The notes under the pieces are model-generated. The model was not told the origin of the DNA, ran no database searches, and worked only from the letters and a program-made list of their open reading frames with translations. From positions 1 through 33,087 of the forward strand of contig MGVS01000037.1 of assembly GCA_001800605.1 (NCBI GenBank): a DNA stretch of 33,087 bases. Direction: 5' to 3'. Source of the stretch: Elusimicrobia bacterium RIFOXYD2_FULL_34_15 (GTDB taxonomy: Bacteria > Elusimicrobiota > UBA8919). Position 1 is the first letter of the stretch. Every line of letters starts with the position of its first letter. A program made the translations under genes and the position numbers. Shown here one piece after another: positions 1 to 33,087 of this stretch.

Positions 1-1
1 A

Positions 2-370
2 GAAAATATTCTTAAATTATTAAATAAAAAACATAATTGTAATATTAAAACAATAGATGGTTATAAAAACATGTCATTTAAAAAATGGTATGAAACATCA
101 GAAGAAACTTTTGGTTTCAATAAGTGTTTATCACCATGGATGCGGTTTAATATTATGCCAGACGGTAAAGCAAATTTTTGCATTGATTTTCCTGATTATA
201 TAATAGGAGATGCAAAAAAAGAATCTTTATCTGAAATCTGGAACGGTAAAAATGCCGGTACTTTTAGAGAAAAATATTTGAAAGAAGGGCCTCTCCCAAT
301 TTGCAACAGATGCTGCTGGTTATATAATGATTATAATAGATTACTTAAAGAATGGAAACAAGAAGGTTAA
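2..370 (+). CDS. Radical SAM/SPASM-domain protein, C-terminal fragment (truncated by left window edge)
   Basis: The listed ORF starts at 71, but the frame is open back to base 2. Cys pattern NFCIDF...CNRCCW with 'GDAKKESLSEIWNG' is typical of SPASM C-termini. Confidence 0.75.
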   Translation, partial: ENILKLLNKKHNCNIKTIDGYKNMSFKKWYETSEETFGFNKCLSPWMRFNIMPDGKANFCIDFPDYIIGDAKKESLSEIWNGKNAGTFREKYLKEGPLPICNRCCWLYNDYNRLLKEWKQEG

Positions 371-388
371 ATTAAGGAGGATTAATTT

Positions 389-1717
389 ATGGCACGGATA
401 GTTTTTATTGGCGCTGGAAGTCTGACATTTACCCGTAACCTGGTAAGGGATATACTAACTTTTCCTATTTTAAATGATTCTACTATTGTATTAATGGATA
501 TTAATAAAGAACGGCTTGAATTTGCCAGAAAAGCTGTTCAAAGCATTATAGACAGAGGTAAGTACCTTGCACGAATAGAAGTAACTTTAAATAGAAGGGA
601 AGCTCTCAAGGGTGCAGATGTTGTTTTATGTACAATTTTAGCAGGAGGAGTACAGGTCTGGCGTTATGATGTTGAAATACCAAAAAAATACGGAGTAAAT
701 CTTAACGTTGGAGATACGCGCGGTGTAGGCGGAATATTCAGAGCACTTCGTACTATACCTGTAATGTTAGATATCTGCAAAGACATGGAACAGGTTTGCC
801 CTAATGCGATACTTCTTAACTACACTAATCCGATGGCAATGTTATGCCGTGCAATGCAGAGAAAATCATTTATTAAACTAACCGGATTGTGTCATAGCGT
901 TCAAGGTTCAGCCGCAATGTTAGCAAGATGGATTAATACACCGATGGACCAGATAACATATGTTTGCGCCGGAATTAATCATCAAGCTTGGTACATTGAA
1001 TTCAAAAAGAACGGAAAAGATGCGTATCCAATGATTCGCAAAAAAGTTCTAACTGATAAAAAAGTTTATATTGAAGAAATCGTGCGTAATGAAATGTTTC
1101 TTGCACTGGATTATTACGTCAGTGAATCCAGCGGACATAATTCGGAGTATAACTGGTGGTTCCGTAAACGTTCTGATTTAATAAAGAAATATTGCAATGT
1201 CGGTACAAGCTGGAATCCCGGAGTTTACGCTTATATTTTAAATGAATATCTAAAAGCAGAAAGAACCTGGAAAAAAGAAATTACAGAATGGTTTAAAAAA
1301 GGTGCACCGTTATCTTTGGAAAGGGGACAGGAATATGCCGCATATATTATTAATGCATTAAAAGGTGGAGAACCGTTCGAATTTAACGGCAACGTACCTA
1401 ATACAGGAACCATAACAAATCTTCCCAAAGATGTATGTGTAGAAGTACCGGTTGTGGTAAATAAACGCGGATTCAATGTTATCCATGTAGGAGCAATTCC
1501 ACCGCAATGTGCAGCATTAAATAACATAAATATAGCATCGGAAGAAATGGCTGTGGAAGCAGCCCTGACAGGAAATGCAAAATTGGTGTATCATTCAATA
1601 ATAAATGATCCGCTGACAGCATCAGTTTTATCCTTGAGGGAAATTAAGAAAATGGTTGAGGATATGTTAAAACAAAATAAAGCATATTTACCTCAATTTA
1701 AATCAATTAAGTTTTAA
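389..1717 (+). CDS. Glycoside hydrolase family 4 (alpha-galactosidase/alpha-glucosidase-like, NAD-dependent)
   Basis: N-terminal Rossmann '[22 protein letters not shown]'; GH4 motifs '[19 protein letters not shown]', '[15 protein letters not shown]', 'GLCHSVQG'; SD 'aaggagg' upstream. Confidence 0.9.
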
Positions 1718-1728
1718 GCAAATTTATT

Positions 1729-1756
1729 TTGTAAAATTAATTTATTTTTGTATAAT
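1729..1756 (+). promoter_or_regulatory. Putative sigma70 promoter of the trp cluster
   Basis: TTGTAA (1729-1734), N16, TATAAT (1751-1756), in the gap between the GH4 gene and trpG. Confidence 0.5.
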
Positions 1757-1764
1757 AACTAAGG

Positions 1765-1868
1765 CAGTACACAGTAAACTGTACACAGAATACAGTTTAA
1801 AAAGAAGGCGTTTTTGATTTTAGCTGTATCCTGTGTGCTGTATTCTGTGAGCTGTATCCTGTGTACTG
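1765..1868 (+). repeat. Two opposed degenerate heptamer arrays forming a long inverted repeat in the trpG leader
   Basis: cagtacacag (1765-1774) pairs perfectly with ctgtgtactg (1859-1868); cacagaatacag (1784-1795) pairs perfectly with ctgtattctgtg (1838-1849). Right arm reads ctgtatc-ctgtgtg-ctgtatt-ctgtgag-ctgtatc-ctgtgta-ctg (period 7). Confidence 0.85.
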
Positions 1869-1876
1869 ATATTAAA

Positions 1877-2449
1877 ATGATTCTAGTTATTGATAATTAT
1901 GATTCTTTTGTTTATAATCTCGTTCAATATTTAGGAGAGATGAATCCTGATATCAAAGTTTTCAGAAATGATGAAATCAGTATCAAAGAAATTGAAAAGT
2001 TAAACCCAACCCACATAATTATTTCTCCCGGACCTTGCACACCAAAAGAAGCAGGAATTTCGATACAAACCGTTAAACATTTCTCAAATAAAATACCGAT
2101 TTTAGGTGTTTGCCTGGGTCATCAATCTATAGGTGCTGCGATGGGCGGTAAAATAATTCATGCAAAAAAACTGATGCATGGTAAAACCTCTATGATATAT
2201 CATGACGGTAAGACAATTTTTAAAAATCTAAAAAATCCTTTTGAAGCAACAAGATATCATTCTTTGGTTGTGGAAAAAAAATCACTGCCCAAATGTTTTA
2301 AAATTTCCGCATGGACCAAAGACGGAGAAATAATGGGTTTAAGATTAAAAGAAAGTAAAAAACCTGTTGAGGGAATACAGTTCCATCCGGAATCTATATT
2401 AACCAAATCCGGTAAAAAACTATTAAAGAATTTCTTAGGATTAATATGA
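1877..2449 (+). CDS. trpG: Anthranilate synthase component II / glutamine amidotransferase
   Basis: '[21 protein letters not shown]', '[10 protein letters not shown]' catalytic Cys, '[11 protein letters not shown]'. The ORF-track start at 1814 (TTG) lies in repeat DNA; the ATG at 1877 matches the family start. Confidence 0.95.
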
Positions 2450-3498
2450 TTAAAGAAGCTATTGCAAAAATTGTTCAAAGAGAAAACTTAACCGAAAAAG
2501 AAGCAATTGATGTAATGACCGAGATAATGACCGGCCAGGCGACAGAAGCACAAATCGCTTCATTTATTACTGCACTAAGAATGAAAGGCGAGACTATAGA
2601 TGAAATTACCGGTTGTGCTAAGGTAATGCGAGAACACGCTACAAAGATTAAAGTTAAAAAACATGCAATTGATATAGACAGGGACGAAATTAATATTGAC
2701 TGGGAAACAATAGTTGATACCTGCGGTACCGGCGGGGATAAGACAAAAACTTTTAATGTATCTACTGTAACCGCATTTGTAGTTGCAGGTGCCGGCGTCG
2801 TTGTTGCAAAACATGGTAACCGCGCTGTAACGTCTAAATGCGGAAGCGCCGATGTCCTTGAAGAATTAGGCATCAATTTAGATTTAACTTTTGAAAAAGT
2901 GGAAGAATGCATAAATAAAATCGGAATTGGATTTTTATATGCACCGATGCTCCATTCAGCAATGAAATATGCTATAGGACCAAGAAGACAGATTAGCATA
3001 AGAACCATTTTTAATATTTTAGGTCCTTTAACTAATCCGGCAGGAGCAAATGCCCAGGTCTTAGGTGTATATTCTCCGGATTTAACCGAAACTCTAGCTT
3101 TTGTTTTAAAAAATCTAGGTTCTAAAAGTGCTTTTGTTGTTCATGGAATCGATGCTATTGATGAAATTTCAATAACCGGAAAAACTCAGATTTCTGAATT
3201 AAAAAATGGTATAATAAAAACTTATCTCATTAAACCTGAGGACTTTGGATTGAAAAGGGCTGAACCGGAAGATATTGCAGGCGGAGATGCAAAAGAAAAT
3301 GCAAAAACAATAATCGATATTCTTGAAGGTAAAAAAGGACCTAAAAGAGATATTGTTCTTCTAAATGCCGCTGCAGCATTGACTGCTGCAGGAAAATCAA
3401 GTAAGATTAAAGTAGGTATCGAACTTGCAGAAAAATCTATTGACTTAGGTAAAGCACTAAAAAAACTTGAAGAACTAAAAACAAATTGTGGAAAATAA
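2446..3498 (+). CDS. trpD: Anthranilate phosphoribosyltransferase
   Basis: '[52 protein letters not shown]'; 4-bp overlap with trpG. Confidence 0.96.
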
Positions 3499-4276
3499 TT
3501 TTTTAGATAAAATTGTTAAGTTTAAGAAAACAGAGATTTTACAAAGAAAAAAGCTGTTGCCTTTAGATAAAATTAGATCTCAAGTCAGGAATTTGAAATC
3601 ACTAAGAAATTTTAAAGAAGCTATTTCAAAACCAAACCGCTTAAACTTAATTGCAGAAATAAAAAAAGCATCACCGTCTGCAGGTGTAATTTCAAAAGAT
3701 TTTAACGTTCAGAATATTGCAAAACAGTATAATCAAGCCGGTGTAGATGCAATATCGGTACTCACAGAAACAAAATATTTTCAGGGTGATATTTCATATA
3801 TAAACACAGTTAAGAAAAACGGTTCTTTGCCTGTATTAAGAAAAGATTTTTTAATTGACGATTATCAGATTTACGAGTCAAAATATTACGGCGCCGATGC
3901 TATACTTCTGATTGTTGCAATTTTAAATAAAGAAAAATTAAGAAAATTCTTAAAAATTGCAAAAAAAATAAATCTTTCTTGCATAGTAGAAGTCCATACA
4001 AAAGCGGAATTGAAAATCGCTTTAGAAACAAATGCAGAAATAATAGGAATAAACAATAGAAATCTTTTTGATTTTTCTGTTGATTTAAACACAACTATTA
4101 GTCTTAAATCCGAAATTCCTAAAAATAAAATAGTGATTTCGGAAAGCGGAATAAAAACGAAAGAAGATATAAATGCATTAAGAAATATAGGCGTGAACGC
4201 TGTTTTAATAGGACAACATTTTATGGAATCAAAAAATATAAAAAAGTCGATTGCAGAGCTCTTAGCAGTAGCTTAA
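3488..4276 (+). CDS. trpC: Indole-3-glycerol-phosphate synthase
   Basis: '[19 protein letters not shown]', '[27 protein letters not shown]', 'IGINNRNL', 'ISESGI'; GTG start overlapping the trpD end. Confidence 0.96.
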
Positions 4277-4336
4277 GACATCTAAGTCAAATTAAACAGA
4301 CATAATAAATATAGTATATTTTGTAATTAGGAAGAG

Positions 4337-4375
4337 CCTGCCTACCGGCAGGCAGGTAATCCCGATAAATCGGGA
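4337..4375 (+). repeat. Two short palindromes (cctgcctaccggcaggcagg; tcccgataaatcggga)
   Basis: cctgcct/aggcagg hairpin (4337-4356) and tcccgat/atcggga hairpin (4360-4375); related copies at 23078-23099, 31452-31471, 31500-31532, and within lptE near 10813. Confidence 0.75.
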
Positions 4376-4381
4376 CAAGTT

Positions 4382-4455
4382 TGGTAGTTAGTGATAAATT
4401 TTTCGATTTTAATAAAATAGATACCTATCGCTAATTACTAACTACTAATTACTTA
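4382..4455 (+). repeat. Heptamer array (ctaatta/ctaacta) with an opposed partial copy
   Basis: ctaatta-ctaacta-ctaatta-ctta (period 7) at about 4431-4455; inverted partial copy ggtagttagtgata at about 4383-4396. Confidence 0.65.
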
Positions 4456-4503
4456 AATTCCGAGGTCGCCACGACGACCTAAAAATTTACAAGGGGGTTA
4501 TGT

Positions 4504-5859
4504 ATGGACGATACAAAGATTTTATTGACGGAAAAAGAACTGCCGCAGAGATGGTACAATATTCAGGCAGATTTACCGGAACCATTAGCACCGCCTCTTA
4601 ATCCTCAAACAAAAAAACCTATTGGACCTCAGGAACTGGCCCCCATTTTTCCCATGGAATTAATTAAGCAGGAAGTTTCGCAAGAAAGATGGATTGAAAT
4701 TCCTGATGAACTGCTTGATATATATAAATTGTGGAGACCGTCGCCATTACATAGAGCGAAACGGTTAGAAAAATATCTCAAAACTCCGGCAAGAATATAT
4801 TTCAAAAATGAATCGGTATCACCTGCAGGAAGCCATAAACCAAATACAGCAATTGCGCAGGCATATTATAATAAAAAAGAAGGGGTAAAGCGGTTATCAA
4901 CCGAGACTGGAGCAGGCCAATGGGGAAGCGCACTTTCATTTGCGTGTAATCTTTTCGGGTTAGAATGCACTGTCTATATGGTTAAGGTTTCGTACGACCA
5001 AAAACCGTACAGAAAATTTTTAATGCAGACATATGGCGCAAAAGTTTTTGCTTCTCCTACTAACCTTACAAATTCAGGAAGAGAAGTTTTAAAAAAAGAT
5101 CCTAATTCGCCGGGTTCACTTGGTATAGCAATAAGTGAGGCGGTTGAAGATGCCGCAACACATGATGATACAAAATATTCGCTTGGAAGTGTATTGAATC
5201 ATGTTATATTACATCAGACAGTTGTCGGTCTCGAGACACAAAAACAGCTTAAAATTGCCGGTGAAAAACCGGACATTTTAATTGCCTGTGTCGGAGGCGG
5301 CAGTAATTTTGGCGGTTTTACTTTTCCGTTTATTCCGGAAAAACTAAAAGGTAACAATATAAAAATGATAGCGGTTGAACCTACATCCTGTCCGACACTT
5401 ACAAAAGGACCTTTCAGATACGACCATGGCGATGTTGCAAAATTTACGCCTTTAATGATGATGTACACACTTGGCCATACCTTTGTTCCACCGGCAATTC
5501 ATGCCGGCGGACTCAGATATCACGGTGCTTCTCCGCTTGTATCCTTACTACTAAATAAAAAAGTTATAGAAGCGGTTGCCTATCCGCAAAATTCTGTTTT
5601 CGAAGCAGCTGTAACTTTTGCAAGAACAGAAGGAATATTGCCTGCACCTGAAACTGCACATGCAATAAAATGTGCAATTGATGAAGCTGTAAAATGCCGC
5701 CAGACGAAAGAAGAAAAATGCATAGTTTTAAATTTCTCCGGGCACGGTCATTTTGATTTAGCGTCTTACGATAAATATTTATCAGGAAAGCTAGAGGATT
5801 ACGAACTTCCTGATGAAAAAATTAAGGAAGCGCTTTGTGAATTAAAAGATCTATTATGA
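4504..5859 (+). CDS. trpB2: Tryptophan synthase beta chain, TrpB2-type (TrpB-like PLP-dependent enzyme)
   Basis: Long N-terminus '[22 protein letters not shown]', '[39 protein letters not shown]', '[10 protein letters not shown]', 'CVGGGSNF', characteristic of TrpB2; SD 'aaggggg'. Confidence 0.93.
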
Positions 5860-6521
5860 CAAGAATAAAAATCTGCGGAATAACAAATGAAAAAGATGCC
5901 TTATGGGCATCAAATGCCGGTGTGGATTTTATCGGACTGAATTTCTATAAAAACAGTCCGCGTAAAATTTCTGCCGAAATGGCAAAGAAAATCACATCAA
6001 AACTGCCTGAATTTGTAAAATCCGTAGGTGTTTTTGTTGATGAAGAAATTGATGTTTTATTAAAAACTATAAAAAAAACACAATTAAAACTGGTTCAACT
6101 TCACGGAAACGAATCTCCGGAATATTGTGATGAACTAAAAAGTAAAATATCAGAATCTCTTCCACCGGATACCTTATGGGAAAATAAACCTCAGATTATA
6201 AAAGCATTTAGGATAAACAACGATTTTCCTGTAGAAAATATAAGTAAATTCAATAATGCAGATTATTTTTTATTAGACACTTTTGTAGAAGACATTCCTG
6301 GCGGAACAGGCGAAGTTTTTAATTGGGATATCGCCATAGAAGCTAAAAAAGCCGGGAAACCTATATTTTTATCCGGCGGTTTAAATCCTGAGAATGTAAC
6401 GGAAGCAATTAAAAGAGTTGAACCTTTTGCAGTAGATGCCTGTTCCGGAATAGAACGTACTCCAACCCGTAAAGATTATGATAAAATGCTTGCTTTTGTT
6501 AAAGCAGTAAGAAAAATTTAA
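5856..6521 (+). CDS. trpF: Phosphoribosylanthranilate isomerase
   Basis: '[37 protein letters not shown]', '[11 protein letters not shown]', '[10 protein letters not shown]'; 4-bp overlap with trpB2. Confidence 0.95.
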
Positions 6522-6596
6522 AAAACATAATTTTATTATTGCTTTTTGAAGAATTATAACTAAAATATGTTTTTAACATTCCAAGGAGGTATATTT

Positions 6597-7931
6597 ATGG
6601 TTTCAAAGATTTCCAAGTTTCTTCCCTGTTTTCTTGTTTTTGGATTGCTCATCGGTATAACATATGCGCAAACAACTGCCGATACAACTAAAACAACTAC
6701 TGAACAACCGGTAAAAAAGGAAGAACCGGCAAAAGCACCAATAACCCAAGTTCAAAAAGAAGAAAATAATACAACACCCGCGGCACCTGTCGTTGCTCCT
6801 TCTGTAACACCTGCCCCTGTTTCACAAACGCCTATTACTCCTGCGGTAACACCAACACCGGCATCTACCCCAAGCAACGGAAAAACAAAAGTTGCAGTTA
6901 TGGATTTTGAAAGTATCGGAAGAAATATAAAAGAAAATGATTTAGGCCTGTCCGTTGCAGATAATTTAAGAACAATTCTCTTTAAAACCGGAAAATTTGA
7001 TGTTGTTGAAAGAAATTATTTAATGAAATTACTGGAAGAACAAAAACTGCAAATGAGCGGTATAGTAGACAGTGATACAGCGGTACAAATAGGAAAACTT
7101 TCTGGTGCCGGAAAACTTATTGTAGGGAGCGTATCCAAAATAGGTACTAAATATACAATAAACTCAAGGTTAATTGATATTAAATCAGGTTCTGTAGAAA
7201 AAGCAGAAAGTTTAGGTGGTTATAGTGAAGACGATATACCCAACATGATTGAAGATATTGCAAAATTACTGATGGGTGATACCGTAACACGCCCAAAAAT
7301 TCAAACTGCTGAAAAAAAACAGGAACCAGTCATAGAACCGGTAAAACCTGTTGAATCACCCAAAAAACCCGATACAGCTAAAAAAGATGAATCTGATTCA
7401 AAAAAAAGAGCTGCGGTTGATCTCGATATAGGAATTAAAGCCGGTGCATTTTACCTACTTGATAGTAAATTATCAAAAGATTTTAGTTTAGGATTTTTAT
7501 GGGGTGGTACGGCATCTCTATGGATTACAAGAATAGGCCTTCAGTACGAATATGAAAAATACAATAATACAGGTGAAAGAACACAACGTACCAATAATGG
7601 GATAAATATCGTTACAACAAAAACCAATACCGAAATGGATTTGACCCCAGGTTGGTTTTCATTACTAATCCGGGGCAATTATGACAATGCTTCTATGTCT
7701 TATGGTTATATAGGTGTTGGAATGGGAAGTATTAAATCTGAAAAAACTGTTACAGTTAATAACGTTGCACTTCCAACTGTAAGCGATACATTTAGCGGTC
7801 AACAGTTTTTAATTGGCTTTAACGGCAAACATGCCGGACTTTGTGTTAAATACAGTAAAATATCTACGAATGCCAGATGGGCAGATGTGGACTTAGGTGG
7901 TCTATCTGCGACGTTAGGTTTGTTCTTTTGA
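6597..7931 (+). CDS. Exported CsgG-type domain protein with Pro/Thr-rich linker and beta-rich C-terminal domain
   Basis: Signal peptide 'MVSKISKFLPCFLVFGLLIGITYAQ'; 'KVAVMDFESIGRNIKENDLGLSVADNLRTILFKTGKFDVVERNYLMKLLEEQ' CsgG-like; SD 'aaggagg' fits ATG 6597 rather than ORF-track 6567. Confidence 0.8.
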   Translation: MVSKISKFLPCFLVFGLLIGITYAQTTADTTKTTTEQPVKKEEPAKAPITQVQKEENNTTPAAPVVAPSVTPAPVSQTPITPAVTPTPASTPSNGKTKVAVMDFESIGRNIKENDLGLSVADNLRTILFKTGKFDVVERNYLMKLLEEQKLQMSGIVDSDTAVQIGKLSGAGKLIVGSVSKIGTKYTINSRLIDIKSGSVEKAESLGGYSEDDIPNMIEDIAKLLMGDTVTRPKIQTAEKKQEPVIEPVKPVESPKKPDTAKKDESDSKKRAAVDLDIGIKAGAFYLLDSKLSKDFSLGFLWGGTASLWITRIGLQYEYEKYNNTGERTQRTNNGINIVTTKTNTEMDLTPGWFSLLIRGNYDNASMSYGYIGVGMGSIKSEKTVTVNNVALPTVSDTFSGQQFLIGFNGKHAGLCVKYSKISTNARWADVDLGGLSATLGLFF

Positions 7932-7937
7932 AGACCA

Positions 7938-7975
7938 ATTACACAGATTTAACAACAAGTCTTAATCTGTGTAAT
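7938..7975 (+). repeat. Inverted repeat attacacagatt...aatctgtgtaat
   Basis: Perfect 12-bp arms at 7938-7949 and 7964-7975; shares taatctgtgtaatc with the repeat upstream of lnt (29838-29874). Confidence 0.75.
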
Positions 7976-7999
7976 CTATGTTGCTAATCAATGTAATCA

Positions 8000-8026
8000 G
8001 TGATTGTTTGTTTTTTAAACAATCAC
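8000..8026 (+). repeat. Hairpin gtgattgttt / aaacaatcac
   Basis: Perfect 10-bp stem, 7-nt loop. Confidence 0.7.
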
Positions 8027-8033
8027 AATTTTT

Positions 8034-8067
8034 AAAAAGCGATTCCTATACAAAAGGGTCGCTTTTT
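8034..8067 (+). terminator. Rho-independent terminator
   Basis: Stem aaaaagcga (8034-8042) / tcgcttttt (8059-8067) ending in a T-run. Confidence 0.75.
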
Positions 8068-8069
8068 AA

Positions 8070-8098
8070 TTGCAATTTATCGGAATTTTTAATATAAT
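8070..8098 (+). promoter_or_regulatory. leuS promoter, predicted leaderless transcript
   Basis: TTGCAA (8070-8075), N17, TATAAT (8093-8098), 6 nt, then the ATG at 8105, so predicted +1 is the A of the ATG. Confidence 0.7.
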
Positions 8099-8104
8099 TC
8101 TACT

Positions 8105-10603
8105 ATGTCATATGATTCCAAAACTATAGAACAAAAATGGCAGAAATACTGGGAAGAAAATAATCTTTTTAGATCCGGCGAAAAATCCGACAAAAAGAAG
8201 TTTTATCTGCTTGAAATGTTTCCGTATCCTTCTGGTAAACTTCATATGGGGCACGCCAGAAACTATGCAATCGGCGATACACTTGCTAGATTCCTCAGAA
8301 TGAATGATTACAATCTTTTATACCCGATGGGTTATGATGCATTCGGACTTCCTGCTGAGAATGCTGCAATAAAAAACAAAATTAATCCTGAAAAATGGAC
8401 TGACGAATGTATTAACACTATGAAGGAACAGCAGAAAAAATTAGGTCTTTCATACGACTGGAATCGCCTTGTTGTAACAGCAAAACCTGAATATTATAAA
8501 TGGAATCAGTGGATTTTTACCAAGTTTTTTGAAAAAGGGCTTGCATTTAAAAAACAGGCACCCACAAATTTTTGTCCCAAAGACCAGACGGTTCTAGCAA
8601 ATGAGCAGGTTATTGACGGAAAATGCTGGAGATGTCAAACAGAAGTTGAAGTAAAAGATCTTGAACAGTGGTTCTATAAAATTACCGATTATGCCGAAGA
8701 ACTATTAAAAGATATTGAAAAATTAACAGGCTGGCCTGAAAGAGTAAGAATCATGCAGCATAACTGGATCGGTAAATCCGATGGACTCTCGGTAAATTTT
8801 CCTGTAAAAAACTCGGATAAAAATATTGAAATTTTCACAACCCGGCCAGATACTCTTTTTGGCGTAACATTCATGACTTTTGCAGCGGAACATCCGCTCG
8901 TTATGGAATTAGTAAAAGGCACTGAAAAAGAAAAAGAAATAAAAGATTTCGTAAATAAAATTGTTATCCAAAAAAGAATTACACGGCTAGAAGAAAAAGA
9001 AAAAGAAGGGATATTTACCGGAAAATATGCAATCAACCCATTGACCGGCGATGAAATCCCTATATATGTCGGCAACTTTGTCTTAATGGAATATGGAACC
9101 GGAGCAATAATGTGCGTACCGGCCCATGACCAGCGAGACTTTGAATTTGCCAAGAAATATAATATCCCAATAAAAGAAGTCATCCAGCCCTTCGACTCCG
9201 CTCAGGGCAAGCCGCTATCCGCTGCTTTTGTCGAAGAAGGTACCATGGTCAATTCTCAGCAATTTAACGGTATTAATTCCAAAGATGCCATAGCAAAAAT
9301 CTCTGTTTATATTGAAGAAAAAAAATTTGGAAAAAGAGTTATACATTATAAATTGCGTGACTGGCTTATATCACGCCAACGGTACTGGGGAACTCCAATA
9401 CCGATAATTTACTGCGAAAAATGCGGGACAGTACCTGTACCTGAAAAAGACTTACCGGTATTACTGCCTAAAGATGTGGAATTTACCGGTGAAGGTAATC
9501 CTCTTTCAAAATCTTCAAGTTTTGTGAGTTGTAAATGCCCAAAATGCAACGCTCCGGCACGTCGTGAAACAGATACCATGGACACATTTGTTGATTCTTC
9601 ATGGTACTTCGAAAGATATTGCGATCCTAAGCAGGACAAGCTTCCTTTTAGCAAGGAAAAAGTATCTTACTGGATGCCGGTCAACCAATATATCGGCGGA
9701 ATAGAACACGCTGTTTTGCACCTTCTATATTCCAGATTCTACACGAAAGCATTGCGCGATTTAGGACTATTAAATTATGACGAACCTTTTCAAAATCTTT
9801 TATGTCAGGGGATGGTTGTAAAAGACGGTTTCAAAATGTCTAAATCTAAAGGAAACGTTGTCTCTGTAGATGATATGATAGATAAATATGGAGCAGACAC
9901 CGCCCGTTTATTTATTCTTTTTGCATCTCCGCCTGAACGCGACCTTGAATGGTCTGATGAAGGTGTCTTAGGCTGTTACAGATTTGTCAACAAAATCTGG
10001 AATTTGGTACAAGGGATACAGCAATTAAAAATTAAAAAACCTGTCCTGAACTTGTCGAAGGATGAAAAATTATCCGCCACTGAACCGTTTGCGGATCCGC
10101 CTAACACCAGTGGCGGAAAAAACTTGGAACGCATAAGAAATCTTACTATAAAAAAAGTTACGATAGATATCCAGAAAGAATTTCATTTCAATACTGCAAT
10201 TGCTTCTATAATGGAATTCTATAACGAACTTACCGCTAAACAATCTTCTGTAGATTACGAAACTTTTAAAATAAGCCTTGAGACGCTTATAATTCTACTG
10301 AGTCCTTTTGCACCGCATATTTGTGAAGAAATGTGGCAAGTTTTGGGACATAACGAGTCTATAATAAAGCAAAACTGGCCGAAATGGGATGAAGAGAAAC
10401 TTAAACAAAACGAAGTAACCATAGCTGTTCAAATTAATGGTAAATTACGCGGTCAAATAGATGTAAACATAGGATTATCTGAACAGGAAATTATGGAATT
10501 TGTCAAATCTAATGAAAAAATTCATAAATATATTATTAATAAAAAAATAATTAAAACTATCTATGTACCTCAAAAAATATTAAATATAGTAGTGGGAGGA
10601 TAG
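8105..10603 (+). CDS. leuS: Leucyl-tRNA synthetase
   Basis: 'YPSGKLHMGHARNY', 'DYNLLYPMGYDAFGLPAENAA', 'KMSKSKGN', 'NQYIGGIEHAVLHLLYSRF'. Confidence 0.97.
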   Translation: MSYDSKTIEQKWQKYWEENNLFRSGEKSDKKKFYLLEMFPYPSGKLHMGHARNYAIGDTLARFLRMNDYNLLYPMGYDAFGLPAENAAIKNKINPEKWTDECINTMKEQQKKLGLSYDWNRLVVTAKPEYYKWNQWIFTKFFEKGLAFKKQAPTNFCPKDQTVLANEQVIDGKCWRCQTEVEVKDLEQWFYKITDYAEELLKDIEKLTGWPERVRIMQHNWIGKSDGLSVNFPVKNSDKNIEIFTTRPDTLFGVTFMTFAAEHPLVMELVKGTEKEKEIKDFVNKIVIQKRITRLEEKEKEGIFTGKYAINPLTGDEIPIYVGNFVLMEYGTGAIMCVPAHDQRDFEFAKKYNIPIKEVIQPFDSAQGKPLSAAFVEEGTMVNSQQFNGINSKDAIAKISVYIEEKKFGKRVIHYKLRDWLISRQRYWGTPIPIIYCEKCGTVPVPEKDLPVLLPKDVEFTGEGNPLSKSSSFVSCKCPKCNAPARRETDTMDTFVDSSWYFERYCDPKQDKLPFSKEKVSYWMPVNQYIGGIEHAVLHLLYSRFYTKALRDLGLLNYDEPFQNLLCQGMVVKDGFKMSKSKGNVVSVDDMIDKYGADTARLFILFASPPERDLEWSDEGVLGCYRFVNKIWNLVQGIQQLKIKKPVLNLSKDEKLSATEPFADPPNTSGGKNLERIRNLTIKKVTIDIQKEFHFNTAIASIMEFYNELTAKQSSVDYETFKISLETLIILLSPFAPHICEEMWQVLGHNESIIKQNWPKWDEEKLKQNEVTIAVQINGKLRGQIDVNIGLSEQEIMEFVKSNEKIHKYIINKKIIKTIYVPQKILNIVVGG
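9188..9213 (+). repeat. In-frame repeat cccttcgactccgctcagggcaagcc within leuS (encodes PFDSAQGKP)
   Basis: GC-rich word, compositionally distinct from the gene, at a LeuS editing-domain loop where homologues differ. Confidence 0.6.
10040..10117 (+). repeat. In-frame composite repeat in leuS: cctgtcctgaacttgtcgaagga plus a 45-bp palindromic element
   Basis: 10073-10117 tccgccactg...gcggatccgc...cagtggcgga (45 nt), homologous to elements at 30532-30578 and 26636-26685. Confidence 0.75.
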
Positions 10604-10604
10604 T

Positions 10605-11357
10605 ATGATAAATATTTGCCGTAAAGCAGTTTCTAAGTTGTTTAAATCTTTCTTATCTTTTACCAAGCCTGTCCTGCCGCCTATGGCGAGCCTCGCCCCT
10701 TTGGGGCGGGGGCGTGCGAAAATAGTCGAAGGATTACCCATTACTCGTTACTCGTTACCCGTTACCCATCACCCGTTACTGTCGTTCGTTACCCGTTACT
10801 CGTTACCCAGCCTGTCCCGATTCTTCGGGATTACTTTATTATTTTTTATCGGTTGTGCATCCCCGTATAAACCAACAACACAGGTACTTCCCCAGAATAT
10901 CAAAAAAGTTTCAATAGAAACTTTTAAAAACTCTACGGTATATTACGGCATTGAAGATAAACTTACTACAGCAGTTACAAACGAGTTTATACGTGACGGG
11001 CGGCTCGCCGTTGTAAATCCCGACGAAGCAGACGGTGTTTTATTTGGCGAAATAACAAGATATGTTTTGGAACCATTGACATATGACGAGAACCATGTTG
11101 TTAAAGAATATAAACTTTGGATATTGGTCAATATTTCTCTTATAGATAAAGCAAGAAAAGTTGTATTGTGGCAGGAAAAAAATCTTGAGGGCAATTACAG
11201 ATTTTTTATCGCAAATTTACCCGGAGGAACTACGGAAGAAGAAGCCAGGGAAATAATTTGGGATAAGCTATCCAGAAATATTTTAAAAAGAACAATTGAA
11301 GGCTTTGGCGCCGTCTCGGGTATAAGTGAAAAAAAAGTCCCGCCTAAAACGGAATAA
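10605..11357 (+). CDS. lptE: LPS-assembly lipoprotein LptE-like, N-terminus interrupted by repeat DNA
   Basis: Lipobox 'LLFFIGCASP', 'VSIETFKNSTVYYGIEDKLTTAVTNEFIRDGRL'; leuS-lptE-holA synteny; SD 'gggagga'. Confidence 0.75.
   Translation: MINICRKAVSKLFKSFLSFTKPVLPPMASLAPLGRGRAKIVEGLPITRYSLPVTHHPLLSFVTRYSLPSLSRFFGITLLFFIGCASPYKPTTQVLPQNIKKVSIETFKNSTVYYGIEDKLTTAVTNEFIRDGRLAVVNPDEADGVLFGEITRYVLEPLTYDENHVVKEYKLWILVNISLIDKARKVVLWQEKNLEGNYRFFIANLPGGTTEEEAREIIWDKLSRNILKRTIEGFGAVSGISEKKVPPKTE
10664..10832 (+). repeat. Composite in-frame repeat insertion in lptE with a cgttacc heptamer array
   Basis: cgcccc-ttt-ggggcg hairpin, 'agtcgaagga', then cgttact/cgttacc/cgttacc/catcacc/cgttact... (about 10733-10808), then tgtcccgattcttcgggatta palindrome. 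Confidence 0.8.
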
Positions 11358-11368
11358 CCTCATAAGAA

Positions 11369-11396
11369 TAACGAGTAACGGGTAATGGGTAACGAA
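11369..11396 (+). repeat. Heptamer array gtaacgg/gtaatgg, opposite orientation to the array in lptE
   Basis: aacgagtaacgggtaatgggtaacgaag. Confidence 0.8.
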
Positions 11397-11420
11397 GAAA
11401 GAAAACAATCCGTTGCGAAA

Positions 11421-11453
11421 ATTCTGTATACTGAGTACTGTATCCTGAATCCT
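11421..11453 (+). repeat. Heptamer array upstream of holA
   Basis: ctgtata-ctgagta-ctgtatc-ctgaatc-ct, period 7, ending 10 bp before the holA ATG. Confidence 0.8.
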
Positions 11454-11463
11454 ATTATATAAT

Positions 11464-12489
11464 ATGAGTATTATAAAGTATAACGAATTTAAAACAAAAT
11501 TAAAAACATTAAAAAAAACCACAATTTCACCTATATATCTTTTTTACGGAGACGAAGATTATTTGAAAAATGAAATTATTTCATCTATTGAAAGCATTAC
11601 AATTGAACCATCAACAAAAGATTTCAACTATAATGTTTTTTACTTTGGTGACAAGAATAATTCCGATACTTCAATGGAAACAGTATTGCAATCTGCAAAT
11701 TCCTACCCGTTTATCTCAGATAAAAAATTAGTAATAGTTAAAAACATCAATAAATTACCTGAATCACAAGATTCTCTGCTTGAAACTTATATAGATAACC
11801 CGTCCAAGACAACATGTCTAATATTGGTTGGGGGAGAAAAACTTCCTAAACGAGTACTTTTTACCAAAATCGAAAGCGAGTATCCGACTGTCAACTTTTA
11901 TCATTTGTTTGAATCAGATATTTGCAGGTGGATAGTAGAAGAGGTTAAATACTTTAAAAAAAATATTTCTAATTCTGCGACACAAATGTTGTTAGATATT
12001 ACCGGTGAAAACCTAGCTGATATAAAACGTGAAATAGATAAACTCGTCTTGTATGCCGAAGAAAATACGGAAATTACCATTGAGGATGTTGAAATCTGCT
12101 GCGGGCATTTTAAAGAAAACACTATTTTCGAATTATTACCTGTTTTAGCGGCAAAAAAAATAAACACTGTAATTGAAATTTTAACTAACCTGCTTAATAA
12201 CGGAGTTAGCGAGTTTGCAATATTATCAACAATTGCGGATAGATATAAAAAATATTTTAAATTTTATGAAATTTCAGATACCGGAGCAAATGAGTGGGAA
12301 GCCACAACAAGGGCTGGTGTAAGGTTTTACCAGAAAGACTTTTTAAAAGATGTTAGATCTCTAAATAAGGAAGATATAAAAATTTCTTTACAAAACATTT
12401 TGAATACGGAATTAGAGATAAAATCCGGAAGGAATAGCAAAATGCAAATTGAAAAATTATTTTTTGAACTTTGCAAGCCGTTGAGCTAG
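11464..12489 (+). CDS. holA: DNA polymerase III subunit delta
   Basis: 'PIYLFYGDEDYLKNEIISSIE', 'ISDKKLVIVKNINKLPES', 'GENLADIKREIDKLVLY'; leuS-lptE-holA synteny. Confidence 0.88.
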   Translation: MSIIKYNEFKTKLKTLKKTTISPIYLFYGDEDYLKNEIISSIESITIEPSTKDFNYNVFYFGDKNNSDTSMETVLQSANSYPFISDKKLVIVKNINKLPESQDSLLETYIDNPSKTTCLILVGGEKLPKRVLFTKIESEYPTVNFYHLFESDICRWIVEEVKYFKKNISNSATQMLLDITGENLADIKREIDKLVLYAEENTEITIEDVEICCGHFKENTIFELLPVLAAKKINTVIEILTNLLNNGVSEFAILSTIADRYKKYFKFYEISDTGANEWEATTRAGVRFYQKDFLKDVRSLNKEDIKISLQNILNTELEIKSGRNSKMQIEKLFFELCKPLS

Positions 12490-12735
12490 GCGTGAAATTT
12501 TTCTTGAGGCATTTTTCCGGTGAATAACATTTCTTTTTGCTGCTTTATCAAGAACGCTGGAAACAGCTTTTAATAATTCTTTGGCTTTTTCAGCATTTTT
12601 TTCTGTTAAAGCCGATTCAAATTTCTTAATAGCTGTTTTGATTCTTGATTTTACAGCTTTATTCACCAAACGTCTTTTTACATTTTTCCGTGCCTCTTTC
12701 AAAACCGATGTGTGTCTGCCTGTTTTTAATTTCAT
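12457..12735 (-). CDS. rpsT: Ribosomal protein S20
   Basis: 'MKLKTGRHTSVLKEARKNVKRRLVNKAVKSRIKTAIKKFE...NVIHRKNASRKISRLAQRLAKF'; ATG at 12735 preferred over 12753; 33-bp convergent overlap with holA. Confidence 0.93.
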   Translation of the reverse strand: MKLKTGRHTSVLKEARKNVKRRLVNKAVKSRIKTAIKKFESALTEKNAEKAKELLKAVSSVLDKAAKRNVIHRKNASRKISRLAQRLAKFKK

Positions 12736-12743
12736 ATTTGTAG

Positions 12744-12772
12744 ATTTTAACAAAATATAAAAAAAATGTCAA
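12744..12772 (-). promoter_or_regulatory. rpsT promoter, near-leaderless, with -35 inside murJ codons 1-3
   Basis: On the minus strand: TTGACA (12772-12767), N17, TAAAAT (12749-12744), then 8 nt to the ATG. Confidence 0.7.
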
Positions 12773-14340
12773 GCGAAAATTTTAAAAAAGAATCTAAAGT
12801 AACAAAATATATCGGCTATGTTCTAACCGGAACAATGTTTTCCCGTATACTTGGCTATCTTCGCGATATGCTGGTCGGTTGGCTTTTCGGTGCCGGACTG
12901 TATGCCGATGCATTTTATGCCGCCCAGAGAATTCCTAATCTTTTCAGGCGTTTATTAGGCGAAGGCTCATTATCCTCGTCTTTTGTACCTGTATTTACCG
13001 ATTATATATCTACAAAAGATGAAGAAGAATCCAAAAAGCTTTTTAGTGTGGTTTTCACAACTCTTCTCTTTACTCTTTTGGTTGTAACTCTAATAGGTAT
13101 TGTCTTCGCTCCGCAGTTAACTAGAATTATTGCGTATGGATTTGAAAAAAATCCCGACAAACTTGCATTAACCATATCTTTAACACGTCTTATGTTTCCG
13201 GCTTTGCTTTTTGCGTGTATAGCAGCATTTCTTCTTGCTGTACTAAACTCTCTTAAATCGTTTTTTATACCCGCAGTATCTCCTGCTGTACTTTCCGTTG
13301 CCGAAATTGTTTTCATTCTTGGTATCGCCCGGTTTATTTTAAAAGAAAGTCAAATTAAAGGTTTAGCAATAGCGGTATTGGTCGGCGGATTATTACAATT
13401 CTTAATTATGATGCCATCAATTAAGAAACATGGGTTTTCGTTTAAACCAATTTTGAACTTTAATCATCCGGGACTTAAACAAATATTTTATTTAATGATA
13501 CCGGCAATGTGGGGAATATCTATTGACCAGGTAAATGCTTTTATTGATACAATATTTGCTTCCTTTCTAAAAGAAGGCAGTGTAACTGCACTTTATTATT
13601 CGAACCGGGTGATGCAGCTTCCGCTTGCTCTTTTCGGCATTGCTGTGGCTTCAGTATCATTACCTTTAATGTCAGCAAGTGTTTCCAAAAAAAATATAGA
13701 TGATATGAAAGATATGCTTGCATTTTCAATTAAAATATCATCGCTTGCTATTTTTCCTTCACTTATGGGATTAATAATTCTTGGTAAACCAATGATAAAA
13801 CTTCTATTCGAACATGGAAGATTTGATTCCAATGCAACTTTAATTACAAATTCTGCATTATTTTTTTATGCTTTAGGCCTGCCGGCGTTTGGATATGTAA
13901 AAATTTTTGCCGGAGGGTTTTATTCACTTAAAGAAACTAGAATTCCTGTGAAAGTCGCTACATTATGCATGATAACAAATGTTTTTCTAAATGCGATACT
14001 AATGCGTCCTTTAGGTGTAGGCGGACTTGCACTTGCAACTTCGATATCGTCATGGCTTAATGCTTCTCTTCTTTATATGTTTCTTAGAAAAAGAATCGGA
14101 AGTTTTGGAAGCAGAAAAATATTTTTCTCGCTTGTAAAAATAACTGTTGCTACTTTGACAATGGGTTTAGTATGTTATATTTTGTCTAATTATGTTTTCA
14201 GCAGCTTGGCATTAAATGTATTCGGAACGATAATTATAAGTTTTCTAACATATTTATTTATGACAAAGTTATTAAAAATTAAAGAAATGAAATCGGTTAT
14301 GTCTGTTTTAAAAAGGGAAGAACCAACCATAGATGAATGA
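12766..14340 (+). CDS. murJ: Lipid II flippase MurJ (MviN family)
   Basis: 'GTMFSRILGYLRDMLVGWLFGAGLYADAFYAAQRIPNLFRRLLGEGSLSSSFVPVFTDY'. Confidence 0.95.
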   Translation: MSSENFKKESKVTKYIGYVLTGTMFSRILGYLRDMLVGWLFGAGLYADAFYAAQRIPNLFRRLLGEGSLSSSFVPVFTDYISTKDEEESKKLFSVVFTTLLFTLLVVTLIGIVFAPQLTRIIAYGFEKNPDKLALTISLTRLMFPALLFACIAAFLLAVLNSLKSFFIPAVSPAVLSVAEIVFILGIARFILKESQIKGLAIAVLVGGLLQFLIMMPSIKKHGFSFKPILNFNHPGLKQIFYLMIPAMWGISIDQVNAFIDTIFASFLKEGSVTALYYSNRVMQLPLALFGIAVASVSLPLMSASVSKKNIDDMKDMLAFSIKISSLAIFPSLMGLIILGKPMIKLLFEHGRFDSNATLITNSALFFYALGLPAFGYVKIFAGGFYSLKETRIPVKVATLCMITNVFLNAILMRPLGVGGLALATSISSWLNASLLYMFLRKRIGSFGSRKIFFSLVKITVATLTMGLVCYILSNYVFSSLALNVFGTIIISFLTYLFMTKLLKIKEMKSVMSVLKREEPTIDE

Positions 14341-16348
14341 TTTTTTAAACCAAAAGTTGAAAAACTTGCCAAACCATCCCGGTGTCTATATAATGCGAGA
14401 CGCTTCAAGTAAAATAATATACATTGGTAAAGCAACATCCCTAAAATCCCGCGTAAAATCATACTTTGTTGAAAACATAAAAGATTTCAAAAATACATTT
14501 CTTGTAAAAACAGTCAGAAACATAGAATATATTCTTACAGAAAATGAGAAAGAAGCTTCTATCCTTGAAGAAGCTCTAATAAAACGTTTTCAACCGAAAT
14601 ATAACATAATCTGGAAAGACGACAAACGATATCCGTACATTAAAATCGGAAAAGAAAAATTTCCTGCGATAGAAGTAGTACGTATAAAAAAATCTGACGG
14701 AGCTAAATATTTTGGTCCATATCCGGACTCCACAGATATGCAAAAAACACTAAAATTAGTTAAAAGGATTTTTGGTTTACGCCCTTGTCAATATAATTTA
14801 ACCAAAAGAAAAAAAGAATGTCTGTATTATTTTATAAATAAATGCCCTGCACCTTGCATTGGAAAAGCTAACGAAGAAGAATATGTAAATATGATAGACA
14901 AAGTAAAAATGTTCTTATCCGGCAAAAACAAAGAATTGTTAAGAGCTCTTGAAAAAGAAATGAACATTTCAAAAAAATATCTTGATTTTGAAAGCGCAGC
15001 TAAGTTAAGAAATATTATCTTTGCAATAAAAAACACTCTAACCCGCGTAAATTTCAAGGAAACAACTATTGATAACATATTAATGAATATTGATAGGGCT
15101 TCGTATATTTCAGATTTATCAAAATTGTTAAATTCTAATGTTAACCGGATTGAAGGTTTTGATATCTCCAATATTTCAGGAAAATTTGCGGTAGGTTCCC
15201 TGGTTGTATTCACAAACGGATTCCCTGATAAAAAAGAATACAGAAAATTTAAAATTAAAACTGTTAAAAAAATAGATGATTTTAAAATGATTTTTGAAGT
15301 TATTAACCGACGTTACTCCGGTACTCTTGTTAAAAAGACTCCTATGCCGGATATGATACTTATAGACGGCGGAAAAGGCCAGCTTTCCTCCGCGATATCA
15401 GCATTGGAAAAAATTCCAAACATAGAAAAAATGCCTAAGGTTATTTCAATTGCCAAAAAAAATGAGGAATTGTTTGTTACGGGAAATCCTAAACCAATAA
15501 TTTTATCTAAAAATTCTTTAGCTTTAAACCTTATAAAACATATAAGGGATGAAGCCCATAGATTTGCAATATCATACCATAAACTACTGAGAAAAAATCT
15601 TTTCATAGCTTTTATAATATTTATTTCTACATTACAGCTCTTTTCAAAAGAAGGCACAATTTATCTAAAAAATGGAAAAACAATTGCAGGAGATATTACC
15701 AAGCTCGAGAACGGAAATTTACTGGTTGAAGTTAATAATTGCGGGATGGAATTTACAAACAAAGAAATAAAAAATATTGCGTATTCCAAAAACAAAGAAC
15801 AAAAAGAAGAAAACTTTTTACAAAAAATGAAAAACACTCAGAAGGCACAAGTTAAAGAAAAAATAAGAAATAGAAGATATGCATATGACCCCTTAATATA
15901 CACTTATGCAGATAAATACGGATTGGATCCGTCTTTTGTAAAAGCAGTTATAGAAGCAGAATCAAATTTTAATCAAGATGATGTTTCTTGGAAAGGGGCT
16001 ATAGGTTTAATGCAACTTATGCCTAAAACTGCAAAACAAATGAAGCTTAATCCAAACAATATAGAAGATAACATCAAAGGCGGCACACAATATTTGAATT
16101 ATATGTTATTGGAATTCGGAGATCCATCACTTGCACTTGCCGGTTACAATGCCGGTCCATATGCTGTAAAAAAATACGGCAACCAAATACCGCCATACAA
16201 GGAAACCAAAAATTATGTTGATACAGTCTTAAGAAATTATATAAAACATAAGCGGGATAAACAACTCTGGTATTTTGTTGATGAAAAGGGCTGCATTAAA
16301 ATCTCCGACAAACCAAAAGATAGAAGGTATAAGAGAGTTGAGAAGTGA
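14333..16348 (+). CDS. Chimeric ORF: UvrC-like excinuclease (GIY-YIG, UVR, RNase H-like) fused to an SLT-type lytic transglycosylase
   Basis: N-term 'LPNHPGVYIMRDASSKIIYIGKATSLKSRVKSYF' and 'EGFDISNISG...MILIDGGKGQLSSA...HIRDEAHRFAISYHK' (UvrC). From about 15587, 'LRKNLFIAFIIFISTLQLFS' (signal peptide-like), then 'YADKYGLDPSFVKAVIEAESNFNQDDVSWKGAIGLMQLMPKTA...AGYNAGPYAV' (SLT). Confidence 0.85.
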   Translation: MNDFLNQKLKNLPNHPGVYIMRDASSKIIYIGKATSLKSRVKSYFVENIKDFKNTFLVKTVRNIEYILTENEKEASILEEALIKRFQPKYNIIWKDDKRYPYIKIGKEKFPAIEVVRIKKSDGAKYFGPYPDSTDMQKTLKLVKRIFGLRPCQYNLTKRKKECLYYFINKCPAPCIGKANEEEYVNMIDKVKMFLSGKNKELLRALEKEMNISKKYLDFESAAKLRNIIFAIKNTLTRVNFKETTIDNILMNIDRASYISDLSKLLNSNVNRIEGFDISNISGKFAVGSLVVFTNGFPDKKEYRKFKIKTVKKIDDFKMIFEVINRRYSGTLVKKTPMPDMILIDGGKGQLSSAISALEKIPNIEKMPKVISIAKKNEELFVTGNPKPIILSKNSLALNLIKHIRDEAHRFAISYHKLLRKNLFIAFIIFISTLQLFSKEGTIYLKNGKTIAGDITKLENGNLLVEVNNCGMEFTNKEIKNIAYSKNKEQKEENFLQKMKNTQKAQVKEKIRNRRYAYDPLIYTYADKYGLDPSFVKAVIEAESNFNQDDVSWKGAIGLMQLMPKTAKQMKLNPNNIEDNIKGGTQYLNYMLLEFGDPSLALAGYNAGPYAVKKYGNQIPPYKETKNYVDTVLRNYIKHKRDKQLWYFVDEKGCIKISDKPKDRRYKRVEK

Positions 16349-16349
16349 C

Positions 16350-16382
16350 AAGTTAAAATTGAAAGTTAAAAGTTAAAATTAA
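16350..16382 (+). repeat. Heptamer-like array (agttaaa/aagttaa)
   Basis: aagttaaaattgaaagttaaaagttaaaatta, immediately upstream of the methyltransferase ATG. Confidence 0.55.
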
Positions 16383-16390
16383 GTCAACAA

Positions 16391-16696
16391 ATGGGAAAAA
16401 ATAGAAAATTGATTCAAAAGATAAGGAATTCTAAGTATCCGGAATTCTATAAAAAAGTTTGGATTGAATGCTTAAAAATACCCAAAGGAAATACGATATC
16501 CTATTCAGAACTTGCGAAACGAATTAAAAATCCAAAATCAGCAAGAGCAGTTGGAAATGCTTTAGGGAAAAATCCTTTTGCACCATACGTTCCCTGCCAT
16601 AGAGTTATAAAAAAGAATAGACAGCTTGGCGGATACTCAGGCGGATTAAATAAAAAAATAAATTTATTAAAAAATGAAGGATTTAAAATAATATAA
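16391..16696 (+). CDS. Methylated-DNA-protein cysteine methyltransferase, catalytic domain only
   Basis: 'IPKGNTISYSELAKRI...ARAVGNALGKNPFAPYVPCHRVIKKNRQLGGYSGGLNKKINLL' with active-site PCHRV. Confidence 0.92.
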   Translation: MGKNRKLIQKIRNSKYPEFYKKVWIECLKIPKGNTISYSELAKRIKNPKSARAVGNALGKNPFAPYVPCHRVIKKNRQLGGYSGGLNKKINLLKNEGFKII

Positions 16697-16738
16697 AATT
16701 AATATAAATAAGTTATTTTAAATTTTTTCATTTAAATG

Positions 16739-16767
16739 TTGACAAAAAAAACGTTTTCATTTATACT
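16739..16767 (+). promoter_or_regulatory. sigma70-type promoter of the large surface protein gene
   Basis: TTGACA (16739-16744), N17, TATACT (16762-16767). Confidence 0.7.
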
Positions 16768-16808
16768 TATTGGTGGTAAATAATTTAACAATTCAAGGGA
16801 GAATATCT

Positions 16809-19800
16809 ATGCCAAAAATAATTCTTAAAAAAATTCTAAAGCGTATTCGGTTTGCACTTATTATCATCCTATTTTCTAATTCTCTTTTTGCTTACTGGTT
16901 CTCAACAAAACTTACTCCAAGTACCGGCGATTTTAACGAAGGTAAGTGGGCTAAAATTTATATCAGAGGAAATTCTATTCAAATAGGTTACCAGCAGGAT
17001 ACAGGGGCAACCACATCTGTGCGCGTATTTAATGCAACTTTACCGACAGAATCTTGGAGCGATACCCAAATTGATTCAATTGTATCTAATATAGATTTTG
17101 GCAAATACATCGGTATTTGTGAGAATACAAATAATATCAAATATATCGTATATCAGGACAGTGCTTCAGTAGCAAATATGCCATCTCTTAAATGGAGCCA
17201 AAATACTGCTTCAGTATGGGATGCTCCAACTTTTTTGGATGGAGCTGCCCAACTCGGTGAAAATTGCGGAGATTTTGCATCTATCTCTGTTTACTCAACT
17301 AATTATCCTTGGGTAACATATTATAAAAAAGATAATACTCCCATTTATATGTTGAGATATGCAAGATACAATGGTGCCGGATGGTCAACAGGTAATACAA
17401 GTTCTTCTCTAGGTAATCTTCTTTATTTAGACAATACAGTTGATACTGATAATAAAATGCATATTGCTTGCTCTCCTATATCTTCAAATGTAATTAAATA
17501 TTTCTACGGTGATAATACTTCTTTTTCAATTTCAAATGAAACAGTAAGTTCCAACCAAATCAAACACACAGCAATTGCGATTGATACAAGCAACCTTCCT
17601 TATATAGTCTATTATGATTTGTTCGATAAATTAAAATGTGCAAAAAGAGTTTCCGGAACTTGGGTATCAAAAGATGTTGCTACTATAAATTATTCCGGTG
17701 TATCGGCATCTTTTACTGATAGATGTGCTATAGCAATAGCATCAGGCGTTATTCATATCGCTTATCATGACGGTAATAATGCATTTAAATATGCAAGAGC
17801 TACAATACCTTCAGACTGGAATAATGTTACATTTACTAATTCTTCCATAGATTCTTCTTCTGTCGGACAATATTGTTCAATGGCACTTTATGGCGACACT
17901 CCATACATAAGTTTTTATTCAACCGGTACAGGCGGCGGAGATTTAAAATATATCAGACTGGTTAACACTGCACAAACATTAAGCTGGACTACGGAAACAA
18001 ATTATTCTTCGGACGGTATTGACCCTGAAACCGGAAGTTTATCCGACAATTTTACCTATCGTGTTAAATATACTGACGCCGATAATGATGCTCCCGCAAG
18101 CGGATATCCGAAAGTATACATATTAAAAACAGGTTCTAATATTACAGGCAGTCCGTTTACAATGACTGCAGTAGATTCAAATGCATTCACTATTGGCAGA
18201 GTTTATACATATTCAAAAACGCTTGATACATTAGGTACAGATTACACTTATTACTTTGAAGCACCAGATCCAATCGGCTCACCTGCAACCGGAAATGCAA
18301 CCGGTATCACTGATAGTCCGGATGTGTCTAATACTACGCCAACTCTTACATGGACAGGGGAAACAAATTATACTTCAGATGGCATTAATCCTGAATCCGG
18401 CGGTATAATCAGTACTTTTACCTATCGCGTTACATATACCGACGCTGATAATGATGCTCCCGCAAGCGGTTATCCCAAATTATATATTAAAAAAACCGGC
18501 GTTAATATTTCAGGCAGTCCATTTACCATGACAGAAGCAGATTCAAATGCATACTCTTCAGGTAGGGTTTATACTTATCAAAAATTACTCGGTATAAATG
18601 GAACAGATTACACTTACTATTTTCAAGCATTGGATATTTATAATTCTACTGCAACAGGAACTCCAATCAACAGCGTTGACAATCCGGACGTTATTAATAC
18701 ATCTCCAACGATTACATGGACAGATGAAGCCAATTATGACGCCGGCGGTGTTTATCCTTTAAGTGCAACATCCACAAATACTTTTACATATCGCGTTACA
18801 TACACCGATGCGGATAATAATGCACCTTTAGCAGGTTATCCTAAGGTAAATATTCAAAGAAATTATTCAGGTATTTTAGGAAGCCCGTTTACTATGAGTG
18901 CGGCAGATCCAAGCGACACAAATTATACAGATGGTAAAATTTATACTTCAACACACACACTTGATACAGTCGGGGCAACTTATATATATTCATTTTCAGC
19001 ACAAGATTCAAATAGTGCTACTGCAACCGGTGAAGCAAGCAATACTACTGTCTATAATCCGCAAGTAATAGCAAGCAACCTAGCACCAACACTTTCATGG
19101 ACTGCAGAATTGGGTTATACTTCTGACGGTCTTGCCCCTGAATCCGGTACATCAACAAACACTTTTACTTATCGTGTTCAATACACCGATCCTGACAATA
19201 ACCCACCACTAAACGGTTATCCCAAAGTATATATAAAAAAAGGCGGAATAAATATAGTAGGCAGTCCATTTTCTATGAGTTATGTAGATTCTTCTGATTC
19301 AAATTATCTTGACGGCAAATTCTATTATTACCAAGAATCTTTTGATACTGCGGGAACCGATTATACATATTCGTTTGAAGCATTCGACTCAAACAGTTCT
19401 CAGGCATCAGGAATATCAACAGGTACTGTAGATGCACCGGATATAACCGGTAATAGCGCACCTACGCTTACATGGGTAGGGGATCAAAATTATATTTCCA
19501 GCGGACTTTATCCTGAAACAGGTACATCAACAAATAGTTACACCTATCGTGTTCTATATACCGATGTCGATGATGACCCTCCTGCAAATGGTTATCCTAA
19601 ATTATATATTAAAAAAGCTGGAGTAAACATAACTAACAGTCCATTTACCATGACTTATGTGGATTATTCTGATTCTATTTATTCTGACGGACGGGTCTAT
19701 AAATATCCTCCAAATTCCGATGATACAGTATTGATTGAAAACGCAACTGATTATATATATTATTTTGTAGCACAAGATGCGTATAGCAATTCGGCTATTG

Positions 19801-21650
19801 GCATTGCGACATGCACAGTTGATGCACCGGATATAACAGCATCCGGTTCTGGAAGCCAAGCTCCGACACTTACATGGAGTAACGAACCAAATTATGTATC
19901 TGATTGTATAAATCCTGATACCGGAGATACTTCAACTTCTTTTGTTTATCACGTTAAATATACTGATTCTAATAATGATGCCCCGTTGAATGGATACCCG
20001 CTTTTATATATATTAGATAATGGTACAAATATTTCCGGTAGTCCGTTTCTAATGACTGCTGCAGATTTTAATTCGTATTCTTCAGGTAGAATTTATTCTT
20101 ACACTAAAACCCTTACTGCAGGCGCAAATTACTCCTATTATATGACAGCATATGATATAAATATCACTGAAGCAACAGGAATTATGACAGCTGCTGTATC
20201 AGGACCAACAGTAACCGGTGCAAGCTCAACACCCGGCACAATCAGCGGTAGTGTAGTTCAGACAGGTCTCTTAACAGGAATACAAGGTGTAAGTGTTACA
20301 GCTTACCAGGGAACAACTACATTGGGTAACACATCCAGTGATGGAACCGGGAACTTTTTACTTTCTTTGTCTGCCGGTATATATGACCTTGTTTTTTCGC
20401 ATACGGGTCATCTAACACAAATAAGGTTAGGCGTAACGGTAACCAGCGGTCAAAATACTACATTAGTGGACGTTGCATTACATACCGAAAGCTCTACACA
20501 AAATCTTTCCTGGACACCAAGGTCAAATATGTCCGTAGCAAGAGTTGGGTTGGTTGCTGCAGCACTAAACAATAAAATTTATGCTATCGGCGGTAATAAT
20601 GGTACCAGCACTTTAATGGATATAGAAGAATTTGATCCTGTGTTAAATACTTGGACTGCAAAATCAAATATGCCCCAAGCAAGAGATTGGTCCGCAGTCG
20701 GAGTAGTTAACAATAAAATATATGTAATCGGCGGCGGTGGCGGCGGTTTTTATGGCTCAGTTTTTGAATATGATCCCAACGGAAACCCATGGTCAATAAA
20801 AACACCTATGTTTACCGCAAGGTCTAAATGTGCAGCAGGAGTAGTTAATAATAAAATATATGTAATAGGCGGCACGAATACTGGTAGTTTTACGCCTCTA
20901 AACACTGTTGAAGAATACAACCCAGTATCTGATACATGGACAAGCAAAGCAAACATGCCTACTGCAAGATATGGTGTTGCGGTTGCAGTTGTTAATAATA
21001 AAATCTATGCTATTGGCGGTGCAAGAGGAAGCAATAATACTGATAGAGTTCCTTACACAGAAGAATATGACCCAATTAGTGACACATGGACATCAAAAGC
21101 AAGTGCCCCTACTGCAAGAAGTGAACATAGTGCAGTTGTATTAAATAATAAAATATATGTTCTGGGTGAATCTGATGCTATTCAGGAATATAATCCATTA
21201 ACAAATGCATGGACAACAAAAACCAACGTAACAGGAGAACTTCATAGAGGCGGTTCCGGTGCTGCGGTCGTTAATAATAAGCTATATTTTGTAGGCGGGT
21301 ATAGCACAGGCAGATATCTGTCATCTGTTTTTGAAGCCAGTATTTCCGAATCAATCGGTCCAGGTTATAGCGAAAACATTGAAAATGCTTTTTGCTATCC
21401 TGTACCTGCAAGATTATCTAACGGTGACACTATAAAATTTGCAAGTTTTACACCATACGCTACTGTTAAAATTTTATCAACTGCGGGAGAAATATTAAAA
21501 GAATTTACAGCTGATTCAAATGGCAACATTCAACCATGGGATGGTGAAACAGATAGCAACGGAAGAATTGGTACTGGAGTTTATATAGTTCATGCTAAAG
21601 AACAATCAACTGATGGATTAAAGAAATTTAAAATAATAATAATAAAGTAA
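16809..21650 (+). CDS. Large exported modular protein: propeller-like N-terminus, six Ig-like repeats, carboxypeptidase-regulatory-like domain, Kelch repeats, FlgD-like C-terminal domain
   Basis: Signal peptide-like N-terminus; six 'LTWTGETNYTSDGINPE...YRVTYTDADNDAPASGYPKLYI' units; 'GSVVQTGLLTGIQGVSVTAYQG'; six 'NNKIYAIGG' Kelch motifs; C-term 'ENAFCYPVPARLSNGDTIKFAS...PWDGETDSNGRIGTGVYIVHAKE'. SD 'aaggga' supports ATG 16809. Confidence 0.88.
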   Translation: MPKIILKKILKRIRFALIIILFSNSLFAYWFSTKLTPSTGDFNEGKWAKIYIRGNSIQIGYQQDTGATTSVRVFNATLPTESWSDTQIDSIVSNIDFGKYIGICENTNNIKYIVYQDSASVANMPSLKWSQNTASVWDAPTFLDGAAQLGENCGDFASISVYSTNYPWVTYYKKDNTPIYMLRYARYNGAGWSTGNTSSSLGNLLYLDNTVDTDNKMHIACSPISSNVIKYFYGDNTSFSISNETVSSNQIKHTAIAIDTSNLPYIVYYDLFDKLKCAKRVSGTWVSKDVATINYSGVSASFTDRCAIAIASGVIHIAYHDGNNAFKYARATIPSDWNNVTFTNSSIDSSSVGQYCSMALYGDTPYISFYSTGTGGGDLKYIRLVNTAQTLSWTTETNYSSDGIDPETGSLSDNFTYRVKYTDADNDAPASGYPKVYILKTGSNITGSPFTMTAVDSNAFTIGRVYTYSKTLDTLGTDYTYYFEAPDPIGSPATGNATGITDSPDVSNTTPTLTWTGETNYTSDGINPESGGIISTFTYRVTYTDADNDAPASGYPKLYIKKTGVNISGSPFTMTEADSNAYSSGRVYTYQKLLGINGTDYTYYFQALDIYNSTATGTPINSVDNPDVINTSPTITWTDEANYDAGGVYPLSATSTNTFTYRVTYTDADNNAPLAGYPKVNIQRNYSGILGSPFTMSAADPSDTNYTDGKIYTSTHTLDTVGATYIYSFSAQDSNSATATGEASNTTVYNPQVIASNLAPTLSWTAELGYTSDGLAPESGTSTNTFTYRVQYTDPDNNPPLNGYPKVYIKKGGINIVGSPFSMSYVDSSDSNYLDGKFYYYQESFDTAGTDYTYSFEAFDSNSSQASGISTGTVDAPDITGNSAPTLTWVGDQNYISSGLYPETGTSTNSYTYRVLYTDVDDDPPANGYPKLYIKKAGVNITNSPFTMTYVDYSDSIYSDGRVYKYPPNSDDTVLIENATDYIYYFVAQDAYSNSAIGIATCTVDAPDITASGSGSQAPTLTWSNEPNYVSDCINPDTGDTSTSFVYHVKYTDSNNDAPLNGYPLLYILDNGTNISGSPFLMTAADFNSYSSGRIYSYTKTLTAGANYSYYMTAYDINITEATGIMTAAVSGPTVTGASSTPGTISGSVVQTGLLTGIQGVSVTAYQGTTTLGNTSSDGTGNFLLSLSAGIYDLVFSHTGHLTQIRLGVTVTSGQNTTLVDVALHTESSTQNLSWTPRSNMSVARVGLVAAALNNKIYAIGGNNGTSTLMDIEEFDPVLNTWTAKSNMPQARDWSAVGVVNNKIYVIGGGGGGFYGSVFEYDPNGNPWSIKTPMFTARSKCAAGVVNNKIYVIGGTNTGSFTPLNTVEEYNPVSDTWTSKANMPTARYGVAVAVVNNKIYAIGGARGSNNTDRVPYTEEYDPISDTWTSKASAPTARSEHSAVVLNNKIYVLGESDAIQEYNPLTNAWTTKTNVTGELHRGGSGAAVVNNKLYFVGGYSTGRYLSSVFEASISESIGPGYSENIENAFCYPVPARLSNGDTIKFASFTPYATVKILSTAGEILKEFTADSNGNIQPWDGETDSNGRIGTGVYIVHAKEQSTDGLKKFKIIIIK
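17979..20215 (+). repeat. Six tandem Ig-like coding repeats of about 360-400 bp
   Basis: Units start near 17979, 18346, 18711, 19090, 19466 and 19868, each beginning (L/I)(S/T)W and containing 'YRVxYTDxDNxxPxxGYPK'. Confidence 0.85.
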
Positions 21651-21671
21651 TCATTTATTCAGGAGGGTCTT

Positions 21672-23042
21672 GTGAAAAAAATTCTAATATTCTTAACTTA
21701 CCTATTTCTGTATCTAAACCAACTTTATGCCGGTGTTCCAACCGCCCAATTTCTTCTTGTTGGTCAAGGTGCAAGAGAAACAGCGATGGGACAGGCAGCG
21801 GTAGCAAATTGCTACAATTATTCTGCACCTTACTGGAATCCGGGCGCATCCGCATTTTTAAAAAATCCTACACTTGGTTTTAGTTTTGCACAACTTCCTG
21901 AAGAAATTGGCAGCAGCTATGCATCATTTATATATCCTTTTAGGAAATTTGCAGTAGGATTATATTCAATAAGTGAAATAACTAGCGTAACAACCTATGA
22001 TATTTACGGCAATATAGGTCCTGATACTCAGGTATCTAATATTAATTCTGCATTTAATTTTGCATATAAAATCTTTGATTCTCTTGCTATCGGGTTAAAC
22101 TTAGGCTCTATTAGAATGAATTTAGGTAATTATTCTGCAACTGCACAGAGCAACAGTATAGGATTTATTTTTTTTAAAAACAGATTATCTCTTGGATTAA
22201 CATCTGCAAATATAGGTGGTGATATTACCTTTGTCGATACTCCTGAAAAACAACCAAAACTCATTAGATTAGGATTAGCATATTATTTTCTTGAAAAAAG
22301 AAACCTTACAGTTGCTTTTTCTACGGAAGAAGTTCAAGATGACGAAAACGCAGGTATTAGAGGCCTTGGCATAGAATATTATCCTTTAAAAAATATTGGA
22401 TTAAGACTCGGCTTAAAAAACACAAATGACGGTATTCCGACAATTACAGCAGGTCTTGGTTTAAATCTAAAACGCTGGGTCTTAGATTATGCATTCAATT
22501 CACAAGGCCAGGAATTACCAAATATGGATATTCACCGTATTGGTTTATCAGTTCGATTCGGAAAAATTGAAGGAGAAGAAGAAGAACCCGAAATAGAAAC
22601 GTACAAACCTACAAAAACCAGGCTGGTAAAACCAAAGAGAAAATCCGGAGAAATTATTAACATCGCAGTTTCAGATTTCTCGGGTAAAAATGTATCCCAG
22701 GCGGATGCTTCAATTGTTGCTGATTTCTTAAGAACAGAACTGGTAAACACAGGCATTTATAACGTAATAGAAAAAGCAAATATGGAAAAAGTACTGGCTG
22801 AAGCTGCATTCCAGCAATCTGGTTGTACAACATCTGAATGCGCGGTTCAAATAGGTAAAATTTTGAACGTTAAACAGATAGTTGTCGGAAACCTTTCCAA
22901 ACTAATGGATACATATTATATAACTGTAAACGTTGTTGACGTAGAAACAAGCAAGATTGTAGCGTCATACGACCAGGAAGCAATGTCGGCTAAAGAATTG
23001 AAAACTGCTTGCGGTTTACTGGCTCAAAGACTTGCACAATAA
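21672..23042 (+). CDS. PorV/PorQ-like outer-membrane beta-barrel fused to a C-terminal CsgG-like domain
   Basis: 'AGVPTAQFLLVGQGARETAMGQAAVANCYNYSAPYWNPGASAFL' (PorV-like) and 'INIAVSDFSGKNVSQADASIVADFLRTELVNTGIYNVIEKANMEKVLAEAAFQQSGCTTSECAVQIGKIL' (CsgG-like); GTG start with SD 'aggaggg'. Confidence 0.83.
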   Translation: MKKILIFLTYLFLYLNQLYAGVPTAQFLLVGQGARETAMGQAAVANCYNYSAPYWNPGASAFLKNPTLGFSFAQLPEEIGSSYASFIYPFRKFAVGLYSISEITSVTTYDIYGNIGPDTQVSNINSAFNFAYKIFDSLAIGLNLGSIRMNLGNYSATAQSNSIGFIFFKNRLSLGLTSANIGGDITFVDTPEKQPKLIRLGLAYYFLEKRNLTVAFSTEEVQDDENAGIRGLGIEYYPLKNIGLRLGLKNTNDGIPTITAGLGLNLKRWVLDYAFNSQGQELPNMDIHRIGLSVRFGKIEGEEEEPEIETYKPTKTRLVKPKRKSGEIINIAVSDFSGKNVSQADASIVADFLRTELVNTGIYNVIEKANMEKVLAEAAFQQSGCTTSECAVQIGKILNVKQIVVGNLSKLMDTYYITVNVVDVETSKIVASYDQEAMSAKELKTACGLLAQRLAQ

Positions 23043-23221
23043 GACATCTTATAAAAGAAAGATGTCTGATTACACAGACCTGCCTGACGGTAGGCAGGTT
23101 AAGGCACGACGGTAGTATCTGTTTAATCGTCTTTAACAATCTGCCCGTCCTCCGCAGTAGCAGACTACTGCTACGGAGGATGGATGTAATCGAGAGCGGT
23201 GATGACATTCTCAACGCTCTC
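23042..23221 (+). repeat. Cluster of four hairpin-forming inverted repeats
   Basis: agacatctt/aagatgtct (23042-23067); acctgcct/aggcaggt (23078-23099); tcctccg-cagtag/ctactg-cta-cggagga (23148-23180); gagagcg/cgctctc (23192-23221). Confidence 0.75.
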
Positions 23222-23232
23222 ATTAAATAGCT

Positions 23233-24576
23233 ATGAAAAAAATATTAATATTAATCTGTTTTTTGTCGGCAGGGACATTTGCGTTTGCTAAATTAATGAT
23301 AGGAAACAAAGCACCTGGGTTAATACTATCTGACATGAATGGTAAAAGAATATCACTTACTGCCATTCTTTCAGATAATAAACCTGTAGTACTTTCTTAT
23401 TTTGCGACATGGTGCCAGCCTTGCCTTAAAGAAATACCGCATCTGCAAAATCTTCAGGCAAAAGGAAAAGTAAAAATTATTTTAATCAATATTGACAGCC
23501 TGCCTAAAGAAAAAGTTGCTGAATTCTTAAAACAAAATAATATCACATTACCCGTATTAATGGATCCTGAATCTAAAATTACAGGGGAAAACTTTGAAGT
23601 TCTAAAAGCGGGCAGAGCCAGTATTCCTAAATTGTTTTTACTATCACCAAGCGGAATAATTAGATTGATTGTAGATGGTTTTGATGAAAATATTGAGAAA
23701 ATTCTGGAAGAGAACATTACTCTTATTGAAAAGGAAGAATTGAACAAACCTAAAGAACTTGCGGTTTTTTTCAGTAATTCAACCAATGGGTACCTAGAAT
23801 CCTGCGATTGCCCGGCAAATCCGTATGGTGGATTGGTAAGGCGGGCAACTTATCTAAAACAACAACGCGAAAAATATCCTAATAATATACTGTTGGATTC
23901 CGGTGATTTGCTGCCTTTATATGCTAACGATATTATTGCTGACTATATTTTTAAAACATATCAAATTATGAATTATGATGCTATCGGTATAGGTGATCAG
24001 GAAATTAGTTTTGAAAATTTTGTTTCCAGTATGGACAAATACAAACTCCCATTCCTATCTTCAAATATAAATTATTGCGAAGGAAAGAACTGTATGTTTT
24101 TAACCGCTCATGATAAAATCATTGAAAGACAAGGTTTAAAAATAAAATTGCTTTCTGTCACGCATCCCGACGTTTTTGCATTATTCCCGGACAAAATAAC
24201 AAAAAAATTGAATATTTTAGCTATTGCCGATATTTTATTTGCTATCAATAAAAAAGATTGCGATTTATTAGTTTTAATTTCTCATTCGGGTTTTGATGCT
24301 GACAAAGAAATTGCTGAAAAATTTAAAGATATCGATGTCATTATCGGCGGCCATTCGCAAACTTATCTGACGAAGCCAAATAAGGTTGGCAATACCCTCA
24401 TAGTTCAAGCAGGCGGAAATTGTCAGAATATCGGAAAACTTGTTATTAAATTTGATGAAAATAAGAAAATAACATCTTATGATTATGAGCTGGTGCCTCT
24501 GACAAAAGACATTCCGGATTATCCGCCGGTAAGAAGTTTAATAGACGAATATAAAAATACCACAAAGAAAAAATGA
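23233..24576 (+). CDS. Exported fusion: TlpA-like thioredoxin (WCQPC) plus UshA/5'-nucleotidase-like metallophosphoesterase
   Basis: 'MIGNKAPGLILSDMNGKRISL...VLSYFATWCQPCLKEIPHLQNL' then 'NGYLESCDCPANPYGGLVRRATYLKQ...NILLDSGDLL...LISHSGFDADKEIAEKFKDIDVIIGGHSQT'. Confidence 0.85.
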   Translation: MKKILILICFLSAGTFAFAKLMIGNKAPGLILSDMNGKRISLTAILSDNKPVVLSYFATWCQPCLKEIPHLQNLQAKGKVKIILINIDSLPKEKVAEFLKQNNITLPVLMDPESKITGENFEVLKAGRASIPKLFLLSPSGIIRLIVDGFDENIEKILEENITLIEKEELNKPKELAVFFSNSTNGYLESCDCPANPYGGLVRRATYLKQQREKYPNNILLDSGDLLPLYANDIIADYIFKTYQIMNYDAIGIGDQEISFENFVSSMDKYKLPFLSSNINYCEGKNCMFLTAHDKIIERQGLKIKLLSVTHPDVFALFPDKITKKLNILAIADILFAINKKDCDLLVLISHSGFDADKEIAEKFKDIDVIIGGHSQTYLTKPNKVGNTLIVQAGGNCQNIGKLVIKFDENKKITSYDYELVPLTKDIPDYPPVRSLIDEYKNTTKKK

Positions 24577-26021
24577 AAAAAGCTTTTTTTGCCTTTCTTT
24601 TTGTTATCTTTTCTACAAATCTTTTCTGTCAAGCCATTAAATTAAATAAAAAAATTATAGATTTTGGTCAAGTTACGCAAGGCAAATTGCTAAGTTATGA
24701 AATAGAGTTAAAAAACACTTCTGTAAATGTTTTAAAAGTAGGGTTAAGACCTTCCTGCGACTGCATTTCAGTGAGTCCCGAAAGATTTGATATATCACCG
24801 AAAAACAAAAAAACTATAAAAATCTCAATTGATACTAAAGGTTATCTAAAAGATTTTACAAAAAATGTATTCGTTCAATCAAATGATCCTAAAAATCCGT
24901 ACATACCCATAAATATAAAGGGATATATATTAGCCACCAAAGAACTAACAATACCTATAACAATATTTGATTCTGCCGGATGCCTTTTTTGCATTGAATT
25001 GAGAAAAACTGCAATTCCTTCTTATGAAAAAAAATACGGTATAAAAATAGATGTTTCCGAATATTCTATAGATGAATCCAGAAACTATGCGGCACTTGTA
25101 ACACTTGAAAAACAATTCGGAAAAACTATGACAAAGGTGCCTGTGCTATTTATTGGTAATGATGTAGTTGGTGGCAAGAAAGATATTATTGAATTACTGC
25201 CGATACTTTTGGAAAAATATATAAAAATCGGTAAGGTTGAACCTGTGAAAATGCCTTTTGATGATATGAATCAAAAAGTAAATATAAAAAACTTAAAAAT
25301 ATTACCGGTAGTTGCAGCGGGACTGATAGATAGCGTTAACCCTTGTGCATTTGCAACGATAATTTTCTTTATAACTTATTTAAGCATGGTTTTAAAGAAA
25401 AAAAGAATAGAAGTACTTTTTGTAGGCATGAGCTTTATTTTGGGAGTATTTATTACATATTTCCTGATTGGCATAGGACTTTTCAAATTTATCCAAAAAA
25501 TTAACCAAATTATAATAATTTCGAAAATTATGTATTTTTTTATAGGAATCTTGGTTTTATTTCTTGCTTTCCGCCATCTTTATGAAGCAATCGCAATAAA
25601 GAAAGGGATAGGAATGGGCGATAACGTAATAAAATTAAAACTCCCGAATTTTTTACGATGGAAGATATACGATGTTATAACAAAACTTTCAACATTTAAA
25701 TATTTAACATTAATTGCTTTTGTGATAGGCGCAATAATTACCGTATTAGAGTTATTTTGTACAGGCCAGGTTTATTTACCTACAATAATATATATGGTTG
25801 GAACTCCCGAATATAAGAAATCAGGAATTTTATATTTATTATTTTACTGTATCTTATTTGTTATTCCGCTTATTATTATATTTTCTATCTTTTATTTTGG
25901 AGCAAATATGGAAAAACTGGAACAGGTTTTCAGAGATAAAATATTTCATATTAAAATAGTAATGTTTTTATTTTTCCTTACCTTGGGAATATTAATTTTG
26001 AGATTTATATTTTTCACTTGA
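24573..26021 (+). CDS. Exported/membrane fusion: DUF1573, thioredoxin/glutaredoxin-like (CLFC), CcdA-like transmembrane domain
   Basis: 'KIIDFGQVTQGKLLSYEIELKNTS...SCDCISVSPERFDISP' (DUF1573); 'IFDSAGCLFCIELRKTAIPSYEKKYG'; 'AAGLIDSVNPCAFATIIFFITYLS...VLELFCTGQVYLPTIIYM' (CcdA Cys pair); 4-bp overlap with the upstream gene. Confidence 0.85.
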   Translation: MKKAFFAFLFVIFSTNLFCQAIKLNKKIIDFGQVTQGKLLSYEIELKNTSVNVLKVGLRPSCDCISVSPERFDISPKNKKTIKISIDTKGYLKDFTKNVFVQSNDPKNPYIPINIKGYILATKELTIPITIFDSAGCLFCIELRKTAIPSYEKKYGIKIDVSEYSIDESRNYAALVTLEKQFGKTMTKVPVLFIGNDVVGGKKDIIELLPILLEKYIKIGKVEPVKMPFDDMNQKVNIKNLKILPVVAAGLIDSVNPCAFATIIFFITYLSMVLKKKRIEVLFVGMSFILGVFITYFLIGIGLFKFIQKINQIIIISKIMYFFIGILVLFLAFRHLYEAIAIKKGIGMGDNVIKLKLPNFLRWKIYDVITKLSTFKYLTLIAFVIGAIITVLELFCTGQVYLPTIIYMVGTPEYKKSGILYLLFYCILFVIPLIIIFSIFYFGANMEKLEQVFRDKIFHIKIVMFLFFLTLGILILRFIFFT

Positions 26022-26045
26022 CAAGTTTTAATTAATTGATATAAT
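26018..26045 (+). promoter_or_regulatory. sigma70 promoter of the cold-shock gene
   Basis: TTGACA (26018-26023, overlapping the upstream TGA), N16, TATAAT (26040-26045). Confidence 0.7.
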
Positions 26046-26099
26046 TGCTATTGTGTGGTGAAAGCTACACAGAATGTTAAGTTAGGAGGAGTATCGTAG

Positions 26100-26303
26100 A
26101 TGCGTGGTAAAGTAAAGTGGTTTAATGACTCCAAGGGCTATGGCTTTTTGTCAAAAGAAGATGGTTCTGGTGATGTGTTTGTGCACTTTTCGTCAATCAG
26201 TGGCGAAGGATTTAAGTCTCTAGCAGAAGGCGACGCTGTTGAATTTGACGTCGTTGAATCTGATAAGGGTCCTAAAGCAGCCAATGTAAAAAAGGTTCAA
26301 TAA
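26100..26303 (+). CDS. Cold-shock domain protein
   Basis: '[51 protein letters not shown]' with RNP1/RNP2; SD 'taggagga'. Confidence 0.97.
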
Positions 26304-26334
26304 ACATATATTTTTAAACACAAACTAAATAAGA

Positions 26335-26373
26335 AAACCCAGTTTTGAATAAAATCATCGTTGGGTTTTTTTA
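26335..26373 (+). terminator. Rho-independent terminator after the cold-shock gene
   Basis: aaaccca (26335-26341) / tgggttt (26362-26368), then a T-run. Confidence 0.75.
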
Positions 26374-26422
26374 TTATCCCAACTAACATTCTGCAGTTTT
26401 CTGCAAATGTGAAGTTGCGATA

Positions 26423-26543
26423 ACCCCGTTAGAGATAGGAAGCATTTATGCTTCCGTTTCAATTTAAAAAATTTCGCAGTACTAAATATTCCTTTAATTC
26501 TTTAAAATATACATATGCTATACGAACTCATCTCTAACGGGGT
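26423..26543 (+). repeat. 121-bp element with 14-bp perfect terminal inverted repeats and an internal 8-bp hairpin
   Basis: accccgttagagat (26423-26436) / atctctaacggggt (26530-26543); internal ggaagcat-tt-atgcttcc (26438-26455). Confidence 0.75.
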
Positions 26544-26579
26544 AGACAAACACATAATTATTTGATAAAATATAAATAT

Positions 26580-26608
26580 AGTAACGGGTAACGGGTAATG
26601 AGTAAGGG
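26580..26608 (+). repeat. Heptamer array gtaacgg (cgttacc family)
   Basis: agtaacgggtaacgggtaatgagtaaggg. Confidence 0.8.
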
Positions 26609-26620
26609 TGTATCTTAATA

Positions 26621-26707
26621 ACTGTATCCTGCTTGTCCGCCAACGACTCCTTGTCCGCCAAAGTCCCAGTGGTGGAAGTGGCGGATATTCCGTATTCTGT
26701 GTACTGA
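26621..26707 (+). repeat. ctgtatc-family heptamer array interrupted by a 50-bp palindromic element, upstream of secA
   Basis: ctgtatcctg, then tccgccaacgactccttgtccgccaaagtcccagtggtggaagtggcgga (26636-26685), then ccgtattctgtgtactg. Confidence 0.7.
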
Positions 26708-26714
26708 ATTTAAT

Positions 26715-29342
26715 ATGATAAATTTTATTGTTAGAAAAATATTTGGAACAAAATCAGAAAGAGATATCAAGAAAATTCTTCCGCTAGTTGAGCAAACAAA
26801 TTCCTTTGAAGACAAAATAAAAATATTGTCTGATGATGCTTTAAAATTAAAAACATCGGAATTTAAACAGCGTATCTCCGAAGGTGAAACTTTAGAACAA
26901 ATTCTACCGGAAGCTTTTGCCGTAGTCAGGGAAGCATCAAAGCGTGCTATAGGATTAAGGCATTTTGACGTACAGTTATTAGGCGGTATTATATTGCACC
27001 AGGGAAAAATCGCGGAAATGAAAACCGGCGAAGGTAAAACTTTGGTTGCTACCCTCGCTGTTTATTTGAATTCACTAACCGGAAAAGGCGTACACGTTAT
27101 TACTGTCAATGATTATCTCGCTAAAAGAGACAGATTCTGGATGGGACCGGTATACGAATTTTTAGGACTTACAGTAGGATACCTTCAGCACGATATGTCT
27201 GATGAAGACCGTATTTTAATGTATAAATCCGATGTTACATATGTTACTAATTCGGAAATAGGCTTTGACTATCTCCGTGATAACATGAAACGTTCTAAGG
27301 AAGAACGGGTCTTAAGAGAAGTAAACTATGCGATTGTTGATGAAGTAGACTCGATTTTAATAGACGAAGCAAGAACACCTTTAATTATTTCAGGACCCGC
27401 CGAAGAATCAACCGATAAATATTATATTATCAATAAATTAATGCCTCATCTAAAAGGAAAATTTATAACTGAAGCCGAAGAAATCGACGCTAAATACAAA
27501 GGAGTTGATTTGTCCGTAGGTTTCGATTATATAGTAGATGAAAAAAATCATTCCGCGTCATTAACCGCTCAGGGTGTTTCAAAATGCGAGAAAATGCTAG
27601 GAATTAAAAATCTTTACGATGATGTCCAATCGGAATGGATACACCATATAAATCAGGCTATTAAAGCACATAATCTTTTCAAACGGGATGTAGATTATGT
27701 TGTAAAAGACGGTGAAGTAATGATTGTTGATGAATTCACAGGCCGCCTGATGCCGGGAAGAAGATGGTCCGAAGGACTTCACCAAGCAGTCGAAGCAAAA
27801 GAAAATCTAAGAATTGCGGAAGAAAATCAAACATTGGCTACAATAACCTATCAGAATTTCTTTAAACTTTACAAAAAATTGGCAGGTATGACCGGAACAG
27901 CTATGACAGAATCCGGTGAATTTTGGCATATTTACAAACTTGATGTTGTAGAAATACCAACAAATCAACCTATGTTGCGTAATGATTATCCCGATCTTAT
28001 ATATAGAACTGAAAAAGAAAAATACGAAGCAATCTTAAATGAAATTGAAGAACTCTATAAAATTGGAAGGCCTGTTCTTGTAGGTACCCGCTCTATAGAA
28101 AAAAATGAAAAACTTTCAATGCTGTTAAAAAAACGAGGTGTCCCTCATCAAATACTAAATGCAAAATTTCACGAACAGGAAGCTCAGATAATAGCACAGG
28201 CCGGCAGAAAAAAAGGTGTTACAGTTGCGACAAATATGGCAGGAAGGGGCACTGACATCATTTTAGGAGGCAATCCTCCCAATTTGGAAGAACAAAACGA
28301 AATAAAAAAACTTGGCGGTCTGCATATACTTGGTACGGAAAGACACGAAGCAAGAAGAATTGATAACCAATTACGCGGTAGAGGCGGAAGACAGGGCGAT
28401 ATGGGCTCCTCAAGATTTTTTCTATCGCTTGAAGATGAACTTATGCGGTTATTCGGAAGCGACAGAATCGCTCCTATAATGGAGCGTTTGGGAATGAAAG
28501 AAGGCGAGGTAATAGAACATCCTCTTGTTTCCCGTGCAATAGAAAATGCGCAGCGAAAAGTGGAGGAGATGAATTTTGAAATAAGAAAAAATCTGCTTGA
28601 ATACGACAATGTAATGAATAAGCAGCGTGAAGTTATTTATACTCTCAGAAATTCGATACTGGACGGTATTGACGTATCAGAAAAAATATGGAATATGATT
28701 AATGAGCAATTGGAAGAAAAAATTGAAATATATTGTCCTAAAAAAACATATCCGGAAAACTGGGACATGGAAAACATATCTATATGGACAAAACGTACTT
28801 TCGGCCTTGAGCTTAAACTTTCAAATGATGAGATAGTTTCACTAACACACGAAACATTCAATGAAATGCTCGTTGAAAAAATCAGAAATATCTATAACCA
28901 GCGCGAAACCGAATTTACAAAAGAAATACTGGAAAACATAGAAAGACAGGTAATGCTTCAGGTAATTGATAATTCCTGGAAAAATCATCTTTATGATTTA
29001 GACCAACTAAGAAAAGGCGTAGGACTTCGGGCATATGGCCAGAAAGATCCGTTGGTTGAATATAAAAAAGAATCTTTGTCTCTATTTATGGCAATGATGG
29101 ATAGAATAAGCGAAGAAACAGTTGAATATATTTTCAGAGTACAAGTTATGCCTCAGCCAAAATTCAGGACTAAACCTGTTTTATCAAGTATTCCCGGAAC
29201 TCAAAAATTACAATCGGTAAAACAAAGTCAAACTCAACAACAAAACCATTCAGATTCGCCTTCTATACCTGGTAAAATCGGTAGAAATGACCCTTGTCCC
29301 TGCGGTAGCGGAAAAAAGTATAAAAAATGCTGTGGGAGGTAA
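26715..29342 (+). CDS. secA: Preprotein translocase ATPase SecA
   Basis: 'KMKTGEGKTLVATLAVYLNSLTGKGVHVITVNDYLAKRD', 'YVTNSEIGFDYLRDNM', 'AGRGTDIILGG', C-terminal SEC-C 'GRNDPCPCGSGKKYKKCCGR'. Confidence 0.98.
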   Translation: MINFIVRKIFGTKSERDIKKILPLVEQTNSFEDKIKILSDDALKLKTSEFKQRISEGETLEQILPEAFAVVREASKRAIGLRHFDVQLLGGIILHQGKIAEMKTGEGKTLVATLAVYLNSLTGKGVHVITVNDYLAKRDRFWMGPVYEFLGLTVGYLQHDMSDEDRILMYKSDVTYVTNSEIGFDYLRDNMKRSKEERVLREVNYAIVDEVDSILIDEARTPLIISGPAEESTDKYYIINKLMPHLKGKFITEAEEIDAKYKGVDLSVGFDYIVDEKNHSASLTAQGVSKCEKMLGIKNLYDDVQSEWIHHINQAIKAHNLFKRDVDYVVKDGEVMIVDEFTGRLMPGRRWSEGLHQAVEAKENLRIAEENQTLATITYQNFFKLYKKLAGMTGTAMTESGEFWHIYKLDVVEIPTNQPMLRNDYPDLIYRTEKEKYEAILNEIEELYKIGRPVLVGTRSIEKNEKLSMLLKKRGVPHQILNAKFHEQEAQIIAQAGRKKGVTVATNMAGRGTDIILGGNPPNLEEQNEIKKLGGLHILGTERHEARRIDNQLRGRGGRQGDMGSSRFFLSLEDELMRLFGSDRIAPIMERLGMKEGEVIEHPLVSRAIENAQRKVEEMNFEIRKNLLEYDNVMNKQREVIYTLRNSILDGIDVSEKIWNMINEQLEEKIEIYCPKKTYPENWDMENISIWTKRTFGLELKLSNDEIVSLTHETFNEMLVEKIRNIYNQRETEFTKEILENIERQVMLQVIDNSWKNHLYDLDQLRKGVGLRAYGQKDPLVEYKKESLSLFMAMMDRISEETVEYIFRVQVMPQPKFRTKPVLSSIPGTQKLQSVKQSQTQQQNHSDSPSIPGKIGRNDPCPCGSGKKYKKCCGR

Positions 29343-29349
29343 AAACTCT

Positions 29350-29745
29350 ATGATCAGTAAAGTTAAAATTAACACTAAAATAAAAACCGAATTTATCAAT
29401 ATAACCAATACTGTTGAGAAGGAAATAACCAAAAACAAAATATCAGACGGAATCTGTACAGTTTTTGTTCCTCACACAACCGCAGGTATTACAATAAATG
29501 AAAATGCAGATCCTGATGTTGTAAAAGATATTTTAATGATGCTGGACAGAAAAATACCTTTAAGAGATTCTGATTACGAGCATTCCGAAGGAAATTCAGC
29601 AGCTCATATTAAAGCTTCAGTAATGGGTTCATCTGTTACAATCTTTATTGAAAACGGAAAACTCCAACTCGGGACCTGGCAGGGTATTTATTTTTGCGAA
29701 TTCGACGGACCCAGATCCCGCGAAATTTGGATTAAAACCCTTTAA
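29350..29745 (+). CDS. yjbQ: YjbQ family protein (UPF0047, secondary thiamine-phosphate synthase-like)
   Basis: 'GICTVFVPHTTAGITINENADPDVVKDI', 'HSEGNSAAHIKASVMGSS', 'GTWQGIYFCEFDGPRSREIWIK'; ATG 29350 avoids the secA overlap implied by ORF-track 29287. Confidence 0.9.
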   Translation: MISKVKINTKIKTEFINITNTVEKEITKNKISDGICTVFVPHTTAGITINENADPDVVKDILMMLDRKIPLRDSDYEHSEGNSAAHIKASVMGSSVTIFIENGKLQLGTWQGIYFCEFDGPRSREIWIKTL

Positions 29746-29837
29746 TCCCAAACCACGTAGGATTTGAATTTACCTTATATCCAACTTGATATAAGAAACT
29801 TTCCTTTATCTTATAATAATATTGTTGAAAAAATAAA

Positions 29838-29874
29838 TAATCTGTGTAATCGTCTTTAGTAATCTGTGTAATCG
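29838..29874 (+). repeat. Two direct copies of taatctgtgtaatcg (22-bp spacing) abutting the lnt start
   Basis: 29838-29852 and 29860-29874; related sequence at 23117-23143 and 7963-7976. Confidence 0.8.
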
Positions 29875-29880
29875 TTGTAT

Positions 29881-31419
29881 ATGAAAAAAATATTTTTATG
29901 TTTATTATCGTCGTTACTCCTTCTTTTATCTTTTCCTAAAATATCATTTTGGCCATTAGCATGGATTTCACTTGTACCTCTCTTATCAGTAATATCAAAT
30001 GAAAAACCTTTAAAAGCATTTCTATACGGAATTTTAACAGGAATTGTTTTTTATTGCGGAATTTTATATTGGATAGTTCCAACTTTTTCTGCCGCCGGCG
30101 AACCAAATATTATCGGCATTCTTGTTCTCCTTTTATTGGCAATATATTCAGCATTATATTATGGAATTTTCTGTCTGTTCTATTCTAAAAACTTCAAACA
30201 CAGTTTGATACTGCCGGCTTTCTTATGGGTTTCTTTAGAACTTATTCGCACTCATTTATTCTCAGGTTTTCCGTGGGCATCATTGGGATATTCCCAATGG
30301 AATTTCTTACCTATAATACAGATTTCCGAATTCACAGGCGTATATGGAGTATCTTTTTTAATAATATTGGTGAATGTTATATTAGTACACAGTATACAGT
30401 ATACAGTATACAGTTTAAAAGATATAGGAAACAAGACACAGCACACTAGATTCAGGATTCAGAATAATATTACAACAGCATTAATTGTTCTTTTTTGTTT
30501 AGGATTTGGTGCCATTAAACTCTATAACCCTTCCGCCACTACTTCTTTGGCGGACCCGCCAACAACTCAGTGGCGGGATAACCCAAGAATTGTCACAATT
30601 GTTCAAGGTAATATTGACCAATATAAAAAATGGGATGAAAAATATCAACAAGAAATCGAAAACATTTATTCCGAGCTTTCCGTTTCGAACTCAAAAAATT
30701 CAGATTTAATAGTTTGGCCGGAATCTTCAATACCTGGATTTTTAAGAATCGATCCAAAAATCTATAACTGGATCAAAGAACTCGCAAATAAAACTAAAAC
30801 ACAGTATTTAGTATCCTCAAATGATTTTAAAGACAATAAATATTATAATTCTGCATTTCTAATATCCAAGCAAGGCGAAGTTATTGGTGAATATTCAAAA
30901 GTCCATCTTGTCCCATTTGGAGAATATGTACCTTTAAGAAAAACAATTAGTAAATTTATTAAAGTAATTAATGAAATAGGTGAATTTGCTCCCGGAGAAA
31001 AATATAATGCTCTTGATTCTTCTGCAGGCAAACTTGGAGTGAATATCTGTTTTGAATCTATATTTCCAAATGAAATTAGAAAATCAATAAATTCAGGAGC
31101 AGAAATCATTGTTAATGTAACAAATGACGCATGGTATCTTAAAACATCCGCACCTTACCAGCACTTTACAATGAACATTTTTAGGGCTGTAGAAAATAGA
31201 AGGGAAGTAGTAAGAGCTGCAAATACCGGAATCTCAGGCTTTATTGATTCTTATGGTAGAATAAAATCAAAAACTGAAATATTCAGAACTGCAGCACTAT
31301 CGGATAAAATAATACCATTAAATCATATTACCTTTTATACAAAATATGGTGATATTTTTTCTTATTTATGCCTGTCAATAACAATATTATTTCTTATCAT
31401 ATTTTTCTTCAAACCTTAA
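29881..31419 (+). CDS. lnt: Apolipoprotein N-acyltransferase
   Basis: 'LSFPKISFWPLAWISLVPLL', 'SGFPWASLGYSQW', nitrilase-domain motifs 'WPESSIPG', 'SKVHLVPFGEYVPLR', 'NICFESIFP'. ATG at 29881 preferred over TTG 29875. Confidence 0.92.
   Translation: MKKIFLCLLSSLLLLLSFPKISFWPLAWISLVPLLSVISNEKPLKAFLYGILTGIVFYCGILYWIVPTFSAAGEPNIIGILVLLLLAIYSALYYGIFCLFYSKNFKHSLILPAFLWVSLELIRTHLFSGFPWASLGYSQWNFLPIIQISEFTGVYGVSFLIILVNVILVHSIQYTVYSLKDIGNKTQHTRFRIQNNITTALIVLFCLGFGAIKLYNPSATTSLADPPTTQWRDNPRIVTIVQGNIDQYKKWDEKYQQEIENIYSELSVSNSKNSDLIVWPESSIPGFLRIDPKIYNWIKELANKTKTQYLVSSNDFKDNKYYNSAFLISKQGEVIGEYSKVHLVPFGEYVPLRKTISKFIKVINEIGEFAPGEKYNALDSSAGKLGVNICFESIFPNEIRKSINSGAEIIVNVTNDAWYLKTSAPYQHFTMNIFRAVENRREVVRAANTGISGFIDSYGRIKSKTEIFRTAALSDKIIPLNHITFYTKYGDIFSYLCLSITILFLIIFFFKP
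30384..30466 (+). repeat. In-frame cagtata heptamer array inside lnt
   Basis: agtaca-cagtata-cagtata-cagtata-cagttt (30384-30416), then acacagc-acactag-attcagg-attcaga (about 30435-30466). Confidence 0.85.
30532..30578 (+). repeat. In-frame palindromic element inside lnt
   Basis: tccgccactacttctttggcggacccgccaacaactcagtggcggga, same architecture as the leuS 45-bp element. Confidence 0.8.
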
Positions 31420-31451
31420 ATACAATAATTTAATCCGCCTTCGTGAAATTC

Positions 31452-31562
31452 TATCCCGATTTATCGGGATAGATGGATAATCAATATAACACTTCGGCAC
31501 CTGCCTTCTGCCAACTGGCGGAGGTAGGCAGGGATTTCCGCAGAAGTGAAAAATATTTCACT
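31452..31562 (+). repeat. Cluster of palindromes downstream of lnt
   Basis: tatcccgatttatcgggata (31452-31471); cctgcct...aggcagg (31500-31532); agtgaaa-aata-tttcact (31545-31562). Confidence 0.7.
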
Positions 31563-31701
31563 TAATATATTAAAAAGTTCAATTATAAATACATTATTTG
31601 ATATATTATTGGCAAAGTAATTGCCACATAAATAGTATATAGAGGCAATAGTATAACATGAATGTAAAAAGTTAGTTCCACCACCTTAGATTGGAGGAAA
31701 T

Positions 31702-32406
31702 ATGGTAGAAAATTTAACTAATGCTTTTCAGAATTCGTTATCTCAAGGAGCTCTTATAACAATTCCTCTCGCAATTGTTGTTGGATTTTTGACAAGCTTA
31801 ACACCTTGCGTCTATCCTATAATACCTATAATTATAAGTTATGTTGGTGGACAAAGTGGTGGTTCGAAAATAAAGGGATTTCTCCTTTCTATTTTCTATG
31901 CTTTAGGAATAGCAGTAATTTACTCTTTATTGGGAGCAATAGCAGCTCTTTCAGGTAATTTTTTTGGAGATTTTCAGGCAAGTTTTTGGCCAAATCTATT
32001 AGTAGGTAATTTATGTCTCCTTTTTGGTTTAAGTATGTTGGATATCTTTATTTTCCAAATACCATTTCTTTCGCAATTCCAGACAAAAAGAGGAAAAGGG
32101 CTTTTAGGCGCCTTTTTCTTTGGTATGATCTCGGGTTTAGTTGCATCGCCATGCACAGCTCCCGTATTATTAATAATTCTGACTTTTGTTGCTACAAAAC
32201 AAAATTTGCCATATGGAATTATAGTTCTTTTTTCTTTTTCAATCGGATTAAGCTTAATTCTTGTATTGGCAGGAACTTTTGCAGGTATATTAACTTCTTT
32301 ACCAAAATCAGGAGTTTGGATGGTGAAAATTAAAAAAGCTTTTGGTTATATCTTTATCGCAATAGCAGAATATTACTTTATTCAAGCAGGAAAATTTTTC
32401 AATTAA
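31702..32406 (+). CDS. CcdA/DsbD-type thiol:disulfide interchange transmembrane protein
   Basis: 'GFLTSLTPCVYPIIPIIISYVGG' and 'GLVASPCTAPVLLIIL' Cys motifs of the DsbD beta domain; multiple TM segments; SD 'ggagga'. Confidence 0.88.
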   Translation: MVENLTNAFQNSLSQGALITIPLAIVVGFLTSLTPCVYPIIPIIISYVGGQSGGSKIKGFLLSIFYALGIAVIYSLLGAIAALSGNFFGDFQASFWPNLLVGNLCLLFGLSMLDIFIFQIPFLSQFQTKRGKGLLGAFFFGMISGLVASPCTAPVLLIILTFVATKQNLPYGIIVLFSFSIGLSLILVLAGTFAGILTSLPKSGVWMVKIKKAFGYIFIAIAEYYFIQAGKFFN

Positions 32407-32433
32407 ACCTGCATCACAATTATTGTGTTATTT

Positions 32434-33087
32434 ATGAAACTATTTAAATTAATTAATTGGATTTGTATATATGTATTTATATTTTTATTTATTGGCTGCG
32501 AAGAAATGTTTCGTAATCCGCTGGATTATTCCGGAACATCATCAAATAATAGTTATCAGCAAGCCCCTAAAATAACAAGATTGGTTATTTCCGGAATTAC
32601 TAATGAAACTGCTACAGTTATATGGTATACTGATAAACCGTCTAATTCTAACGTTATATATAATGAAGATCTTGGCACTGAAAAAAATGTCTTAGACTCT
32701 ACTTACGTTATTGAACATTTTATTCAACTTAAAAATTTAAAATCATCTACTAAATACAATATTACAGCAACTTCTGAGGATCCATTAGGTAATTTAGCAT
32801 CTTCAAGTAAAAAGAAATTTGTCACGGAACTCAATTTGTCAAACAACAGTGATCCTTCTTTAGATACTAGCGGAGATACCTTAGGCCCTATAACAAGCAG
32901 TCTGACATCTAGTCCAAATCCCACTGTAGGCGCTACAAGTGTTAGTTTAGGTGCGTCAGTTTCAGATTCCGGCACCGGCGGTTCTACTATATCTGCTGCT
33001 GAGTATTTCGTTGATACTACCGGAACTAACGGAACCGGTACTGCTATGAGTGCGCAAGACGGCACTCTTAATTCTATTATTGAAGCT
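32434..33087 (+). CDS. Putative lipoprotein with fibronectin type III-like domain (truncated by right window edge; missing from the ORF track)
   Basis: ATG at 32434, frame open for all 218 codons to 33087: 'MKLFKLINWICIYVFIFLFIGCEEMFRNPLDYSG...VISGITNETATVIWYTDKPSNSNVIY...TYVIEHFIQLKNLKSSTKYNITATSED'. Lipobox FIGC. Confidence 0.85.
   Translation, partial: MKLFKLINWICIYVFIFLFIGCEEMFRNPLDYSGTSSNNSYQQAPKITRLVISGITNETATVIWYTDKPSNSNVIYNEDLGTEKNVLDSTYVIEHFIQLKNLKSSTKYNITATSEDPLGNLASSSKKKFVTELNLSNNSDPSLDTSGDTLGPITSSLTSSPNPTVGATSVSLGASVSDSGTGGSTISAAEYFVDTTGTNGTGTAMSAQDGTLNSIIEA

Follow-up and report, generated by a model that had tools for sequence, protein, structure and literature searches.

The signal peptide of LptE in the window (the whole 33,087-nt stretch analysed, contig C37 of a 2.47-Mb assembly, G000, a metagenome-assembled genome of 119 contigs) appears to carry an in-frame composite insertion of repeat DNA, as supported by comparison with a relative of the same genus (G001). 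In the reading that we favour, with a probability of roughly three in four, a composite of dispersed repeats occupies an older heptamer site in this signal peptide and is tolerated there as in a safe harbour. A palindrome (module A), GTTACCC heptamers (module B) and a second palindrome (module C) would have come into a pre-existing heptamer site, in frame and oriented in the one way that can be translated; the pre-protein would thereby have gained a long, basic, proline-rich extension between the old n-region and a new h-region (FFGITLLFFIG), with the lipobox unchanged. Removal of the entire extension by signal peptidase II would leave mature LptE unaffected. Signal peptides are hydrophobic, show little conservation and are cut off from the mature protein, and for this last reason an insertion into one would be cheap. 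In this Elusimicrobia family, pyrimidine-rich heptamer arrays often make up the signal peptide, which probably left the lptE site vulnerable. The nesting order of the modules and the way in which the elements move are matters that we infer. More generally, bacterial export signals could both shelter repetitive DNA and arise from it, with simple repeats renewing signal peptides and dispersed elements lodging in them while the mature protein stays unchanged.

The lptE gene and its repeat-derived block

lptE (10605..11357, + strand) lies directly after leuS on the contig and encodes an LPS-assembly lipoprotein of 250 aa, with an 83-residue pre-sequence before the lipobox Cys. Both the PF04390 domain (matched at residues 100-229, E 1.3e-11) and the lipobox Cys are present, marking the product as an LptE lipoprotein, and orthologues were found in 60/60 genomes searched. 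The native n-region codons (10605..10664, +) end in TATCTTTTACC, which is also present in G001, and the predicted lipidated Cys (+1; 10854..10856, +) aligns with that of G001, where only 29 residues precede it. Mature LptE is 93% identical between the two (dN 0.041, dS 1.18; dN/dS about 0.035) and, by these substitution rates, is evidently under purifying selection.

The N-terminal sequence and translation quoted in the earlier note were borne out on re-reading the window. Its extent for the composite repeat (10605-10860) was too generous, also spanning the native n-region and lipobox; the novel block is confined to 10665..10844 (+), 180 nt that replace 11 nt of G001 right after TATCTTTTACC. 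The window has 60 nt from the ATG through TATCTTTTACC, followed by 180 nt up to TTTATCGGTTGT, and G001 has 67 nt through the same TATCTTTTACC, followed by 11 nt (TTTTACCTTTG). The net difference of 162 nt (54 codons) agrees with the earlier figure of about 50 codons inserted in frame. These boundaries were set by hand from both sequences, as MAFFT global alignment of the 5′ ends misplaced the block. Among the relatives aligned, no orthologue with the long N-terminus of the window was found. The h-region of G001 at the insertion site is not blank, however, consisting of two TTTTACC heptamers, and one end of the block coincides with a TTTTACC unit; since no true empty site exists, insertion and replacement are not fully separable. 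The ‘rejoined’ ancestor of the earlier proposal is thus not blank, since relatives carry other heptamers there. The interpretation as an insertion stands, and is incomplete in that relatives already have a heptamer array at this site.

All the main modules of the block have copies dispersed in the genome, as had been expected from its palindromes and heptamers, and a search of the block against its own genome gave 43 matches, its own included; the right border, TTTATTATT, is without an assigned repeat. Module A (10666..10736, +) is a ~70-bp GC-rich palindromic element (AGCCTGTCCTGCCGCC...CGCCCCTTTGGGGCGGG...AGTCGAAGGATTA) with about 10 other well-covered genome copies (81-94% identity). Most of these are without an open frame through them, and that in lptE is the only one in frame in a gene; several others carry stops in the frame that lptE uses, and the lptE copy is therefore one that is translatable. 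One of the copies of module A is located in the RNase P RNA gene, in its 5′ part (L063; G000:C78:19658-19723; RF00010, 232 bits). Module B (10733..10774, +) is a GTTACCC/GTTACTC heptamer array (period-7 score 20), with a second stretch of GTTACCC heptamers (module B′) at 10786..10805 (+), and the 12-mer GTTACCCGTTAC has 45 exact occurrences in 2.47 Mb, compared with 1 for a reversed control pattern. Module C (10809..10833, +; ~25 bp) is a TCCCGA/TCGGGA palindrome (AGCCTGTCCCGATTCTTCGGGATTA; pattern AGCCTGTCC CGA..TCG GGATTA) that encodes part of the h-region and lipobox segment (FFGITLLFFIG; 10821..10853, +), and about ten similar copies were identified, several embedded in a TTACCC...ACCCGTTAC heptamer context. 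Modules A and C have common ends (AGCCTGTCC...GGATTA), and module C, like module A at several loci, is flanked by GTTACCC heptamers. Palindromes with common ends in a heptamer context elsewhere make the composite a recurring arrangement, not one unique to lptE. Just 3′ of lptE, at 11369..11392 (+), is a reverse-orientation heptamer array (TAACGAGTAACGGGTAATGGGTAA), 96% complementary to 10734-10757.

Repeats typically cause misassembly, and this is a metagenome-assembled genome of 119 contigs without reads, so that repeats could in principle have been mis-joined here. Such a local assembly error is very improbable: the flanks on both sides come from a single orthologous gene and keep its order and frame, the block measures only 180 nt, the A+B arrangement is also present at contig C89 with different flanks, and comparable composite insertions are found in other signal peptides.

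Start site and translation of the block

The lptE ATG, its GGGAGG Shine-Dalgarno sequence (10594..10599, +; within the last leuS codons) and the overlap with the end of leuS are common to the window and G001, the GGGAGG being the same in both sequence and position. Two of the three forward frames of the block are without stops and each reverse frame has 3-6, leaving the forward orientation alone open; in the lptE frame the block is stop-free across 60 codons. If translation began inside or after the block, the insertion would in effect be a change of the 5′ leader, and an in-frame ATG (10683) and CTG (10812, immediately 5′ of the SRFFGITLLFFIGC codons) are available, with the G+C-rich palindrome placed in early mRNA. 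We consider this unlikely. Internal starts are without a Shine-Dalgarno-like sequence (none in the 18 nt 5′ of TTG 10638, ATG 10683 or TTG 10701, the other in-frame start codons of the pre-sequence), while the start at 10605 has a conserved GGGAGG and is coupled to leuS. The 60 stop-free codons also argue for translation, although the same frame is stopped in several other copies of module A. Folding at the 5′ end of the lptE mRNA was no stronger than in shuffled sequences (z 0.10), and mRNA structure was rejected as a function of the block. A downstream start excluding the repeat had been named as a test of the earlier interpretation, and no plausible candidate was found. The favoured reading, a translated composite within the signal peptide, implies that the 83-residue pre-sequence probably still functions as a lipoprotein signal in export, lipidation and cleavage. 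For annotation, this advises caution, as such N-termini are probably real coding sequence and not wrong starts.

Elsewhere in the window (1765-1868), an inverted pair of CAGTAYAC-type heptamer arrays just 5′ of trpG lengthens the mechanical trpG ORF upstream by MILAVSCVLYSVSCILC, which probably does not reflect the true start.

Heptamer arrays in signal peptides and genomes

The LptE signal peptides of relatives consist of tandem heptamers, with a unit that differs in nearly every species: TTTTACC in G001, CGGAAGT then ACTTACT in G004, GTTCAGA then TTTTACC in G006, GGAAGTG then ACTTACT in G007, an octamer (AAGTGGTT) then ACTATTC in G005, TTATTTC in G002, ATTTGTC in G003 and GGTTATT in G011, a member of another family. 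Mature LptE of G004 and that of G006 are 95% identical and yet the array units differ in both slots, which indicates fast turnover with the mature protein and frame kept.

Array statistics were obtained from stretches of 40-430 kb per genome, with 76 kb pooled for three distant genomes; the genomes were metagenome-assembled, without reads, and the survey assigned ORF starts by a simple Shine-Dalgarno rule. Among array periods, 7 predominates in the repeat-rich genomes. G000 has 32 period-7 arrays in 305 kb, compared with 0-4 for each other period (4-12) and 0 in shuffles, G004 has 76 in 302 kb (period 8 next, 13) and G005 has 98 in 430 kb (period 8 next, 35). G001 is almost without arrays (6 of period 7 and 7 of period 8 in 242 kb), and no period-7 arrays were found in the 76 kb from three distant Elusimicrobia. 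Over all sampled stretches, array density reaches 30.5 per 100 kb within the initial 120 nt of ORFs, against 7.1 in mid-gene stretches (a 4.3-fold difference) and 3.4 in the last 120 nt. An array is present in 17/45 lipoprotein-like signals, compared with 2/45 equal stretches after the Cys, although 6 of the 17 are LptE orthologues and hydrophobic arrays themselves make it easier to pass the lipoprotein-like filter. Array-bearing signal peptides front a cyclophilin, a FliG-like protein, YibE/F, CsgG, a solute-binding protein, an M23 peptidase and a lytic transglycosylase; for the cyclophilin and the FliG-like protein, orthologues have a different unit or no array. A CsgG-family query for further orthologous signal peptides was set aside, the family being too large for clean orthology. 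In the FliG-like secreted protein of G000 (L152; G000:C3:18751-20304, upstream part), palindromic repeats are in frame in the signal peptide, a second case like lptE, where an internal ATG could serve as the start. Events like that in lptE, which the earlier note treated singly, are thus also seen in further signal peptides and genes.

The position of these arrays can be related to frame arithmetic. As 7 = 1 mod 3, three successive units cover all three frames and give one heptapeptide in any frame. Repeats of the pyrimidine-rich strand are mostly stop-free and hydrophobic (FYLLPFT, TYYLLLT, LFLISYF, VTRYPLP), except that a perfect AATTTTT array has a stop and the coding copies seen use a C-substituted unit. 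The opposite (purine) strand usually contains TAA. An array near a gene start is thus a ready h-region in any frame, as the pyrimidine strand is open, and a reversed array is usually a stop in any frame, which fits the strand bias near starts and stops: intergenic arrays beside a start are pyrimidine-rich on the sense strand in a ratio of 20:11, and those behind a stop are purine-rich on the sense strand in a ratio of 41:17. The window fits this bias, with its purine-strand array directly behind lptE. In this Elusimicrobia family, pyrimidine-rich arrays would be tolerated and turn over as h-regions because the same hydrophobic heptapeptide, without a stop, is read in every frame; the 7-nt unit set against the 3-nt code would then be an arithmetic reason for the survival of heptamers in genes.

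In the sampled stretches, neighbouring arrays within 60 nt are mainly in purine-then-pyrimidine order (34 RY, 1 YR, 8 RR, 5 YY; loci including L025, L034, L033, L116, L118 and L126), and R units differ less from the reverse complement of the paired Y unit (mean 1.94/7 mismatches) than they do in within-genome shuffles (2.64; P 0.0005). This pairing suggests a paired, hairpin-like unit of spread. A broader reading, for and against which we regard the case as evenly balanced, is that heptamer microsatellites act as frame-independent signal-peptide cassettes, with paired purine/pyrimidine arrays recurring in this lineage as an interchangeable source of h-regions in which nested palindromes are tolerated. 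Heptamer arrays would in that event offer a testable route to new export signals. Text searches of a literature made up mainly of open papers, and so weak evidence, turned up no account in which heptamer arrays serve as interchangeable signal peptides.

Many genes for secreted proteins have 7-nt units at their 5′ end, and these could alternatively be contingency loci, in which slippage by a single unit would alter the frame and turn LptE and other secreted proteins on or off; enrichment of simple sequence repeats (SSR) near N-termini has been linked to phase variation (Lin and Kussell, as cited in a passage of PMC4692102). Switching of this kind is highly unlikely here, as the arrays are short (about 3-5 units) and often imperfect, as they are in the window, lptE belongs to the core genes and its reading frame is intact in every orthologue whose N-terminus was read, and arrays are also found inside UvrB and in the middle of LeuS, where switching would be senseless. 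Arrays kept as tolerated h-regions remain the preferred account.

Known repeat systems and other repeat-derived segments

The nearest known counterparts are Rickettsia palindromic elements (RPE) and the cyanobacterial composites of heptamers and small dispersed repeats. RPEs are small dispersed palindromes that occur in frame in genes for conserved proteins as well as in RNase P RNA (PMC2229807, PMC10969869). The composite in lptE resembles them in placing a palindromic element in frame in a conserved gene, by comparison with G001, and module A is likewise found in RNase P RNA. It differs, on a comparison by description and not by sequence, in that RPEs are 105-146 bp with terminal inverted repeats, whereas module A is ~70 bp and module C ~25 bp; RPEs have many in-gene copies, whereas well-covered module A is in frame in lptE only; and the target here is a signal peptide, with heptamer arrays belonging to the composite. 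In cyanobacteria (Nostoc), small dispersed repeats (SDR) embedded in tandem heptamers (STRR) were reportedly described by Elhai in 2008. Genome-dispersed tandem heptamers with nested short palindromes (module C, and module A at several loci) and the excess of period-7 arrays over other periods in G000, G004 and G005 are similar; this likeness is again one of description, not sequence, and the phylum is different, with arrays that here repeatedly encode signal peptides, as purine-then-pyrimidine pairs.

Heptamers are also a favoured class of long SSR, strand-biased near genes, in Xanthomonas, Nostoc and Beggiatoaceae (TAACTGA) (PMC4692102, PMC4679880). Those systems share with ours a dispersed 7-nt unit close to the starts and stops of genes, with the pyrimidine sense before genes and the purine sense after, but are described as having a single main unit family in each genome, which lies mostly between genes and is under-represented on the sense strand of coding regions, whereas the Elusimicrobia arrays have many unit families and frequent in-frame coding use. 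GC-rich palindromes also recall REP/BIME elements with RAYT (Y1) transposases. G000 has five matches to Y1_Tnp (PF01797; on C64, C38, C1, C87 and C68), possibly RAYT-like proteins, with no association with the palindromes implied.

Other repeat-derived segments were seen in the window and in one relative. LeuS (8105-10603) contains two in-frame repeat-derived inserts, the FDSAQGKP loop and PVLNLSKDEKLSATEPFADPPNTSGGK, and relatives carry other, unrelated inserts at both sites, in part heptamer arrays. A short related element (CCTGTCCTGAACTTGTCGAAGGATG; 10041..10065, +) is in frame in leuS, in a loop that varies among relatives. In Lnt, an in-frame AGTATAC heptamer array (window 30384-30414), absent from G001, encodes HSIQYTVYSL. 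At G006 loci L185-L194, a lipoprotein-like N-terminus (MKKFFGFDVIARTKDEAISSLRLPRANKLALAMTLCVASYFLLFTSC) appears to contain another dispersed repeat in frame. Separately, at 14333-16348 of the window, a single ORF joins UvrC (GIY-YIG and RNase H-like) to a lytic transglycosylase (SLT) part that has its own hydrophobic segment; G005 and G008 align across this fusion, and in G002, G003 and G004 the two parts match separately, 0.1-1.2 kb apart.

Follow-up and report, generated by a model that had tools for sequence, protein, structure and literature searches.

The gene for apolipoprotein N-acyltransferase (lnt) in Elusimicrobia bacterium RIFOXYD2_FULL_34_15 contains a tandem array of heptamers that is translated in frame within the linker between the two conserved domains of the enzyme. 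We consider it probable that this array is a vertically inherited member of a repeat family, CAGTAYA, lying in a permissive part of the protein where it likely serves as passive filler, and that the process responsible has operated across two families of the phylum. The array was studied within the window, by which we mean the whole 33,087-nucleotide stretch of contig MGVS01000037.1, and against other genomes of the phylum, all of which are apparently metagenome assemblies (one of them, G003, with an estimated contamination of 7%); genes were taken as the longest open reading frames (ORFs). Placement of the window genome in Elusimicrobiota agrees with its SecA, whose best named matches are Elusimicrobiales at ~61%. 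The earlier note on this DNA treated the lnt array as a single case of insertion into one gene. The insertion itself is upheld, but the pattern turned out to be lineage-wide, and lnt is one case of many.

The array in lnt and its inheritance

Several lines of evidence identify the protein as Lnt. Specifically, the profile LNT_N matches residues 12–168 and CN_hydrolase residues 240–464, the match to TIGR00546 lies far above cut-off, and the motifs WPES (281), YSKVHLVPFGE (340) and ICFES (391) are kept. Comparison with a solved Lnt shows that the sequence surrounding the known catalytic positions is likewise intact. The frame is open across the array, which is translated between the LNT_N and nitrilase domains, and the earlier note was thus right that a real heptamer array lies inside lnt with the frame kept. 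Analysis of the first array with TRF gives 4.4 copies of AGTATAC at 95%, and the units of the second, degenerate array read CACAG, CACACTA, GATTCAG and GATTCAG (Table 1). The two arms in lnt are direct and not inverted, and a spacer of the TTTAAAAG type is also found 3′ of many other CAGTAYA-family arrays. The gene carries, in addition, a GC-rich palindromic element of which there are 22 copies in the window genome with at most three mismatches and which is also present in the lnt of G001, a genome of the same genus. Hence two kinds of non-coding repeat, the array and the palindromic element, are both in frame in one gene.

Comparison with homologues bears directly on whether the array was added to a shorter protein. 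Measured from GVYG to the nitrilase motif, the Lnt linker is 89 amino acids long in the window, 79 in G001 (10 fewer), 69 in an array-free relative of the same order (G008) and 62–63 in G036 and G052, so that the array-free relatives have linkers 20–27 amino acids shorter than that of the window. Similarly, 67 residues lie between the aligned domains of the window's Lnt and 38 in the solved chain. The earlier note had proposed an alignment of homologues for an insertion at this position, with repeat-free homologues of equal length as the contrary outcome; the alignment was run, and homologues without repeats are shorter. The stretch in the linker is an insertion.

The first lnt array is common to the window genome and G001, and it therefore predates the split of the two species. 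It consists of four units in both, although those of G001 are diverged (CACAG, CAAGCAG, GTTACAG and GATACAG), and its last three units are identical in the window genome and differ in G001. This difference reflects either decay in G001 or homogenization in the window genome, and the three identical TATACAG units of the window set against the diverged units of G001 could be the product of recent local homogenization. As a separate observation, the position of the window's heptamer array is occupied in the Lnt of G007 (L021) by an insertion, CHPETEAKGLKSKDRILRFAQND, that is MITE-like and in frame.

Table 1. Repeat arrays and related features of the window, with their state in the same-genus genome G001 where given
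Feature	Position	Strand	Sequence and remarks
CAGTAYA-family inverted pair upstream of trpG	1768..1865	+	left arm GCAGTACACAG..., right arm ...CTGTGTACTG
LeuRS loop with palindromic-repeat insertion	9185..9220	+	QPFDSAQGKPLS
TTACYCR array between palindromic elements, 5′ part of lptE-like ORF	10734..10809	+	
GTAAYGR array just 3′ of the lptE-like stop codon, upstream of holA	11364..11394	+	absent from G001
CTGTRYN (CAGTAYA-family) array upstream of holA	11424..11444	+	absent from G001
AAGTTAA array	16350..16382	+	G001 version ~12 nt shorter
GTAAYGR array upstream of secA	26580..26608	+	CAG-type heptamers there in G001
lnt (apolipoprotein N-acyltransferase) ORF	29875..31419	+	TTG at 29875, ATG at 29881; intact
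First heptamer arm in lnt, CAGTAYA family	30384..30413	+	AGTACACAG(TATACAG)x3; peptide HSIQYTVYS
Spacer	30414..30436	+	TTTAAAAGATATAGGAAACAAGA
Second array in lnt, degenerate, direct orientation	30437..30462	+	CACAGCACACTAGATTCAGGATTCAG; absent from G001
Second dispersed repeat in lnt, GC-rich palindromic element	30533..30578	+	CCGCCACTACTTCTTTGGCGGACCCGCC...; in frame as SATTSLADPPT

The entire window aligns to a single contig of G001. At the trpG site, G001 has an unrelated hairpin in place of the window's inverted pair, and at the lptE-like gene ~150 nt of the window's insertion are missing. The earlier note had placed one and the same word family in the intergenic DNA upstream of trpG, holA and secA. 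This is correct for trpG and for one of the two arrays upstream of holA (11424–11444), but the other holA array (11364–11394) and the secA array belong to a different family, GTAAYGR/TTACYCR. Its broader claim, that a non-coding repeat has become protein sequence, stands, as a dispersed and mostly non-coding family supplies part of Lnt.

Three other ORFs of the window deserve mention in their own right. The lptE-like lipoprotein (10605–10860) has a long N-terminal extension, made up of palindromic elements and the TTACYCR array, ahead of its hydrophobic core and lipobox, and its G001 orthologue is without this extension. A 671-residue ORF (14333–16348) joins a UvrC-like N-terminus to a lytic-transglycosylase-like C-terminus and is possibly a fusion, a frameshift or an assembly join. 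An ORF of 1626 residues (16770–21650) contains 366-nt internal tandem repeats (found by TRF) and Kelch-like repeats, and probably encodes a surface protein.

Repeat words across genomes and in core enzymes

The CAGTAYA word is confined phylogenetically. Tandem matches to CAGTRYA number 35 in the window genome, 7 in G001 and 0 in the other 59 phylum genomes searched, and among these genomes the family is dispersed in the window's genus only. For the second word family, TTACYCR/GTAAYGR, there are 248 tandem matches in the window genome, 5 in G001 and a handful in further genomes of the same taxonomic family; further words in the window genome are AAGTTAA, AATTAAA, CTAATTA and two octamers. In array-bearing genomes, periods of 7 and 8 exceed every other period in the range 4–21. 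Within a 276-kb sample of the window genome that is unbiased with respect to the repeat (another set of its contigs was picked for holding the word), there are 31 period-7 arrays versus 0 in Markov simulations, and 24 of these 31 are intergenic, in a genome where intergenic sequence makes up ~10% of the DNA. This preference is absent in G003 and G011, where about half or more of the arrays are within ORFs. Palindromic elements, namely CCTTCGACAAGCTCAGGACAGGC, CCCGATNNATCGGGA and CCGCC..GGCGGG, were seen nested in GTAAYGR arrays (L087:6978-7055, L093:1600-1710, L048:16086), with the array resuming beyond them.

Arrays of 7- or 8-mers occur in frame in many conserved enzymes of two families, that of the window (f1) and that of G011 (f5). 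Enzyme names were read from conserved motifs, with homology checks for Lnt, HisF and LeuRS. Across f1 and f5, Lnt has 18 arrays in 7 of 8 genes (none in 19 genes elsewhere in the comparison), LeuRS has 14 in 6 of 7 genes (none in 8 genes of other families) and HisF has 9 in 7 of 8 genes (none in 4 genes of other families), whereas codon-shuffled controls for these three enzymes predict between 0 and 0.15 arrays. Our literature searches, whose scope did not extend to subscription papers, yielded no account of heptamer arrays lying in frame in genes of this phylum, which is weak evidence of absence.

In all three enzymes, related species reuse the loop positions but fill them with different repeated words. 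For example, the loop that lies between AIDAK and WEVYTYG in HisF contains a CAGTAYA array in the window genome, an array of the CTAATTA type in G001, four copies of GTCCGAA in G002, and four copies of GTCCGAA plus four of CTTCCAA in G004. Likewise, the LeuRS loop that follows PIKEVI holds 7- or 8-mer arrays with differing words in G003, G004, G005, G007 and G011. The Lnt of G005 contains four arrays built from four different words, and that of G011 contains five arrays.

Change, spread and origin of the arrays

Changes in copy number within coding sequence can be followed in two genomes of one genus, G004 and G007. Their hisF genes are exactly 21 nt apart in each of two arrays, with a single GTCCGAA and a single CTTCCAA in G007 and four of each in G004, which amounts to three units per array and keeps the frame. 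At one and the same Lnt site, one of these genomes has CTTACCA and the other the octamer GAACATCG, and a LeuRS site is occupied by an octamer in one of the two genomes and by a heptamer in the second. Copy number does change, then, but in the one clear case the differences that have survived in coding sequence are multiples of three units; whole words, too, are replaced.

That a change of one heptamer shifts the reading frame, since seven is not a multiple of three, is correct arithmetic on the part of the earlier note, and three identical adjacent units do occur in lnt. It is nonetheless very improbable that lnt is a phase-variation (contingency) locus in which heptamer slippage toggles Lnt on and off, and the suggestion of the note to this effect found no support. 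The array comprises about four units and is not a long, homogeneous, slippage-prone tract; moreover, the orthologous first array of G001 has the same number. Median array length is 4.1 units in coding DNA (n=33) and 3.9 in intergenic DNA (n=74), and none of these 107 measured arrays exceeds 6.4 units, an upper edge that, unlike the lower one, is not fixed by the detection threshold. In the two word families compared in the window genome, a unit resembles its neighbor no more than it resembles one drawn at random from the pool of the whole genome (0.167 versus 0.252 expected for GTAAYGR, and 0.114 versus 0.122 for CAGTAYA), which argues against recent slippage in both, although the arrays of G003–G005 look more homogeneous and local amplification may act there. 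Loss of mismatch repair is rejected as a factor, as MutS (MutS_I) is present in 21 of 21 genomes. Furthermore, the HisF change preserved the frame, and Lnt belongs to the core enzymes and is no surface antigen.

The account that we favor starts with a CAGTAYA array that would have lodged in the permissive Lnt linker before the two sampled species of the genus split. Whichever frame it is read in, a stop-free heptamer array yields one and the same heptapeptide, which makes the peptide independent of the frame of insertion; CAGTAYA is stop-free on either strand. Such a peptide may be tolerated wherever a loop tolerates the added length, with purifying selection expected to remove any change in length not divisible by three. 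Judging from this tolerance, the lnt array most likely acts as passive filler. The same process may have brought 7- and 8-mer arrays of about four units into the loops of many housekeeping enzymes across both families, with words turning over fast between species while loop positions recur. We infer that they recur because few surface loops tolerate insertions, just as we infer the array's lack of function; reuse of a position with new words could alternatively reflect selection for an array at that site. One observation is not explained by passive insertion alone: CAG lies on the coding strand in 6 of 6 in-ORF CAGTAYA arrays of the sample, and likewise in the HisF array.

It is also worth considering how the arrays might have formed if dispersal were not primary. 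A chance heptamer could be amplified where it stands by slippage or template switching (in coding sequence, three units at once), with the sharing of words secondary and due to gene conversion. The HisF arrays fit such a local origin, with one copy of GTCCGAA and of CTTCCAA in G007 against four of each in G004, at +21 nt each, except that this change is unpolarized and may be a gain or a loss; also in keeping with it are genes of G003, G004 and G005 in which each site has a different word and the units of each array are near-identical. However, genus-specific words that are common to tens to hundreds of loci need dispersal, arrays of the window genome mix units, and MutS is present. We regard a local origin as a serious possibility but a somewhat doubtful one. 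It seems unlikely, in turn, that the arrays are arms of non-autonomous REP/MITE-like hairpin elements mobilized by a Y1 (RAYT-type) transposase, even though some CAGTAYA-family arrays are paired in inverted orientation around loops of 19–31 nt, 12 of the 49 intergenic arrays are accompanied, at a distance of up to 150 nt, by a good inverted partner (against 4–13% in controls), and Y1_Tnp genes are found in 9 of 9 array-bearing genomes of f1 and f5. Most intergenic arrays are without an inverted partner, and hairpins thus form a subset; the notion of the arrays as obligatory hairpins is rejected because such partners occur in a minority only. In addition, Y1_Tnp is also found in G036 and G040, two genomes in which the DNA sampled is free of 7- and 8-mer arrays. 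Arrays lie near one of the four Y1 loci read in the window genome, without directly flanking it, so that the REP/REPIN-RAYT arrangement of a Y1 gene flanked by repeat copies was not found there, and target-site duplication was not established.

The intergenic arrays raise a different possibility, that selection favors them at gene ends as regulatory signals in RNA or DNA, the copies in coding sequence being by-products. Of 35 intergenic TTACYCR arrays, 29 are flanked by co-directional genes and have GTAAYGR on the coding strand, and arrays so oriented mostly lie ~25 nt or less from the upstream stop codon; furthermore, G001 retains a hairpin at the trpG site, although with a different sequence. 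Yet several arrays (those at lptE and holA) are missing from the syntenic G001, and because no reading frame of sense GTAAYGR is free of stops, the bias may owe something to the survivorship of arrays close to gene ends. We doubt that regulation accounts for the arrays. Arrays templated by reverse transcriptase, including those of a diversity-generating retroelement, are rejected for the window genome, which has no match to PF00078; nor was a match found in G001, G003, G004, G006 or G007. One might also imagine a dedicated, length-limited process that writes and rewrites arrays of about four 7- or 8-nt units from a genome-wide pool of variants, although we give this idea little credence. If true, it would act at gene ends and in permissive loops, with positions persisting and words being replaced, and it would be neither ordinary slippage, nor templating by reverse transcriptase, nor simple transposition of one element.

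Comparison with known repeats

Dispersed heptameric repeats have been known for decades, mostly as intergenic curiosities, and their origin is not agreed upon. With tandem 7-nt units beyond chance and dispersal throughout the genome, the arrays described here are heptameric repeats of the STRR/LSSR type. They share a preference for four units and proximity to stop codons with the GGGAATC and GGGGA(C/T)T heptamers of Xanthomonas and Nostoc, in which the four-unit preference has been linked to G-quadruplexes and which are under-represented in coding DNA (PMC4692102). In contrast to those, many words are found together here, many of them (such as CAGTAYA, AAGTTAA and CTTCTCA) without G-tracts; there are octamers as well, and insertions into the coding sequence of core enzymes are common. 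The lnt array itself does not have the four G-tracts of the GGGAATC class, its word CAGTATA having none, which suggests that the shared features probably arise from array formation and not from quadruplexes. The TAACTGA direct repeats of Beggiatoaceae, Cyanobacteria and Bacteroidetes are similar in being dispersed heptamers in 2–6 direct copies that are mostly intergenic and sometimes translated (PMC4679880). They differ in that a single fixed word is found mainly just 5′ of start codons and, where it is translated, mostly sits at the ends of proteins or belongs to hypothetical ones (PMC4679880), whereas the arrays here occupy internal loops of conserved enzymes and their words vary by species.

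The Rickettsia palindromic elements offer the closest match for entry into coding sequence, as they too are dispersed non-coding repeats found in frame in many unrelated metabolic genes (PMC10969869). Those elements are palindromes of ~150 bp that encode a conserved peptide (PMC10969869); the arrays are 25–45-nt tandems with inverted arms in some only, and their words and peptides vary by site and species. By analogy, the phenomenon may be seen as combining known heptameric repeats with a colonization of coding sequence like that of the Rickettsia elements. The lnt array also resembles the short-unit contingency loci of host-adapted pathogens in being a coding tandem whose unit is not a multiple of three, but it has few units, is distant from the 5′ end, lies in a core enzyme and is without sign of frequent length change.

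In the present case, core enzymes carry in-frame arrays at loop sites that can be reused, and synteny allows comparison between species. Two questions thereby become testable: how arrays of about four short units spread when they have neither long slippage tracts nor sequence that forms G-quadruplexes, and how frequently protein loops gain new sequence from non-coding repeats. In metagenomes, gene callers and structure predictors that meet array peptides may take them for domains or errors.

Related designs were noticed in other genomes. G002 (L109, L110, L111 and L112) has many intergenic octamer arrays of TTATAGGG/TTATAGAG in inverted pairs, an octamer counterpart of the heptamer hairpins. 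Arrays of 7-mers are also found at low density in contigs of Atribacteria, Desulfobacterales and others, and one Desulfobacterales contig (L157:8112-8195), from a distant phylum, shows the same design, with two heptamer arrays in inverted orientation on either side of a short loop.
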